In this document: one piece after another, positions 1 through 61,103 of the stretch
Position numbering within the stretch: position 1 is the stretch's first letter
Layout: each line of letters begins with the position of its first letter
Source of the DNA: Flavobacteriia bacterium
GTDB lineage: Bacteria; Bacteroidota; Bacteroidia; Flavobacteriales_D; Crocinitomicaceae
Length of the DNA stretch: 61,103 bases
Direction of reading: 5' to 3'
Assembly: GCA_016178305.1 (NCBI GenBank)
Contig: JACOTM010000026.1
Location: 1 to 61,103 of the forward strand
The notes under the pieces: model-generated
Databases searched by the model: none
What the model saw: only the letters and a program-made list of their open reading frames with translations
Told to the model about the DNA's origin: nothing
Translations under genes and position numbers: made by a program

Positions 1-489
1 AAATCACACAACTATTTCTATAAAATATTTAACAAACTAGAAATTGCCAAGGATTTTAGCGGACAAATCGTAATTCCAAAGTCTGATTAGGTTTCTTAGA
101 TTTTCTATATTTGAATTTAATAAAAACATTTCCGATTTGACTTAAAAAATCACTTCGAATGAAGAATCGAACGAGGTGTTTTGAATTTATTTTTTTTAAC
201 TCATTGATTTTAAATGATCTTCGGTGTACCGAAGCCTTTTTCATGGAAAAAAGATAGATGTTGCTGTGCCAAACTACCACGGAAAATAAAACCGAAAAGC
301 CCAAAAAAAGAAACACCTACCACCACTTAAACACCTGTATTTATGAGGGAAATGGGGAAAACTGAAAACTAACACAAAACAAAAAGAAAGCCTTATAAAT
401 AAAGGGATTCAGAAGAAAATAGAATTGTTAATAAGTTTTTTGGATTTAATGGACAGGAACGACCATTTTAGCTGATTTTGAATAAAAAA
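1..489. other. Gene-poor left edge
   Basis: I see no gene I can defend here. A minus-strand reading frame of 86 codons (56-316) begins with a hydrophobic stretch and continues very basic, with no recognisable domain. It runs through a small hairpin, so I treat it as chance or as a relic. The stretch 219-234 forms a hairpin (see separate entry). Confidence 0.4.
219..239 (+). terminator. Possible terminator for a transcript entering from the left
   Basis: The arms CTTCGG and CCGAAG enclose the loop TGTA and are followed by CCTTTTT on the plus strand. The stem is only 6 bp, so this is weak. It would end a plus-strand transcript that starts outside the window. Confidence 0.3.
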
Positions 490-702
490 CTACCTGCAAT
501 CTATCTCCCAACAGCTTGGCAGTTCGTCTATTCCGACCCACTTATTTAAAAAGTAAACGGAATACTTTGTATTGTTATCAGGATAATCGTTGTTTAGTTT
601 TACTAAAACCTTGTTACCCTCAAAAACTCCTGTATATTCTCCCGTTTCTGTTTCAAACAACACCAACGGACTTTCAAAAATTTGATAATTTACTAAATTC
701 AT
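490..702 (-). CDS. Small hypothetical protein (70 aa)
   Basis: A 70-residue acidic/polar protein starting MNLVNYQIFESP and ending CWEIDCR. It has no signal peptide or membrane segment and I recognise no family. Its composition (VLVKLNNDYPDNNTKYSVYF) looks like a folded beta-rich protein rather than noise. It lies on the same strand and downstream of the RHS-tip/lipoprotein pair, a place where small immunity-type proteins are common, but that role is only a guess. The overlapping plus-strand frame is less protein-like and was not called. Confidence 0.45.
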   Translation of the reverse strand: MNLVNYQIFESPLVLFETETGEYTGVFEGNKVLVKLNNDYPDNNTKYSVYFLNKWVGIDELPSCWEIDCR

Positions 703-852
703 TTCATGTTTTCGATCTGCCTATCTTACATCTTCTTTTTAATAGAATTAATGTTTTGATTTTTACTGTAATTCAATGATTTACATTTTTAAAAGATTAA
801 ACATGCAAATTGAACTATTACCGTAGTATAGTAGCAAATGGAATGCAACCAA

Positions 853-1560
853 TTAGTTTTCCATAACGGGCGGGTAATAGTAAATCAAAGAGTCATTATC
901 TCCGCTGATTTGGAGATTGTTATTATTCAATTTATATTTCAACTCTCCTTCAAAATTCCAATTTGATCCCTTTTTTCTCATTTTAGAATACACTAAATGT
1001 TGATCACAAATAAAATCAAACAATACGACATCATCAATTCGATTTATTATATATGAAACGGCATACTTATAATTAGCTTCATTTTGGTCAATACTAAAAA
1101 CTCTATCCATAATTGCATTAAAAGTACCATTATGAACCCTATCCCTGATTATGAGATCATTTTTTTTATCAGAATCATAGTCAGCAATAAATATTGCTAT
1201 TTTTTTTTTTTCAATTAGTCTGTTTGCAATCGTAAATTTACTTTCATCATAGAAAAACCAATTTAACTTTGAGTCGTTTATTTTTAGAGATAATTTATTG
1301 TTCTTCAATAAATTAAATGTTTTTTTCTTAACTCTATCTTCGTATATCAAAGTATAATTTGCATTTTTTGCTATTAGAAGTGAAGTATCTCCTTGAAAAA
1401 CACTATTTGTAATAAAGTTTTCAAATTCAACTGTTTTAACAAAATCACCAAATTCAAATATATTTTGTTGATTACTTTTACAGTGTTTAGTGTTCTTAAC
1501 ACTACAAGAATTGATAACGATACCAATCACTAAAATAATATTGATTTTTGCTAATTTCAT
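853..1560 (-). CDS. Lipoprotein, possible immunity partner of the RHS tip
   Basis: A protein of 235 residues with an N-terminal hydrophobic segment and a lipobox-like end (IVINSCS), so probably a lipoprotein anchored by Cys20. The rest is rich in Lys, Asn and Asp and contains an FG-GAP-like phrase, DYDSDKKNDLIIRD. I recognise no named family. Its ATG overlaps the stop of the RHS-core gene by 4 bp (1557-1560), so the two are translationally coupled. Toxin-bearing RHS/polymorphic-toxin C-termini are usually followed directly by an immunity gene, and this is the only gene in that position. The immunity role is inferred from position alone. Confidence 0.6.
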   Translation of the reverse strand: MKLAKINIILVIGIVINSCSVKNTKHCKSNQQNIFEFGDFVKTVEFENFITNSVFQGDTSLLIAKNANYTLIYEDRVKKKTFNLLKNNKLSLKINDSKLNWFFYDESKFTIANRLIEKKKIAIFIADYDSDKKNDLIIRDRVHNGTFNAIMDRVFSIDQNEANYKYAVSYIINRIDDVVLFDFICDQHLVYSKMRKKGSNWNFEGELKYKLNNNNLQISGDNDSLIYYYPPVMEN

Positions 1561-2852
1561 TTTTTAGGTTTTACACTATAAAATAATATATACATTGCAC
1601 CCTCTACTACATCTCCTCCCCCTGTATTATAAAATGGTCCATAAGCTGCTACGATCTTTACATCGTGAGTATTGTAATTTAAGCCTGTGTGCCTATCTGT
1701 TTTTGTCGTTCCAAGAAAAAATGCTGTTACCGAAGGATCAGAAGTAATTTCAGTTGGTACAGTTGGAAAATTACAAGTCATGTGAAAGGTCGATAATGTT
1801 TGTTCAATGTTTGATTTAGCGTTTGGATTATCTAGTTGAACATCACTATTACGATTTTCTGCTATATAGTTAATAGAAGCCCTAGCTTTTAACAAAAGAT
1901 CCGTTTTGTCTGCATCCCATTTAGCAGGATCGTATTTCTCTGCTTCTGAAGGATCCATATTTTTAGTCGGATATACCCCTTGTGTTTCTCCCCAACTTGA
2001 TTCAGAAACAGTACCATCATTACAAATACCTTCAGGGGATTTATATATATCGCCTGATTTATAATTAATGTAGCCAAAAAATTTATCATTTATATAACCT
2101 GCCTGATATAAATCTTCCCCAATTTGAAACTTTACTAATGTTTGATTTTCCATTGTGACAACAGTTCCTTGAGGTAATTTAACTTTTTGTTCACCATTCA
2201 ATACCGCTGTCTTTGCTTCACTTGGAATATAAATTGTAGATCCATCAATGGATTTTGCTTCTTTATGACCTGCAGGGGCAACTTCATCTTCCCCATTTAA
2301 TCCTTTGTGATCTGAAATTCTAATTGGACTATTATCCATTGAAACATACGGAGATTGCCATGGATATTTAGACATAAGAGGATCTAAACTCAACCATCTA
2401 CCGATACGAGGGTCAAGCATTCTAAATTCAGTTGTATAACTGTTCCCCTCGCCTTTTATCTCTGGGTCGCATTCGCTCGACTGATAGCCATACCTAAACT
2501 CACTATTAGCAACAGTCCTACCATCCAACGGCACTCCAAACCCACTATAATCACTAATATTCAAAATATTTACAGTATAGCTACTAACAGTAACAGTATT
2601 TGCAGTTTGAGGAACCTTAATATCCGAAATTACAGCATTCACATTCCCCAAGTGATTACTCAATTCATAGCTCTTGTTTCCAAGTACTGAGCTAACATTT
2701 GTAGGGTTATTATTACTGTACATATTCACATTTTGGTTTAACATTCCCAATCGAGATGAACCAAATATATGGTTTTCTTTCAAACTAAACAATACATCTG
2801 AATTGTTTACTTCATGCTCATAAACAGATAATTGATTTCCTTGTGCATCCAA
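1557..2852 (-). CDS. RHS repeat-associated core, C-terminal fragment with variable tip
   Basis: The first ~120 residues are an RHS-associated core: SVYEHEV near the start, LSNHLGNVNAVISD, then YTTEFRMLDPRIGRWLSLDP and SPYVSMDNSP. The ~270 residues after the core (from about KGLNGEDEVAPAG) have no family I know and form the variable tip, where effector domains sit in polymorphic RHS proteins. The called start is a TTG. The frame stays open with RHS-like sequence (HIRHNQTGVLERSTYYILD) back to 2915, three bases from the stop codon of the S8 peptidase. The gene therefore lacks its large N-terminal repeat and delivery region and looks like a displaced 3' cassette. It may be expressed only by read-through or reinitiation after the peptidase. 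It overlaps the lipoprotein gene by 4 bp. Confidence 0.75.
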   Translation of the reverse strand: MDAQGNQLSVYEHEVNNSDVLFSLKENHIFGSSRLGMLNQNVNMYSNNNPTNVSSVLGNKSYELSNHLGNVNAVISDIKVPQTANTVTVSSYTVNILNISDYSGFGVPLDGRTVANSEFRYGYQSSECDPEIKGEGNSYTTEFRMLDPRIGRWLSLDPLMSKYPWQSPYVSMDNSPIRISDHKGLNGEDEVAPAGHKEAKSIDGSTIYIPSEAKTAVLNGEQKVKLPQGTVVTMENQTLVKFQIGEDLYQAGYINDKFFGYINYKSGDIYKSPEGICNDGTVSESSWGETQGVYPTKNMDPSEAEKYDPAKWDADKTDLLLKARASINYIAENRNSDVQLDNPNAKSNIEQTLSTFHMTCNFPTVPTEITSDPSVTAFFLGTTKTDRHTGLNYNTHDVKIVAAYGPFYNTGGGDVVEGAMYILFYSVKPKK

Positions 2853-2911
2853 AATGTAATACGTACTTCTCTCTAATACTCCTGTTTGATTGTGTCTTAT
2901 ATGGTTTAAAA

Positions 2912-4471
2912 TTACTTATTCAACATCTGAACCGCATTGTTCACATTCACGAAACCACCTGAAATACACAATTGTTTTACTTTTTTCTTTTTCTTAGACC
3001 CTGGTATTCTTACTTTCTTTTTGTAAGTCACTACAGATTTCATTAAGATAGTTCTCACTTCTTCTGCTTTTAACTCAGGGTAAAAAGAACGAATAATTGC
3101 TGCTGCGCCAGCTGTTGCTGGTGATGCCATACTTGTTCCTGAACTTGTTTTATAAGCATTGTTATCAGGCACTGTTGAATATATATCAACACCTGGAGCA
3201 AAAACATCTACTTTCTTTTGTCCATAGTTCGAAAAATCACCAATTAATGTTTTTCCAGCTTTATAAGAACTTGCTCCTACTTGAATCCAGTTTTTTACAG
3301 TATCACCTGACAATAATTCTCTATTAGGAAAAGATAACTCTACATCATTGTCTTTAGATTCATTCCCTGCAGCATGAATTAATAATACATCTTTCGAAAG
3401 AGCATAAGCCACAGCTTCATCCACCAATTTTTTATCAGGAGAATAATATTTACCAAAACTCATGTTAATAATTGTTGCTCCATTATCAACAGCATAACGA
3501 ATAGCATTTGCGATGTCTTTATCTCTTTCATCACCATTTGGAACAGCTCTAATTGGCATAATAATTATGTTTTCAGCAATACCATTTATTCCTATATTAT
3601 TATTTCTTGATGCAGCTATAATTCCAGCAACATGCGTCCCATGAAATGCATCTGGACCTTTTACTCGATTACAACCATAGAAACGTTCCGTCAAATCATT
3701 TGGATTGTCTCCAACAATAATCGTTCTCAAAGAATCCATATTCATCGTATTGCATTGAATAATATGCTCCAACATCTCTTTTCCTTCTGTTATTTGAGTT
3801 TCCAATTCAGCCACATCAATTCCCATCATGAAAATCAATTTCATACGTTTTTGTATTTTTTCTTCTTTTTCATTAGTAGGTGTGTAATTTTTAATCGCTT
3901 CTTTTGTAAGTGTTCCATTGTTCTTATTCTTTACATTTAACAAATAATCACTAAAAGCTCCTATGCCTTTTAACTGTTTTTGCTGCTCAGCTAATTCTTC
4001 ATTGAATGCAATTCTAATTTGCTTCCAATCTTCAAACGCTTTCAACTCTTCACCAGTAAGTTTTAAAGTGTCTTTTGTTGTATAAAGCCGTTTTCCTTTT
4101 TGGAAAATACGAGCCATCTCTGTTGCTTCATAATTAATATCTTGTTCTTTACCACCTAAAAAACTCCATCCATTTACATCATCGATATAACCGTTATTAT
4201 CATCATCTATCCCATTGTTTGGAATTTCATCTTCATTCACCCAAATAATGTTTTTTAAATCTTCATGTTCCGTATCTACACCACTGTCAATTACTGCAAC
4301 AATGACTTTTTTTCCTTTTTTTCCTGCTAACGTTTTATATGCTTCTTCTGCCCCAACTCCATAAATCTTATCTTTCAAAGGATCTAAAGTTGGCCAATTT
4401 TCAGGTGCTTTCTCTTGCGCAAATGAAATTGAAAAAGTAAAACAAGTAAGTGCTGTAAATAATGATTTCAT
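2912..4471 (-). CDS. S8 family serine peptidase (subtilase), secreted
   Basis: A protein of 519 residues with a signal peptide (MKSLFTALTCFTFSISFAQ). The subtilisin triad is complete: Asp62 in VAVIDSGVD, His277 in FHGTHVAGI and Ser447 in SSGTSMASPATAG, with the oxyanion Asn370 in HAAGN. About 215 residues separate Asp and His, much more than in subtilisin; this insert (residues ~110-265) is charged and helical-looking, as in several Bacteroidetes S8 peptidases. No T9SS sorting domain follows the catalytic domain; the protein ends at VNNAVQMLNK. It is probably periplasmic or exported. The RHS fragment begins almost at its stop codon. Confidence 0.93.
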   Translation of the reverse strand: MKSLFTALTCFTFSISFAQEKAPENWPTLDPLKDKIYGVGAEEAYKTLAGKKGKKVIVAVIDSGVDTEHEDLKNIIWVNEDEIPNNGIDDDNNGYIDDVNGWSFLGGKEQDINYEATEMARIFQKGKRLYTTKDTLKLTGEELKAFEDWKQIRIAFNEELAEQQKQLKGIGAFSDYLLNVKNKNNGTLTKEAIKNYTPTNEKEEKIQKRMKLIFMMGIDVAELETQITEGKEMLEHIIQCNTMNMDSLRTIIVGDNPNDLTERFYGCNRVKGPDAFHGTHVAGIIAASRNNNIGINGIAENIIIMPIRAVPNGDERDKDIANAIRYAVDNGATIINMSFGKYYSPDKKLVDEAVAYALSKDVLLIHAAGNESKDNDVELSFPNRELLSGDTVKNWIQVGASSYKAGKTLIGDFSNYGQKKVDVFAPGVDIYSTVPDNNAYKTSSGTSMASPATAGAAAIIRSFYPELKAEEVRTILMKSVVTYKKKVRIPGSKKKKKVKQLCISGGFVNVNNAVQMLNK

Positions 4472-4623
4472 ATTCTTAATAGTTAATTTCTAATAAAAGT
4501 CGTGCATCTCTAAAACGAATGTCACACAACAAAAGTAGTTAACTTTTAATTGAAGTTTGAAAGAATTATATGAAGGGAATTGTTTTGTTGATGGTTGATG
4601 AGAATTTGAGGTTGAGTGGGTAA

Positions 4624-4797
4624 TTATTTCGAAAATTTATTATCAATATTCATTTGCTCATGTAAAATTCTAGTAATCTCAATTTTATGATTTTCTAATA
4701 AACGATAAAAAATGAGATGTCTTTCTATTTTTTGAGCTAATAAACCAGGATATATTTGAGAATAATCTTTACCTATATTTGGTTTTTCAAATGGTTT
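4624..4797 (-). pseudogene. ParE/RelE-type toxin, N-terminal part deleted
   Basis: Translating the minus strand downstream of the ParD-like antitoxin gives 57 codons ending in TAA. They match the C-terminal half of ParE-type toxins: KDYSQIYPGLLAQKIERHL, then IFYRLLENHKIEITRILHEQ, then MNIDNKFSK. The preceding codon is a stop (TGA) and no start codon is available. The first ~45 residues found in ParE proteins (~100 aa) are absent. The remaining toxin sequence begins inside the last codons of the antitoxin, as a deletion between the two genes would leave. The product would be inactive. Family assignment comes from recognising the SHLIFYR/ILHEQMDIE pattern. Confidence 0.8.
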
Positions 4798-5003
4798 TCA
4801 GGATTAAAATCGGTAGCTAATCCACTATTAATTCCACTTTCTATTGATTGTTTTAGTAATATGTGCTTTTTCTCATCTTCTTCTAACAATCGTAATCCTG
4901 CACGTACAACTTCACTTGCGTTTTTATAACGCCCTTCAAGTAAAACCGATTGTATAAATTGATCGAAATAACTTCCCAATGATATTGATGTATTCTTAGA
5001 CAT
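4773..5003 (-). CDS. parD: ParD-family type II antitoxin
   Basis: A protein of 76 residues. The N-terminus SKNTSISLGSYFDQFIQSVL and the following GRYKNASEVVRAGLRLLEE are characteristic of ParD ribbon-helix-helix antitoxins: the strand binds DNA and the C-terminal tail wraps the toxin. Length is normal for the family. The C-terminal phrase FNPENHLKNQI fits ParD tails. The cognate ParE gene downstream on the same strand has lost its first half (4624-4797), so this antitoxin is apparently without a functional toxin. ParD proteins normally repress their own promoter; the site would lie just above 5003. Confidence 0.85.
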   Translation of the reverse strand: MSKNTSISLGSYFDQFIQSVLLEGRYKNASEVVRAGLRLLEEDEKKHILLKQSIESGINSGLATDFNPENHLKNQI

Positions 5004-5063
5004 AAAGACAATTTTTACATTAAAGATACCAATTATTGGTAAATAATTTATAATTTTTAAAAA

Positions 5064-6239
5064 TTATTCTCCAACTTTAAACCAAGGAATGATTTCACAA
5101 TTTTGTCGAATATAATTTTCGTTCCCTGTATAAATCAACTTTTTAGAAACCTTTTTATTAATCGCTGTTTTTTCAAAATAATTCAATCCTTTCATCTGAT
5201 TGGTCATGATGGTTTCAGTTGATTTAATTTCATGAACAATTAATTCTTGATTTTTTGAATATAACAAATCGATTTCATTTCCTGCTGAGTCTCTCCAAAA
5301 CCAACTTTCAACAACTTCATTTTTGTGATACATTCGTTTGATATGTTCGGCAATAATCATATTTTCAAATAAAGCACCTTTTATTGGATTTGTCATTAAA
5401 TAATCAGCATCATTTAACCCTAAAAGGTGAGATAGTAAACCCGAATCATAAAAGTAAATTTTTGGTGTTTTTACTAATCTTTTACTAAAATTTTCGAAAT
5501 AAGGTTGTAAAGTAAAAACCACATAACTACTTTCTAAAACTGTTAACCATGATTTTGCAGTTGGTTGAGAAATACCGCACTCATTTGCTAAGGAATTCAA
5601 GTTTAGCAATTGTCCAGCTCTTGTTGCTAAAAGTGATAGGAATTTTTTAAATAACCCTAAATTTTTCACTTCTAATAACTCGGTTACATCTCGTTGAATA
5701 TAGGTTTCGATATAGTTTGAATAGAAAATGGTTGAATTTATTTCTCTACTAAAAATTGCCGGATAAAATCCTTTAATAAGTGAAGATAAATAATTCGAAT
5801 TCAATAAATTTTCTGATTTTAATTCTTGAAAATCAAACGGAAATAATCGAAATATTGCAACTCTACCAGCTAAGCTTTGCGTGATATTTTGCATTAAATG
5901 AAAGTTTTGAGAACCTGAAAGGATATAGTGTCCCATAATATTTTCTTCATCTACTTTAGATTGTAAATAAGAAAATAAAGAAGGTACACGCTGAACTTCA
6001 TCAATAATTGTTTTCCCACTAAACCGCTTCAAAAATCCATTTGGATCTTCAGTAGCAAATTCTCGATTATCTGGGTTTTCTAAATTGATATATTCATATT
6101 CCGGAAAAGTAGATTTCAAAAAAGTTGTTTTACCAGATTGCCGAGGACCTGTTATTGCTATAATAGGATATTTATCAATCAATTGATCAACACTTTTTTT
6201 AATCTCTCTTGTAATTTTCATACTACAATAATAATACAT
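5064..6239 (-). CDS. AAA+ ATP-binding protein with C-terminal DUF4143 domain
   Basis: 391 residues from the outermost ATG (6239); the internal ATG at 6221 (MKITREIKKSV) is the likelier start, because the first ATG abuts the leader repeats. The N-terminal AAA domain has Walker A GPRQSGKTT and Walker B-like KTIIDEVQRVP, then the sensor-type YILSGSQNF. A central helix-turn-helix-like segment (LNSLANECGISQPTAKSW) is followed by the DUF4143 nuclease-fold part with ENMIIAEHIKR and the WRDSAGNEIDLL box, resembling PD-(D/E)XK ligands. The cellular role of this widespread family is not established. Its upstream region carries four 22-bp-spaced repeats (6241-6319) that may be its operator. The decayed parD-parE locus lies downstream on the same strand. 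Confidence 0.88.
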   Translation of the reverse strand: MYYYCSMKITREIKKSVDQLIDKYPIIAITGPRQSGKTTFLKSTFPEYEYINLENPDNREFATEDPNGFLKRFSGKTIIDEVQRVPSLFSYLQSKVDEENIMGHYILSGSQNFHLMQNITQSLAGRVAIFRLFPFDFQELKSENLLNSNYLSSLIKGFYPAIFSREINSTIFYSNYIETYIQRDVTELLEVKNLGLFKKFLSLLATRAGQLLNLNSLANECGISQPTAKSWLTVLESSYVVFTLQPYFENFSKRLVKTPKIYFYDSGLLSHLLGLNDADYLMTNPIKGALFENMIIAEHIKRMYHKNEVVESWFWRDSAGNEIDLLYSKNQELIVHEIKSTETIMTNQMKGLNYFEKTAINKKVSKKLIYTGNENYIRQNCEIIPWFKVGE

Positions 6240-6240
6240 A

Positions 6241-6319
6241 TTTTGAAATTACACAAGTTATATTTTGAAATTACATTACCTTAACTTTGAAATTACATGG
6301 TTTTAATTTTGAACTTGCA
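6241..6319 (-). repeat. Four direct repeats with exact 22-bp period in the ATPase leader
   Basis: The plus-strand 13-mer TTTTGAAATTACA occurs at 6241-6253 and 6263-6275, as CTTTGAAATTACA at 6285-6297 and, degenerate, as TTTTGAACTTGCA at 6307-6319. The starts are 22 bp apart each time, and the 9-bp spacers between copies are unrelated. A further near-copy (ATTTGCAATTACA, 6335-6347) is out of register. Two helical turns per repeat places all copies on one DNA face, which fits a cooperative protein-binding array. It fills the leader/promoter of the DUF4143 ATPase gene. Confidence 0.8.
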
Positions 6320-6473
6320 TGGATATTTATCCTTATTTGCAATTACAATTCATACATGTTTCTTTAATACCTAAAGTTAAAGCTGCTATTTAAACTAAAT
6401 AAAAATATGAGAAAGATGTTTTGCATAAATAACATAATAATAGTTAAAACCAATTAGATTGAATATGGTCATT

Positions 6474-6509
6474 TTGATTGAGCGGAGTCGTGTTGATTGA
6501 GCGGAGTCG
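6474..6509 (-). repeat. Tandem 17-bp repeat overlapping the end of the cysS region
   Basis: TTGATTGAGCGGAGTCG occurs at 6474-6490 and again at 6493-6509. The second copy continues into AAATCAA, which pairs with its TTGATT end, so a hairpin can form at 6493-6516 across the cysS stop codon. On the cysS strand it reads TTTCGACTCCGCTCAATCAA, a form of short intergenic repeat common in Flavobacteria. It may act as an RNA 3'-end structure. Confidence 0.65.
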
Positions 6510-6512
6510 AAA

Positions 6513-7979
6513 TCAACTCCAACTCGTCCCTTCTTTACCATCTTTCACAACGATGCCTGCAGCTGCAAGTCCATCACGGATTTTATCAGAAGTTGCCCAA
6601 TCTTTGTTTTCGCGGGCTGCTTTACGAATGTCTAAAACCAAATCCATTACTGGAGCTAATTTTGAATCAGTAGATGCTTTAGAAAGGGATAATCCCAATA
6701 CGTCTAATACAAATGAAGTTAATTCAGTAGAAAGTAATTCTAAATCAGCTTTTGAGATAGATGCATTTCCGTCTGAGATTGAATTGATATACTTCACCGC
6801 TTCGAAAATATTTGCTAATAAGATTGGTGCGTTGAAATCATCCCCCATCGCTTTATAGAAACTAGCAACTATTGCTTGAACATCTTGCGAAGAAGTTTCA
6901 GCAGTTGGTAATTTTTCTAATTTATCAATTGCTTCTGATAAACGAGAAAATCCTTTTTCTGCTGCGTTTAAAGAATCTGATGTGAAATCCAATGTACTTC
7001 TGTAATGTGCCTGCATCATTGAAAAACGAATTACATTAGGCGCATATGGCTTGTCAAAAACAGCTGTAGTTCCTTCTACAATTTCTTTCGGTAAAAAGTA
7101 ATTTCCTAGAGATTTACTCATTTTTTGACCGTTCACATTCAACATGTTGGCATGCATCCAATATTTCGCTGGATTACAACCTAATGAACCGCAATTTTGA
7201 GCAATTTCATCTTCGTGATGCGGAAATTTTAAATCCAAACCACCACCGTGAATGTCAAATTGTGAACCTAAATATTTTGTACTCATTGCCGTACATTCGA
7301 TGTGCCAACCTGGATTTCCATTCCCCCAAGGTGAACGCCAAATTTGCATATCCTCTGGATTTGCTTTTTTCCATAAAGCGAAATCTGCAAAGAAACGTTT
7401 TTCATCTTGTGCATTCAAGGTTCTTGTTTCTTCCGCTAATTCATCTACTTTACGTCCGCTTAAAATACCGTATTCAAACTTTTCACTGTAAGCTCTCACA
7501 TCAAAATAAACGGAACCATTTACAACATAGGCAAAACCATTATCAATAATTTGTTCGATAATTTCGATTTGTTCTTGAATATGTCCGGTTGCTGTTGGCT
7601 CAATATTAGGCGGTAACATATTGTAAATACGTTGTAATTCTTGAAAATTAACGTTGTATTTGTAAACGATTTCTAACGATTGAACTTGTTCCAAACGTGC
7701 TACTTTCCCGATGCTATCCACATCGTCGCCTGCACTGTTTGTAATGTGACCTGCATCGGTGATATTTCGCACGTATTTTACTTGATACCCTAATTTCAAA
7801 AGGTAGCGGTAAATCATATCAAAATTGATAAACGTACGCATGTTCCCCATGTGCGGTTCGCTGTATAACGTCGGTCCACAAACATACATACCAACTCTAT
7901 TTTCGTATATCGGTTCAAATTTTTCTTTTTGACCAGTTAAACTATTGTAAATAAAAAGTTCGTTTGTAATTGTGCTCAT
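6513..7979 (-). CDS. cysS: Cysteine--tRNA ligase
   Basis: 488 residues, normal for the family. This class I aminoacyl-tRNA synthetase charges tRNA-Cys. The zinc-binding Cys34 lies in YVCGPTLYS, the HIGH-box variant is HMGN at 43-46, WHIECTAMS and HGGGLDLKFPHHEDE supply further zinc ligands and the substrate site, and KMSKSLGN is the KMSKS loop. The C-terminal helical tRNA-binding region is complete to GTSWS. The stop codon falls within the intergenic repeat at 6474-6516. The small membrane-protein gene upstream on the same strand (8047-8298) is 67 bp away and may be co-transcribed. Confidence 0.97.
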   Translation of the reverse strand: MSTITNELFIYNSLTGQKEKFEPIYENRVGMYVCGPTLYSEPHMGNMRTFINFDMIYRYLLKLGYQVKYVRNITDAGHITNSAGDDVDSIGKVARLEQVQSLEIVYKYNVNFQELQRIYNMLPPNIEPTATGHIQEQIEIIEQIIDNGFAYVVNGSVYFDVRAYSEKFEYGILSGRKVDELAEETRTLNAQDEKRFFADFALWKKANPEDMQIWRSPWGNGNPGWHIECTAMSTKYLGSQFDIHGGGLDLKFPHHEDEIAQNCGSLGCNPAKYWMHANMLNVNGQKMSKSLGNYFLPKEIVEGTTAVFDKPYAPNVIRFSMMQAHYRSTLDFTSDSLNAAEKGFSRLSEAIDKLEKLPTAETSSQDVQAIVASFYKAMGDDFNAPILLANIFEAVKYINSISDGNASISKADLELLSTELTSFVLDVLGLSLSKASTDSKLAPVMDLVLDIRKAARENKDWATSDKIRDGLAAAGIVVKDGKEGTSWS

Positions 7980-8046
7980 AACGTTGTCCTGTGATTTTTC
8001 ACGAAATTAATGAAAAGATTGCAAGTAAAAGTGATTTGAAAGTTGA

Positions 8047-8298
8047 TTATTTGCTTGTTTTTTTCGGTAAACTCCTTAAAAAAGTAAAGATTCTTTTTCT
8101 AAACAAGACCAATAACAGAATATAGGGGAGAAACATTAAATATAAAATGCCAATATTGATGTTACTTCCAAAAGAAGATTCTTCTAATTCAGATCCTTGT
8201 TCAGAGAGTAATTTACATTGAGCACATCCTTGACCAAAAACATCAACAACAGTCAAAGTAAGACAGAGTATAAGAAGAATTCTAATCACTTTATTCAT
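8047..8298 (-). CDS. Small exported/membrane protein (83 aa)
   Basis: 83 residues. A cleavable-looking signal sequence (IRILLILCLTLTVVDVFGQ) is followed by a CAQCK motif, a short acidic linker (SEQGSELEESSFGSN) and one transmembrane helix (INIGILYLMFLPYILLLVLF), ending in a basic tail. Proteins of this plan occur widely in Bacteroidetes without an assigned function. The CxxC pair would lie outside the cytoplasmic membrane. It lies between the M43 protease and cysS on the same strand, separated from the protease by a strong terminator. Confidence 0.7.
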   Translation of the reverse strand: MNKVIRILLILCLTLTVVDVFGQGCAQCKLLSEQGSELEESSFGSNINIGILYLMFLPYILLLVLFRKRIFTFLRSLPKKTSK

Positions 8299-8326
8299 GG
8301 CGTAAATTTAAGGATATTTTACAAAA

Positions 8327-8364
8327 AAAACGCCGTTTCAAGAATAATTTTGAAACGGCGTTTT
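8327..8364 (-). terminator. Strong intrinsic terminator after the M43 protease gene
   Basis: AAAACGCCGTTTCA (8327-8340) pairs perfectly with TGAAACGGCGTTTT (8351-8364) around a 10-nt loop, and A/T runs flank both sides. It can work in both directions. On the minus strand it ends transcription of the protease whose stop codon is at 8381. Confidence 0.9.
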
Positions 8365-8380
8365 ATAAAAAATGATTCGT

Positions 8381-10516
8381 TTATTTGTTAATTATTAATT
8401 TTTCAATTGTTTTAAAATTACTTCCACTAATTTGTATAAAATAAACACCTCCTTCAACAGCATTTAAATTAATCTCTTTTTTATAGAAAGCATCTTCTTT
8501 TTCTGAATCAATTTGTTCCATTACACGTCCAGAAGCATCTAAAATGGTAATTGTTACTTTTCCAATTGTTTCATTTTTCAATGTTAAAAGTACGTTGCCA
8601 TCGTTTGAAGGATTTGGAATTAATAATAATTCAGATAACGCTTGAATAGACTCATCATTCACTTGAATATCAGAACCATCTGTTCTCAACGTTGTTGAAG
8701 ATGTAGCCGCTTTTAAAGTATAGCAAGTTGATGAATTTGCACCGCTATAACCAGTTACTTTAATGTAATAAGTTGCTACTGTTGATGTATTGTAAACAAT
8801 CGTTTCCGCTGTTGTTCCTGTATTTTGGCTTGTTGCTAAAAGTGTTCCTGAACTATTATACAATCTCAAATCATAATCTGCCGGTAAATTTGTTAAAGTA
8901 ATTTTCATGTTTTTTGCAGTCGTAGAATTTGAAAATTTAAACCAGTCAATATCCGTTGAAGAACCTATTTTAGCCGTAATATTTGTATTAATTGTTATTG
9001 TTTTTGCAGCTGTTTTGGTTTCATTGGTTTCATAATTGTCAGTACAAGAAACTGGTGCTGCGGCTTGAATTGAAACAGAATAATCTTCCACTTCACCATA
9101 AGTGAACATTTCACAAGAACCTGTAATTGCTGCATCTTTCATCATAACACGCATTCTTGTTGTTCCGATTGTTGCTGCGGTTGGTACTGTAAAAGTTCCT
9201 GTAATTGCTGTTGAAGTAGCTGCGGAAGTATAAACTAATTCGCCCGCATCTTCAAAATCTAAATCTTTATTATAATCGATGAAAACTCTGAAATATTCGC
9301 TATAAGCAGAACCTGAAAATCCAGGAGTTAATTTAATTGAATTTACACTTCCGATAGCTAAATTAGTTGTAAGAGAAGTGAAATTTCCGTAACCATTATT
9401 TGAGGCTGTAGTGTTGTTAATTGTTCCTAAATTAACATTTGAAATCCATTCATATTGGGTATTTGAAGAACTAGAATTACAATAGGAGGCCGCGGGAGGA
9501 GTTGAACTTCCGCCACAACCATTTGAACTTAATATACTTGCTCGAGAGCCACCTGAAGCAAACAATGCTTGCATTCTACTTTTTTGTCCATTTGTAAACA
9601 TATACATGCAACCATCATCCGTGTAATCCATGTAATTCATAAACATTTCAGCGGTTGTTCCAGAACATTCTCCACTTCTAACCAAAGGGTGGGTTGGACA
9701 ACCAAAATTTTGCCCATAATCATTTCCTGTTCCATTACTTGTAGAACCTCCTTTTTGAGTCGGTGTGTCAGCTACTTGGTCGTTTCCACATCCCCCAGAT
9801 TGATCTCCTCCAATATGATATAAATTCAACCAATGTCCAATTTCATGGGTTGCTGTTCGACCTAAATTATAGGGTGCAGTTGCAGTACCTGTATTTCCAA
9901 AAGCAGTATAATTTATTACAACGCCATCTGAAGCTGCAGGACCACCAGGAAATTGAGCATAACCTAAAAGTCCATTTCCTAAATTACAAATCCATAAATT
10001 TAAATATTTAGAAGCGGCCCAGGCATCATCACCACCTTGTGCACTGTATTTTACTTTATCATCGTCGATAAAAGAAGTTACAGATGTTGCTTTCCGAATA
10101 ATTCCATTGGTAGCAGCTCCATTTGGATCAATAGAGGCTAAGCAAAAGTTAATTTCGCAATCAGCAACCGAAGAAGAAAAAGTTGATGGAGTTGAGGAAA
10201 CATCGGAATTTAATTTTCTAAAATCTTTATTTAAGATTGCAATTTGCGATTGAATTTGTGCATCCGAAATATTTTGCGAAGTTGTGTTATAAACAATATG
10301 AACAACGACTGGAATGTTGACAACTGTTTTTTGATATTCGCCTGATTTTATGACTTGTTGCGTAAAATTCTCGATGGCATCTCTTTCGATTTGAAGATTG
10401 GGATACTGTTGGAGGAGTTCTTCATGGTGGTGCATGGTTCCACAATTTCTTTGCGCATTTATTTTGCTGGAGAATAGCAAAAATAAAGACACAGTAATCA
10501 ATACTGTCTTTTTCAT
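8381..10516 (-). CDS. M43-type zinc metalloprotease with T9SS sorting domain
   Basis: 711 residues. Signal peptide (MKKTVLITVSLFLLFSSKINAQ), then a pappalysin/M43 catalytic domain whose zinc motif HEIGHWLNLYH gives His224, Glu225, His228 and His234; MFMNYMDYTDDGCMYMFTNGQ carries the Met-turn. A GEVEDY domain (FTYGEVEDYSVSI, about residue 475) and a bacterial pre-peptidase C-terminal-like domain follow (~490-600). The end is a T9SS type A sorting domain (LLLIPNPSNDGNV through VYFIQISG and KLIINK). It should be secreted through the T9SS and attached to or released from the cell surface. It has its own promoter (10547-10577) and terminator (8327-8364), so it is monocistronic. Confidence 0.93.
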   Translation of the reverse strand: MKKTVLITVSLFLLFSSKINAQRNCGTMHHHEELLQQYPNLQIERDAIENFTQQVIKSGEYQKTVVNIPVVVHIVYNTTSQNISDAQIQSQIAILNKDFRKLNSDVSSTPSTFSSSVADCEINFCLASIDPNGAATNGIIRKATSVTSFIDDDKVKYSAQGGDDAWAASKYLNLWICNLGNGLLGYAQFPGGPAASDGVVINYTAFGNTGTATAPYNLGRTATHEIGHWLNLYHIGGDQSGGCGNDQVADTPTQKGGSTSNGTGNDYGQNFGCPTHPLVRSGECSGTTAEMFMNYMDYTDDGCMYMFTNGQKSRMQALFASGGSRASILSSNGCGGSSTPPAASYCNSSSSNTQYEWISNVNLGTINNTTASNNGYGNFTSLTTNLAIGSVNSIKLTPGFSGSAYSEYFRVFIDYNKDLDFEDAGELVYTSAATSTAITGTFTVPTAATIGTTRMRVMMKDAAITGSCEMFTYGEVEDYSVSIQAAAPVSCTDNYETNETKTAAKTITINTNITAKIGSSTDIDWFKFSNSTTAKNMKITLTNLPADYDLRLYNSSGTLLATSQNTGTTAETIVYNTSTVATYYIKVTGYSGANSSTCYTLKAATSSTTLRTDGSDIQVNDESIQALSELLLIPNPSNDGNVLLTLKNETIGKVTITILDASGRVMEQIDSEKEDAFYKKEINLNAVEGGVYFIQISGSNFKTIEKLIINK

Positions 10517-10546
10517 AGTTTGTTATGTTTAATTTGTTTAGCATTA

Positions 10547-10577
10547 CAATTATAGTATAATTTTTTGATTTTTCAAA
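10547..10577 (-). promoter_or_regulatory. Bacteroidetes-type promoter of the M43 protease gene
   Basis: Read on the minus strand: TTTG (10577-10574), a 19-bp spacer, then TATAATTG (10554-10547), one mismatch from TAnnTTTG. It lies 31 bp above the start codon at 10516. Confidence 0.65.
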
Positions 10578-10738
10578 GCTTATTTGTGATTTTTTTAACG
10601 CTTCCTGGTAATTTGTTTAATTTTATTAATAGACCTGCTTTCTTTTTTAGAAAAGACAATGATTATTTAAATTGCAAATTTTTATTCTGTGGTAGTAATG
10701 AATTATTGAATTACCAATTACTAAATAAAAAATTAGGC

Positions 10739-10746
10739 TAACTTTG
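10739..10746 (+). promoter_or_regulatory. -7 promoter box of the TPR lipoprotein gene
   Basis: TAACTTTG fits TAnnTTTG and ends 26 bp before the ATG at 10773. No clear TTTG lies at the -33 position (10716-10719 is AATT). Confidence 0.5.
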
Positions 10747-10772
10747 TTTTAACGTTTTAAAAATAGAACTAA

Positions 10773-11792
10773 ATGAAATATTCAATATTTTTCGCCATTA
10801 CTTTATTGTTCAATTTAATATTAAGTTGTGGAAGTGGGTCAGCATCCAAAAAATCTACCCAAAATCTAGATAGTTTAGTCATAATGTATCCAGATAGTTT
10901 ACCTATACTAATTGCGCATGGTCGAAAAATGATAAAAGAATTTGATTTTTCAAAAGCAATTGAAGATGGTGCTAAAGCTTTTCATATTGATAGCAGTTCA
11001 ATTGAAACACGTTTATTATATGCAGACATATTGAATAATCGGCCTACTCGAAATTTTTCGGATGTAATGGAGGCACAAAGACATTATCAAATAATAATAA
11101 GAAAAGACCCTAAAAACTTAAAAGCATTAGTCGGAGTGGCAACTACTTTCAGTCAATTACATGACAATGAAAAAGCATTTCATTTTATTAATTCTGCCTT
11201 AAAAATTAATCCAAGATATAGAGATGCGTATGTATTAAAAGGGACTATTTATTTACAGATTGGAGATAAAAAACTTGCGAAATCTTCTTATGAAACAGCT
11301 GTTCAACAAGATCCTAAATTTTATGAGGCTTATTTAATGTTAGGAACTATTTATGAATCAGAGAAAAATCCTATATGCATTGAATATTATAAAACAGCAG
11401 CAAAAATCAAATCAAAATCACCTGATGTTTTATATTCTTTAGCGTATGCATATCAAAATTTTAATAAAATTGAGTCGGCTAAGAAACTTTACCGTAAAAT
11501 GATACAAATTGATACAAATTATCATGAAGCATTATTTCAATTAGGATATATTAAACAATACAATGACCATGAATTAGATAGTGCCATTTATTATTACAAA
11601 AGTGCCATTGAAACAAACAAAAAATTTGTGGAAGCATATCATAATTTAGGTCTTTGTTATGAAGAAAAAGGTGAATTAACACAAGCGTTAAATTGTTTTG
11701 CAGATGCTTTACATTACAATCCTAATTTTGAACTTTCGATTAAAGAAGCTAAAAATATTCAAAAAGATTTTGATTTTGAAAAGTTTAAATAA
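10773..11792 (+). CDS. TPR-repeat lipoprotein
   Basis: 339 residues. The N-terminal hydrophobic segment ends in a lipobox (LILSCGSG), so this is a lipoprotein. The body is a series of tetratricopeptide repeats from about residue 95 to 330, with clear units such as DAYVLKGTIYLQIGDKKLAK, YEAYLMLGTIYES and VEAYHNLGLCYEEKGELTQA. TPR lipoproteins of Bacteroidetes serve as scaffolds in the envelope; nothing here points to a specific partner. The stop codon is directly followed by the ATG of the membrane protein at 11793, so the two are probably one operon. Confidence 0.85.
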   Translation: MKYSIFFAITLLFNLILSCGSGSASKKSTQNLDSLVIMYPDSLPILIAHGRKMIKEFDFSKAIEDGAKAFHIDSSSIETRLLYADILNNRPTRNFSDVMEAQRHYQIIIRKDPKNLKALVGVATTFSQLHDNEKAFHFINSALKINPRYRDAYVLKGTIYLQIGDKKLAKSSYETAVQQDPKFYEAYLMLGTIYESEKNPICIEYYKTAAKIKSKSPDVLYSLAYAYQNFNKIESAKKLYRKMIQIDTNYHEALFQLGYIKQYNDHELDSAIYYYKSAIETNKKFVEAYHNLGLCYEEKGELTQALNCFADALHYNPNFELSIKEAKNIQKDFDFEKFK

Positions 11793-12401
11793 ATGAGGAT
11801 TAATCCAAAGTACATTCAAGTTATAGGTGATGCCGTTATTCCATTATTAGGCTTTTTTATCTGGAATTGGAGTTTATATTTTATCTTAATATTTTATTTT
11901 TTAGATCTTCTTGTAAAGGAAATAATTATTCAATTAAAAACAAAAAAAACGCGTGATTACCACTTTTCTCAAAGGACTATAGCCAATAATTTTCCTTGGT
12001 TTTGGAATAGTTGCTTAAGTTTTGTATTACTGATTGGAACTATTTATTTGGCGCATTTTATTCTTTCATTTTTACATCAAAATTTCAATCCTATAAAAGA
12101 AATTTTACTGTTTTGGAACTACAAAGATATGGGTGTTGAACAAGGTTATATACTCGTTCCATTATTAATATTAGCTGGATATATGCAATATAAAAATGAA
12201 TTTTTAGCCCCTAAAATGTTTGAACGTATTTCTTTATCTCATTTATGGAAACAGCATTTAACAGCTCAAATCCTAATTTTCTGTTTTGCGGCTTTAACGT
12301 TAGCTATTTTTCAATTTACCATTGTAAAAGAAGTTGTGTTGGTTTTAAGTATAATGGGTATTTCAACATTGTATCAATTTGTGAAATTAAAAAGAAATTA
12401 A
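11793..12401 (+). CDS. Integral membrane protein (202 aa), function unknown
   Basis: 202 residues with about five hydrophobic segments (e.g. VIGDAVIPLLGFFIWNW, YFILIFYFLDLLV, SFVLLIGTIYLAHFILSF, YILVPLLILAGYM and a C-terminal pair). The N-terminal part resembles the DUF6498 type of membrane protein, which I state with low certainty. It abuts the TPR lipoprotein gene with no gap and is 52 bp from yqhD, so it could be translated from the lipoprotein transcript. Confidence 0.75.
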   Translation: MRINPKYIQVIGDAVIPLLGFFIWNWSLYFILIFYFLDLLVKEIIIQLKTKKTRDYHFSQRTIANNFPWFWNSCLSFVLLIGTIYLAHFILSFLHQNFNPIKEILLFWNYKDMGVEQGYILVPLLILAGYMQYKNEFLAPKMFERISLSHLWKQHLTAQILIFCFAALTLAIFQFTIVKEVVLVLSIMGISTLYQFVKLKRN

Positions 12402-12436
12402 AGCAGTAATTGATTGAAAAACTTTCTAAATTTAAC

Positions 12437-12453
12437 ACCATAAAATTTATGGT
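12437..12453. promoter_or_regulatory. Perfect palindrome abutting the yqhD start codon
   Basis: ACCATAAAATTTATGGT (12437-12453) is a 17-nt perfect inverted repeat, 8 bp per arm, and the ATG follows directly at 12454. TAAATTTA at 12427-12434 could be a -7 box, which would put the palindrome around the transcription start. It may be an operator or an RNA hairpin that affects initiation. Confidence 0.5.
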
Positions 12454-13614
12454 ATGAATAATTTCGAATTTCAAAATCCAACTAAAATAATTTTCGGTAA
12501 AGGTACTATTTCAAAATTATCTGATGAAATCCCATCCAATGCTAAAGTACTTTTGCTTTATGGAAGCGGAAGTGTCAAAGAAAATGGTATTTACAAGCAA
12601 GTTATAAACGCATTATCCAATTATAATTTTATTGAATTTGGAGGAATTCCTGCTAATCCAGAATATGAAGTATTAATTGAGGCTTTAAAAATTATCAAAA
12701 AAGAAAAAATAACATTCCTTCTTGCTGTTGGTGGAGGATCTGTAATAGATGGCACCAAATTTTTGGCTTCAGCAGCATTATTTGACGGTGATGAACCATG
12801 GGATATTCTTTCTAAATATATTCGAACGGAAAAAGCAATGCCTTTTGGAACGGTGCTTACAATGCCTGCGACAGGTTCAGAAATGAATTCAGGTGCTGTA
12901 ATTACAAAAGCTTCAAGCAAAGAAAAATTAGGAATGGGAGGAACAGCCTTGTTTCCACAATTTTCAATTTTAGATCCGCAAGTAATTCAATCTATTCCAA
13001 AACATCAATTAGCCAATGGTATTACAGACGCTTTTTCACATGTTATGGAACAATACATGACTTATCCAATCCAAGCTAAACTACAAGATCGATTTGCTGA
13101 AAGTATCATGCAAACATTGATAGAAATTGCACCTACAATTCTTGAAAATCCAATGCACTATCAATCCGCAGCAGATTATATGTGGTGTTGTACGATGGCA
13201 TTAAATGGTTTGATTCAAAAAGGTGTTCCAACTGATTGGGCAATACATGCCATTGGTCATGAATTAACAGCTTTATACGGGATAGATCACGCACGCACCT
13301 TAGCCATTATTGCTCCGAGTCATTACCGTTATAATTTGGAAACTAAAAAAGAAAAGTTAGCTCAATTTGGTGAACGTGTTTGGGGAATTAATTCAGGAAC
13401 AAAAGAAGAAATAGCACTTAAAGCAATTGAAAAACTGGAAGACTTTTTCCATTTATTAAATATTTCTACTCGCCTTGGAGAATATACACCTGAATTTTTA
13501 GGAACAGCTGAAAAAATAGAAGCGCGATTTATACAAAGAAATTGGCTTGGTTTGGGAGAAAACAAAACTTTAAAACCAGAAGATGTTGCTAAAATTGTTA
13601 CTATGAGTTATTAA
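12454..13614 (+). CDS. yqhD: YqhD-type iron/zinc-dependent alcohol dehydrogenase
   Basis: 386 residues, closely following E. coli YqhD in length and order. YqhD is an NADPH-dependent aldehyde reductase that detoxifies short aldehydes and lipid-peroxidation products in the cytoplasm. The start NNFEFQNPTKIIFGKG matches the family; GGGS at 93-96 binds the nucleotide pyrophosphate. Metal ligands correspond one to one with YqhD: Asp192 and His196 (TDAFSHVMEQ), His265 (WAIHAIGHE) and His279 (GIDHA). It stands alone and is preceded by a palindrome touching the start codon. In Gram-negatives yqhD is commonly induced by electrophiles; the palindrome could serve such control. Confidence 0.9.
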   Translation: MNNFEFQNPTKIIFGKGTISKLSDEIPSNAKVLLLYGSGSVKENGIYKQVINALSNYNFIEFGGIPANPEYEVLIEALKIIKKEKITFLLAVGGGSVIDGTKFLASAALFDGDEPWDILSKYIRTEKAMPFGTVLTMPATGSEMNSGAVITKASSKEKLGMGGTALFPQFSILDPQVIQSIPKHQLANGITDAFSHVMEQYMTYPIQAKLQDRFAESIMQTLIEIAPTILENPMHYQSAADYMWCCTMALNGLIQKGVPTDWAIHAIGHELTALYGIDHARTLAIIAPSHYRYNLETKKEKLAQFGERVWGINSGTKEEIALKAIEKLEDFFHLLNISTRLGEYTPEFLGTAEKIEARFIQRNWLGLGENKTLKPEDVAKIVTMSY

Positions 13615-13721
13615 ATAATTTAGGTTTTGAGTTTCGAATTTTGAATTCAAAGGTTTTCATTCGTTATCAAAATTTAGAATTCAAATATATTTTCTATTTT
13701 TACGTAAAATTATTCAAGAAT

Positions 13722-15095
13722 ATGAGTTGTACCAATTGTAGTAGTGGAGGAGGAACTCCACGCGGATGTAAAAACAATGGTACTTGTAGTTCTGGTGGAT
13801 GTAATAAGTTAGAAGTGTATGATTGGTTGGCTAACATGACGTTACCAAGTACTCAAGCACCCTATGATATAGTTGAAGTAAGATTCAAAAACAGTAGAAA
13901 AAGCTTTTTTAAAAACTCAAAAAACATTTCTCTTCAAGTTGGTGATGTGGTTGTAGTGGAAGAAAGTCCTGGACATGATGTAGGTGTCATTTCAATTGTT
14001 GGAGAATTAACCAGAATACAAGTAAATAAAAAAGATTCCAATTTTAAACCGTTGGAAACAAAAAAAATTCATCGAATTGCTTCACAAGAGGATATCGATA
14101 AATGGGTAAAAGCACGTTCATTGGAAAAGTCTTTAATGTACAGATCCAGAACTTTAGCCATAGATTTAGGTTTGGAAATGAAAATTTCGGATGTTGAATA
14201 TCAAGGAGATTTATCCAAAGCTACATTCTATTATACTGCTGATGGACGAGTAGATTTTCGACAGTTGATAAAAAATATGGCGGAAGAATTTAAAGTTCGT
14301 ATAGAAATGCGACAAATTGGTTCACGTCAGGAAGCTTCACGTTTGGGAGGAATTGGATCTTGTGGAAGAGAACTATGTTGTTCTACATGGTTAACTGATT
14401 TTCGCTCAGTTTCTACTTCTGCTGCTCGTTATCAACAATTGTCCTTAAATCCGCAAAAATTAGCCGGACAATGCGGTAAATTGAAATGCTGTTTGAATTA
14501 CGAGTTAGATATGTATATCGAAACTTTAAAGTCTTTCCCAAAAGTTGACACAAAATTACGTACTGAAAAAGGAAATGCATATCATGTCAAAACAGATGTT
14601 TTCAAAAAACAATTGTGGTATGCTTATGAAGGAGATATGGCAAGTGGTTTAATTGCGCTAGCACCTGAAAGAGTTCGTGAAATTATTGAATTAAATATTG
14701 CTGGTAAAAAACCTGTTGACTTGGCTGAATACACAGCTCCTGTAGCAATTAAAGAACCCGATTATTCAAATGTTGTTGGTCAAGATAGTTTAAATCGTTT
14801 TGAACATACTTTCAATAAAAACAAAAATAAGAAAAAGAAAAAACCAAAAGCTAAAAATCCAAATAATGCTGCTGATGGAATTTCTGCTCCAATTGAAAAT
14901 GCTCCAAAACCAAAATTACAAACTAAACCTGCGCCATTAAAACCCGTAAATAAGCCAGAACATAAACCTGCTCAACAACCTGTTGCTCCGCAATTAAATG
15001 AAAATGGAGAACCTATTGTGAAAAAGAAGAAAAAGAAAAATTTCAAGAGAAAACCAAAGCCAAATAATTCCGTAAACAATGAAAATAATGCTTAG
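13722..15095 (+). CDS. ricT: RicT/PSP1-domain protein
   Basis: I chose the ATG at 13722 (MSCTNCSSGGGTPRG); 27 further codons are open upstream but read as non-coding AT-rich leader. 457 residues result. The Cys-rich N-terminus, the PSP1 core (SLEKSLMYRSRTLAIDLGL, EFKVRIEMRQIGSRQEA) and the cysteine set GIGSCGRELCCSTW plus GQCGKLKCCLNYE define RicT/YaaT, which in Bacillus is part of an Fe-S-containing complex that modulates RNase Y. A Lys/Pro-rich tail (from about residue 385) is typical of Bacteroidetes copies. It overlaps gldH by 17 bp, a conserved Flavobacteria pairing. Confidence 0.9.
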   Translation: MSCTNCSSGGGTPRGCKNNGTCSSGGCNKLEVYDWLANMTLPSTQAPYDIVEVRFKNSRKSFFKNSKNISLQVGDVVVVEESPGHDVGVISIVGELTRIQVNKKDSNFKPLETKKIHRIASQEDIDKWVKARSLEKSLMYRSRTLAIDLGLEMKISDVEYQGDLSKATFYYTADGRVDFRQLIKNMAEEFKVRIEMRQIGSRQEASRLGGIGSCGRELCCSTWLTDFRSVSTSAARYQQLSLNPQKLAGQCGKLKCCLNYELDMYIETLKSFPKVDTKLRTEKGNAYHVKTDVFKKQLWYAYEGDMASGLIALAPERVREIIELNIAGKKPVDLAEYTAPVAIKEPDYSNVVGQDSLNRFEHTFNKNKNKKKKKPKAKNPNNAADGISAPIENAPKPKLQTKPAPLKPVNKPEHKPAQQPVAPQLNENGEPIVKKKKKKNFKRKPKPNNSVNNENNA

Positions 15096-15549
15096 GATTT
15101 TTGTTTTTTTTATATTAATAAGTGGACTCTTCACCTCTTGTGGAGAGCAACCTTATTATGAAAAAGTATATTCATTTAAAAATAATACTTGGAGTCAAAG
15201 AGTTAAACCTCGCTTTGTTGTTGACATTAAAGATATTTCAAAACCATATAATTTTATTGTAACTATCCGCACTACAACGGACTACAAATACAGTAATTTA
15301 TGGATGTACATGAATACCCTAACTCCATCTGGTGAAAAAGGAAGAGAACCATTTCAAATGTATATCACAAACCCTGATGGAACATGGACAGGCATCAAAA
15401 CAGGCACTGTTGTTGAAAATTCCCTCTATTTCAAAAAACGGAAATTACCTAAAAAAGGGAAATATGTATTTACTTTAGAACAAGGAATTACAGAGTCTGT
15501 TATTGATGAAATTTTAGATATTGATTTAAGGGTTGAAGAAGCAAAATAA
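15079..15549 (+). CDS. gldH: GldH, gliding motility lipoprotein
   Basis: 156 residues. A signal peptide with lipobox (ISGLFTSCGE) is followed by a beta-rich domain with YEKVYSFKNNTWS and TDYKYSNLWMYM, the usual GldH pattern. GldH is an envelope lipoprotein needed for gliding and cell-surface protein movement in Flavobacterium. It is consistent with the T9SS cargo proteins elsewhere in the window. The gene starts inside ricT (overlap 15079-15095), so it is translationally coupled. Length matches the family (~150-160). Confidence 0.88.
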   Translation: MKIMLRIFVFFILISGLFTSCGEQPYYEKVYSFKNNTWSQRVKPRFVVDIKDISKPYNFIVTIRTTTDYKYSNLWMYMNTLTPSGEKGREPFQMYITNPDGTWTGIKTGTVVENSLYFKKRKLPKKGKYVFTLEQGITESVIDEILDIDLRVEEAK

Positions 15550-15666
15550 CAATTAAACAAGAAGGTGTTTTATATTCAACAAGATTGTATAAAAGTTCAA
15601 AAAACTAACAATTATCATTTTTCACTATAATCTAAACTTCTTACATTTAGCAAAAATTATAAAATT

Positions 15667-16191
15667 ATGATAGCTCCTTTTAATTTACATAAATGGATTG
15701 AAGAAAATAGAGATTTGTTAAAACCACCTGTTGGAAATAAATGCTTGTACAAAGAAGCTGGAGATTTCATCGTTATGGTCGTTGGTGGTCCAAATGCTCG
15801 AAAAGATTACCACTTTAATGAAAGTGAAGAATTATTTTACCAAATTGAAGGAGATGCTTTAGTTCGAATTCAAGAAAATGGAAAACCACGAGATATTGTA
15901 ATTAAAGAAGGAGACATTTTCTTATTACCTGGAAATACACCTCATTCTCCAATAAGAGGTGAAAATACTGTCGGTTTAGTAATTGAAAGAGTTCGTAAAG
16001 GAACAAATATGCAAGATGGTCTTTTGTGGTTCTGTGAAAAATGTAATCATAAGTTAAAAGAATACCGTTTTGGGTTGGATGATATTGAAAATGGATTCTT
16101 ACCGATGTTTAAAGAGTATTATGCGTCTGAAGAAATGAGAACATGCGACGAATGTGGTCACGTGATGGATACAGACCCTAGATTTGTATAA
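15667..16191 (+). CDS. nbaC: 3-hydroxyanthranilate 3,4-dioxygenase
   Basis: 174 residues, the short bacterial form. The enzyme opens the ring of 3-hydroxyanthranilate in tryptophan/kynurenine catabolism, leading to quinolinate. The cupin iron site is visible: DYHFNESEELFYQIEG (His, Glu) and LPGNTPHSPIR (His). The C-terminal rubredoxin-like metal site has WFCEKCNHKL and TCDECGHV, as in the family. No other kynurenine-pathway gene lies in the window, so it is an isolated member. It starts after a TACATTTA -7-like box at 15642-15649 and is followed by an inverted repeat. Confidence 0.93.
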   Translation: MIAPFNLHKWIEENRDLLKPPVGNKCLYKEAGDFIVMVVGGPNARKDYHFNESEELFYQIEGDALVRIQENGKPRDIVIKEGDIFLLPGNTPHSPIRGENTVGLVIERVRKGTNMQDGLLWFCEKCNHKLKEYRFGLDDIENGFLPMFKEYYASEEMRTCDECGHVMDTDPRFV

Positions 16192-16192
16192 A

Positions 16193-16261
16193 ATTCACTT
16201 CGACCTGCACTGTAGAGTTATTTCGATTTTGCTCAGAGATCTCTACAATGCGAAGTCGAAT
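16193..16261. repeat. Large imperfect inverted repeat after nbaC
   Basis: The left arm (16193-16217) and right arm (16241-16261) pair through CTTCG/CGAAG and GCACTGTAGAG/CTCTACAATGC with one mismatch. The loop contains TTTCGATTTTGCTCAGAG. The TTCGA...CTCAG vocabulary recurs near cysS and at 47985-48020, which suggests a dispersed intergenic repeat family. It probably ends the nbaC transcript as RNA structure. Confidence 0.6.
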
Positions 16262-16276
16262 GGTAATGAGTAATTC

Positions 16277-16309
16277 AAATGGTAACTGAGCATAGTCAAG
16301 TTACCATTT
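16277..16309 (-). terminator. Hairpin at the 3' end of the MDR oxidoreductase gene
   Basis: AAATGGTAACT (16277-16287) pairs with AGTTACCATTT (16299-16309), loop 11 nt. It overlaps the stop codon at 16301-16303 of the minus-strand gene. There is no clean U run after it, so it may stabilise or terminate only partly. Confidence 0.5.
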
Positions 16310-17347
16310 TACAGTAATTTTTCCCATAGATTTTCCACTTTCCAACAATGTATGTGCTTGATTAATAGAATCTATTTGGAATTCACCTCCTATTTGAGGT
16401 TGGATAATTCCTTTCTTATACAATTCAACTACTTGTTGCAAACAATACAATAATACTTCAGGCTTTTGATCTGCAATTTTAAGCATATTTATACCTAAAA
16501 TATTTTTGGAAGTCATCATTAATCCAATTGGTATCACAAGTCCCATTTTTTTTACAAAATTTAATTGTGAAAAAAAGCCCCATTTTTTACCTGAAAGTGC
16601 AGCCCCACCATATAAAAATAATTTACCTCCTGCTCCTAGTAACTTCAAATCATCTTTGAAGGATGAACCTCCTATTGGATTATAACTAATATCTAATTTA
16701 GATCCTTTTAAAATAGTTTCTATTTGCTCTGAATAATTGGAATGATTGTAATTGATGCTATAATCTGCCCCTAATTTTTCAACGAGTTCTCTTTTATTAT
16801 CATCTCCAATTTTTGCAAAAACAGTTGCTCCTCTATATTTTGCCAATTGAATTAATATTGATCCAACTCCTCCAGCTGCTGCATGAATCAAAACTTTTTC
16901 ACCTGGATAAATTGGAGCAATATAGGAAACCATATAAAAAGCCGTTACAGATTGTGTACACAATGCTAATGCAACAGAAGAATTTAAGTCATTTATTACA
17001 ACTATTGCTTGATCTGTAGAAATGACTTTTTTTGCATATCCTCCAAATCTACTAAATGCTAAAACTCGTTCGCCAAGCCATTTTGAATCAACATTTTTCC
17101 CAATTTGTATAATTGTTCCAACAACTTCATAACCAATCACACATGGCATTGCAGGAGCTTCTTTGTAAAGACCATTTCGAGCCATTACATCTGCATAATT
17201 CAACCCAAAAGCCTCTGTTTCAATAAGTACTTCATTCGCTTTTAAAGAATTTAATTCTATTACTAATCTTTTAAAAGCAATTTCGGGTTTTCCTTTTTGA
17301 ACTAGAACAATTGCTTCTGTTTTAATTTTTTCCATTTTTTCCTTCAA
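16301..17347 (-). CDS. Zinc-free MDR family NAD(P)H:quinone oxidoreductase-like protein
   Basis: 348 residues. Medium-chain dehydrogenase/reductase fold: N-terminal GroES-like part (EAFGLNYADVMARNGLY) and a Rossmann domain with LIHAAAGGVGSILIQLAKY, the nucleotide motif of quinone oxidoreductase/VAT-1-like enzymes. The catalytic-zinc ligands of alcohol dehydrogenases are absent, so a zinc-independent NADPH-dependent reductase is expected. The exact substrate cannot be read. The first 26 bp overlap the 3' end of rsmI (17322-17347), so the two are one transcript with the RDD gene upstream. Confidence 0.87.
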   Translation of the reverse strand: MKEKMEKIKTEAIVLVQKGKPEIAFKRLVIELNSLKANEVLIETEAFGLNYADVMARNGLYKEAPAMPCVIGYEVVGTIIQIGKNVDSKWLGERVLAFSRFGGYAKKVISTDQAIVVINDLNSSVALALCTQSVTAFYMVSYIAPIYPGEKVLIHAAAGGVGSILIQLAKYRGATVFAKIGDDNKRELVEKLGADYSINYNHSNYSEQIETILKGSKLDISYNPIGGSSFKDDLKLLGAGGKLFLYGGAALSGKKWGFFSQLNFVKKMGLVIPIGLMMTSKNILGINMLKIADQKPEVLLYCLQQVVELYKKGIIQPQIGGEFQIDSINQAHTLLESGKSMGKITVKW

Positions 17348-18002
17348 TGATTACAACAATTTCTCCTTTTGGCGGATGTTGCTCATAATATTCTTTAACT
17401 TCTTTTGCTGTCCCTCTTTTGTATTCTTCAAACATTTTAGACAATTCACGAACCACACACACTTTTCGCTCGACTCCCATGAATTCTTCAATTTGACCTA
17501 AACATTTAACTAAACGATGTGGTGATTCATATAAAATTATAGTCCGCTCTTCCTGTTCTAATTGCAATAATTTTGTTTGACGCCCTTTTTTATGCGGCAA
17601 AAATCCTTCGAAACAAAAACGATCACAAGGAAAACCACTTGCAACTAAGGCAGGAATTAGCGCTGTAGGGCCAGGAAGACATTCAACATCAATACCTTCG
17701 TTGACACATTCACGAGCTAATAAAAATCCGGGATCTGAAATACCTGGAGTACCTGCATCTGAAACCAAAACTGCGAGATTCATTCCTTTAATTCGATCTA
17801 TAGCTGATTGTAAAGAACGATGTTCGTTGTGCGCATGAAAAGGAATAACATGTTGTTGAATTTCAAAATGATTAAGCAATTTTTTGGTTACCCGTGTATC
17901 TTCTGCAAAAATAATATCTGCTTCTTTTAAAATTCTAAGTGATCGTAAAGTAATGTCTTCTAAATTTCCAATCGGAGTTGGAACTAAACATAATTTTGCC
18001 AT
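17322..18002 (-). CDS. rsmI: 16S rRNA (cytidine(1402)-2'-O)-methyltransferase
   Basis: 226 residues. RsmI methylates the ribose of C1402 in the 16S rRNA decoding centre using SAM. The tetrapyrrole-methylase fold is clear: LVPTPIGNLEDITLRSLRIL at the N-terminus, FAEDTRVTKKLL, LVSDAGTPGISDPGFLL (SAM site) and PGPTALIPALVASGFP. It is shorter than E. coli RsmI (286) because it lacks the C-terminal extension, which is common in Bacteroidetes. It lies 2 bp below the RDD gene and overlaps the oxidoreductase by 26 bp. Confidence 0.93.
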   Translation of the reverse strand: MAKLCLVPTPIGNLEDITLRSLRILKEADIIFAEDTRVTKKLLNHFEIQQHVIPFHAHNEHRSLQSAIDRIKGMNLAVLVSDAGTPGISDPGFLLARECVNEGIDVECLPGPTALIPALVASGFPCDRFCFEGFLPHKKGRQTKLLQLEQEERTIILYESPHRLVKCLGQIEEFMGVERKVCVVRELSKMFEEYKRGTAKEVKEYYEQHPPKGEIVVIIEGKNGKN

Positions 18003-18004
18003 AA

Positions 18005-18775
18005 TTATCTTGTAAGGACTACGTAATCTTGTAATAAAGTTTGTAAAAAATCTAAACGTTTTGCAGGAGTTTCACTTAAGCCTATTAAACGAGCAGACTC
18101 ATCTGCCAATTGTATTGCAAAATCTTTAACTTGCGGTGTTTGATATTTTCGAACACGTTGAATCGTTGTTTTAATTAGCAACATATCTTCATCTGTCAAT
18201 TTCACAACAGCTGGATATGTTGGAACATAATCGGTTTGGTTTTTAATGGCTAAAACATCTGAAATACTATATTTTATACTTGGTTTATTTTTTATTACAA
18301 CTGAGCCTGCCATTAAATCTCCAATCCGTTGATTTCTTTCAGAAATACTGCTAAAAAAGATTCCCAAAATTCCAATTCCTAACCAACATAAAATTAAAAA
18401 ATCCAAACTAATCCATAAAAACTCTCCTTTAAAAATCCATCTTGTAAAAATCTCTTTTAAACCGATTCGCTCTCCTTGTACAGTAACAACACGTATTCCT
18501 ATTAAATATTTGCCTAAACTTTGTCCATTCGTAAAATATTCACAAATTGGATGATAAAAAATAAATGGAATCTTAATAATTATTAATAGCAATAACAAGT
18601 CACTTCCTTTCGTAGAAATCAAAACGGTATTATACCCTAAAATCCCTGTTAAAGTCATAAAATAAATTGTAAACATTGCGATATCAATAAATGCCGCTAA
18701 AAAACGTTGCGCCGTTGAAGCTAATTCATATTCAATTTTTACATTTTGTGCCGAAACAAATTCAATTGTTTTCAT
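18005..18775 (-). CDS. RDD family membrane protein
   Basis: 256 residues. The RDD domain occupies the first ~160 residues, starting with the diagnostic ASTAQRFLAAFIDIAMFTIY (Arg...Asp) and followed by hydrophobic helices and the GQSLGKYLIGIRVV box. ERNQRIGDLMAGSVVI closes the domain. The C-terminal ~95 residues are soluble and helical. RDD proteins are membrane proteins of mostly unknown, possibly transport-related, function. It heads the rsmI-oxidoreductase transcript. Confidence 0.88.
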   Translation of the reverse strand: MKTIEFVSAQNVKIEYELASTAQRFLAAFIDIAMFTIYFMTLTGILGYNTVLISTKGSDLLLLLIIIKIPFIFYHPICEYFTNGQSLGKYLIGIRVVTVQGERIGLKEIFTRWIFKGEFLWISLDFLILCWLGIGILGIFFSSISERNQRIGDLMAGSVVIKNKPSIKYSISDVLAIKNQTDYVPTYPAVVKLTDEDMLLIKTTIQRVRKYQTPQVKDFAIQLADESARLIGLSETPAKRLDFLQTLLQDYVVLTR

Positions 18776-18822
18776 TCATCTATTTATATTTAGTGCTAAA
18801 ATTAGAAATAGATTGGGAATAT

Positions 18823-20421
18823 TTAATTTTTTATAACACGTTTGTTGTAAAAAGTCCCATTCAAATTTATTGAAATAAAATAGACCCCTTTTTTACAATT
18901 CTCCCCATTGTCATTTTTCCCACTCCATAACGTTTGAAATTGAGTTGAAAATAATTGTTGGTTTGAACATAATTTGGTAATTAATTTCCCTTGAAAATCA
19001 AAAATACTTACAGAAATTTGATCACCCGGTTTACAGTTCATTTCAATGTTAAAATGATCATTTGATGGATTTGGAAAAATGTTTATTTCAGCTGTTTCTT
19101 TTTCAATTGCTTTATTTAAACTTGCTGTCATCAAAACTTCCATATCATAATTTTCGTCCCCTGCTTGATGAATCATGTAATGAAAATATACCAAAAACAT
19201 TTCATCATTAGTATTTAATCCTGGATATACAGTAATAGGTGGATTGTTTGGATTATTTAAATTTGAAGTTGTGTTATTATAATTTCCTTCCGCTCTAATT
19301 GTTGTTCCAATTGGCAAAAATGGCATGTGTTTAAAAAAATAAAAATCCTGCCAATGAAAATCCCATTCAGGTACTTCAATAAAAGGAATTGTATCATTAA
19401 TACTTGTTGTTGCATAAGCTTTAATATCATTTCCAAGTAAATGCATGTGCGGAAATACACTCAAAACCGATATATTATTGTTTAAACCAGACGTGCCTGC
19501 TGGATAAGATCCTGTTACATGGGTAATTTGATTGGGGGGTAAAATAAAATCCCAATTCTGAATAATCGGTGAGGCATAAACTTGTCTAATTCCCGTTTCA
19601 TTAGGAGGATAAAAATGTAAAATGACTTTTGTGCTATCGAATTCACCATAACTTCCATCAGGATAATGCATAGCAAAATAGATATTAGAACCGGAAGCTA
19701 TTGGAATTCCTAATTTTAATGGGGCTGTTGAAGGTAACGTAACCGGACTACAACCAGGTGTATAGCCTGCAATTAAAAAAGTATTTGTTGAAGCTGGACT
19801 AGAACAATCTCCTCCAATTGAATCTGTAACTTCTACATCATTGGGGTCTATATAAACAAGAGCATGGTGTACAATGGATCGATTACCTGGAATTATTTCA
19901 ATGGACTTAATGACCCGATTACTGGTAAGTCCACTCGGAATGGAAAAACAAGCATAATCATCATGACCTGTTTGGGCTTTACTCATGTATGTCGGAATTT
20001 GTACTTCTAAATCACCTGCACCTAAAATTGATCCTAAATTAAACACAGGTGGTGGTGGTGTATTTGAAGCATTTCCCTCAGGTGTTCCATTTGTTAGCCA
20101 TGATAATATTGTCGCTTTATCAGTTGTTGATAAAGCTCTATCATGAACATATTGTTGATATTCATTATTGGGTGGCCATGGTGGCATTTCATCTTGTGCA
20201 ACAGCATCGTAAATAGCCGCTGACATCGCAACAACTTGGCTGTATGTCGTTAATGGAGTTGAAGATATTCCTCCCGTATGATGGCATTGCGCACATTTAT
20301 TATAAACAATTTGAGCAACATTATCGCTCCAAGTTTGAGCAGATGAAAATTGATAAAAAAACAGCGTTAGCAGTACAGTTAAATGTTTCATAGTATTTAT
20401 TTGTTTTAGAAAATTAGTCAT
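18823..20421 (-). CDS. Secreted heme-site plus copper monooxygenase-like protein, T9SS cargo
   Basis: 532 residues from the outer ATG; MKHLTVLLTLFFYQFSSAQ (ATG at 20391) is the likely true start because it begins a signal peptide. A short cytochrome-c-like segment with CAQCHH near the N-terminus includes the DEMPPWPP loop seen in such proteins. The middle resembles the copper type II ascorbate-dependent monooxygenase fold: RSIVHHALVY, YFAMHYPDG, SVFPHMHLLG and MFLVYFHYMIH provide candidate His/Met copper ligands. The end is a T9SS type A sorting domain (INIFPNPSNDHFNI to VYFISINLNG). It should be a surface-exposed redox protein; substrate unknown. Confidence 0.85.
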   Translation of the reverse strand: MTNFLKQINTMKHLTVLLTLFFYQFSSAQTWSDNVAQIVYNKCAQCHHTGGISSTPLTTYSQVVAMSAAIYDAVAQDEMPPWPPNNEYQQYVHDRALSTTDKATILSWLTNGTPEGNASNTPPPPVFNLGSILGAGDLEVQIPTYMSKAQTGHDDYACFSIPSGLTSNRVIKSIEIIPGNRSIVHHALVYIDPNDVEVTDSIGGDCSSPASTNTFLIAGYTPGCSPVTLPSTAPLKLGIPIASGSNIYFAMHYPDGSYGEFDSTKVILHFYPPNETGIRQVYASPIIQNWDFILPPNQITHVTGSYPAGTSGLNNNISVLSVFPHMHLLGNDIKAYATTSINDTIPFIEVPEWDFHWQDFYFFKHMPFLPIGTTIRAEGNYNNTTSNLNNPNNPPITVYPGLNTNDEMFLVYFHYMIHQAGDENYDMEVLMTASLNKAIEKETAEINIFPNPSNDHFNIEMNCKPGDQISVSIFDFQGKLITKLCSNQQLFSTQFQTLWSGKNDNGENCKKGVYFISINLNGTFYNKRVIKN

Positions 20422-20548
20422 TTTTTTAATATATTTTATCTTTTTGAAATAGAAATATTATCAATATATTCAAATTAACTATTTAACTGATGTGTTTTTT
20501 AGAAAATCTTTCCTAATAAAAGTCATGTTTTTTATTTCTTATTAATAT

Positions 20549-20556
20549 TAACTTTG
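20549..20556 (+). promoter_or_regulatory. -7 promoter box before the outer-membrane-type protein
   Basis: TAACTTTG matches TAnnTTTG. It overlaps the outermost possible ATG (20554), which argues that translation really begins at 20578, 22 bp below the box. Confidence 0.55.
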
Positions 20557-20577
20557 CTAAAATTTAAAAAGTATTCC

Positions 20578-21399
20578 ATGAAGTCAATTTTGTTATGTTG
20601 TTTAACAATTAGTTTCCTTTCATTTTCACAAGAGAATGTATCAACAGCGATTACTAAAAAAGGGAGTTTCTTTTTTTATTGGGGATGGAACCATTCGGCT
20701 TATAGCAATTCAGACATTCATTTTACTGGACATAATTATGATTTTACTTTGTATGATGTGGAAGCTAAAGATCGTCAAAGTGCGTTTGATCCAAAGATAT
20801 ATTTTAATCCTGCTACAATAACAATCCCTCAATATAACTTAAGAATAGGTTATTATTTTCATGAAAAATATTCTATTTCTTTGGGTGCAGATCACATGAA
20901 ATATGTCATGAGAGATTATCAAATGGCGACGATTTCAGGACACATTGAAAATTCTGGTACTGGATATGATGGTGTTTATGATAAACAAGCATTTATGATT
21001 AAACCAGATTTTTTAAAATTTGAGCATACAGATGGTTTAAATTATTTAAATTCTGAGGTACGAAGACATGATAAAATTTATACCTATAAAAAGTTTAAGT
21101 TAAATCTTTCTGAAGGTTTAGGAGCAGGTTTTTTATATCCTCGTACAAATACAACCTTAATGCACAATGCACGCTATGATCAATTCCATGTTGCGGGTTT
21201 TGGTTTAGGAGCAGTTGCTGCTTTAAATATTGAAATCTATGATCGTTTTTACATTCAAACAGAATTAAAAGTTGGTTATATAAACATGCCCTCTATTCGT
21301 ACAACAATGTATATTGCTGATAAAGCAAAGCAAGCATTTACTTTTATCCAATCAAATGTTGTTTTCGGAATGAATTTAAACTATAAGAAGAAAAAATAA
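20578..21399 (+). CDS. Exported, probably outer-membrane beta-barrel protein
   Basis: 273 residues from the ATG at 20578. A signal peptide (MKSILLCCLTISFLSFSQ) precedes alternating hydrophobic, aromatic strands such as GSFFFYWGWNHSAY, YNLRIGYYFHEKYSISLGADH, LGAGFLYPRTNT and FYIQTELKVGYINM, ending with a Lys-rich tail. I recognise no named family. The strand pattern suggests an outer-membrane beta-barrel. An additional eight codons are open upstream but overlap the -7 box. It is divergent from the T9SS monooxygenase-like gene, with independent promoters in the 150-bp gap. Confidence 0.75.
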   Translation: MKSILLCCLTISFLSFSQENVSTAITKKGSFFFYWGWNHSAYSNSDIHFTGHNYDFTLYDVEAKDRQSAFDPKIYFNPATITIPQYNLRIGYYFHEKYSISLGADHMKYVMRDYQMATISGHIENSGTGYDGVYDKQAFMIKPDFLKFEHTDGLNYLNSEVRRHDKIYTYKKFKLNLSEGLGAGFLYPRTNTTLMHNARYDQFHVAGFGLGAVAALNIEIYDRFYIQTELKVGYINMPSIRTTMYIADKAKQAFTFIQSNVVFGMNLNYKKKK

Positions 21400-21639
21400 C
21401 TTGTAAGCTAAACAGCTTTATGAACGAAAACTATTTTCTGAAACATTTATAGAATATTAGAAGTTTTTCAATTGAGTAAAATTCAAAAATCAGATAATAT
21501 TTACTAGAAAGACTAAGTAACTCCTAAAATTATTTGATAAAAAGATTTTATTGGATTTTTTTACTCAAAAAAGGCAAGATTTTCAGTAATAATGGATCTT
21601 TATTTCTTAAAAACTTAACGCGTTTTGAGAGGAAAAGAC

Positions 21640-22461
21640 TTAAAATATTGAAATCATAATAAATTCTCCCATATATAAATAACTGGTTGTTGTAGCAAAA
21701 ATTGGCTCTAAGGAAAGAATCATAGCAGTTGCAATTATACTCACATATTGTTGAGCCCAAATCATTAAAAAATAACACAATAAAGTCCCAAATAAACTTA
21801 AATATACCACACTTGGAAGCGCATTTAATTCAAACATTAATGGTTCATCTATTAATTGTAATTTAATAAATAAACAAATTGTTGAGATGATGCCAGCAAA
21901 TAGAAATTGATAAAATATCAAGCCATATAACTCTGATTTTCTAACATATTCACCACTTAGAATGATGTTTAATGCACAAACTACCGCACCAATTAATGTC
22001 AAAAAATCACCCCAATTAAAATTTGCTTCTGAATTACTATTCGTCAGTAAGTATAAACCAAATGAAACAATAACAATGGTAAGTAGTTGTTTCCAATCTA
22101 TTTTATTTTGACCAACAAAAAACAATAGAATTGGAACCATGATTACAGCCGAACTTGTAATAAAAGCACTGTGTGTTGAACTTGTCACAGATAAACCTAC
22201 TGTTTGTATAATGTAAATCGCACCAATTATTACACCCAATATGATTCCATATTTAATAGCTTTTCTATTTTTTAAAATATTTAATTTCTTCTTAAACAAT
22301 AAAAATATTCCAAAAGCAACTACCGCAATCCAATTTCTAAGAACGGATAATAATACAGGATCAATTTTATCAGATATACCTTTGATTACAGCAAATGTTG
22401 TCCCCCAAATGATTGTACATAAAATAAGAATTAATATGTGTTTTTTATTTGAAGCTTGCAT
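21640..22461 (-). CDS. EamA/DMT family transporter, C-terminus short
   Basis: 273 residues. The two EamA repeats of the drug/metabolite transporter superfamily are present: IIWGTTFAVIKGI in TM1, then STHSAFITSSAVIMVPILLF, a second repeat from NWGDFLTLIGAVVCALNIIL and the signature ATAMILSLEPIFATTTSYLYMGE. Such proteins have ten helices. After MGEFIMISIF a TAA ends translation where the tenth helix should follow, and I find no helix-like continuation in other frames. It is therefore probably truncated by one helix and of uncertain activity. A TACTTTTG box on its strand lies at 22596-22589. Confidence 0.82.
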   Translation of the reverse strand: MQASNKKHILILILCTIIWGTTFAVIKGISDKIDPVLLSVLRNWIAVVAFGIFLLFKKKLNILKNRKAIKYGIILGVIIGAIYIIQTVGLSVTSSTHSAFITSSAVIMVPILLFFVGQNKIDWKQLLTIVIVSFGLYLLTNSNSEANFNWGDFLTLIGAVVCALNIILSGEYVRKSELYGLIFYQFLFAGIISTICLFIKLQLIDEPLMFELNALPSVVYLSLFGTLLCYFLMIWAQQYVSIIATAMILSLEPIFATTTSYLYMGEFIMISIF

Positions 22462-22774
22462 AATTTCGCATTTTACACCATTTTTACTTTGAATTTACTA
22501 GTATATTTTTCAGGTATAATGCCGATATAGCTTTGATTAAATTGGAATTTTATTCCAGTATTATCAAAGGTCAATCGGTATTAGTAAACAAAAGTAAGAT
22601 TAAAATACTTAAAATTTTATTTTATTAATAATGGGCTATTGATACACGATTGAATGATAGTCAATTTTATTTTACTACATTCGATTATTATTCCGTTTAA
22701 ATATAATTTCTAGATTATTATCTATAAAAAACAGCGCAGGTAAGTGCGCTGTTCTTAACGATATGCAGTGTTTC
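22462..22774. other. Intergenic region between recA and the EamA gene
   Basis: About 313 bp, AT-rich, no gene. It contains the recA terminator (22726-22753) and, on the minus strand, a consensus -7 box TACTTTTG at 22589-22596, which could serve the EamA gene with a ~125-nt leader. I see nothing else in it. Confidence 0.6.
22726..22753 (-). terminator. recA terminator
   Basis: AACAGCGCA (22730-22738) pairs with TGCGCTGTT (22745-22753) around a 6-nt loop. On the minus strand the hairpin is followed by a T run (22726-22731 region). It lies just past the recA stop at 22775. Confidence 0.9.
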
Positions 22775-23803
22775 TTACTCTTCTGAATCTACTAAAACAT
22801 TCGTATGAGTAAGAGCTTCTTTAATTTTTGTTTCTAATTCAGAAAACAATTCAGGATTGTCCAATAAAATTTGTTTAACTGAATCGCGGCCTTGACCTAA
22901 TTTTGTTTCACCATAAGAGAACCATGAACCACTTTTCTTGATAATATTCAATTCTACACCTAAATCAATAATTTCTCCTACTTTTGAAATTCCTTCACCA
23001 TACATAATATCGAATTCAGCTTTTCTAAATGGTGGAGCTATTTTATTTTTAACAACTTTTACTTTAATTCTATTCCCAATAACTTCTTCTCCATCTTTAA
23101 TCTGTGCTGCTCTTCGAATATCTACTCGAACGGATGCATAAAACTTCAAAGCATTACCTCCTGTTGTTGTTTCAGGATTTCCAAACATAACACCAATTTT
23201 ATCCCGTAATTGGTTAATGAAAATACAACAACACCCTGCTTTATTTATTGAACCTGTTAATTTTCTCAATGCTTTAGACATCAAACGAGCTTGTAACCCC
23301 ATTTGTGAATCTCCCATCTCTCCTTCAATTTCTGCTTTTGGTGTTAATGCTGCAACTGAATCGACAACAACTAAATCAACAGCTCCTGAACGAATCAAAT
23401 TATCAGCTATTTCTAAAGCTTGTTCCCCGTTATCTGGCTGAGAAATCAATAAATTTCCGACATCAACACCTAATTTTTGAGCATAAAATTGATCAAATGC
23501 ATGCTCTGCATCAATAATTGCTGCAATACCTCCTTGTTTTTGAACTTCTGCTATTGCATGAATTGCTAAAGTTGTTTTTCCAGATGATTCTGGTCCAAAA
23601 ATTTCAACGATTCTTCCTTTAGGATACCCTTGAATTCCTAATGCTAAATCTAATGTTAATGATCCTGATGGAATCACTTCTATATCTGCTATTGGAGCAT
23701 CTCCTAACTTCATGACCGTTCCTTTGCCATACGTTTTGTCTAACTTCTCCATCGTAAGCTGTAAAGCTTTTAATTTGTCTGGGTTTACTTCTTTTGCTGC
23801 CAT
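22775..23803 (-). CDS. recA: Recombinase RecA
   Basis: 342 residues. RecA forms ATP-dependent filaments on single-stranded DNA for recombination and SOS control. Walker [10 protein letters not shown], the [19 protein letters not shown] region with loop L1, [12 protein letters not shown], and loop L2 ([19 protein letters not shown]) are all present. The C-terminus ends in acidic residues (VLVDSEE). It is transcribed alone, from a TATCTTTG box at 23888-23881 to the terminator at 22726-22753. Confidence 0.98.
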
Positions 23804-23880
23804 ATCGCTTTTTTAAAATTCGATTACATCTTCGTTACTGATGTTTTTCGAATGGGTTATTATTGTTTTTATTTATGATA

Positions 23881-23888
23881 CAAAGATA
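23881..23888 (-). promoter_or_regulatory. recA -7 promoter box
   Basis: On the minus strand TATCTTTG matches TAnnTTTG, with a leader of about 70 nt to the ATG at 23803. No good -33 TTTG is seen at the 19-bp spacing. Confidence 0.5.
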
Positions 23889-23921
23889 AAGGTAGTAAAT
23901 CGTAATCTATTTACGTACTTC

Positions 23922-24398
23922 TTAATTATTTTCAATTATTTCAATTATTTCTTCTGCATGTGCTTTTGTTTTTGGCTTTTCAATTATTCCGACAATTATT
24001 CCTTTTTCATTTACCACAAATGTCGTACGATGAATCCCATCATATTCTCTTCCCATGAATTTTTTATTTCCCCAGACACCATACGCTTCAATTATTGTTC
24101 TATCAATATCAGCAATTAACACAAAAGGTAAATTTTGCTTTTCAATAAATCGCTGATGTGAACTTTCAGAATCTGCACTTACGCCAATTATAGTAATCCC
24201 TTTTGCTGAAAGAGTTGAATAATTATCCCGAATATTACAAGCCTGCATTGTACAACCAGGAGTGCTATCTTTAGGATAAAAATAGATAGCCCATTTTTTA
24301 CCAATTAAATCAGATGAATATATGTTATCCCCATTTTGATTTTTACCAATAAACATAGGTGCTTTATCGCCGATTTTAAGAAATTTTAAATTGCTCAT
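23922..24398 (-). CDS. bcp: Thioredoxin-dependent thiol peroxidase (Bcp/PrxQ)
   Basis: 158 residues. It reduces peroxides and organic hydroperoxides with electrons from thioredoxin. The peroxidatic Cys sits in DSTPGCTMQACNIRD, with the resolving Cys five residues later, as in the Bcp/PrxQ class. The FYPKDSTPG loop and the GREYDGIHRTTFVVNEKG region complete the fold. It has its own promoter at 24430-24460 and is separate from recA, which lies 119 bp downstream on the same strand. Confidence 0.94.
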   Translation of the reverse strand: MSNLKFLKIGDKAPMFIGKNQNGDNIYSSDLIGKKWAIYFYPKDSTPGCTMQACNIRDNYSTLSAKGITIIGVSADSESSHQRFIEKQNLPFVLIADIDRTIIEAYGVWGNKKFMGREYDGIHRTTFVVNEKGIIVGIIEKPKTKAHAEEIIEIIENN

Positions 24399-24429
24399 TA
24401 TATAAACGTTATTGTGATGATTTATTAAT

Positions 24430-24460
24430 CAAATGTAGCTATTTTTATTATATATCCAAC
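24430..24460 (-). promoter_or_regulatory. Promoter of the Bcp peroxiredoxin gene
   Basis: On the minus strand GTTG (24460-24457), a 19-bp spacer and TACATTTG (24437-24430). The -7 box is perfect; the -33 box has one mismatch. It is 32 bp above the ATG. Confidence 0.6.
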
Positions 24461-24535
24461 TTATTTTGATTACTAATTAATCATTAAACTGATTAATTAG
24501 TAATATTCAATTGATTTTAAGCTGTTTAATTCTGA

Positions 24536-25687
24536 CTATTTTACAAAGAAATTTAATTCTAAATCTTTAATATGATAATTTTTCTTACTACTATTCAATA
24601 TATAATAATTAAAATAGAAGTTTTTTCTATTTTTCATTTTAGCTTTTGGAACTTCAAAAACATATTTTAGCTTTATCCATCCTTTCTTAATAAATCTTTG
24701 ATTAATTCTAGAAGAAGCTTGTTGCCAAAAGAAACTTCCTGCTTTGGTTTCCAATGAAGCTGTAAAAGGACAGATTTTCTCATAATCTGAATATTTATTA
24801 AGATATGCCTTAAATGTCGCAACTACTTTTATTCCTTTAGAAACTTTAACTTTTTTGAATGGTATTTTTTCACCAATATTAATATATTCAGTTGATGCAT
24901 TAATTTCTTTGAAAATTCTTCGGGTTAATAATTTATATGTCCCTTTATACCAATATTGCTGGAAATAAGAAGTAGGAATTAATACATCATTATATATCAA
25001 ATTACTTGTGAAGTTATTATAAACATTTAATTTAGTTTTTAATTTTTTGATATATTTATCATTTGAAAGGGGCTTTAATTCTAAATTTTTCTCAATCTTG
25101 AATAATTGATCATGGTATAAAAAATGATTTCCGTAAACTAAAAAATCATAATTTAAATTAAATGAGCTAATTGGTTGGTAAACATCTAATTTATATTCTT
25201 TTTGAAGATTTAATCCTTTTCCCATAAAAGGAACATTTTGAGGAATAGAAACTCCATAATTATAATGTAATAAGCTTAAAAGTGATGGGGCAATATCTAA
25301 ATGTGAACAAGCTCCAAGGTATGTTTGTGGTTTTTTTAAAAGTTTACTTGTTATTATAATTGGAACTGCTGCTCTGCATAATTCATTTTTAGATTTTAAT
25401 TGTGACCCATGGTCTCCTGTAATTATAAAGATCGTATTATCATAATCTTTATTTTTAGAAATCTTTTTAAAGTAATTTCTTATACAATTATCTGTAAAAC
25501 GATAAGTCGAAGAATGTTTAATGTATTCATCTGTTTCTATTCGTTTTTTCTTTTCAAATTCCTTTTTAATCTGTTTCGTGTAATATTCTTGATTCGGAAT
25601 CTGATAAGGATGATGAGTACTTACGGTTAATAACACATCCATCCTAGATTTTTTAATCTTAGAGTGTTTTCCATTTAAGTCCATCAA
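24536..25687 (-). pseudogene. LTA-synthase-like sulfatase, 3' part after frameshift
   Basis: This frame continues the alkaline-phosphatase-superfamily domain begun in 25684-26892: VLLTVSTHHPYQIPNQEYY, then IFIITGDHGSQLKSKNELCR with the metal-binding Asp-His, then PIIITSKLL and HLDIAPSLLSLLHYNYG. A further ~200 residues form a beta-rich C-terminal region. The nominal TTG start at 25687 is artificial: the frame is open, and homologous in character (KEKLPKKYLWGYSDDQLFEK), back to about 25775, where the upstream frame should join. If not a sequencing error, the two halves are one broken gene. The enzyme type would transfer phosphoglycerol/phosphoethanolamine-like groups or hydrolyse sulfate/phosphate esters at the outer face of the membrane. 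Confidence 0.82.
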
Positions 25688-26892
25688 AGATTTTTCAAAT
25701 AATTGATCATCTGAGTAACCCCATAAGTATTTTTTAGGTAATTTTTCTTTAAATTTCTTTTCCCAACTAAATAATCAGTTTCATGATATTTCATAAATCT
25801 ATCCATTCTATGAAATTCTAAATAGACACCGCAATAAAAACGGGAATAATATTGACGAGATAATAAACTCATCAAAGACCAATGTTGAGGGAATTCCATC
25901 TCCATAAATCGTTCATGAATTGGTGCATTCGGAACAGAAGATAATACTGCTGGCAAAACATTAAACGTACGTTCTGCAGTAGAAAATGTGTTAGGAAAGT
26001 ACAAAGATTTTTTTGTCAACGAGTCTAAAAAAGGCATTAAATCACCCATTTCATGAGCGTATTTACCAACATAATTTGTTCCTAATGCTTCTACAATTAT
26101 TATTACTATGTTTGGTTCTTTTTTAGTATTTACATTGAATAAATTTGCAAATTTTTTATCAAGTGAAAGTGGGTGTATCGCAGGATATTTTGAATCAATT
26201 ATTTTACCTCCCAAAAATTTTGGATCAATCTTAAGATTAGTTCTTAATTCTTCTTCATCTTCAAACATCATATCAATAGTTGAATTCATAAAATAGACAA
26301 ATTTATTATTCACTATTTTTACTGCGACATGTTTATCCGAATGATAATTTAATTTAAAAATAAGGAAAACTCCTATAACACAAAATAAAAATAAAATATT
26401 GAGCTGTTCAATTTTCTTTTTTCTAAAGAAAAAAAGTATATAATAATATAATATTCCAACACTAAAAGAAACTATAATAAGAAAAATATTGATTTTTTTT
26501 AAGCCTGCAATTATTACAATTTCATCATAAGAAAACGTATAAAAAATTTTATCTAATGGCTCCAAAGATTCTAAATACACTTGTGATAAAGCACCATTAA
26601 TTAATAAAATAATTAGTAACAATCCTTCTATGATATATGTGTTTTTTACTTTTCTATATAAAAAACAACTTTGAATAAATATTAAAAATAGAGTTATTCC
26701 ATTGGCAAAAATAAAATCGATAAATATTCCTCCAAATAGATAACCTAATTTTATTCCACTTTCGGTAGAGGTTTTTATAAAAGAAAAATATTCGTAAAAT
26801 CTTAGTAAAAGGAGTAAAATAAAAAAAGTATAAATTACTGGTATTCCTTTTCGAATGTTCTCTATAAAATTATTTTTTAATTTACTCCACAT
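25684..26892 (-). pseudogene. LTA-synthase-like sulfatase, 5' part before frameshift
   Basis: 402 residues. Five or so N-terminal membrane helices (IPVIYTFFILLLLLRFY, FIFANGITLFLIFIQSCFLY, YIIEGLLLIILLINGAL, INIFLIIVSFSVGILYYYIL, LFLFCVIGVFLIF) precede the extracytoplasmic sulfatase domain, which opens with PNIVIIIVEALGTNYVGKY. STAERTFNVLPAVLSS carries the likely catalytic Thr. The frame then goes wrong after FMKYHETDY: adding one T to the minus-strand TATTTAG at about 25769-25775 would restore FSWEKKFKEKLPKKYLW and join the 3' part (24536-25687). As read, both halves are inactive. Confidence 0.82.
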
Positions 26893-26897
26893 ACTGA

Positions 26898-28946
26898 TTA
26901 AGCTTGATCCAATTTACGAACCATTGTTAATATGGTCGCAAGTGCAACTGTTTCTCCTGTTTCATCGAAAACATCTACTAAAAATTTCACAATCCCTTTG
27001 GCAATATCGTCTTCACTTCGTTTTTCTTGATCTACTTTTTCTTTTACAGTAAAACGCACTCCTATCGTTGCTCCTGGGTAAACAGGTTTTGTAAATCGTG
27101 CTTCTTCTAAACCATAATTCAATAAAACGGGACCTTTTTTCGGGTCAACAAATAAACCTGCTGCTTTTGATAATACGAAATATCCGTGAGCCACTCTTCT
27201 TTCGAAAATCGTTCCTTCCAAAGAAGTTGCGTCCATGTGGGCGTAAAAATTATCTCCTGAAACATTTGCAAAATTTACGATATCTGCATCCGTAACTGTA
27301 TGTTTATGCGTAAATACTGTTTCTCCAATTATCAATTCTTCAAAATGCTTTCTGAATACATGTGGATTTGCTTCTGGCATTGCAGCACCTACTTGAAACT
27401 GTTGTGTAATTTTAGTAATTGTTGTTGGATGTCCTTGTATTGCTGTTCGTTGTAAATAATGTAAAACACCCCGTTTACCTCCCATTTCTTCGCCACCTCC
27501 TGCTCTACCAGGTCCACCGTGGGTTAACAATGGCATTGGTGATCCATGTCCCGTACTTTCTTTCGCACAATCTTTGTTTAACACTAATATTCGTCCATGC
27601 ATACTTGCAGCACCTATTACATATTCCGTAGCTTCTTGATCATTTGGCGTAACGATTGAGGAAACTAAAGACCCTTTTCCCATTTTCGCTAATTCAATTG
27701 CATCATCAATAGTTTTGTAAGGCATAATTGTCGAAACTGGACCAAATGCCTCGATATTGTGGCAATCCGTGTTAACAAAAGGATTATCATTTCTAAATAA
27801 AATTGGAGAAAAGAATGCTCCTTTATTTTTATCTGCTCCGATAACTTCAAAATTATCTAAATCTCCAAATACAATATTTTGTGTTTTTGATAATTCCTCA
27901 ACACTAGCTCTTACTCGATCAACTTGTAAACGTGTTGCTAATGACCCCATTCGAACACCTTCTTGACTTGGATCACCAATTTTAGTTGATGCCAAACGCG
28001 CTGCAATTCCTTTTTCTACTTCTTCTAATAAATCTTCTGGGACAATAATACGTCGAACAGCAGTACATTTTTGACCGGCTTTAATCGTAATTTCTTTAAC
28101 TGTTTCTTTGATAAATAAATCAAATTCTTCCGTTCCTGGAGTTGCGTATTTTCCTAATATAGTCGCATTTAATGAATCCGCTTCTAAATTAAATGGTACA
28201 CTTTCTTGTGCAATTTGAGGCAATCCTTTTAAGACTTTACCTGTAGATGCGCTTCCTGTAAATGTTACAACATTTTCAGAAGTTACATGATCCAAGATCC
28301 CACGTCCTAAACCTACAACTAATTGCAAAGACCCTTCTGGTAAAATTTTTGAATCAATAATATCTCTAGTTATTACTTCTGTTAAAAAACTAGTATATTC
28401 TGATGGCTTTACGATTGCTGGTACACCTGCCATTAAATTCACTGCAATTTTCTCCAACATTCCCCATATTGGGAAATTAAAAGCGTTAATATGAATAGCG
28501 GCTCCTTCTTTTGGAACCATGATATGATGTCCAATAAAAGTCCCCCCTTTTGATAATGGAGCCGCCACACCATCTACATAATATGGTAAATCCGGAAATT
28601 GTTTTCTTAAAGATGCATTGGCAAATAAATTTCCAATTCCTCCTTCAATATCTATCCAAGAATCTATTTTTGTGGCACCTGTCCATGAACTTATTTCATA
28701 ATATTTATTTTTCTTTTCCATTAAATGAAGAGCTAAGGCTTTAAGCATTCTTCCTCTTTCTTGAAAAGTCATTTTTCTTAAAGCATGACCACCTGTTTTA
28801 CGCGCATAAACAAGCATGGCTTCATAATCTAAACCTGCGCTAGACACTTCTCCGATTTTATCCCCTGTTATTGCATTGTAAACATTGGTTTCAACTCCTT
28901 CTCCGTCAAACCATTTCCCTAAAGCGTAGTTTTGATAACGTTGCAT
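26898..28946 (-). CDS. paaZ: PaaZ: oxepin-CoA hydrolase / semialdehyde dehydrogenase
   Basis: 682 residues, matching E. coli PaaZ (681). The N-terminal aldehyde dehydrogenase (~1-520) oxidises 3-oxo-5,6-dehydrosuberyl-CoA semialdehyde with NADP; its catalytic Cys is in KAGQKCTAVRR. The C-terminal MaoC-like (R)-hydratase domain (~530-682) opens the oxepin ring of ring-1,2-epoxyphenylacetyl-CoA products; its active site is VSGDNFYAHMD and the RRVAHGYFVLS hotdog helix. This is a late step of aerobic phenylacetate degradation. No other paa gene is in the window; the crotonase at 47082 could belong to the pathway but is distant. It ends 5 bp above the sulfatase gene start. Confidence 0.93.
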   Translation of the reverse strand: MQRYQNYALGKWFDGEGVETNVYNAITGDKIGEVSSAGLDYEAMLVYARKTGGHALRKMTFQERGRMLKALALHLMEKKNKYYEISSWTGATKIDSWIDIEGGIGNLFANASLRKQFPDLPYYVDGVAAPLSKGGTFIGHHIMVPKEGAAIHINAFNFPIWGMLEKIAVNLMAGVPAIVKPSEYTSFLTEVITRDIIDSKILPEGSLQLVVGLGRGILDHVTSENVVTFTGSASTGKVLKGLPQIAQESVPFNLEADSLNATILGKYATPGTEEFDLFIKETVKEITIKAGQKCTAVRRIIVPEDLLEEVEKGIAARLASTKIGDPSQEGVRMGSLATRLQVDRVRASVEELSKTQNIVFGDLDNFEVIGADKNKGAFFSPILFRNDNPFVNTDCHNIEAFGPVSTIMPYKTIDDAIELAKMGKGSLVSSIVTPNDQEATEYVIGAASMHGRILVLNKDCAKESTGHGSPMPLLTHGGPGRAGGGEEMGGKRGVLHYLQRTAIQGHPTTITKITQQFQVGAAMPEANPHVFRKHFEELIIGETVFTHKHTVTDADIVNFANVSGDNFYAHMDATSLEGTIFERRVAHGYFVLSKAAGLFVDPKKGPVLLNYGLEEARFTKPVYPGATIGVRFTVKEKVDQEKRSEDDIAKGIVKFLVDVFDETGETVALATILTMVRKLDQA

Positions 28947-29150
28947 ATTCTTGATGTTTTTTTTAATTCTAAAAAGTTTCGCTTATAAAGATAAGGATAG
29001 TTTTGGTTTTCTGATTTGACATCATATATAAACAAATAGAATTTGATCTCTCTTTTACAAAAACAATTTAAAAGTGGCTGCTCTATGACAACCACTTTTT
29101 ACATCTTAAAGTATTTGCATATCGTTTTCTAAGATGTTTGTGGGTAGGTA

Positions 29151-29477
29151 TTATAATCCTATTATTTGCTTTACTTCAACTTCAGTTACTGAACGTGGTT
29201 TTCCGTCTCGAGCCAAAACAGTTCGTTTAACTAATCTTCCATGAATTGCTACTTGTTTTCCTTTTTGACCATAATTTTCAATAAACTGTGCCATATTTCC
29301 CCAAGCAAAAACACTATGCCATTGCGTATTTTTAATTACTTCACCATCTTTTACCGTTGGTTGTGAATTCGTTGCAATACTAAATCTTGCAACTTTATTT
29401 CCATTTTTACAATTCGTTATTTGAGCATTTTGTCCCATATTTCCGATTAATGTAACGTGATTTCTAAGTGTTTGCAT
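29151..29477 (-). CDS. ssb: Short single-stranded DNA-binding protein (third of three)
   Basis: 108 residues, an OB-fold SSB: MQTLRNHVTLIGNMGQNAQI, then KVARFSIATNS, TQWHSVFAWGNMAQFIENYG and KQVAIHGRLVKRT. The aromatic DNA-stacking positions (Trp in TQWHSV and FAWG) are kept. The protein stops at EVKQIIGL, directly after the OB fold, with no acidic Pro-rich tail ending in a DDDIPF-like motif, so recruitment of replication/repair partners by that tail is not expected. It is the last of three tandem paralogues, with a 50-bp gap to the middle one. Confidence 0.93.
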   Translation of the reverse strand: MQTLRNHVTLIGNMGQNAQITNCKNGNKVARFSIATNSQPTVKDGEVIKNTQWHSVFAWGNMAQFIENYGQKGKQVAIHGRLVKRTVLARDGKPRSVTEVEVKQIIGL

Positions 29478-29527
29478 AAGTGTTAAATTTAAATGTTTTG
29501 ATTAATTTGTTTCTTGATATTCAATAA

Positions 29528-29842
29528 CTATAGTATTACTAAATCATTGACTTCAACTTCTGAAATAGCGCGCTTTTCACCTTTATTATTTTTATAAAAG
29601 CGAGTTGTTAATTTACCTTCAATCGCTAAGCCCATTCCTACATCTCCTAATTCTTCCAGAACTTGAACCCATCTACCCCAAGCTGCTAATTGATGCCATT
29701 GACTTTTACTTTTCACATTTCCTTCAGCATCTAAATACGACTCTTTTGTGGACAAAATAAATTGAGCTATTTTCCTTCCATTAGCCAGCTCTATTACTTT
29801 TGGCGCAGAGCTCATTTTTCCAATTAAATTTACGTGATTCAT
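29528..29842 (-). CDS. ssb: Short single-stranded DNA-binding protein (second of three)
   Basis: 104 residues, the most divergent of the three: MNHVNLIGKMSSAPKVIEL, RKIAQFILSTKESYLDAEG, SQWHQLAAWGRWVQVLEELG and MGLAIEGKLTTRFY. The OB fold is intact, although the second aromatic patch differs (HQLAAWG). It has no acidic C-terminal tail. Only 6 bp separate it from the first copy, so the two are clearly co-transcribed. Divergence of the three copies suggests distinct partners or substrates rather than recent duplication. Confidence 0.92.
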   Translation of the reverse strand: MNHVNLIGKMSSAPKVIELANGRKIAQFILSTKESYLDAEGNVKSKSQWHQLAAWGRWVQVLEELGDVGMGLAIEGKLTTRFYKNNKGEKRAISEVEVNDLVIL

Positions 29843-29848
29843 AATCTT

Positions 29849-30211
29849 CTATTTATTTATAGTGTCTAAATTGTCTTGATTTTTACTAGATAATAACAAA
29901 AAGTCTAAAACTTCAATATCTGTTGAGTATCTTTTTTCACCATCTTTTTCATACGATTTATTTACAATTTTACCTTCAATCATTACTTCTTGTCCTTTTT
30001 CTACAATTTTTGTGATTCGTTCAGCTGTTTTCCCCCAGGCCATTACATTATGCCATGTTGTATTTTCTTTCCACTGCCCGTTTTTATCTTTATACCCTTC
30101 GTTAATTGCTATTGAAAATCGTGTTAGCGAATAGTCATTTCCTACAGGTTTAATTTCTGGTTTTTGACCTACTCTTCCAATCAAACTAACTTTGTTTCTT
30201 AATGTGTTCAT
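29849..30211 (-). CDS. ssb: Short single-stranded DNA-binding protein (first of three)
   Basis: 120 residues: MNTLRNKVSLIGRVGQKPEI, DYSLTRFSIAINEGY, TTWHNVMAWGKTAERITKIV and QEVMIEGKIVNKSYE give a complete OB fold. The tail (LLLSSKNQDNLDTINK) is short and has no acidic tip. A normal-length chromosomal SSB (~140-180 aa with acidic tail) is not in the window, so the housekeeping gene is presumably elsewhere. The likely promoter region (about 30250-30290) holds the inverted repeat ATCAAT...ATTGAT and a CAAAGTTT (minus AAACTTTG) -7-like box. Confidence 0.93.
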   Translation of the reverse strand: MNTLRNKVSLIGRVGQKPEIKPVGNDYSLTRFSIAINEGYKDKNGQWKENTTWHNVMAWGKTAERITKIVEKGQEVMIEGKIVNKSYEKDGEKRYSTDIEVLDFLLLSSKNQDNLDTINK

Positions 30212-30666
30212 AATGTGTAATTTTTATAAAGTTTGAATTTTTGTTTCCCATCAATTATTGTTGATTGATTTCGACACTGCAAAGTTTGGTTTCCTTTCAA
30301 TTTTTAATCGGTATATAATCATTTACTGTCGAATGTCTTTTATTTGTAAGCAATTAAATTCAATTATAATATTGATAATCATAATTTTAATAAAAAAATA
30401 AAAAATGAATTATTTTTAAAAAAGTTCTATAAAAATTTATTTTAGGACTGGGAATCCTAATAATTATTGTTTCATTTGAACAAAATAATTATTGATTTAG
30501 TAAACTTTTGATTCATATATTTATTTTAAATCATGAAAAATTATTAATACTAGAGAGGACTTCTTTATTGATTCTTCTATCCTGGTTAGACCCTAAAATA
30601 TTTCTAAAAAAGCGTAACATCAATCAAGTTTAGCTATATTTACTATTATCAATAATATATTATGCT
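30212..30666. other. Intergenic region with two adjacent hairpins
   Basis: 455 bp with no gene. Two neighbouring inverted repeats stand out: TTAGGA/TCCTAA (30442-30447 with 30455-30460) and AATAATTATTGTTT against AACAAAATAATTATT (30459-30493), sharing bases so only one can form at a time. ATCAAT/ATTGAT (30250-30269) lies nearer the ssb genes. A TATATTTA -7-like box at 30635-30642 may serve the gene at 30667. Confidence 0.5.
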
Positions 30667-31176
30667 ATGAAAATCTTTTTATCTCTAATATTGATAAATG
30701 TTATTTTATTCAGTTTTATTTCTTCAGGAAATCGCCATTTTATAGGCACAACTTGGATTTTAAAAACCATACTTGTAAAAAATGATACTGTTTTTTCAGA
30801 TGGAAACAAGAAATTGACAATAAAATTTTTTCTGGAAATGGATAAAGATTTTTTATCTCAAAATAATCAAAATGGTGAACGTAAAATGATTGAAAACAAT
30901 GCGATCAAAAAGTATGATGAATGCAAAAAGATTCGACTACAATTCATTTCTGATTCAACGTTTATTATTACTAAAATACGTCCTGGAGGAAAAATATTTT
31001 CAAATGAAATTGATAGTGGTGTATATAAACAAACAATAGATTCTTTATTTTTAGTTGTTCCAAAAAGAAATAATTATCCCTATAATTTTAAAATTTATAG
31101 CGATAAATTATCATGTATCGATAAACATCCTATTAATCCTAAAACCACTTTAGAATTTTATCAATCTAAACATTAA
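30667..31176 (+). CDS. Exported hypothetical protein, lipocalin-like
   Basis: 169 residues. An N-terminal signal segment (MKIFLSLILINVILFSFISS) precedes a beta-rich domain with FIGTTWILKTILVKNDTVFS, KLTIKFFLEMDKDFL and KIRLQFISDSTFIITK. The opening 'GTTWIL' and alternating strands resemble small lipocalin-like proteins of Bacteroidetes; I cannot name a family. It stands alone on the plus strand and ends convergently with infB, whose terminator lies at 31334-31358. Confidence 0.7.
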   Translation: MKIFLSLILINVILFSFISSGNRHFIGTTWILKTILVKNDTVFSDGNKKLTIKFFLEMDKDFLSQNNQNGERKMIENNAIKKYDECKKIRLQFISDSTFIITKIRPGGKIFSNEIDSGVYKQTIDSLFLVVPKRNNYPYNFKIYSDKLSCIDKHPINPKTTLEFYQSKH

Positions 31177-31333
31177 CAAGAATACTCTAAATCCTCCAAT
31201 AAAGTAATATATTAAGCTATCTATGCCCTATTTTTTAGATGATGAATCGTATTAGTTGGATATTTACGGATATACATTTCCCTTTTATCTATTGCGATCT
31301 AGTAAAACAATAAAAAAAACTTGTTATAAAGAA

Positions 31334-31358
31334 AAAGCTGCCCTTTTGGGACAGCTTT
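31334..31358 (-). terminator. Terminator of the rimP-nusA-infB operon
   Basis: AAAGCTG+CCC (31334-31343) pairs with GGG+CAGCTTT (31348-31358, one bulged A) around TTTT. On the minus strand a T-rich run follows, as expected just past the infB stop at 31381. Confidence 0.85.
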
Positions 31359-31380
31359 CGATATAAAATATATAATCTTA

Positions 31381-34311
31381 TTATAATTTTCTTGCAACTT
31401 CTGTTTCTTCAAATGCCTCGATGATATCTCCAACCTTAATATCGTTGAATTTTTCTACATTTAATCCACATTCGTAACCATGTTTCACTTCTTTCACATC
31501 GTCTTTGAAACGTTTTAATGATCCTAGAGAACCGGTGTGAATTACAATTCCATCTCTAATAACACGTATTCTTGAATTACGTTTAAAAATACCTTCTGTT
31601 ACGAAACATCCAGCAATTGTACCCACTTTTGTAATATCAAAAGTTTCGCGAATTTCAGCTGAACCTGTGATTTTTTCTTCAATATCTGGTGACAACATAC
31701 CTTCCATTGCTGCTTTGATTTCATCAATTGCTTTGTAGATTACAGAATAAAGACGAATATCAATTTCTTCTTGATCTGCTAATTTACGAGCACCTGCAGA
31801 AGGACGTACTTGGAAACCAATAATGATTGCATCAGAAGCAGAAGCTAAATTCACATCGGCTTCAGAAATTGCTCCAACACCTTTATGAACCACTTTCACT
31901 TGGATTTCATCTGTCGATAAATTCAATAATGATGCTGATAACGCTTCAATCGAACCATCCACATCACCTTTCACAATTACATTCAATTCTTTGAAATCAC
32001 CTATTGCTAAACGACGACCTATTTCATCTAATGTTATATGTTTCGTAGTTCTCAATCCTTGTTCTCTATGTAATTGTTCACGTTTAGTCGCGATATTTTT
32101 CGCTTCTTTTTCGTCATTCATCACATAAAATTTATCTCCTGCACTAGGTGCACCATTGATACCTATAATCGAAACTGGTCTTGCAGGTTCTGCGATTTTT
32201 AAATTTACACCATGTTCATCATGCATCGCTCTTACACGACCGTAATTTCTTCCAACTAACACGATATCACCTACTTTTAAAGTTCCTGCTTCAACCAACA
32301 TGTTTGTAACATAACCTTTACCTTTATCCAAAGATGATTCAATTACTGTACCAACAGCATTTTTATTAGGATTTGCTTTTAAATTCAACATTTCTGCTTC
32401 TAAAAGAACTTTTTCAAGTAATGCATCGATGTTTAAATTTTGTTTCGCAGAAATTTCTTGGCATTGGTATTTACCACCCCAATCTTCTACTAAAATATTC
32501 ATTTGAGAAAGTTGTTCTCTAATTTTTTCTGGATTTGCACCTGGTTTATCAATTTTATTAATTGCGAAAACCATAGGTACATTCGCTGCTTGAGCGTGAG
32601 AAATTGCTTCTTTCGTTTGAGGCATCACGTCATCATCAGCAGCTACAATAATAATCGCAACATCCGTTACTTGAGCACCACGAGCACGCATAGCTGTAAA
32701 AGCTTCGTGACCTGGGGTATCTAAGAACGTCATTTTACGACCATCTTTTAAAGTTAATGAGTAAGCTCCGATATGCTGCGTAATTCCTCCAGCTTCACCG
32801 TCCGTTACGTTTGCATTTCTTAATTTATCCAATAAAGAAGTTTTACCATGATCTACGTGTCCCATTACCGTAATAATTGGTGGTCTTGAAATCAAATCTT
32901 CTTCTTTATCTTCAATTTGAGGAATCGCTTCTTGAATGTCTGCACTTACAAATTCAGCTTCAAAACCAAACTCTTCTGCAATAATTTGAATTGTTTCCGC
33001 ATCTAAACGTTGATTAATAGAAGCAAATATTCCCAATGACATACAAGCAGAAATTACTTGAGTCGGGGAAACATTCATCATTGTAGCTAATTCTGAAACG
33101 GTAACAAATTCAGTTAATTTCAAGATGCTTGCTTCTAATTCAGTTTGATCAAGCTCATCCTGACGTCGTTGTGCATTTACATCCCGCTTAACTTTTCTAT
33201 TTTTTGAAGCTTTAGATTTAGAACCCTTATTCGATAATCTAGCTAAGGTATCTTTTATTTCTTTTTGTATATCCCTTTCGTTAATTTCAGGTTTTACAAA
33301 TTTCCCTCTATTCGCATTGTTTTGACCGCCTTTATAATTCGGAGAAACAGGTCTATTTTGACCGCCTTGCCCTTGTCCTGCTGGTCTATTATGCTGTCCA
33401 GGATGATTCCCACCTTGAGGACCACCTTGTGTTCCAGGTGCATTTGTCCCTTGTTGGCCTGCTTTTGCAGGATCAATTTTTTTGATACGTTTTCTTTTCT
33501 TACGATCATTTTGACTTTGACCTGGTGCGCCTGGTTTTCCTGGAGCAGATTTTGGTTTTGATACAGGTAATTCTATTTTACCTAAAACCGTTGGCCCTGA
33601 AAGTATTTTTCGTTCAACACGAATTGTTTCAATTTCTTTTGGAACAACTGGTTCAGTTTCTTTTGGTTTTTCTTCCACTTTTGGTTCCATTTTCACTTCT
33701 ACTTTTGGAGTAGGAGCTGGAGATGGTTTTGGTGGAGTATAAGGTGTTTTTTTAGGTTTTTCAAACTTCTTTTTATCAGGTCTAGTTTTAGTGTTTAACT
33801 TATCTAAATCTATTTTCCCAACTATTTGAACTTGAACATCCCCTTCACCAAGTGTATGGGGTTCTATTGTTTTTTCAGCAGCAACAGTAACAACTTCAGG
33901 TGCTTTGTCAACAACTGGCGTTGGAACAGGAACTTCTTGAGGAATAGATGTTTCAACTATCTCTTCTTTTTTAACTGCCTGATTTACTGGAGCAACACTT
34001 TTAATGCGTTCAATCACATCATGATCTACCTCATCCTCATCATCAACTCTTGGAGCTTCATTCGGCTTTGAATCACGAATAGAGATTGTTTCTCTTTTCT
34101 CACGTTTTACAGCTGTCAATTTAGACTGCTCTTTCAATGTTTGATCTGCAGCAAATTGCTTTTGAAGTATATCAAAATGTTCCCCTTCCAATTTTGTATT
34201 TGGATTGGTATCAATGTTTACTCCCTTGGAATGCAAAAATTCAACTAATGTAGAAATTCCTACATTTAATTCTCCTGCTGCTTTTCCTAATCTTATCGGT
34301 TTTCCCGCCAT
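31381..34311 (-). CDS. infB: Translation initiation factor IF-2
   Basis: 976 residues. It brings fMet-tRNA to the 30S subunit and promotes subunit joining with GTP. An N-terminal IF2N domain ([20 protein letters not shown]) is followed by a long low-complexity linker rich in Lys, Pro and Gly (~170-350) typical of Bacteroidetes. The G domain has [15 protein letters not shown] (G1), [10 protein letters not shown] (G2), DTPGHEAF (G3) and NKIDKPGAN (G4). The C-terminal domains finish the protein at ETEVARKL. It is the last gene of the rimP-nusA-infB operon and ends at a hairpin terminator. Confidence 0.98.
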
Positions 34312-34372
34312 ATAATGTATGCGTCCTGTTGTTAACTTATTCAGTTTTCGTTGCTAAAGTAGTAATTTTTGA

Positions 34373-35611
34373 TTAATTGTCAAACTCAGCACGTAGTATT
34401 CTAAATACTTCTTCGATTGTAACTTGTTCTAAATCAGTTCTTTTAACTAGATCTTCAACACCTAATTCTAAAACAGATTTTGCACTATCGCAACCGATTG
34501 CTTTTAATTCATCAATAATCCAGCTATCAATCTCATCAGCAAATTCTTCCAAATCAACATCATCGATGTCAACTTCACCATCACGGTAAACATCTAATTC
34601 GTAACCTGTTAATTTACCTGCCAATTTAATATTATGTCCTCCACGACCAATTGCTAATGATACTTGGTCTGGTTTTAAGAATACTTTTGCTCTTTTATCT
34701 TCTTCGTTAATTTCAACAGACGTAATTTTCGCTGGTGAAAGTGCACGTTGAATAAATAATTGGTTATTGTTTGTATAGTTGATAACGTCAATGTTTTCAT
34801 TTTTCAACTCCCGAACAATACCATGAATACGCGAACCTTTCATACCAACACATGCTCCAACCGGATCAATTCTGTCATCGTAAGATTCAACTGCCACTTT
34901 TGCTCTTTCTCCTGGTTCACGAACGATACGTTTTATTGTAATCAATCCGTCAAATACTTCGGGAACTTCTAATTCAAATAATCTTTCTAAGAACTCAGGT
35001 GCTGTTCTAGATAAAATAATAACAGGACTACTGTTACGCATATCTACTTTTGCAACTACTGCACGAACGGTCTCTCCTTTTTTGAAGTAATCAGATGGAA
35101 TTTGTTCAGATTTTGGTAATAATAATTCATTTCCTTCATCATCCAACACCATGATTTCTTTTTTCCATACTTGGTAAACCTCTCCAGTAACGATTTCACC
35201 GATTCTTTCTTTGTAAACTTTGTAAAGATTATCTTTCTCTAACTCCATGATTCTAGAAATCAAGTTTTGACGTAAAGAAAGAATATTACGACGACCAAAA
35301 TCACCAAATGTAAACTCTTCCGTTACTTCCTCTCCGATTTCAAAATCTGGTTCAATTTTAACTGCATCCGAATAAGCAATTTCTGTATTTGGATCTTCTA
35401 CTTCTCCATCAGCTACGATTTCTTTATTTACAAAGATTTGAACATCTCCTTTATCAATATTTACAATCACATCAATGTGTTCATCTGTATTGAATTTTTT
35501 CTTCAACATGGCACGAAATACATCTTCCAATACATGTTGCATTGTTGTTCTATCAATGCTTTTTAATTCTTTAAATTCCGAAAAAGATTCAACTAATTCA
35601 AGGCTATTCAT
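34373..35611 (-). CDS. nusA: Transcription elongation/termination factor NusA
   Basis: 412 residues, the shorter form without the E. coli C-terminal AR2 repeat. Order: N-terminal RNA-polymerase-binding domain (residues ~1-120), S1 domain (GEIVTGEVYQVWKKEIMVL), two KH domains (PVGACVGMKGSRIHGIVREL and VSLAIGRGGHNIKLAGKLTG), then a helix-hairpin-helix-like acidic tail. NusA binds the polymerase flap and modulates pausing, termination and antitermination. It lies 6 bp below rimP and 61 bp above infB. In E. coli NusA feeds back on this operon's leader; a hairpin in the leader here (36107-36126) would allow comparable control. Confidence 0.97.
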   Translation of the reverse strand: MNSLELVESFSEFKELKSIDRTTMQHVLEDVFRAMLKKKFNTDEHIDVIVNIDKGDVQIFVNKEIVADGEVEDPNTEIAYSDAVKIEPDFEIGEEVTEEFTFGDFGRRNILSLRQNLISRIMELEKDNLYKVYKERIGEIVTGEVYQVWKKEIMVLDDEGNELLLPKSEQIPSDYFKKGETVRAVVAKVDMRNSSPVIILSRTAPEFLERLFELEVPEVFDGLITIKRIVREPGERAKVAVESYDDRIDPVGACVGMKGSRIHGIVRELKNENIDVINYTNNNQLFIQRALSPAKITSVEINEEDKRAKVFLKPDQVSLAIGRGGHNIKLAGKLTGYELDVYRDGEVDIDDVDLEEFADEIDSWIIDELKAIGCDSAKSVLELGVEDLVKRTDLEQVTIEEVFRILRAEFDN

Positions 35612-35617
35612 AAGTAC

Positions 35618-36094
35618 CTATTTAAATGAAATAACAATTTTTGTTTCTTTTATTTTATTCAAAGGTAGAACGACTTGTTCCACAATGATTTCTTTTTTCT
35701 TTTTGCCTTCAGGAACTTCTGTTCGTGTTTGTTCAACAGTCAATTCGGTTGCTGTAGCGCCTTTTAAAACACCTTCCAATTTAGCACCATCATTTAAAAT
35801 GATTTCAACTTCTCTTTCGATGTTTTTAATGTATTGAGGTAACACGCGTAAAGGTCTGTCGATTCCTGCAGATGATACATGTAATTCAAAATCCTGCTCT
35901 TCTCTATCTAAATTATGTTCAACATTACGTGAAACAGAAATGCAATCTTTCACAGATACACCTCCCACATGTTTGTCGATTTCAACAGAAATTGAATTTG
36001 ATTTTGAAATAGAAATATCCACAATAAACAACCCATTGTCTAACTCTGCAATGCGTTCATTTACTAATTCCTCTACTAATTTTTTACTAATCAT
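35618..36094 (-). CDS. rimP: Ribosome maturation factor RimP
   Basis: 158 residues. RimP assists 30S assembly. The first domain contains VDISISKSNSISVEIDKHVGG and VKDCISVSRNVEHNLDRE, followed by FELHVSSAGIDRPLR, the family hallmark, and a C-terminal SH3-like domain (EGVLKGATATELTVEQ). It is the first gene of rimP-nusA-infB. Its ATG (36094) lies right after a terminator-like hairpin with U5 run, so expression of the whole operon passes through that element. Confidence 0.94.
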   Translation of the reverse strand: MISKKLVEELVNERIAELDNGLFIVDISISKSNSISVEIDKHVGGVSVKDCISVSRNVEHNLDREEQDFELHVSSAGIDRPLRVLPQYIKNIEREVEIILNDGAKLEGVLKGATATELTVEQTRTEVPEGKKKKEIIVEQVVLPLNKIKETKIVISFK

Positions 36095-36106
36095 GTTTTA
36101 TAAAAA

Positions 36107-36126
36107 GAGGGGACCTCAGTCCCCTC
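36107..36126 (-). promoter_or_regulatory. Terminator-like hairpin (attenuator) in the rimP leader
   Basis: On the minus strand GAGGGGAC, loop TGAG, GTCCCCTC is directly followed by TTTTT (36106-36102), 8 bases before the rimP ATG. The 8-bp G+C-rich stem plus U run is a textbook intrinsic terminator, but it sits between the promoter (36155-36185) and the first gene. It is therefore a candidate attenuator, possibly answering to NusA or other antitermination. The plus-strand side has no U run, so it is not a terminator for the opposite strand. Confidence 0.7.
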
Positions 36127-36154
36127 ATTTGTTCATTTCTAAATAACGATGGTG

Positions 36155-36185
36155 CAAATATACGATTTCTTTTTTAATAATCAAG
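36155..36185 (-). promoter_or_regulatory. Promoter of the rimP-nusA-infB operon
   Basis: On the minus strand CTTG (36185-36182), a 19-bp spacer and TATATTTG (36162-36155). The -7 box is perfect and the -33 has one mismatch. The leader to the rimP ATG is about 55 nt and includes the hairpin at 36107-36126. The same CTTG-N19-TATATTTG occurs before the half tRNA at 53833-53863. Confidence 0.65.
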
Positions 36186-36217
36186 TGTTTATTAAAAAAT
36201 TGTATTGTTGCTACAAA

Positions 36218-36904
36218 TTATTGCTTAATCATTCGTTTTGTGGACACCACTTGTCCATCAGCAACAAGAGAATAAGTATAAACTCCTGTACTTAAGTCAT
36301 CCGCAAAAACATTTAATTGTCCTGAACCACGTTCAATAATGTCAACAGAATTTATTAATTTACCTGACTCATTGTAAAAATGAATTTGTGCTTTTTGCAC
36401 GTTTGCAGGTATTGAATAAGTAATTACTGTGGACTCAGCAAATGGATTAGGAACATTTTGATTTAAAATAATTGCATTTTTATCTGACAATTTTACTTCT
36501 ATTGCTGCTCGCATTGCTTTTTGTACGTTTTCTGTAGTTGGTTGAATAGCTCCATGACTCATTTGACAAAGCGTTGGTAATATACCGCTTAAACAATTTT
36601 CTAATTGAGAAAGACGATCATTTAAGTTGTTAATAAGTGAATCTTTGGATACAATTGTTTTTTGTTGTTCTTTCATTCCAGCAATTAATAGAGGAATTAA
36701 TTCTTGATATTCTACTCCTTTGTAATGAATTGAAGGAGCAATTTCAACTCCTAATGAATCATATTGTGCTGGACGTTGTGTATTTGTTACCAATGTTGGA
36801 ATTACTTGTTCTACTTCTTGGGCAATCAACCCCATTTGTTGATCATTTTCAAATGCAAAATCTGGATAATTAGCTGTATCTAAATAATATGTTTTTGGCT
36901 GACA
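36218..36904 (-). pseudogene. 3' fragment of an S74-tail, T9SS-sorted surface protein
   Basis: The frame is open from a stop at 36905-36907 to 36218. It starts in the middle of an intramolecular-chaperone/S74-type tail-fibre domain: KTYYLDTANYPDFAFENDQQ then MGLIAQEVEQVIPTLV, followed by a coiled-coil (MKEQQKTIVSKDSLINNLND) and a T9SS type A sorting domain (NQNVPNPFAESTVITY to VSTKRMIKQ). The first ATG (36835) gives 205 residues. Signal peptide, body and the start of the chaperone domain are missing, so this is a 5'-truncated relic. A short same-strand piece at 37140-37320 could be another part of the same gene, with the XRE gene in between. Confidence 0.75.
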
Positions 36905-37122
36905 TTACTAACATACAATTCTTGAAACAAATGGGTTTACGTATTCAATCCAAACGGAAGGCTCAAAAAATCACACGAATACAATTGGCTTTTGAAATCA
37001 ATACAAATGAAAAATATTTACGATTAGTCGAAAGAGGAGAATTGAATGTTGGAATTTTAACATTAAAAAAAATAGCGGAGGTATTCAATTGCGAAATTGA
37101 TGATTTTTTAAGAGATAATTAA
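36889..37122 (+). CDS. XRE-family helix-turn-helix regulator
   Basis: 77 residues, one HTH_3/cro-type domain filling the protein: LRIQSKRKAQKITRIQLAFE (helices 1-2), INTNEKYLRLVERGELNVG (recognition helix and turn) and LTLKKIAEVFNCEIDDFLRD. The alternative ATG at 36931 would still keep the domain. The gene overlaps the open end of the truncated S74/T9SS fragment on the opposite strand by 16 bp, so its arrival or survival is tied to that damage. Target unknown; autoregulation is usual for such small regulators. Confidence 0.8.
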   Translation: MFLADITNIQFLKQMGLRIQSKRKAQKITRIQLAFEINTNEKYLRLVERGELNVGILTLKKIAEVFNCEIDDFLRDN

Positions 37123-37139
37123 TTTAGTAACCTATAGAA

Positions 37140-37320
37140 CTACTCGGCTGAATTAACCCCACCAGAACCAAGCCCCATATATCCGCTTAAATTGTTGTTC
37201 AAATAACCACTTATAAGACTATACAAATCTCCATTGAGGCGGGAACGATTGATACCAAAAGTTTGCGTAAAAATGGAGGAATTCCAAGGGGGTGCCTGAT
37301 GTATTCTATTCATTTGTTTT
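37140..37320 (-). pseudogene. Possible second piece of the S74/T9SS surface protein
   Basis: Minus-strand reading frame ending in TAG at 37140, with WNSSIFTQTFGINRSRLNGD and LNNNLSGYMGLGSGGVNSAE. The 'NRSRLNG...SGYMGLG' style resembles the repeats found before S74-type tails in Bacteroidetes surface proteins, and the base composition is less AT-rich than true spacer. It cannot be a normal gene: its frame runs backward through the pgk promoter. A relic is the best reading; confidence is low. Confidence 0.3.
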
Positions 37321-37348
37321 GTTGAAACCCCAAACTTCCTTACTTTTG
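37318..37348 (+). promoter_or_regulatory. Consensus Bacteroidetes promoter of pgk
   Basis: TTTG (37318-37321), exactly 19 bp, TACTTTTG (37341-37348): a perfect match to TTTG-N19-TAnnTTTG. Transcription would start near 37353, about 12 nt before the pgk ATG at 37365. Confidence 0.85.
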
Positions 37349-37364
37349 CATAAAAATTCATAAA

Positions 37365-38576
37365 ATGGCTGATATTCATACGTACAATTTTACAGGTAAA
37401 AGAGCATTAATTAGAGTTGATTTTAATGTGCCTTTAGATAAAGAAACTTTAGAAGTTACTGATGATACACGAATCAGAGCTGCTGTTCCAACGATTCAAC
37501 ATATTTTAAAAAATGGCGGAAGCGTTGTATTAATGTCTCATCTTGGTCGTCCGAAAGAAGGCTTTGAAGATAAATATTCTTTAAAACACATTATTAGTCA
37601 AATTGAAAAAGTATTAGGTCATTCAATTAGCTTTGCTGAAGATTGTATTAGTGATAAAGCCATAGAAATGAGTTCTAATTTACCTCAAGGAGAAGTTTTA
37701 TTATTAGAAAATTTACGTTTTTACAAACAAGAAACTACAGGTACAGAAAGTTTCGCTGAGGCATTATCAAAACATGGGGATGTTTATGTAAATGATGCTT
37801 TTGGTACGGCACATAGAGCACATGCAAGCACTGCAATAATTGCAAAATTTTTCCCAAATGATAAAATGTTCGGTTTCCTTTTAGAAGCTGAAATTAAAAG
37901 TGTAGATAAAGTTTTAAATAGTACGGAAAAGCCATTAACAGCAATAGTTGGTGGAGCTAAAGTTTCTTCAAAAATTACAATTATTGAGCGTTTATTGGAT
38001 AAAGTTGATAATTTAATTGTTGGTGGTGGTATGGCTTATACATTTGTCAAAGCACAAGGTGGAGAAGTGGGGAATTCATTAGTGGAAGATGATTACCTAG
38101 AAGTAGCTCGCAAAATTATAAAAGAAGCGAAAGAAAAGGGAGTTCATTTATACATTCCTGTTGACACTATCATTGCGGATAAATTTGATAATCTAGCTAA
38201 TAAGCAAACGGTTGCTATTGATCAAATTCCTTCTGGATGGATGGGATTAGATGTTGGTCCAAAAACTTCTGCAGATTGTGTTAAAATTATTGAAAATTCA
38301 AAACTGATTTTATGGAATGGGCCAATGGGAGTTTTTGAAATGGAAAGTTACCAGCAAGGTACCGTTGATGTTGCAAATGCAATAGTTACAGCAACAGAAA
38401 AAGGCGCTTTTTCATTAATTGGAGGAGGTGACTCGGTTGCTGCAATAAATAAATTTGATTTAGCTCAAAAAGTAAGTTATGTTTCTACGGGTGGTGGAGC
38501 AATGCTAGAATATTTGGAAGGAATCGAATTACCAGGTATCAAAGCTATAACTTCGGCATCATTTAGTTATCTTTAA
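37365..38576 (+). CDS. pgk: Phosphoglycerate kinase
   Basis: 403 residues. Pgk transfers phosphate from 1,3-bisphosphoglycerate to ADP in glycolysis. Seen: [13 protein letters not shown] (substrate-binding N-domain), [54 protein letters not shown] and [13 protein letters not shown] (nucleotide site), all complete. It has a perfect promoter (37318-37348) and a strong terminator (38601-38631), so it is a single-gene unit. Confidence 0.98.
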
Positions 38577-38600
38577 AAAGTAATTTCATATTACAAGATT

Positions 38601-38631
38601 ATCCTTCACTTTTCGTTGAAGGATTTTTTTT
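38601..38631 (+). terminator. pgk terminator
   Basis: ATCCTTCA (38601-38608) pairs with TGAAGGAT (38617-38624) and is followed by a run of T. It is 25 bp past the pgk stop. Confidence 0.92.
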
Positions 38632-38695
38632 GAGTAAAATTGATTATTTTTAGCTCATATACCTGTTTACGATTCTGTTATTCACTTACACAGCT

Positions 38696-40132
38696 ATGAA
38701 ATATAAAATTATTTTAGTGTTTATAATTCTACGTTGGTTTTCTTTTGGGCAAATCACACCACTGGATACTACAAAAATCAAACATGTTTTTCTTGAGACA
38801 GGAGGTTTAGTTTCTTATTATTTTTGGGAAACTGACAGTTTAAATCACATTAAAGACAACTTAATTCTCAAACCATTTATAAAAAATTACGTTATTACTT
38901 CTAGCATATCTAATCGTAATAAAACAGATTTATCGATTGATAAAATGCAACGAATCGTTAATTTGTTTGCTCATGATGTAACAGGAGTTAAAGAAAAAAC
39001 ACATTTTGAATTTCAAGATTCACTTAAAAAAGAAAAAATTATTTTTGGTTTAAAGAGAGAAATTGCTTCAAAACAAGAAAGTGTCGTTTTTATTAAAAAA
39101 AATAATGATTGGAGTAATTTTATAGCACAAAAAGTAATGTATTTTACGGTTGATCATGAAAATAAATGGACCTTTTCAAAAACAAGTGATTCAATTATTT
39201 TAGAAAAACATAATATTCATACAGCTGCAAATGGACCTTATGTTGTAATTACATATTTGAAGCACAATCAAACAATAAGAGAACAGCTTATTTACACTTA
39301 TGCAGGACAAGATGTAACTTCTTTTTTTAAAAGAAATCACATCATACAAGCGGAACGTGTATTAATTTTCATAAATGGTTATCGAGGTCCAACAAGAGAA
39401 AAAGATGAAACAGACCATTTAGTGACTTCAAAAGATCGATATTATTATTGGTTTAAAATAGATGATCAATTTATCTCTCGATTAGAGCCAAGTAAAGCAT
39501 ATTACTTAGATGGGAGCATGAGTATAAAGACATCAAATCATCGCTCAATGCGTCAATTTGCCAAAAGCATGTTTTTTTCAACCTATATCTTCAGAAAAAA
39601 GAAAGCTCGTGATAATTACAATCGATTGAATACAAAGAATAATAAAGAAGGTTTTTATGAACGTAAAGAAAAAGGGAAGATAGGCGGTCGCGCCTTATTA
39701 GCTGCTTTATGTAATTCTCCCGCATGTTTTGGAACAATGGATACGCTTGATATCGTTTGTCACAGCATGGGTTATGCCTATACTTTAGGACTGATTGAAG
39801 AATTAAAAGGAAAAGTTGTATTTGGAAAGATATACATATTAGCACCTGAAAATGCTTGCGAAGATGGGGCAGATTGGTCACAATTTGAACAAGTATGGCA
39901 ATATGGTAGTAATTTGGGTGAAAAAGATGCTGATCCTCTGTGGGAGCAAGATGGCATTGCACCTCAATGTGCTGTAAAAGGTATTGAACAATTACCTTCT
40001 AATTCTGGCGGTCGCGCATTTTTTCCAAAAGACTGGAAGCGTAAAAATTTTATTGACAGTCACCAACTGTACAATTATGATTGGATTTTTGAAAGAATTC
40101 AAAAAGTTGAAATTGGATTCATCTCAAAATAA
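38696..40132 (+). CDS. Exported protein with alpha/beta-hydrolase-like features
   Basis: 478 residues. A signal peptide (MKYKIILVFIILRWFSFGQ) is followed by ~190 residues of beta-rich, unassigned sequence. The second half has hydrolase features: a strand-loop RVLIFINGYRGPTREKDETDH, and LDIVCHSMGYAYTLGLIEEL, where HSMGY fits the GxSxG-type nucleophile elbow with His in place of the first Gly, then IYILAPENACEDGADW. A lipase- or esterase-like secreted serine hydrolase is plausible but the substrate is unknown. It is convergent with the EnvC-like gene and has no obvious operon partner. Confidence 0.7.
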   Translation: MKYKIILVFIILRWFSFGQITPLDTTKIKHVFLETGGLVSYYFWETDSLNHIKDNLILKPFIKNYVITSSISNRNKTDLSIDKMQRIVNLFAHDVTGVKEKTHFEFQDSLKKEKIIFGLKREIASKQESVVFIKKNNDWSNFIAQKVMYFTVDHENKWTFSKTSDSIILEKHNIHTAANGPYVVITYLKHNQTIREQLIYTYAGQDVTSFFKRNHIIQAERVLIFINGYRGPTREKDETDHLVTSKDRYYYWFKIDDQFISRLEPSKAYYLDGSMSIKTSNHRSMRQFAKSMFFSTYIFRKKKARDNYNRLNTKNNKEGFYERKEKGKIGGRALLAALCNSPACFGTMDTLDIVCHSMGYAYTLGLIEELKGKVVFGKIYILAPENACEDGADWSQFEQVWQYGSNLGEKDADPLWEQDGIAPQCAVKGIEQLPSNSGGRAFFPKDWKRKNFIDSHQLYNYDWIFERIQKVEIGFISK

Positions 40133-40175
40133 TATCTTTGAATGATTTACGTTTGAATCATGCTTAGATTTGAAA

Positions 40176-41516
40176 TTATCTATTTACCCAAAGCGAAGGA
40201 TTGACACATTGTACAGAACCTCCATTAACAACATGAATTTCAAAATGAGCGATGGATACTGAACTCCCTGAAGGCACGGTAAGAGAACCTATAACTTGCT
40301 TTGTAGTTACTTTGGAGCCAACAGTTACATAAGTGTCCTGTAAATTAGAATATACGGTTCTATAATTTCCATGTTTTATAATAACCACTTTACCAGCACC
40401 TAAAATATTCAACACACTTGTAACTTCTCCATCAAAAACAGCTCGAACTTGTGCATTTTGAGGTGTACTAATATCGATTCCATTATTGTTAGTATATACA
40501 TTTTCCAAAGTTGGGTGCGCGTTTTTCCCAAATCCTTCTGTGATAGTTCCCTTTTCTACAGGCCATGGAAGTTTTCCTTTATTTGCTTCGAAATTTTTAC
40601 TTAAAGAAACTGCTTCTTTCGTGTTTTCAGTATAATTCACTTCTTTTTTAACAGGAGTTGAACTTACTTCTTTTTTCACCTCAGTTGTTGTTGAATTTGA
40701 TTGATTGGTTGCCAACTCAGCTTTCTTTTTTGCTTTTTCAGCTTTTTCAGCAGCAAGACGCGCTTTTTTCTCCGCATTTGCAATTTCTTTTCTTATTGCT
40801 GCATTAATTTTTTCTTTTAAAATTTCTTTTTTACGTTCATCATCGCGTAATTGTGACATTAGCTTCGATTCTTCATTTTTAAATTTTTGATAAACGACTT
40901 GTTTTTTTTCTTTATCCTTTTCTATTTCTTCTTTTTCTTTCTTTTTTTCATCAAGCATACTTAATTTATACTTCTTTTCATTTTCAATTGATGAAATTTC
41001 TGTTTTTATAAGACTTTCATACTGCTTTATTATCAAAAATTGCTTTTGCTGAATATCTCCAATTTTTTTTAAATATTTATTGCGTTTTAAAGCTTGGTAA
41101 TACGAATTAGATGAAAAAATATACATCATTTTTCCGTATTTATTCCTATGCTTATAGGCATAATAAAGCAATCTTCTATACTGTTCCTTAAGCTTAAATA
41201 ATTTTTTACGTAATGTTTTAATTTGATTTCCTTTTTCAGAAAGTTTCAATTCTGCACCACGTATTTGATTATCGAAATTTCGTAATAAATTTTCTCTATA
41301 ATTAATCTGATTTTCAATGATTTTTAACTCATTTAAAGAAGCTTCTGTATTTGTTTTCGTTTTACTTAACAGCGACCGTGTATTAGAAATTTTCTTTTCT
41401 AATTTATCTTGCTCTTTTTTCAACTTATCACTTGAATTTTGAGCATTAGCTTGCAAATTGAATAATACAATGCCAATTAATATCAATAAAAATCGTATGC
41501 TATTCACACTTTTCAT
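40176..41516 (-). CDS. EnvC-type murein hydrolase activator (degenerate M23)
   Basis: 446 residues. Signal peptide (MKSVNSIRFLLILIGIVLFNLQANA), then a long coiled coil (~30-260, e.g. KLKKEQDKLEKKISNTRSLL and an Ala/Lys-rich stretch), a linker, and a LytM/M23 domain (~320-446). In the M23 domain the zinc ligands are replaced: the usual HxGxDI is NNGIDIS and the HxH of the last strand is YSNL. This is the EnvC/NlpD pattern: a non-catalytic LytM factor that switches on cell-wall amidases during division. It overlaps the DUF4292 gene by 17 bp and ends the envelope cluster. Confidence 0.88.
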   Translation of the reverse strand: MKSVNSIRFLLILIGIVLFNLQANAQNSSDKLKKEQDKLEKKISNTRSLLSKTKTNTEASLNELKIIENQINYRENLLRNFDNQIRGAELKLSEKGNQIKTLRKKLFKLKEQYRRLLYYAYKHRNKYGKMMYIFSSNSYYQALKRNKYLKKIGDIQQKQFLIIKQYESLIKTEISSIENEKKYKLSMLDEKKKEKEEIEKDKEKKQVVYQKFKNEESKLMSQLRDDERKKEILKEKINAAIRKEIANAEKKARLAAEKAEKAKKKAELATNQSNSTTTEVKKEVSSTPVKKEVNYTENTKEAVSLSKNFEANKGKLPWPVEKGTITEGFGKNAHPTLENVYTNNNGIDISTPQNAQVRAVFDGEVTSVLNILGAGKVVIIKHGNYRTVYSNLQDTYVTVGSKVTTKQVIGSLTVPSGSSVSIAHFEIHVVNGGSVQCVNPSLWVNR

Positions 41517-42312
41517 AACTTTCTGGTATAACCATTTCTATGGGTTGGGGTAAATTTACTTCTATTTTATCATAAGTTAACTCTACTTGAATCTTATTTC
41601 TAGGCGTTAAAATGTTAATTAAAACTTCTTTAGGAAAATTAAAGCCTTCATTATATTCTCTTTTTATATATTCAACTTTAATAGTTGTTGAATCCGAAGG
41701 ACTTTCAATTTCCATTCCTGTTAATTCTGAAATGTTCTTATTTAAGAAATATTTGACAATGATATCTTCTTTCGCTCTTCTTTCTGTTCTACGCATTTTA
41801 TTTTTTCGATGCGAAGAAACAATGTACATTGAATGGTCATGAATTTGGAAATAGCGTTGATTGGTATCGTAATCTACCGGTAAACCTAAAATTATTTCCT
41901 CAATATTTTTATAATTAAAATCCACTCCAAAAGCATCTTTAAAATAACCTAAATCATGTTTAATAAAACAACGATCTTTTTTATTGGTCAAAGTCAAAGA
42001 ATCTTTCGTAATAATGGAATTAATAATAGGAATATTTGCAAATGAAATAATTGCCCCCACAGCACTATCCTTTGCAAGACGAATCGAAGTTTTAAACGAA
42101 TTTGTGCGATTAGTATCCGAATAATTTGTTTTGATTTTCGTATAAAAAAACCTTGGACTTAATTTAGAAATACTGTCTATAGATTCTACTAAAACTTGTG
42201 TTTTTTTACGTTCTAATTTTTCATAATTTTCTACAACTTCCTTGTTGGAAGCACATGAAACGATAAAAAGACCGCTAATTAATAAAAGCATGCAATTAAT
42301 ATAACGGCTCAT
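41500..42312 (-). CDS. DUF4292 family lipoprotein
   Basis: 270 residues from the ATG at 42312 (MSRYINCMLLLISGLFIVSCAS); six further codons to an ATG at 42330 are possible. The signal sequence ends in a lipobox (IVSCASNK). The body is the DUF4292 domain of Bacteroidetes, with RFFYTKIKTNYSDTNRTNSF, IGAIISFANIPIINSIITKD-like strands and the C-terminal NILTPRNKIQVELTYDKIEV. Beta-rich outer-membrane-associated lipoproteins of this type are always found between a TPR gene and an EnvC-like gene, as here, so a shared envelope role is likely. It overlaps both neighbours. Confidence 0.87.
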   Translation of the reverse strand: MSRYINCMLLLISGLFIVSCASNKEVVENYEKLERKKTQVLVESIDSISKLSPRFFYTKIKTNYSDTNRTNSFKTSIRLAKDSAVGAIISFANIPIINSIITKDSLTLTNKKDRCFIKHDLGYFKDAFGVDFNYKNIEEIILGLPVDYDTNQRYFQIHDHSMYIVSSHRKNKMRRTERRAKEDIIVKYFLNKNISELTGMEIESPSDSTTIKVEYIKREYNEGFNFPKEVLINILTPRNKIQVELTYDKIEVNLPQPIEMVIPESYEKCE

Positions 42313-44014
42313 AATATTCTTTTTTATCAATTTTTATCTGCAAATTTTTATTGGTTGAACCTAGCGCTTTCGCTTTTTTCCAAAATTCAACTGCTTTTTC
42401 TATATTGCCTGCTTTAAAATAACCATCTCCTAAATGATCGAAGATAATTTTGTCATCTGTACTTTTTTCAAATGCTTTTTTATAATACTCAAATGCTTGT
42501 GAAAAGTTACCTTTTTGAAATAAAACCCACCCGTATGTATCAATAAAATGTGCTTGACCCGGAGAAATTTCATTGGCTTTTTGAATTAACATTTCAGCTT
42601 TCTCTAAATCAATTTTTAAATTGGCTAAATGGTAAGCATAATTATTCATATTCAATGCGCTATTTTTATCTAACTCTAATGCTTTATCATAATTTTTTTT
42701 CCCTTCATCTAATTTCAATAATCCAAAATTTGCCTCGCCCATTTGTGCGTAATATTCAGCTAACATTGAATTATCATTTACAATAAAATCTTTCCCTGTT
42801 TCTAAAGAAACTAATGCCTCTGAATATTTTTTTAATTGTACGGCTGACAATCCATTGAACAAATAGACCGTAATATTATTTGGAAAGTATTGTAAACATT
42901 TTTTACTATCTAAAAATAAATTTTCAAAATCCAAATTTTGGTACTCCATCACCAAAACTTGATTCCATATTGGAAATTTTGATTGTTCATATTTCAAAGC
43001 ATTTTTATAACTTTCAAGTGCTTTTATTTGATTCTCATTTTTTAAATAAAAATCACCTAATATTGAATAAGATTTAGAATCATCAGGATATTGTGCAACT
43101 AAAATTTCTGCTAATTGAAAATCTTTAGGCGATAACTTAGCATTGCGGTCATGAATTTCAATTAAAGCATTCATTTTCGAATCTATATTAATATCATCAC
43201 AGGCAAACGCTCTAAATAATTCTGTGTAATAGTTCTCGGTTTTCCCTTTTTGTTTGTAAATATCCGCTAAAGCCATGTGAGCACGACCATTAGTTGGATC
43301 GGCAACGGTCATTTCTTCCAGCATTGAAACGGCTTTTGCTTCTTGTTTTGTTTGGAAATAATAATCGACCAAAATTGCTATTAATTGCGGATGATCAGGA
43401 TATAATTTACGTGCTTTGTTGATCTCTTCAATTCCTTTTTCCGCTTTTTTTATTTGTACATATAACCTAAATTTTTGCATGGATAATTCTGGTATCAATC
43501 CCATTTGGTCTTCTGTTTTATCAAAAGCTTTGATTGCTTCTTCAATTTGACCGTTTTGAACTAAACTTTCAGCATAACCATAGAGCCAATCAACGTTGCG
43601 AGGTTCTTTTTTTATTAGTCTTTCAAAACATTTTACGGCTTCTGGATACTTTTTTTGTTCAAAATACATGTAAGCCAACTCTTGTGTGTACCACGTGTTT
43701 TTAGGGTCTATTTGAGAAGCTTTTAAAATTGATTCTGCTGATTTTTCCAAATCGTTTTTTTGCAAATACAATTCCGATAATAAATAAAAAACCGCATCAT
43801 CATCTTGCCTTACTCCTAAGCAATAATTTAAAGCTAAAATTGCACCATCAACTTCTCCTTTTTGTTTCAATCGTAATCCTTCATGAAATTTCTCAATATA
43901 AGGAAAACTAGTTCTTGTTAATTGAGGCTCAGCTTTTTCTTTCTGTTTGAAAATCCCACAAGAGCTAACAACAGTTGTAATTACAACAATAGACCAAAAA
44001 AACTTTTTTCTCAT
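42296..44014 (-). CDS. TPR-repeat lipoprotein of the envelope cluster
   Basis: 572 residues. Signal peptide with lipobox (VVSSCGIFKQ), then tetratricopeptide repeats almost to the end, e.g. DAVFYLLSELYLQKNDLEKS, TWYTQELAYMYFEQKKYPEA, YSILGDFYLKNENQIKALE and HLGDGYFKAGNIEKAVEF. A scaffolding role in the envelope is inferred. Its stop overlaps the DUF4292 start, and its ATG overlaps the nucleotidyltransferase stop (TAATG), so the cluster is tightly coupled. Confidence 0.9.
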   Translation of the reverse strand: MRKKFFWSIVVITTVVSSCGIFKQKEKAEPQLTRTSFPYIEKFHEGLRLKQKGEVDGAILALNYCLGVRQDDDAVFYLLSELYLQKNDLEKSAESILKASQIDPKNTWYTQELAYMYFEQKKYPEAVKCFERLIKKEPRNVDWLYGYAESLVQNGQIEEAIKAFDKTEDQMGLIPELSMQKFRLYVQIKKAEKGIEEINKARKLYPDHPQLIAILVDYYFQTKQEAKAVSMLEEMTVADPTNGRAHMALADIYKQKGKTENYYTELFRAFACDDINIDSKMNALIEIHDRNAKLSPKDFQLAEILVAQYPDDSKSYSILGDFYLKNENQIKALESYKNALKYEQSKFPIWNQVLVMEYQNLDFENLFLDSKKCLQYFPNNITVYLFNGLSAVQLKKYSEALVSLETGKDFIVNDNSMLAEYYAQMGEANFGLLKLDEGKKNYDKALELDKNSALNMNNYAYHLANLKIDLEKAEMLIQKANEISPGQAHFIDTYGWVLFQKGNFSQAFEYYKKAFEKSTDDKIIFDHLGDGYFKAGNIEKAVEFWKKAKALGSTNKNLQIKIDKKEYYEPLY

Positions 44015-45021
44015 TAAGCAATAATTGAATAATCACTCAAACTCAAATCTCGAGCCAAACCTTTATATTTTGCATTTGAACCCAACATTGAATCTTTCAA
44101 ATTTGCATCCATGATTATCGCATTCGCTTGTAATATACTGTTACGAATAATCGAATTGGTAACCATTGATCCGTGTCCTAATGATACATGTGGACCAACA
44201 ATTGAATTTTCTAAAATCACGTCTTTACCTATAAAACAAGGAGGGATAATAATAGAGTTAATCAATTTTGATGATGGATGAACCATTTCTGCTTTCTTTT
44301 CAAAATCGTATTCCAAGACCCTTTGATTTGTAAAAACAGTTACTTCTTTATTCCCACAATCCAACCATTCGGTCACTTCTCCTGGTTTGAATTTTTTTCC
44401 TGCTTCCGTTAATCTTCTTAAAGCATCTGGTAATTGGTATTCTCCCCCTTTTATAACATCATTATCAATTAAATACTCACATTCATTTCTCAATGCTTTG
44501 CCATCTTTGAAATAGTAAATACCAATCATTGCTAAATCAGAGACAAAATCTTTCGGTTTCTCAACAAAATCAATAATTTCTCCCAATTCATTCATTTTGA
44601 TAACACCAAATGCACTTGGATCTTCGATTTGTTTAACCCATAATATCCCATCTGCATTGGGATCAATTTTGAAATTTGCTTTAAACAAGGTATCTGCAAA
44701 TGCAACTACAACTGGGCCATCCAACATTTCTTTAGCGCATAAAACAGCATGAGCAGTCCCTAATGGTTTATCTTGATAATAAATTTTTGCTTTAGCTCCC
44801 AATTTCTCAGCAACTTTCACTAATTCATTCTCAATTTCAGTTCCAAAATCTCCAATAACAAATCCTATTTCTTCAATTTTTTCACTACAAACAGCTGCAA
44901 TATCTTCCACCAATCTATGAACAATTGGTTTTCCTCCTACAGGAACTAAAGGTTTTGGAACAGTTAATGTATGAGGGCGTAAACGACTACCACGTCCAGC
45001 CATTGGTACAATTACTTTCAT
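44014..45021 (-). CDS. Sugar-phosphate nucleotidyltransferase
   Basis: 335 residues. The N-terminal nucleotidyltransferase fold carries VIVPMAGRGSRLRPHTLTVPKPLVPVGGKPI, the signature of NDP-sugar pyrophosphorylases, with the DKPLGTAHAVLCAKEML and VAFADTLF (metal Asp) elements. A left-handed beta-helix-like tail (residues ~240-335: INSIIIPPCFIGKDVILENS) follows. It activates a sugar-1-phosphate with a NTP for glycan synthesis; the exact base and sugar cannot be read. The dUTPase gene and a flippase lie directly upstream on the same strand. Confidence 0.9.
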   Translation of the reverse strand: MKVIVPMAGRGSRLRPHTLTVPKPLVPVGGKPIVHRLVEDIAAVCSEKIEEIGFVIGDFGTEIENELVKVAEKLGAKAKIYYQDKPLGTAHAVLCAKEMLDGPVVVAFADTLFKANFKIDPNADGILWVKQIEDPSAFGVIKMNELGEIIDFVEKPKDFVSDLAMIGIYYFKDGKALRNECEYLIDNDVIKGGEYQLPDALRRLTEAGKKFKPGEVTEWLDCGNKEVTVFTNQRVLEYDFEKKAEMVHPSSKLINSIIIPPCFIGKDVILENSIVGPHVSLGHGSMVTNSIIRNSILQANAIIMDANLKDSMLGSNAKYKGLARDLSLSDYSIIA

Positions 45022-45065
45022 AGTTTTTTTATATTATTAATCCTTTTGGATAATTAAAATCTTTT

Positions 45066-45500
45066 TTATTTTACACCTGTACTTCCAAATCCTCCTTCAC
45101 CACGAGCTGTTTCTGAAAGAATGTCAACATTGATCCAATTTGCTTGTTCAACTTTAGCAAAAACTAATTGAGCAATCCGTTCTCCATTTTCAATTTCAAA
45201 TATTTCATTGGATAAATTGATTAAGATTACTCCTATTTCTCCTCTATAATCAGCATCTATTGTTCCTGGAGAATTCAAAACTGTAATCCCTTTTTTCAAA
45301 GCTAATCCACTTCTTGGACGAACTTGAGCCTCATATCCTTCCGGTATTTCTAAAAACAAACCTGTCTTTATTAATGCTCTTTCTAAAGGTTTTAAAAGAA
45401 TTGATGTTTCTAAATTTGCTCGTAAATCGACCCCTGCTGAAGCAGAAGTTTCATATTTTGGCAAATCATGTTGCGATGTGTTTTTTATTTTAACCTGCAT
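45066..45500 (-). CDS. dut: dUTP diphosphatase
   Basis: 144 residues. Removes dUTP and supplies dUMP for thymidylate synthesis. All five trimeric dUTPase motifs are present: [10 protein letters not shown] (1), [10 protein letters not shown] (2), [17 protein letters not shown] (3), ERIAQLVF (4) and [10 protein letters not shown] (5, flexible P-loop-like tail). Length is normal. It sits between the flippase and the nucleotidyltransferase genes, an arrangement conserved in Bacteroidetes. Confidence 0.97.
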
Positions 45501-45606
45501 GTATAAACGAGTCTGTAACTGCCAAAGATAATAAAAATAACATTGTTCTTTACAATCGCTAAATCAAGGTTTTTAACTTGCTTTGTTTGATAAATATAGG
45601 AATGAT

Positions 45607-47082
45607 TTACCTTATCGCTTTAGCTGGTTTTTCTAGAAACCAAATTAAAGCAACATAAAGTAAAATAAACATGTTATGAACGAAGAATTTTCCTAGTGAT
45701 TGATCTTGGAAATTCAACATGACAGTCAAAAAGTAAAATAAAATTGCGACCCCCAAATACAACCAAAATTTCCGTAAATTATATTTAATAGGATAGTATT
45801 TCTGTCCTAAAATGTACGAAACAACCATTTGAAATGCGTAAACAATAAACGTTGCCCAAGCACTTGCCATATATCCGTAAGTTGGAATGAAAATTACATT
45901 CAATAAAATTGTTAAAGAAGCCCCCGCAATGGCAATGTAAGCTCCAAATTTTGTTTGTCCACTCAATTTATACCAAATACTTTGATTGAAATAAACACCA
46001 ACAAAAACATTTGCTAATAATAATATAGGAACAACATTTAATCCAACCCAATAAGATTCATTTCGAATAAAATGCTTAAAAAAATCGATGTTTAAAGATA
46101 CTAAAAGGAAAACAAAACAAACAACTGCAACAAAGTAGTTCATTACTTTACTGTAAATTTTATTTTTATCTTCATTTTTAGATTGTGCAAAAAAGAAAGG
46201 CTCCGCAGCATAGCGATAAGCTTGAATTAATATTGTAACCAACATCGAAAGTTTATAACAAGCACTGTAAATCCCAACTTCTGCTTCTGCTTTTAATTTT
46301 GCCGCTGATACTGATAAAGCGTTAGAAATCCCTTCATTGTATGTGATATGCTTTAATAAGATTCGATCTAACGTTTCGTTAATGATGCCTGCAAATCCAC
46401 CTATCATTAATGGGAATGCATAAACAATCATTTCCTTTGCTAATTGTGGTTCAAATTGAAATTGAATTTTTAAAAAATCTTTATATAAAAATAATGGTTT
46501 TACAAGTGATGCAAATAAATTGGCAAAAAGTATAAATAACACTCCTTCTTCAGGTCTTAATGGATTAAAAACAATCAGCATTAAAAAGAGATTTAACCCT
46601 ATATTTACCCCTATTGAAGCAAATTGAATGAAAGCAAATTTCTTTGCATTTTCTTCTGCTCGTAATTTTGCCAATGGTAAAGCTGAAATAGAATCAATAC
46701 ATACAATTGCTCCTAACAATACAATATACTCAATATGGTCTCCAAATAATAAGGCATTTGAAATACGCTGATTAAAAGTAACCAGCAATAAGAAAAAAAT
46801 GATATTCACACCTATTACGGTCAGAAAGCTATTTTGAAATACTAAATTCTTATCTTCTTTTACCTGTAAAAATCGGAAATAGGAAGTTTCCATTCCAAAA
46901 GTTAGTACTACTACTAAAAATGCAACATAAGCATAAAGCTCCGAAACTACTCCGTAATGTGAAGGTTCAGCAAAAACCTCAGTATATAGTGGTACCAATA
47001 GAAAATTCAATAGCCTCCCGATAATACTCGGAAGGCCATACATAGCCGTTTGACCCACTAATTTTTTTATCGGGTTCGACAT
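45607..47082 (-). CDS. Oligosaccharide flippase family (Wzx/MATE-like) protein
   Basis: 491 residues with about 14 hydrophobic segments. The N-terminus (VGQTAMYGLPSIIGRLLNFLLVPLYT) and MIVYAFPLMIGGFAGIINETLDRILL are typical of the polysaccharide-biosynthesis branch of the MOP superfamily. It should move lipid-linked glycan or peptidoglycan precursors across the inner membrane. The start overlaps the crotonase stop by one base (47082), so the two are co-transcribed. Confidence 0.88.
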   Translation of the reverse strand: MSNPIKKLVGQTAMYGLPSIIGRLLNFLLVPLYTEVFAEPSHYGVVSELYAYVAFLVVVLTFGMETSYFRFLQVKEDKNLVFQNSFLTVIGVNIIFFLLLVTFNQRISNALLFGDHIEYIVLLGAIVCIDSISALPLAKLRAEENAKKFAFIQFASIGVNIGLNLFLMLIVFNPLRPEEGVLFILFANLFASLVKPLFLYKDFLKIQFQFEPQLAKEMIVYAFPLMIGGFAGIINETLDRILLKHITYNEGISNALSVSAAKLKAEAEVGIYSACYKLSMLVTILIQAYRYAAEPFFFAQSKNEDKNKIYSKVMNYFVAVVCFVFLLVSLNIDFFKHFIRNESYWVGLNVVPILLLANVFVGVYFNQSIWYKLSGQTKFGAYIAIAGASLTILLNVIFIPTYGYMASAWATFIVYAFQMVVSYILGQKYYPIKYNLRKFWLYLGVAILFYFLTVMLNFQDQSLGKFFVHNMFILLYVALIWFLEKPAKAIR

Positions 47083-47858
47083 TAATTTCTAAAACTTGGT
47101 TTTCTTTTTTCTAAAAATGCTCCTGTTCCTTCTTTGAAATCAGCAGTACCGAAACATTTTCCAAATTCAGCAATTTCTACTTCAAATCCGTTCACTCCAT
47201 CTTCGAAGTTCGCGTTGATAGAACGAATTGCAGAAGCGATAGCCGAAGCTGAATTATTTAATATTTTTGAAGCGATTTCTTCTGCTTTAGCTAACAAATC
47301 TGCTTGTTCTACAACGTGATTTACCAATCCCCATTTTAAACCTTCTTCAGCAGTTAACATTCCAGCAGTGAATACAATTTCATTTGCTTTTCCTCGTCCG
47401 ATCAATTGTGCCAAACGTTGTGTTCCCCCATAACCAGGAATTACTCCTAATGAAACTTCAGGTAAACCCATTTTAGCATTTGTTGAAGCAACTCGAATGT
47501 GAGAAGCCATTGCCAATTCTAAACCGCCACCTAAAGCAAAACCATTAACAGCAGCGATAACTGGAGTTGATAAATTTGCAACAAAGTCAAATAAAAGTTC
47601 TTGACCTTTTTGAGCTAATTCACCCCCTTCTTCCACTGAAAAATCTGCAAATTCTTTAATGTCTGCACCAGCAACAAATGCTTTTTCTCCTGAACCAGTT
47701 AAAATGATCACACCCGTTTTAGCGTCTTTATTTGCAACATCTAAAGCAGTATGTAATTCTTGAATAGTTTCTTTGTTTAAAGCATTTAATTGAGAAGGAC
47801 GATTAATTGTAATCAACTGAATACCTCCTTTTTGTTCAACAAGTATGTTATTGTACAT
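47082..47858 (-). CDS. Enoyl-CoA hydratase/crotonase family protein
   Basis: 258 residues, full length for the family. The oxyanion-hole segments AGADIKEFADF and NGFALGGGLELAMASHIR are intact, and the catalytic Glu pair is present in ELAMASH and GLPEVSLGVIPGYGGTQRL, so hydratase activity is expected. It hydrates enoyl-CoA in fatty-acid or aromatic-acyl-CoA degradation; PaaZ in the same window makes a phenylacetate role possible, but the distance makes that speculative. It is followed directly by the flippase gene. Confidence 0.9.
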   Translation of the reverse strand: MYNNILVEQKGGIQLITINRPSQLNALNKETIQELHTALDVANKDAKTGVIILTGSGEKAFVAGADIKEFADFSVEEGGELAQKGQELLFDFVANLSTPVIAAVNGFALGGGLELAMASHIRVASTNAKMGLPEVSLGVIPGYGGTQRLAQLIGRGKANEIVFTAGMLTAEEGLKWGLVNHVVEQADLLAKAEEIASKILNNSASAIASAIRSINANFEDGVNGFEVEIAEFGKCFGTADFKEGTGAFLEKRKPSFRN

Positions 47859-48056
47859 GATTCTTAATTTTTGTTGAGGGTAAAGATACTTAATTTAGAA
47901 TAGATAAAAGACCCTAAGACAAAAGATATTAAGATAATTTAACTTAAAAACCTATGATTTAATCTTTACATTTAGTCGTCATTCTTCGATACTTTCTCCT
48001 ATCGTCGAAATACTCAGTCTGACTAAAATCAATAATTCAAAATCTAAAATCCAAAA

Positions 48057-48599
48057 TTATTTTCTGCTTCTCTTATAAATCTTAATTCCAATCATTAAAC
48101 CGATTGCAACACCAAAAAAGCCAAGCGTTCCTTTGATCCAAGAGATTGAATTTTGCATTTCAACCAAGAAAACGATAGCTACTAAAGCAAGTGTTGCTAC
48201 TTCGTTCCACATTCTTAATTGATTGGATTTCAATTTAAAAACACCTTGTTTCAATTTACCCATAATTTGCTGACATACAAAATGGTAAACCAATAGTAAC
48301 ACAACAAAAGTCAATTTGATATGCATCCAAGGTTGAGAAAAATAATACGAAAGATTTCCAAATAACATCCATAAACCAAAAGCAACCGTTAAAATCATCG
48401 CAGGAGTAGTGATGATCCACCATAATTTTTTCTCCATGATAATGAATTGTTCAGAAAGGATTTTTCGTTCCATTTCTGGTTTTTCTTGTGCTTCTGTATG
48501 ATAAATAAACAAGCGGACGATATAAAATAACCCGGCAAACCAACTTACTACAAAGATGATATGCAATGCTTTTAGAGTTTGTAATGTTTCGATATTCAT
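48057..48599 (-). CDS. hemJ: HemJ-type protoporphyrinogen IX oxidase
   Basis: 180 residues with four to five membrane helices. The conserved N-terminus KALHIIFVVSWFAGLFYIVRLFIYH, the middle IITTPAMILTVAFGLWMLF and QPWMHIKLTFVVLLLVYH with conserved His residues define HemJ, which oxidises protoporphyrinogen IX in heme synthesis. With ctaA (54756) it gives the window two heme-related genes. It is single, with 27 bp to the hepT relic upstream. Confidence 0.9.
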   Translation of the reverse strand: MNIETLQTLKALHIIFVVSWFAGLFYIVRLFIYHTEAQEKPEMERKILSEQFIIMEKKLWWIITTPAMILTVAFGLWMLFGNLSYYFSQPWMHIKLTFVVLLLVYHFVCQQIMGKLKQGVFKLKSNQLRMWNEVATLALVAIVFLVEMQNSISWIKGTLGFFGVAIGLMIGIKIYKRSRK

Positions 48600-48626
48600 G
48601 AGGTAAAAGTAATTAAAATTAAGATT

Positions 48627-48959
48627 CTAATTCTTCAATTTTTGTTGTACTTCTACTTTTAATTCAGGAAGATGATTTTTAATAATTGCCCAAACCATTG
48701 AAGCATCAACAGAATCATATGCATGAATAATTCGATTTCTAAATCCAACTATTTGTCTAGAACTTTTAAGCGAATCTATCGAATTAAGTTGATCAAATTT
48801 ATTTACCGCTTCACCTATTATTCCTAATTGTCTTTCAACAGCACTTTAAGTTTTGATATCAACTAAATATTCATTGAATGAATTTGTAGAAGTTGTAAAA
48901 TCTTCAATCAATTCAATAGCTTGTTTGATATCAGATAAATACTTCAGCGCTTTTTCCAT
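48627..48959 (-). pseudogene. HepT-type toxin gene with in-frame stop codon
   Basis: Minus-strand frame from ATG 48959 to TAG 48627 encodes a HEPN-like protein: MEKALKYLSDIKQAIELIED at the start, then SAVERQLGIIGEAVNKFDQL and FRNRIIHAYDSVDASMVWAI. The HepT signature RX4HXY is intact (RNRIIHAY). A TAA interrupts it at codon 38 (48848-48846), where relatives have a Gln (KTQSAVERQL), consistent with CAA to TAA. The gene overlaps MntA by 29 bp. As read, the toxin is not made. Confidence 0.85.
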
Positions 48960-49281
48960 CGTAAATTAGAATTTTTGTGGCATCAATATTTTTTCTTAAA
49001 TATGGATTTCTAATTGAAGCATCCGTCAATAAATCTACTTTTCGTTTAAAGAATAGTTCTAATTTATCCCATAAAGAAAGTAACTTTTCGCCTCGCTCCA
49101 ATGGATCAGAATCGTCAATTTCAACAAGTAAATCGATATCGCTAGTACTTGAATTAAAATGGTCTGTCACAGAAGATCCAAAAGCATATAATGACTTCAC
49201 TTTATGTGATTTACATAAGTCTTTAAAGTCATTTGTATCTTTTTTAATTTCGTCGTGAATTACCATATACCAAATATACAA
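48931..49281 (-). CDS. mntA: MntA-type nucleotidyltransferase antitoxin
   Basis: 116 residues from the outermost ATG; MVIHDEIKK at 49266 is an alternative start. The minimal nucleotidyltransferase fold has FGSSVTDHF followed by TSDIDLLVEID, the GSx~11DxD active site, and KVDLLTDASIR with the third catalytic Asp. In MntA-HepT systems this enzyme AMPylates Tyr of the RX4HXY toxin to neutralise it. Its partner HepT here carries a premature TAA, so MntA may be a free-standing survivor of the module. Confidence 0.87.
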   Translation of the reverse strand: MYIWYMVIHDEIKKDTNDFKDLCKSHKVKSLYAFGSSVTDHFNSSTSDIDLLVEIDDSDPLERGEKLLSLWDKLELFFKRKVDLLTDASIRNPYLRKNIDATKILIYDGKSAEVFI

Positions 49282-49337
49282 ATATTATTGAGTGGCTCAA
49301 AATATCAGAGGATTTAAGATGAATTAATTTTTTTATC

Positions 49338-49345
49338 TACATTTG
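49338..49345 (+). promoter_or_regulatory. -7 promoter box of the large membrane protein gene
   Basis: TACATTTG matches TAnnTTTG exactly; the coding start (TTG at 49371) is 25 bp below. No strong TTTG at the -33 position. It is divergent from MntA. Confidence 0.55.
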
Positions 49346-49370
49346 AGAGTTAGAGGAAATCAAGAAAAAA

Positions 49371-52202
49371 TTGGAGACAAACAAATTTTATTTTAAAAAT
49401 TTAAATAAAGGTGCCGTTTTAATAGCAATATATTTAGCTTTTTATCTTTTATATAACAATTTTATTGATTTCAATTTTAATCTCACAGATACTTCAAAAT
49501 TTTATATAAGTCAGGCGACAAAAGAAGGTGTGGATATCTCTAAAAGAGTTAGTTTTTTTTATAATATTGTTATTTCACTTTTTATTTTAATTCCAATTTT
49601 CTACCTGTTATTATCAAAAATTAATTCAAAAATCAACCCTATTCAGCGTAATTTGGATTCCACGTATCTTTTTTCTTTTATAGGAATCTCGTTGATCATT
49701 TCTTCCATCTTTGGATTAAAGAATGATAAAATAATGGAACTTAATTTTTATCTTTTTTTGATTGCTTATTTTCTATCAAATTATCAAAAAGGATTTAATC
49801 AGCATGGTTATTTTTTAAAATTATTTCCCATAATTCTGGTTTTAGGAATTATCATTCATACTGGTTTTATTTTTTTAATAAACTCAAAAGAATTCTTTTT
49901 GAAAAACAATTTAGGCTATTATTTAGTTATTTGTCTTTTCATTTTTTTAATATTTTTCTTCGCTAAAAAAAGTGGAAAAATAGAAGTAAAAAGTTTAATT
50001 CAATTCATTCAACCAATTGTTTTATTACCCCTTTTTCTTTTCATTTCAATTGAATCTGAATTCTTTTTTAAACTAAAATACAATACTTTTCTACCTTATA
50101 AATATCTTTTTTTAGGATTATTATTATCTAGTTGTATTATTTATTTTCTTTCGATTTATCGTTATAAAAAATTGAAAAAAGCGAAAAACATACTAGAAAA
50201 ACTGTTTTTACCCGCTTCATTGTTTTGTATTATACTGTTAACATCGTATCATCCTTTTATAGAAGAACCAACCGAAATGTTTGAAGCTGCAAATCCTGCA
50301 AATGCGCTTTTAAGAATATTTCAATTTAGAGAAATTCCATTTGTTGATTTCTTGAGTTCACACATGTTTTCTGAGCAATTTTTTGGATTGATTCATTCAT
50401 GGATTTTTGGATTTGATAAGCATTCTAGTTTTATGACTTATGGTTTTATATATGAAGCTATTTATCTTTTTCTTGCTTATATATTGTTCAAACGAATTTT
50501 TAATAATGGTATTTACTCATTTATATTCATTCTATTTTTTCCCTATTTCACAACATTAATTCATACAGGTTTATTCTTTTCAATTATTGCTTTTTTTCAA
50601 GTTATAAAGGTTATAAAAAATCAATCTGTTTTAAATTATTCAATTTTAATTTTTTGTGTCATTGGTTTAATTTTTTGGAGATTAGATACAGGAGCAGCAT
50701 CCTTATTTTCATTAATAGCGTTTGTTCCAATTTTGTATTATGTAGATCGCATAAAAATTCAATTTTCTTCTTTACTAAAAGCATGTGGTTATTTTTTATT
50801 GCTAACTATAGCAATTACAAGTTTGATTTTAGTTTATATCCAACCAACTGATCTTATTTCAAATATTAAAAGTGCTTTGCATTATACTTCGGCAAATCAA
50901 GCACATGGCTACCCAAATATTGTTACCGAATTGAATCAGCAATTTTTGTTATATCATGTGACATTTCCAATAATAGCTGTATTGATAATACTTTATATTG
51001 TTTATTATTTAAGACAAAATCAACTTGATGGATTGAATTCCTACTCGCTAAAAGCGTCTTTATTTCTTTTGATTGTATTTATTGCCAACTTTCAAAGAGG
51101 TTTGGTCCGTCATAATTTTATGGAAGGAAATGAAAGTTTTTTGATTTCTACATTTTATATAGGAATATCGTTGTTTCTTCTTTCGATGTTTCACTTAAAA
51201 AATGAATTTACACGCTTTACAATTTTGTTTACAGCATCTTTCACAATTATAGTAGGGCTAAAATATTTTCCATTAGAATCACAAATAAAAACAAAAGCAG
51301 AACTATTATTGAGCGAACCAACAATTAAAAATTTAGATTTGTATTTTAATAATCAAAATTTCAAAGGAAAATCAATTATTAATCAAAATTTCAGAGCTGA
51401 AAAACTGAATGATTTCGCACAATTTTTAAATCAACAATTAAAACCAAATCAATCTTTTTTTGATTTTTCTAATACTCCAATGTTGTATTATTATACTGGT
51501 AGAAAAGTTCCTTCTTATTTCTGTCAAAATCTTCAAAATACAATTGACGATTATTTACAATTAGAACAATTAAAAACATTAAATACAAAAGATTTCCCTA
51601 TCGTTGTTTATTCAAATTATCCTAAAACATGGTACGATGAAACAGATGGTGTAAGTAATTCAATGCGTCATTATTTAATTGCTGAGTACATTTATAAGAA
51701 TTATAAACCAATTGGAGTGTTAAATCAACATAGCATTTGGTTAGCTAAAGATCAAAAATTAAGAAAATCATTCTTTTTTCAAAAAGATACGATTTCAGAA
51801 GTCCCTCAGATAAATAATTATCAACGAGCAGCCTATTATATGAATCTTTATTTTTTGAAAAATAAACAGTATTTAAAAAAACAGTTTTTCATTAAACCTT
51901 ATAAAACAGATTCTCTTTATACTTATTTCAAGGTTCCAAAATTGTCAAAGAATAATGGATATATGTTAAAATTGAGATCCAATGCAACTCAATTAGCAAG
52001 GGAATTTAAAGTTGAACTTTTAGATGCTTCTAATTCTCTTATTGGTACGAATTTATTTTATTCTACTCCAGAAGCAAAAGAATATTTGATTCGATGGGGA
52101 AATCATTATTTAATCCATTTGAAAAAAGCACGATATATTCGTGTTTCAAAGTTCGACTTAGATAAAATTATTAATTTAGAATTTTATTTAGATGAACGTT
52201 AA
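49371..52202 (+). CDS. Large multi-pass membrane protein, function unknown
   Basis: 943 residues from a TTG start preceded by AGAGGAAATC. About 14 transmembrane segments occupy residues ~15-640, then a ~300-residue soluble C-terminal region (from QIKTKAELLLSEPTIKNLD). A luminal-looking loop contains HPFIEEPTEMFEAANPANAL and the loop-helix EIPFVDFLSSHMFSEQFFG. This plan (many helices, then a large soluble end) resembles GT-C-type glycosyltransferases that use lipid-linked donors, but I see no confirmed catalytic motif. Its last codons overlap the GT9 gene by 11 bp, so the two are coupled and probably act in the same glycan pathway. Confidence 0.72.
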   Translation: METNKFYFKNLNKGAVLIAIYLAFYLLYNNFIDFNFNLTDTSKFYISQATKEGVDISKRVSFFYNIVISLFILIPIFYLLLSKINSKINPIQRNLDSTYLFSFIGISLIISSIFGLKNDKIMELNFYLFLIAYFLSNYQKGFNQHGYFLKLFPIILVLGIIIHTGFIFLINSKEFFLKNNLGYYLVICLFIFLIFFFAKKSGKIEVKSLIQFIQPIVLLPLFLFISIESEFFFKLKYNTFLPYKYLFLGLLLSSCIIYFLSIYRYKKLKKAKNILEKLFLPASLFCIILLTSYHPFIEEPTEMFEAANPANALLRIFQFREIPFVDFLSSHMFSEQFFGLIHSWIFGFDKHSSFMTYGFIYEAIYLFLAYILFKRIFNNGIYSFIFILFFPYFTTLIHTGLFFSIIAFFQVIKVIKNQSVLNYSILIFCVIGLIFWRLDTGAASLFSLIAFVPILYYVDRIKIQFSSLLKACGYFLLLTIAITSLILVYIQPTDLISNIKSALHYTSANQAHGYPNIVTELNQQFLLYHVTFPIIAVLIILYIVYYLRQNQLDGLNSYSLKASLFLLIVFIANFQRGLVRHNFMEGNESFLISTFYIGISLFLLSMFHLKNEFTRFTILFTASFTIIVGLKYFPLESQIKTKAELLLSEPTIKNLDLYFNNQNFKGKSIINQNFRAEKLNDFAQFLNQQLKPNQSFFDFSNTPMLYYYTGRKVPSYFCQNLQNTIDDYLQLEQLKTLNTKDFPIVVYSNYPKTWYDETDGVSNSMRHYLIAEYIYKNYKPIGVLNQHSIWLAKDQKLRKSFFFQKDTISEVPQINNYQRAAYYMNLYFLKNKQYLKKQFFIKPYKTDSLYTYFKVPKLSKNNGYMLKLRSNATQLAREFKVELLDASNSLIGTNLFYSTPEAKEYLIRWGNHYLIHLKKARYIRVSKFDLDKIINLEFYLDER

Positions 52203-53409
52203 AAATCAAATATTAATAGATAAATACATTGCAAAGCCAATTGCTTATTTTTTGAATTTTATTGTTCAGATTTTAGGTCAAATACTTCGAATAAACCATG
52301 ATTTAGATAAATCTTTTGAAACGATTGCAGTTTGTAAATTCAAGGGAATGGGAAGTATTATTCAAGCGACTCCTTTACTAAATTCAATCAGAAAAAAACA
52401 CCCAAATGCAACTATAATTTTTGTTACTTCTAAATCAAATACAAAGATATTAGAACATCTCCCCATGATTGATCAAGTGATAACTGTCAATGATAAAGGA
52501 TTAGTTAATTTTAGTATTTCAGCTATAAAAGCATTAATAAAACTGATTAAAATTCGCCCAGATGTATATATTGATCTTGAAATTTACTCAGATTTTAGTA
52601 CATTATTTACACTATTTACACTTTCAAAAAACAGATTGGGTTTTTATTTGAGATCAAGCTCGTTTAGAACGGGGATTTATACACACATGATGTTTTTTAA
52701 TCCAAAAGCCCCTATTTCAAAAGTTTATTTACAAATGGCAAAATTGTTATATTGTGATGACATATCAGAAATTTATCCTTTAAAATATAAGTCTAAGTTT
52801 TATAAATCAATTGGCAAAGAATATATTGTTATCAATCCAAACGCATCCGATTTAAGAATAGAAAGAAGGTGGGATATTAAGAATTTTATTAAAATTATTG
52901 AATTATTATTAGTTGAATATTCTGATCTAAAAATTGTAATTGTTGGTAGTAAGGATGAGTTAGATTATACGAAAGAAATAGAGAAAATTATCAAAAATGA
53001 ACGATTAATCAATTCAACTGGAAAATTAACTATTGATGATTTAATTGGTGTTATTGCGAATGCAAAATTGATGTTAAGCAATGATACAGGTCCTATGCAT
53101 ATTGCTTTTAGTACAGAAACTCCGATAATATGTTTATTTGGTCCATGTTCACCTGATCAATATGGATTAAGTGAAAAAGCACATATAATCTATAAACCGG
53201 TTTATTGCAGTCCATGTGTTCATGATTTTACTACTCCTCCCTGCAATGGAGAAAATATTTGTATGAAATTAATTCAGGTGGGAGAGGTTTATTCTGTATT
53301 TAAAAAAATAAACTTTGAAATACATCAGAACCCAAAATTTACTAACTCAAACAAATTGATTTATTCATATAATGATAACACTTTAGGTATTCTAAAAACA
53401 GGTTTTTAA
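52192..53409 (+). CDS. Glycosyltransferase family 9 (heptosyltransferase-like)
   Basis: 405 residues. GT9 enzymes add heptose or related sugars to lipopolysaccharide or other glycans using ADP/NDP sugars. Typical features: KFKGMGSIIQATPLLNSIRKKHP at the N-domain, PNASDLRIERRWDI, and the donor-site block MLSNDTGPMHIAFSTETPIICLFGP. A C-terminal Cys cluster (KPVYCSPCVHDFTTPPCN) is present, as in many Bacteroidetes members. It overlaps the membrane protein gene by 11 bp. Degraded transposase sequence begins right after the stop codon. Confidence 0.88.
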   Translation: MNVKNQILIDKYIAKPIAYFLNFIVQILGQILRINHDLDKSFETIAVCKFKGMGSIIQATPLLNSIRKKHPNATIIFVTSKSNTKILEHLPMIDQVITVNDKGLVNFSISAIKALIKLIKIRPDVYIDLEIYSDFSTLFTLFTLSKNRLGFYLRSSSFRTGIYTHMMFFNPKAPISKVYLQMAKLLYCDDISEIYPLKYKSKFYKSIGKEYIVINPNASDLRIERRWDIKNFIKIIELLLVEYSDLKIVIVGSKDELDYTKEIEKIIKNERLINSTGKLTIDDLIGVIANAKLMLSNDTGPMHIAFSTETPIICLFGPCSPDQYGLSEKAHIIYKPVYCSPCVHDFTTPPCNGENICMKLIQVGEVYSVFKKINFEIHQNPKFTNSNKLIYSYNDNTLGILKTGF

Positions 53410-53452
53410 TCGGTTATGGTCGTATCGAAACTAGAATATAGGGTTATTGCTT

Positions 53453-53596
53453 GATGCAGCTAAGAATATTGCGATGTATTATTCATTCTTTGCAACCTGC
53501 AAAAAGAATGATGTTAACCCACTCAAGTGGTTGAGTTATGTTCTCAAGAATATCAATAACACCAAATTGCCAGAACTTAATAAGTTGCTCCCTTAG
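53453..53596 (+). mobile_element. IS66-family transposase, C-terminal relic
   Basis: The frame from 53453 to a TAG at 53596 encodes 47 residues: DAAKNIAMYYSFFATCKKN, DVNPLKWLSYVLKNINNTK, LPELNKLLP. This is the 3' end of an IS66-type transposase, where NPxxWLxYVLxxI is characteristic. The rest of the transposase is missing. Immediately before it (53412-53438) the words GYGRIETRI resemble the HGRIETR motif of ISAs1-type transposases, too short to call. I see no terminal inverted repeats, so the element is dead and partly deleted. Confidence 0.8.
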
Positions 53597-53756
53597 TATA
53601 TTGATTGTATTTTATTGGATTAAACAACATAATTACTCAAGCAAATACATTAATAGAATATTAACAGGCTATCAAAAATATGAAAAACGTGCAAATGCAT
53701 TTAACGCAACAACTTAAACCGTTGTTTTCCAATTAAATAAGTACATTGTGATTGTT
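53597..53756. other. Non-coding spacer between IS relic and half tRNA
   Basis: About 160 bp of AT-rich sequence without a gene. It has replaced whatever continued the tRNA gene at 53757. I see nothing else in it. Confidence 0.5.
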
Positions 53757-53796
53757 ATTATGAGTCAGGTGCTCTAACCAACTGAGCTATAGGACC
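53757..53796 (-). tRNA. 5' half of a tRNA-Met (CAU) gene, truncated
   Basis: On the minus strand the sequence from 53796 reads GGTCCTATAGCTCAGTTGG and on through TTAGAGCACCTGACTCATAAT (acceptor 5' strand, D arm, anticodon arm with CAT). At 53757 it breaks off in the anticodon stem and continues as AACAATCAC. T arm, 3' acceptor strand and CCA are absent. A complete promoter precedes it (53833-53863). It is therefore a non-functional remnant that may still be transcribed. Confidence 0.85.
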
Positions 53797-53832
53797 GAGA
53801 AATATTCATTAGAAATGAATCATTTCAGGTTG

Positions 53833-53863
53833 CAAATATAAGAGTATGAAATGGAAATGCAAG
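53833..53863 (-). promoter_or_regulatory. Intact promoter of the half tRNA
   Basis: On the minus strand CTTG (53863-53860), a 19-bp spacer and TATATTTG (53840-53833), the same elements as in front of rimP. The start would be about 30 bp above the tRNA 5' end. Confidence 0.6.
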
Positions 53864-53913
53864 AGAAAATGTGAAATAAGAGTATGAAATGGAAATGCAA
53901 GAGAAAATGTGAA
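53838..53913. repeat. Exact 38-bp tandem duplication
   Basis: The unit beginning ATAAGAGTATGAAATGG occurs twice in a row (53838-53875 and 53876-53913). It covers the -33 box and spacer of the tRNA-half promoter and lies directly before the TauE/SafE gene end (53935). Recent, since the copies are identical over the whole unit as far as I can align. Confidence 0.85.
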
Positions 53914-53934
53914 AAAAATACGGATCAAGATGAA

Positions 53935-54735
53935 TTATTTCATAAAACGATCGTACAAAATGAAAAGGGATACAAATACGAGTAAGTAACTGAAGACTTT
54001 GCGTAAAATTTTACCTGTGAAAAAATTTTGTAAAAAAGTACCTATAAAAACACCTGAAACAGTTAGAATGGTTAAAAAAGCTAATAGTGAAAAATTAATA
54101 GAACCATTCGAAAATTGATGGTTGAATAAATCACCAACTAAAGCTCCGATAGATTGAATAGTTATTATTAACATCGAAGTGCCGATTGCCCGGCGCATTG
54201 ACAACCCCATTTTTGTTAAAGCTGGTACGATGATAAATCCTCCTCCGGCACCTATAATACCAGCTAATAAACCTGTGAAACCACCGTAAATTAATATAGT
54301 TGTATTCGATACTTTTTCTGGTTCTTGTATGACTTCTTTTTTAAATAACATTCTAATAGATGTAATAATCATTACAATGATTAATAACAACGACATAATC
54401 GAATCCTTCGTAGTTGAAATACTTCCAATTTCTATGTTATCTGGAATGAATGGTAGAATAAAAAAACGAACACTAAAAGCAATAATCGTACTTGGAATAG
54501 CAAAAATTATAGCCTCTCGGATGGCAAAATCATTGGTCTTCTTCCGTTTTAAAACGCCGATTCCCGATGCAATAGCAACCATAAATAGTGAATATACAGT
54601 TGCTTGGACCATTGGGATTTCAAAAAAATAATTCAGTACAGGTAAAGTAAGAATCGAGCCGCCGCCGCCTACTAAACCCAAAACTATCCCTATTAAAACA
54701 GTTACAATAAATCCAATTATATGCATTGTGAACAA
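53935..54735 (-). CDS. TauE/SafE family sulfite/organosulfur exporter
   Basis: 266 residues with about seven membrane helices. The TauE/SafE signature repeats appear twice: IGIVLGLVGGGGSILTLPVLNYFF near the N-terminus and TGLLAGIIGAGGGFIIVPALTKM in the second half. The family exports sulfite, sulfonates or related anions; the substrate here is unknown. It is alone between ctaA and the tRNA-half promoter, with 20 bp to the ctaA stop. Confidence 0.9.
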   Translation of the reverse strand: MFTMHIIGFIVTVLIGIVLGLVGGGGSILTLPVLNYFFEIPMVQATVYSLFMVAIASGIGVLKRKKTNDFAIREAIIFAIPSTIIAFSVRFFILPFIPDNIEIGSISTTKDSIMSLLLIIVMIITSIRMLFKKEVIQEPEKVSNTTILIYGGFTGLLAGIIGAGGGFIIVPALTKMGLSMRRAIGTSMLIITIQSIGALVGDLFNHQFSNGSINFSLLAFLTILTVSGVFIGTFLQNFFTGKILRKVFSYLLVFVSLFILYDRFMK

Positions 54736-54755
54736 AAATAGTTTTATAATTTAAG

Positions 54756-55778
54756 CTAACACGTAACTTTTGTTACAGATTTAACGCGTAAAACTGCCAT
54801 ACCTAGAATTCCTAACATTACCGTGGCAAATATTAAATGGCTCGTTTGAACCAAGCCTGGCATGTTTGCATAAGCTAATAAAATTCCTGATACAAGTTCG
54901 AAACATAAAGTTAGAAAGATAGACCGAATTATCCATAATTTATTACTTTTTTCATTCATCCAACTAATGTAAATAATCACGAAAAGGACAATCCATGAAA
55001 AGCTTCGGTGAATGTAAAAAGGGATCCCTAATTTTTCTGTCCATAATTCTCGACTGTACCCTAGTTTAGTGATCTCATCAATATTTTCACGTACTTGTGT
55101 ACCTAAAAACATTTGCAGAAAAGTGACTGATAAACAGAAATATAACAACCACTTTAATTTGTTATCCATATAAATTGTTGCTTGCTGTCTGGGACTAATC
55201 TCATTAATGATTAATAATTGTAATCCTATAATCAATAATGCGAAAAATAAATGGACAGTAATCGTCCAAGGTACTAGATTAGTAGCAACGACAATTGATC
55301 CAAACCATGCTTCAAAACCTAAAAAAATTAAATTTAAAACAGCTAAGAAAATCAATTTTCGTTTTCGATATTTTAACAAAACCCAAATCATAACTCCTAA
55401 AACGGCATTTCCAGCTAAAAAACCAACTAATCTATTTCCGTATTCAGTCCATGTTTTACGAGCATTAAAACTTTGTTCAATCAAAATAGATTTATCTTCT
55501 TTAATTTGTTGCGCAATTTCACGGAAGCCTATTTGATTTAAAAATTTAGAAAATTTTTCTATTTTTTCGCCTCTTTTTTTCGCAAAAATATCACGGTAAT
55601 TTGTTGGTAACTGATTTTTTTGTGTGGGAGGAATCCACTTTCCAAAACATTTTGGCCAATCAGGACAACCCATTCCACTGCCCGTTATTCGTACAAAACT
55701 ACCTGCAATTACAACTAAAAAGATAAGGACCAAGGTCATCCAATTAAATCTTACAAAAGATTTTGAATAATTTGACAT
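54756..55778 (-). CDS. ctaA: Heme A synthase (COX15/CtaA)
   Basis: 340 residues from the ATG at 55778 (MSNYSKSFVRFNWMTL); 15 more codons reach an ATG at 55823, but that start sits almost on the likely transcription start. It oxidises heme O to heme A for cytochrome oxidase. About eight membrane helices are visible. Conserved: VRITGSGMGCPDWPKCFGKW, TEYGNRLVGFLAG, TVHLFFALLI and IPFYIHRSFSW, with TSHLIFATVMLG near the end, supplying the family His ligands. The loop between the first two is long, as usual in Bacteroidetes COX15. The promoter has a perfect TACCTTTG box (55839-55832). Confidence 0.92.
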   Translation of the reverse strand: MSNYSKSFVRFNWMTLVLIFLVVIAGSFVRITGSGMGCPDWPKCFGKWIPPTQKNQLPTNYRDIFAKKRGEKIEKFSKFLNQIGFREIAQQIKEDKSILIEQSFNARKTWTEYGNRLVGFLAGNAVLGVMIWVLLKYRKRKLIFLAVLNLIFLGFEAWFGSIVVATNLVPWTITVHLFFALLIIGLQLLIINEISPRQQATIYMDNKLKWLLYFCLSVTFLQMFLGTQVRENIDEITKLGYSRELWTEKLGIPFYIHRSFSWIVLFVIIYISWMNEKSNKLWIIRSIFLTLCFELVSGILLAYANMPGLVQTSHLIFATVMLGILGMAVLRVKSVTKVTC

Positions 55779-55831
55779 ACATTGTTTTTTAAATTGAATA
55801 TAATTGAAGAAAAACAACTTCAATGATTATA

Positions 55832-55839
55832 CAAAGGTA
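55832..55839 (-). promoter_or_regulatory. -7 promoter box of ctaA
   Basis: Minus-strand TACCTTTG matches TAnnTTTG. It lies 9 bp above the outer ATG (55823) and 54 bp above the preferred start, supporting the inner start. Confidence 0.5.
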
Positions 55840-55896
55840 ACTTTATCAAAAAGAAATTGATAATTTCACTTCATTTTAATTTTATAGAATACAACG

Positions 55897-56685
55897 ATGC
55901 AAAAATGCTTTATTTTAGGACTTGGATGGCTTGGACTTCCTTTAGCAAAAAAATTACTAAAAAAAGGTTTTATTGTTTCAGGAACGACAACATCTAAAGT
56001 TAAAAAAGAAGAAATTGAAGCAAATTCAAGAATTAATACGCATGTATGGTCTTTTCAGAATCCGATTCATTTTTTAGATGATTTACTCAATAGTGATTTG
56101 GTCATAATTGCAATTCCAGCCTCAAAATCAATTGAAAATATTCAACATCTACTTGATATATTACAAAATTTACAACCAAAATCAGATTTAATATTTCTTA
56201 GTTCAACAAGCGTTTACCCTGATAATCTTGTAAATTGTATGGAAGATTATTCTTTTACAAATGAAGATTTAAAGAATAAAAATGTTCAGCTTGAAATTGC
56301 GATTACCCAAAACATTAAAAATAAAATTACAATTCTAAGATTAGCAGGATTAATTGGTCCAAACAGACATCCAATTAAACAATTAAATGGTAAAATTAAT
56401 ATTCCTGATGGCTTGTCTCCTGTTAATCTTGTACATTTAGACGATGTTATTAATGCGATCAATCAAATCGTTTCTAAAAAATTATTTGGGCATATTTACA
56501 ATATTTGTTACCCAAGTCATCCTTCTAGGTTAGAATATTACACACGAGCAGCAGAATTATCGAACTTACCTCAACCTCATTTTCAGAATACAAACACAAA
56601 AACGAAACAAATTAATTCCAAAAAATCAGTAGAAATATTGAAATTTGAATATATGTTAGATATAAATAGTTATATACTTAAATAA
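55897..56685 (+). CDS. NAD(P)-binding protein, YeeZ-like SDR
   Basis: 262 residues. The start CFILGLGWLGLPLAKKLLKKG is a Rossmann glycine-rich loop of the extended SDR/epimerase type; SDLIFLSSTSVYPDN and TILRLAGLIGPNRHP follow the YeeZ-like pattern, where the catalytic Tyr/Lys of true epimerases is not obvious. A role as a dinucleotide-binding reductase or epimerase-like protein is expected; the substrate is unknown. It has no close partner; 495 bp of gene-free DNA follow. Confidence 0.8.
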   Translation: MQKCFILGLGWLGLPLAKKLLKKGFIVSGTTTSKVKKEEIEANSRINTHVWSFQNPIHFLDDLLNSDLVIIAIPASKSIENIQHLLDILQNLQPKSDLIFLSSTSVYPDNLVNCMEDYSFTNEDLKNKNVQLEIAITQNIKNKITILRLAGLIGPNRHPIKQLNGKINIPDGLSPVNLVHLDDVINAINQIVSKKLFGHIYNICYPSHPSRLEYYTRAAELSNLPQPHFQNTNTKTKQINSKKSVEILKFEYMLDINSYILK

Positions 56686-56978
56686 AAATTTAGTAGCTTT
56701 TTCGAAATTAAGGGTTCAAATTATTTTGAGGTGCTGAAATTCAAATTTTAAAAGTATGATAGATAAAGGATATTTTATATTTGTTGAACTTTCTTTTGGT
56801 TCAAGCTAAAAAAGAGCAAACGATTATTTTTAATAGAGAAACGGAATTTAGGGTAAAGTGAAATAATTTTAGATTTAATTTCCCATTAGTACTTCATAAT
56901 AAATTATCACAATCGTTTTAACTTTAGTTTGGTTTTTGTGCATGATACGTCTGTATAACATTAAAGATTTATTATACC

Positions 56979-57017
56979 AGAAAGAGGCATATTTTTCGAA
57001 TATACCTCTTTCTTTTT
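56979..57017 (+). terminator. Strong hairpin with plus-strand U run
   Basis: AGAAAGAGG (56979-56987) pairs with CCTCTTTCT (57005-57013), with an inner ATATT/AATAT pairing, and TTTTTG follows on the plus strand. It would end a plus-strand transcript (for example from the -7 box at 56776), and can also form the 3' end of the minus-strand candidate RNA. Confidence 0.7.
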
Positions 57018-57124
57018 GATATCAATTAAATTTATATTGATAAGGAGAATATCAATATTTTTCAGGTGGAGGTATTTATATTTTAATTGCTATGTTTCTT
57101 CGTTAATTGTTCTTATTTATTGAA
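56979..57124 (-). ncRNA. Candidate small RNA under two-component control
   Basis: A promoter shaped exactly like that of the histidine kinase gene (palindrome, 23 bp, TACATTTG -7 box at 57137-57130) should start a minus-strand transcript near 57124. No open reading frame of note follows. The transcript would fold into ATATTGATA/TATCAATAT with the loop TTCTCCT (57034-57058), and AGAAAGAGG/CCTCTTTCT with an inner ATATT/AATAT stem (56979-57013). Unpaired CU-rich words (ACCTCCACC near 57068, TTCTCCT in the loop) are anti-Shine-Dalgarno-like. There is little U run after the last hairpin on this strand, which weakens the case. Inference only. Confidence 0.35.
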
Positions 57125-57150
57125 CGATACAAATGTATAGACCAATTAGA

Positions 57151-57177
57151 ATTCTTACAATACACCAAAAGGTGTAG
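57151..57177 (-). promoter_or_regulatory. Operator-like palindrome, copy A (after the kinase gene)
   Basis: Contains TACACCAAAAGGTGTA (57161-57176), a perfect 6-4-6 palindrome. The 27-bp context matches copy B (59246-59272) at 24 positions. It touches the kinase stop region (57180) but its edge overlaps an ATTG -33 word 20 bp from the minus-strand -7 box TACATTTG (57137-57130), the same geometry as copy B. Confidence 0.7.
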
Positions 57178-57179
57178 TT

Positions 57180-59171
57180 TTATTTTTTCTTAAGTGGTAT
57201 TTCGATAATTATGGTTGTACCAGATTTTGGATTCGAATCAATTTGGATATTCCCTTTAATAAATTCTACGCGATTGTATATGTTTTTCAAACCCATGCTT
57301 TGACTAGAATTTCTATTATCAATAATTCCAGGTAATATTCCGATACCATTGTCTTCATACATTAAAGTGATAATATTGTCCTCTTCTATGATTTGAATAC
57401 TAGCTTCTTTAGCTTGTGCATGCTTGATACAGTTGGTCAATAACTCTTGTGAAATTCTATAAATATTATGTTGAATATGGTCCGTAACTGCAGGAGAAAA
57501 ATCTGAAATATAACATTTTAAAGATGTTACATGCAAATCATTTAATCGACTAACAAATTCTTCCATTGCTTTACCTAATCCATGATCTTGCAACGTATCA
57601 TGTGATAAGTTTTTCATAATATTTCGCAATTCAAATGATATTTTGTCAATTAAATTTAACGTTTTTTGATAATTTTCTTGTTTGTCTTTTGGAACTTCTT
57701 CTTCATATAATTGTAAATTTATTTTTAAGGTTGAAAGAAATGTACCAATACTATCATGCAAATCTTTGGCTATACGTGATTGTTCTTTTTCAAGCGCTTG
57801 AACAATTTCAGTCGTGGTTAATTCTCGCTGCTCATTGATTGCTTTTTGATGTAAATTTTGTTGTAATAAACGACGGCGATTGAAGAATAAAATTAATGTA
57901 ATAACGAGCAATATGAAGCCAATAATCGTCCCGCTAATGATTGCATTTCTTTTCTGAATTTTACCTTCTAAAATGGTTTTATCTTTTTGTTTTGCTTTTA
58001 TTTTAGCATTTAATTCGGAGATTTTTTTCTGTTTAATTGCCGTTTCGTATTTAGTAGCCAAATCGCTTACAATAATTGCTTTTTTCTCATTAAACATACT
58101 ATCTTTAACTTGATATTGATTTTTTAAAGCTTCTAATGATTTTGATAAATCATTTTGACCCTCGTAACACTTTGATAAACATTGGTAATTACTTTGAGTG
58201 ACATCTTGCAGGTTCATTTTTTTAGATAATTCAAGCGATTGATTGAGATATGTTATCGCTTTATCATATTCTTTTAATTCGGTATAATCGTACCCAATAT
58301 TACTTAAAGAGGTTGCTTGTTGCTGTAACATTTTGTTTTTCTTTGAAAAGTCATACGCTCTTAAATGATATTCTAATGCTTTATTGTACTTGTTTAAGTC
58401 TTGATAAACAATTCCTAATCCTATTAAATTTGAAGCAATTGCTGTGATTCGATTTGTAATTTTTGAATAAACCAATGCTTTTTCATGGCAATCAATTGAT
58501 TTATTAAATTTTTTCATTTTACAATAAGTATTTGCTAAATTCGAATAAGCACCAGCCATTCCCAGCGTATCTTTTTTCGATTTTGCAATATCAATTGATT
58601 TTAAACTATATTCAACAGCTTTTTCAAATTGCTTATCTTTTTCAAAAACGATTGCTAAATTCGAATAAATTTTTGTTCTAACCGAAAGATTATCCGCATT
58701 AGCTTGATCCATTATTTGAAGTGCTTTCAGGTAATATTCCATCCCTTTTATCAAATTTTCCATTTGGGAATAAGAGTTAGCGATGCTTGCATAAATAACA
58801 GCGATATTGATATGGTCATTCGGATTACTTTCTTTTAGCGCAATTAATGCTTTTTCTAAATACTCAATTCCCACTTCAAAACTTCCTGAATTATTAGAAT
58901 TATTTCCAAGCGACATTAAGGCATAATATTCTCCTTTTTTGAAATTAATTTTTTGAGACAAAGCAAGTTGGGCTTCTAAATATTTTTGAGCTTTTTCTGT
59001 AGCTCCTCCTCTTAAAACATAGTAATTTGCTATTTTTTTATACAAGAAGACTTTATTGGTGTCTTCTTTGGATGATTCTAATTTTTGAATTAGACTGTCA
59101 ATGTTTTGTGCAAAAAAGCTATTTGAATAAAAGCATATTGCAAAGAAAAAAAGAAAAGAAATTTTTATCAT
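57180..59171 (-). CDS. TPR-containing sensor histidine kinase (NarX/HPK7 type)
   Basis: 663 residues. Signal peptide, then tetratricopeptide repeats (~60-350, e.g. YALMSLGNNSNNSGSFEVGI, AGAYSNLANTYCKMKKFNKS), a coiled-coil, one transmembrane helix (AIISGTIIGFILLVITLILFF) and the kinase core. The phosphoacceptor is in RIAKDLHDSIGTFLSTLKIN (HisKA_3), the N box in SQELLTNCIKHAQA, the G box in YEDNGIGILPG. The extracytoplasmic TPR sensor has no known ligand. It pairs with the NarL-type regulator upstream (59298). The gene lies exactly between two copies of the 27-bp element and has a TATTTTTG -7 box (59232-59225). Confidence 0.93.
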   Translation of the reverse strand: MIKISFLFFFAICFYSNSFFAQNIDSLIQKLESSKEDTNKVFLYKKIANYYVLRGGATEKAQKYLEAQLALSQKINFKKGEYYALMSLGNNSNNSGSFEVGIEYLEKALIALKESNPNDHINIAVIYASIANSYSQMENLIKGMEYYLKALQIMDQANADNLSVRTKIYSNLAIVFEKDKQFEKAVEYSLKSIDIAKSKKDTLGMAGAYSNLANTYCKMKKFNKSIDCHEKALVYSKITNRITAIASNLIGLGIVYQDLNKYNKALEYHLRAYDFSKKNKMLQQQATSLSNIGYDYTELKEYDKAITYLNQSLELSKKMNLQDVTQSNYQCLSKCYEGQNDLSKSLEALKNQYQVKDSMFNEKKAIIVSDLATKYETAIKQKKISELNAKIKAKQKDKTILEGKIQKRNAIISGTIIGFILLVITLILFFNRRRLLQQNLHQKAINEQRELTTTEIVQALEKEQSRIAKDLHDSIGTFLSTLKINLQLYEEEVPKDKQENYQKTLNLIDKISFELRNIMKNLSHDTLQDHGLGKAMEEFVSRLNDLHVTSLKCYISDFSPAVTDHIQHNIYRISQELLTNCIKHAQAKEASIQIIEEDNIITLMYEDNGIGILPGIIDNRNSSQSMGLKNIYNRVEFIKGNIQIDSNPKSGTTIIIEIPLKKK

Positions 59172-59224
59172 TAAATTTATCTAAATATGTGATGTAATAA
59201 TCTTTGACTAAATAATAGATTAAG

Positions 59225-59232
59225 CAAAAATA
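59225..59232 (-). promoter_or_regulatory. -7 box of the histidine kinase gene
   Basis: Minus-strand TATTTTTG, with ATTG 20 bp above inside the palindrome element. It would give a ~48-nt leader to the ATG at 59171. Confidence 0.55.
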
Positions 59233-59245
59233 CGCTTCTAAAAAG

Positions 59246-59272
59246 ATTCTATCAATACGCCAAAAGGTGTAG
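59246..59272 (-). promoter_or_regulatory. Operator-like palindrome, copy B (before the kinase gene)
   Basis: Contains TACGCCAAAAGGTGTA (59256-59271), a 6-4-6 palindrome with one mismatch. It is 24 of 27 identical to copy A and overlaps the -33 position of the kinase promoter. A NarL-type response regulator binding here could control its own kinase. Confidence 0.7.
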
Positions 59273-59297
59273 AATTTGTCTATGAAAAGGTCTAAAT

Positions 59298-59930
59298 TTA
59301 TAATCCATTGTCCAATGCAAATTTCACTAAGCCAGCTGTGTTTTTGATTTCCAATTTATGCATGGCATTTTTTCGGTGTGTGTTTACAGTTAATTCACTT
59401 AAAAACAATTGTTGCGCTATTTCTTTATTCGTCATAGATTTTGTAATTAGTCGAATAATTTCAATTTCTCTATTTGTAAGTTTTGAAATCAAAGTTTCCT
59501 CACTTGAAATAACGCCTATCTGAGTATATTTTTTGATTTGTTCCGAATAATATGTTTTTCCTTTAGAGACTTCTTGTATTGCTTCCAACAATTCTATCTT
59601 AGAAGTGTTTTTTAAAATATATCCTTTTGCTCCCGCTTTTAACATTTTTTTGACATGATAGATATCATCGAACATTGTAAGTGCAATTGTATGTATTTCA
59701 GGATGTTTTTCGGATATGTATTTGGCGGTATCAATCCCATTTAATTCTTCCATTCCAATATCTAACAAAACAACATCAATACCTAAAGTTGGTATTTTTT
59801 GAACTAAATCGTTTCCATTGGTTGCCTCTCCAACAATTTCAATAAAATCGACACTTTCCAGCAAAGATTTTATTCCATCTATAAACATTTGGTGATCATC
59901 GGCAATGAATATTTTAATTGCTTTTGACAT
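59298..59930 (-). CDS. NarL/LuxR-family response regulator
   Basis: 210 residues. Receiver domain with acidic pocket (FIADDHQMFIDG), phosphoacceptor Asp57 (VVLLDIGM), Thr (TIALTMFDD) and Lys (LKAGAKGYILKNT). The LuxR C-terminal HTH (LTNREIEIIRLITKSMTNKE, IAQQLFLSELTVNTHRKNAM) binds DNA. It should be phosphorylated by the kinase encoded downstream. Its own promoter has a perfect TAATTTTG box (59958-59951) but no copy of the palindrome, which sits instead before the kinase and beyond it. Confidence 0.95.
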   Translation of the reverse strand: MSKAIKIFIADDHQMFIDGIKSLLESVDFIEIVGEATNGNDLVQKIPTLGIDVVLLDIGMEELNGIDTAKYISEKHPEIHTIALTMFDDIYHVKKMLKAGAKGYILKNTSKIELLEAIQEVSKGKTYYSEQIKKYTQIGVISSEETLISKLTNREIEIIRLITKSMTNKEIAQQLFLSELTVNTHRKNAMHKLEIKNTAGLVKFALDNGL

Positions 59931-60114
59931 GAATTTGGTATTTATCTTTTCAAAATTAAGACAATTCGTTTATAAACACCGAATTTGATAACAATAATTG
60001 AACGAAGGTTATTAACACAATTCTACTGTTCGTTCTAAGAATAATAAATTACGAATCTAATTTTACAATCCACAATTTTAGAAGAAATGTTTAACTTTCC
60101 GAAAAATTTGAAAA

Positions 60115-60903
60115 ATGGATTTAAATCTTAAAAATAAAGTGGCCGTAGTTTGCGGAAGTACTCAAGGAATCGGAAAAGCGGCAGCTATTGAATTAGCACG
60201 TTTAGGTGCTTCGGTTGTTTTAGTTGCACGTAATGAAGAAAAATTAAAAGAAGTTACTGGAGAACTAGATGCCTCATACGGACAAAAACATTCATATATC
60301 ATCGCCGATTTTTCAAAACCTGAAGAATTAAAAACGACTATCGAAAGTTGGGCAAATGCTGGAAATAAAGTTCATATATTAGTTAACAATACTGGCGGAC
60401 CAAAAGGTGGACCAATTATCAATGCTGGGATTGATGAATTTTACAGTGCATTCAGTCAACATTTGATTTGCAATCATATTATGGTTCAAGCTTTATATCC
60501 AATAATGAAAGCTGAAGGTGGTGGTAGAATTATCAATGTGATTTCTACAAGTGTGAAACAACCGTTACATAATTTAGGTGTGTCAAATACGATTCGTGGG
60601 GCTGTTGCTAGTTGGAGTAAAACCTTGGCAAATGAATTAGGTCAATTCAATATTACTGTAAATAACGTATTACCAGGAGCAACAAATACAGATCGTTTAC
60701 AAACATTGGCTAAAATTAAATCAGATCAAATCAATGGAACAGTTGATGCTGTTTTAGAGGAAATGGGTTCTGAATCTCCAATGAACAGAATTGCTAATCC
60801 AGAAGAAATTGCAAATGCTATTGCGTTTTTAGCTTCTCCAGCTGCTAGTTACATCAATGGAATCAATGTTCCAGTTGATGGTGGAAGAACGAAATCGCTG
60901 TAG
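60115..60903 (+). CDS. Short-chain dehydrogenase/reductase (SDR)
   Basis: 262 residues. Classical SDR: VAVVCGSTQGIGKAAAIELA (TGxxxGxG-type nucleotide loop), HILVNNTGG, and IINVISTS with a later catalytic region. In place of the usual YxxxK the sequence continues HNLGVSNTIRGAVASWSKTL, so the catalytic Tyr is not where expected, as in the FabG-like/3-oxoacyl-reductase relatives that lack it; activity is therefore uncertain. The end NGINVPVDGGRTKSL is the usual SDR tail. Monocistronic, with a strong terminator behind. Confidence 0.88.
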   Translation: MDLNLKNKVAVVCGSTQGIGKAAAIELARLGASVVLVARNEEKLKEVTGELDASYGQKHSYIIADFSKPEELKTTIESWANAGNKVHILVNNTGGPKGGPIINAGIDEFYSAFSQHLICNHIMVQALYPIMKAEGGGRIINVISTSVKQPLHNLGVSNTIRGAVASWSKTLANELGQFNITVNNVLPGATNTDRLQTLAKIKSDQINGTVDAVLEEMGSESPMNRIANPEEIANAIAFLASPAASYINGINVPVDGGRTKSL

Positions 60904-60908
60904 AATTA

Positions 60909-60950
60909 AATGTAAAACGGAACAATTTTCAAATTGCTCCGTTTTACATT
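60909..60950 (+). terminator. Terminator after the SDR gene
   Basis: AATGTAAAACGGA (60909-60921) pairs with TCCGTTTTACATT (60938-60950), and the inside CAATT/AATTG also pairs, giving a long nearly perfect stem. It follows the stop at 60903 by 5 bp. Confidence 0.88.
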
Positions 60951-61018
60951 ATTAATACCGTGTAAATTTACTTTTTTATTATTCTCCATTCCGAATTAAA
61001 ACCATTATTGGGATAATT

Positions 61019-61034
61019 TTATTTTGAGGTGCTG
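61019..61034 (+). repeat. 16-nt repeat shared with 56721-56736
   Basis: TTATTTTGAGGTGCTG occurs here and at 56721-56736, both on the plus strand and in spacers about 40 bp after, or well upstream of, genes. Meaning unknown. Confidence 0.55.
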
Positions 61035-61071
61035 GGAGTTTTAAATAGAAAAAATTTCTACTTTAGGATTC

Positions 61072-61103
61072 ATGGAAAAAAAGAGTACCGATCAAAGTTC
61101 AAT
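61072..61103 (+). CDS. Possible start of a gene running off the right edge
   Basis: ATG at 61072 opens MEKKSTDQSS and stays open to the last base; CTTTAGGATTC lies before it. Only ten codons are visible, so no function can be given. Confidence 0.3.
   Translation, partial: MEKKSTDQSS

Follow-up and report, generated by a model that had tools for sequence, protein, structure and literature searches.

Paired operator-promoters at a TPR-kinase two-component locus of a Flavobacteriia genome and a candidate second output beyond the kinase gene

Results

Genes and features of the locus

The stretch of DNA analyzed here, hereafter the window, is the whole contig C68 (61,103 nucleotides) of the 3.6-Mb genome of a Flavobacteriia bacterium (G000). 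Its minus strand encodes a two-component system, made up of a response regulator gene (59930-59298) and, behind it, a sensor histidine kinase gene (59171-57180). The regulator possesses the features of the NarL/FixJ family, a receiver domain and a LuxR/GerE-type helix-turn-helix (HTH), both above the Pfam cut-off. Its closest solved chains are VraR, NarL, and EvgA, and the NCBIfam UvrY/GacA and NarL models also hit it, although below their equivalog cut-offs. The kinase carries HisKA_3 and HATPase_c with the conserved His that marks a HisKA_3 sensor kinase, and the H-box and ATP-binding residues are invariant in three kinases, its own and those of the two relatives from another genus (g4) described below. 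The coordinates of all features are collected in Table 1.

Table 1 Genes, candidate operators, promoter boxes, and predicted RNA features of the locus
Feature	Position	Strand	Description	Context or basis
Response regulator, NarL/FixJ type	59298..59930	minus	Receiver + LuxR-type HTH, 210 aa	Pfam Response_reg 2.1e-25, GerE 4.1e-18
TPR-type sensor histidine kinase	57180..59171	minus	663 aa; signal peptide (by eye), TPRs, HisKA_3, HATPase_c	Pfam
Operator A	57161..57176	unstranded	TACACCAAAAGGTGTA; perfect dyad, TACACC and GGTGTA around AAAA	3 nt past the kinase stop codon
Operator B	59256..59271	unstranded	TACGCCAAAAGGTGTA; dyad, TACGCC and GGTGTA around AAAA	In the regulator-kinase gap
TAnnTTTG box of promoter A	57130..57137	minus	TACATTTG	23 bp from operator A; predicted start ~57125
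TAnnTTTG box of the kinase promoter	59225..59232	minus	TATTTTTG	23 bp from operator B; predicted start ~59220, 49-nt leader
Interval downstream of promoter A	56686..57129	minus	About 440 bp	No ORF >= 60 aa
Predicted hairpin 1	57034..57058	minus	9 bp, loop UUCUCCU, weak	Folding
Predicted hairpin 2	56979..57013	minus	15 pairs including one U-G, loop CGAAA	Folding

In five genomes of the same genus (loci L075-L079), the DNA shared with the window upstream of an SDR gene begins only at 60075-60082. The start of this shared DNA (window 60075-60115) lies 33-40 bp before the ATG of the SDR gene, and the two-component block is thus flanked by a synteny break. Elsewhere in the window, the gap between convergent genes at 53409-53935 holds a 38-bp unit repeated perfectly in tandem, with 2.0 copies (53838-53914). 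Inspection by eye also showed there the remnant of a transposase-like C-terminus and a partial tRNA-like piece in antisense (53530-53800). ARAGORN found no tRNA gene in the whole window.

A first-pass annotation of this DNA had proposed that two 27-bp elements, at 57151-57177 and 59246-59272, are 24/27 identical, and recomputation gave the same value. The dyad within them is 16 bp long and reads TACACC-N4-GGTGTA, with one mismatch in copy B. The distance from palindrome to TAnnTTTG box, given earlier as exactly 23 bp, was confirmed at both copies, and the two spacers do differ, being identical at only 11 of 23 positions. An "ATTG word" had also been placed at the edge of each element; a TTG does directly follow the dyad in A and B but is absent from the four g4 sites. 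Flavobacterial sigma-A promoters of F. psychrophilum are described as having the TAnnTTTG box at -12 to -5 (PMC9723704). With the boxes set at these positions, the dyad centers fall at about -43.5 for both copies, and the predicted starts lie one base away from the 57124 and 59219 originally suggested.

The composite element is rare, the bare dyad is not

The resemblance of the two 27-bp elements is unconvincing by itself, because the window contains three clusters of 24/27 pairs and one of three dinucleotide-shuffled windows also had one (0, 0, and 1). The composite of dyad, 23-bp spacer, and box behaves differently. At up to three mismatches, it occurs twice in the window, whereas shuffled sequences averaged 0.07 matches and none of 100 had as many as two. 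At up to two mismatches, only A (no mismatch) and B (one mismatch) were found in the 3.6 Mb of the own genome, both at this locus. With three mismatches allowed, the search falls to the level of its reversed control there (four matches, namely A, B, and two with three mismatches, versus four), and the corresponding counts for the g4 genomes G029 and G031 were 10 and 11 versus 9 and 6. Likewise, when the dyad was extended by its TTG to a 19-mer, A and B stood alone in the own genome at zero and one mismatch, and the next three matches, at three mismatches, compare with one control match.

The bare dyad, in contrast, is not rare, and the box at 23 bp is what distinguishes A and B. At up to one mismatch, the dyad was present at 9, 8, and 12 places in G000, G029, and G031 (reversed control, 2, 5, and 4), and only 5 of these 29 places have a box at 23 bp. 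Seven of the near-dyads without a box at this spacing are in the own genome. The box occurs with a frequency of ~0.0008 per position and strand.

Across 240 genomes of the family, the composite with at most one mismatch was detected at 14 places in 11 genomes, versus two for the reversed control. Five of the 14 belong to this two-component system. The open frames that enclose the other nine, which include one exact match (G206), span 156-529 codons from stop to stop; those over the system's six sites span 35-78 codons. Eight exact composite matches in viral contigs were rejected, all being within open frames of 115-1118 codons; in total, all 17 other composite matches checked were inside longer open frames. 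Open frames need not be genes; even so, wherever these searches met the composite outside a long frame, it accompanied this system.

The module recurs with the system in another genus

Kinases matching at E <= 1e-60 were found in 3 of the 240 family genomes: the own genome and G029 and G031, which belong to g4 and encode the closest kinases (E about 1e-194). The same three genomes, and no others, were recovered at E <= 1e-80 among 399 genomes of the order (own counted). Within the own genus, kinase matches at E <= 0.001 occur in all 12 genomes, but the 11 others, several of which are incomplete, have none at E <= 1e-60 and none better than 5.6e-34. A scan of genome contigs for wider conservation yielded one distant locus with 29% identity, which was uninformative. 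The comparison is thus one of three genomes, two of them from one genus.

In G029 and G031, the regulator and kinase genes adjoin in the same order, and their products are 63% and 49% identical, respectively, to those of the own genome. The HTH region of the regulator is almost unchanged across the three genomes (SELT[VI]NTHRKNAM[HR]KLE), as would be expected if all three regulators read the same operator. Comparing the flanking DNA, the exact dyad 16-mer is present upstream of the regulator gene in both g4 genomes, where it faces a divergent gene; a box, TAGTTTTG, follows exactly 23 bp away, leaving by arithmetic a 15-nt leader to the ATG. This gene encodes a LytTR-domain protein (Pfam LytTR, 1.6e-17 and 6.9e-18), in which Pfam found no receiver domain. 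A second site occupies the regulator-kinase gap. In G031, it reads TACACCAAAAGGAGTA (one mismatch) with the box TACTTTTG at 23 bp, and in G029, it is the half-degenerate TACACCATATTAAGTA with the box TAAATTTG, again at 23 bp. Here the right half of the dyad is lost and the left half, the spacing, and the box are kept, a pattern expected of DNA recognition rather than of an RNA hairpin. The G029 kinase site is nevertheless weaker evidence, because it was found by position and then by a 3-mismatch search, which is otherwise at control level.

The TAnnTTTG box therefore stands exactly 23 bp from the dyad at all six sites, two in each genome, while within each of the three genomes the spacers of the two copies agree at only 11, 6, and 11 of 23 positions. 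The two LytTR-side spacers of g4 are 20/23 alike and thus not independent of each other. The first-pass annotation had named, as the observation that would speak against it, relatives that keep the kinase and lack the palindrome and spacing; G029 and G031 instead keep the gap site together with an exact second copy, each at 23 bp. Both genomes also encode a second, more distant kinase (45% identical in G031, contig C151, locus L040; 38% in G029, contig C20, locus L041). No regulator gene was seen by eye beside either one in these 5-kb loci, and no dyad with up to four mismatches was found nearby, apart from one 3-mismatch match behind that of G029.

These comparisons also bear on whether the dyads are operators at all. 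Each is on the 3' side of a stop codon and is terminator-like on the plus strand (three such structures were found in 5.3 kb, where 1.8 are expected), as would suit a transcription terminator or an mRNA hairpin at the end of each gene. We consider this highly improbable, since the T-run is opposite to the gene strand, one g4 dyad lies between divergent genes, the kinase site of G029 breaks the dyad yet retains spacing and box, and the minus-strand RNA of copy B would pair poorly (-4.0 versus -7.9 for A). Equally little credence is due to a looping or repressor pair that silences the kinase gene between the two sites: the operators do flank this gene in the own genome, 2.1 kb apart, but those of g4 do not, and each keeps its own promoter with the dyad at ~-43.5, an activator position.

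What promoter A faces

As the first-pass annotation had noted, copy A points into DNA without a recognizable gene; there is no frame of 60 codons in 57129-56686. Among the ATG frames of the minus strand, the longest has 28 codons and starts at 56961. It is on the correct strand for a small protein driven by copy A, but it begins 164 nt past the predicted start, behind hairpin 2, and in our judgment a frame of this length is expected by chance, which makes a protein product improbable.

The same annotation had described two hairpins with CU-rich loops and proposed a small RNA. Both hairpins are indeed predicted, but only the loop of hairpin 1 is CU-rich. Hairpin 2 folds with -18.1 kcal/mol on the minus strand versus -14.3 on the plus strand, where the U-G position becomes a C-A mismatch. 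Such a strand bias would point to a minus-strand transcript, although this could also be the 3' end of the kinase mRNA. By eye, a T-run follows hairpin 2 on the plus strand only, and no minus-strand terminator was called and no U-tract was present after it.

A functional small RNA of ~145 nt (57125 to ~56979) behind the kinase gene, an RNA output as with UvrY/GacA, would account for a perfect operator-promoter with no gene behind it and for a hairpin fully paired only as minus-strand RNA. In addition, the 146 nt of 57124-56979 fold with z -5.6, and none of 200 shuffles was as good. A precedent is available in UvrY of the NarL/FixJ family, which is described as driving the CsrB and CsrC RNAs (PMC10277598). 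However, the fold is ordinary when hairpin 2 is excluded (57124-57020, z -1.85), and with a cruder z based on 30 mononucleotide shuffles each, the interval scored -5.35 and another of 15 intergenic stretches reached a comparable -5.5. This other strong fold is at 22462-22607 of the window, on the plus strand. Against 239 other family genomes, the matches listed for the interval were pieces of 18-65 nt, the best being 26 nt with E 3.5e-5 per genome; we read these as probable chance matches in AT-rich DNA, with which a lineage-specific RNA would still be compatible. An Rfam search returned four matches up to E 10, all to eukaryotic families and below cut-off. Predicted pairing of the interval with the starts of the regulator (rank 9 of 50 gene starts in the window) and the kinase (rank 41) was unremarkable, and the starts of two other genes, at 30667 and 42312, pair better (z -3.9 and -3.3). 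Moreover, the relatives use the second operator for the LytTR gene. The earlier small RNA proposal was thus not borne out, and we regard such an RNA as possible but doubtful.

The position of the second operator in g4, upstream of the regulator gene and driving LytTR, raises another possibility, namely that copy A is an orphan, the second output of the module (LytTR or another gene) having been lost or having stayed behind when the gene block moved. Transcription from it would then lead nowhere or would enter the convergent gene 55897-56685 at its 3' end. No dyad with up to four mismatches is present upstream of the own regulator gene. LytTR matches elsewhere in G000 (eight, in frames of 235-279 codons) are at best 36% identical, and tblastn with both g4 LytTR proteins gave no convincing remnant in the interval or the window, the best of the matches listed (E 0.057) being elsewhere in the window. 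The block may further be a recent arrival or a relic, because the 11 other genomes of the genus lack the kinase at E <= 1e-60 and in five of them the shared DNA begins only at 60075-60082. On the other hand, operator, spacing, and box are perfect at A and surpass those of B, suggesting that selection has continued or that the duplication is young. An orphan promoter can therefore be held only tentatively. Weighed against each other, an orphan promoter left by rearrangement and a small RNA are about equally likely. Promoter A faces DNA without a recognizable gene, and a small RNA is thus a candidate product of it, not an established one.

Discussion

The best explanation of the locus, and a likely one, is a single small regulon of the two-component system with two activator-dependent promoters, copies A and B, the regulator binding both and the one at A giving a second output. 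What we observe is the sequence and spacing of the sites, their presence in two genera, a composite that the genome has nowhere else at up to two mismatches, and a recognition region that is nearly identical. What we infer from this is that the regulator binds, that it activates and does not repress, where the transcripts start, and all that is said of the RNA. The twin operator-promoters are real, and their kinase-side function is well supported by the comparison across two genera. The idea put forward earlier, that the regulator controls its kinase through the promoter of copy B, gains support from the module recurring before the g4 kinases. Both sites are very probably operated by the adjacent regulator, although further NarL-type regulators, should the own genome have any, could read such a dyad.

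In the mechanism that we propose, the phosphorylated NarL/FixJ-type regulator (59298-59930) would bind TACACC-N4-GGTGTA as a dimer centered at ~-43.5, and the bound regulator would assist sigma-A polymerase at the TAnnTTTG promoter 23 bp away. Site B would thereby provide positive feedback on the kinase gene, which would have its own promoter inside the regulator-kinase gene pair, and site A would be a second output promoter. In g4, this output would be the single-domain LytTR transcription factor. In G000, a transcript would run from ~57125 into the stretch without a recognizable gene; it is probably short, either a 3'-region small RNA or functionless since a rearrangement removed the former target.

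Activation is favored by the position of the dyad and by the promoters themselves. In Escherichia coli, NarL is described as activating from 7-2-7 sites at -40/-49 (napF) and -38/-47 (yeaR) (PMC4549865). The dyad center here, at ~-43.5, falls between those of napF (-44.5) and yeaR (-42.5). Likewise, the four g4 sites lack the TTG, as expected if an activator stands in for the upstream promoter element.

Overall, this is an ordinary kind of two-component regulon, and its main interest is a well-defined operator together with a second output that would differ between genera. An operator, a spacing, and two target promoters are proposed for a TPR-kinase system from sequence alone; they recur in a second genus and are directly testable. 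It is conceivable, if rather unlikely, that a portable module was rewired between genera, with LytTR as its target in g4 and a lineage-specific small RNA behind the kinase gene here. If so, the output of the same two-component system would be a protein in one genus and an RNA in the other. The operator string did not occur in the literature searched, and titles and abstract openings on TPR kinases with LuxR-type regulators and LytTR in Bacteroidetes, or on small RNAs there, held nothing on this system.

A TPR and HisKA_3 kinase adjoining a NarL/FixJ-type regulator corresponds to the TPR-kinase/LuxR-type regulator pairs of Bacteroidota, and the two genes described here are likewise neighbors of these types. 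What sets the present system apart is that the kinase appears to have its own operator-promoter and that the second operator would serve LytTR (g4) or an unrecognized product (G000).

Compared with BarA/UvrY and CsrB/CsrC as described in PMC10277598, the present system shares a NarL/FixJ-family regulator with a possible RNA output. However, no GGA-repeat RNA was apparent here by eye, and the kinase architecture differs; membership in that system is not claimed. As for the promoters, the exact TAnnTTTG box of flavobacterial sigma-A promoters, in the form given in PMC9723704, is present at all six sites, whereas the TTG after the dyad, a possible upstream element, is confined to copies A and B. 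In comparison with the NarL operators of napF and yeaR, as they are presented in PMC4549865, the promoter is of the TAnnTTTG type, the target is the system's own kinase, and the site here is a predicted one. The fit to the 7-2-7 form, two inverted heptamers 2 bp apart, extends to the length and the outer six positions (6-4-6 exact in A), while the seventh positions are not complementary. Of the 16 positions of operator A, 3 differ from the engineered NarL 7-2-7 site TACCCCTAAAGGGGTA reported there when the better-fitting orientation of the two is taken, and the 16-bp length and the TAC...GTA ends are common to the NarL operators and the site described here.
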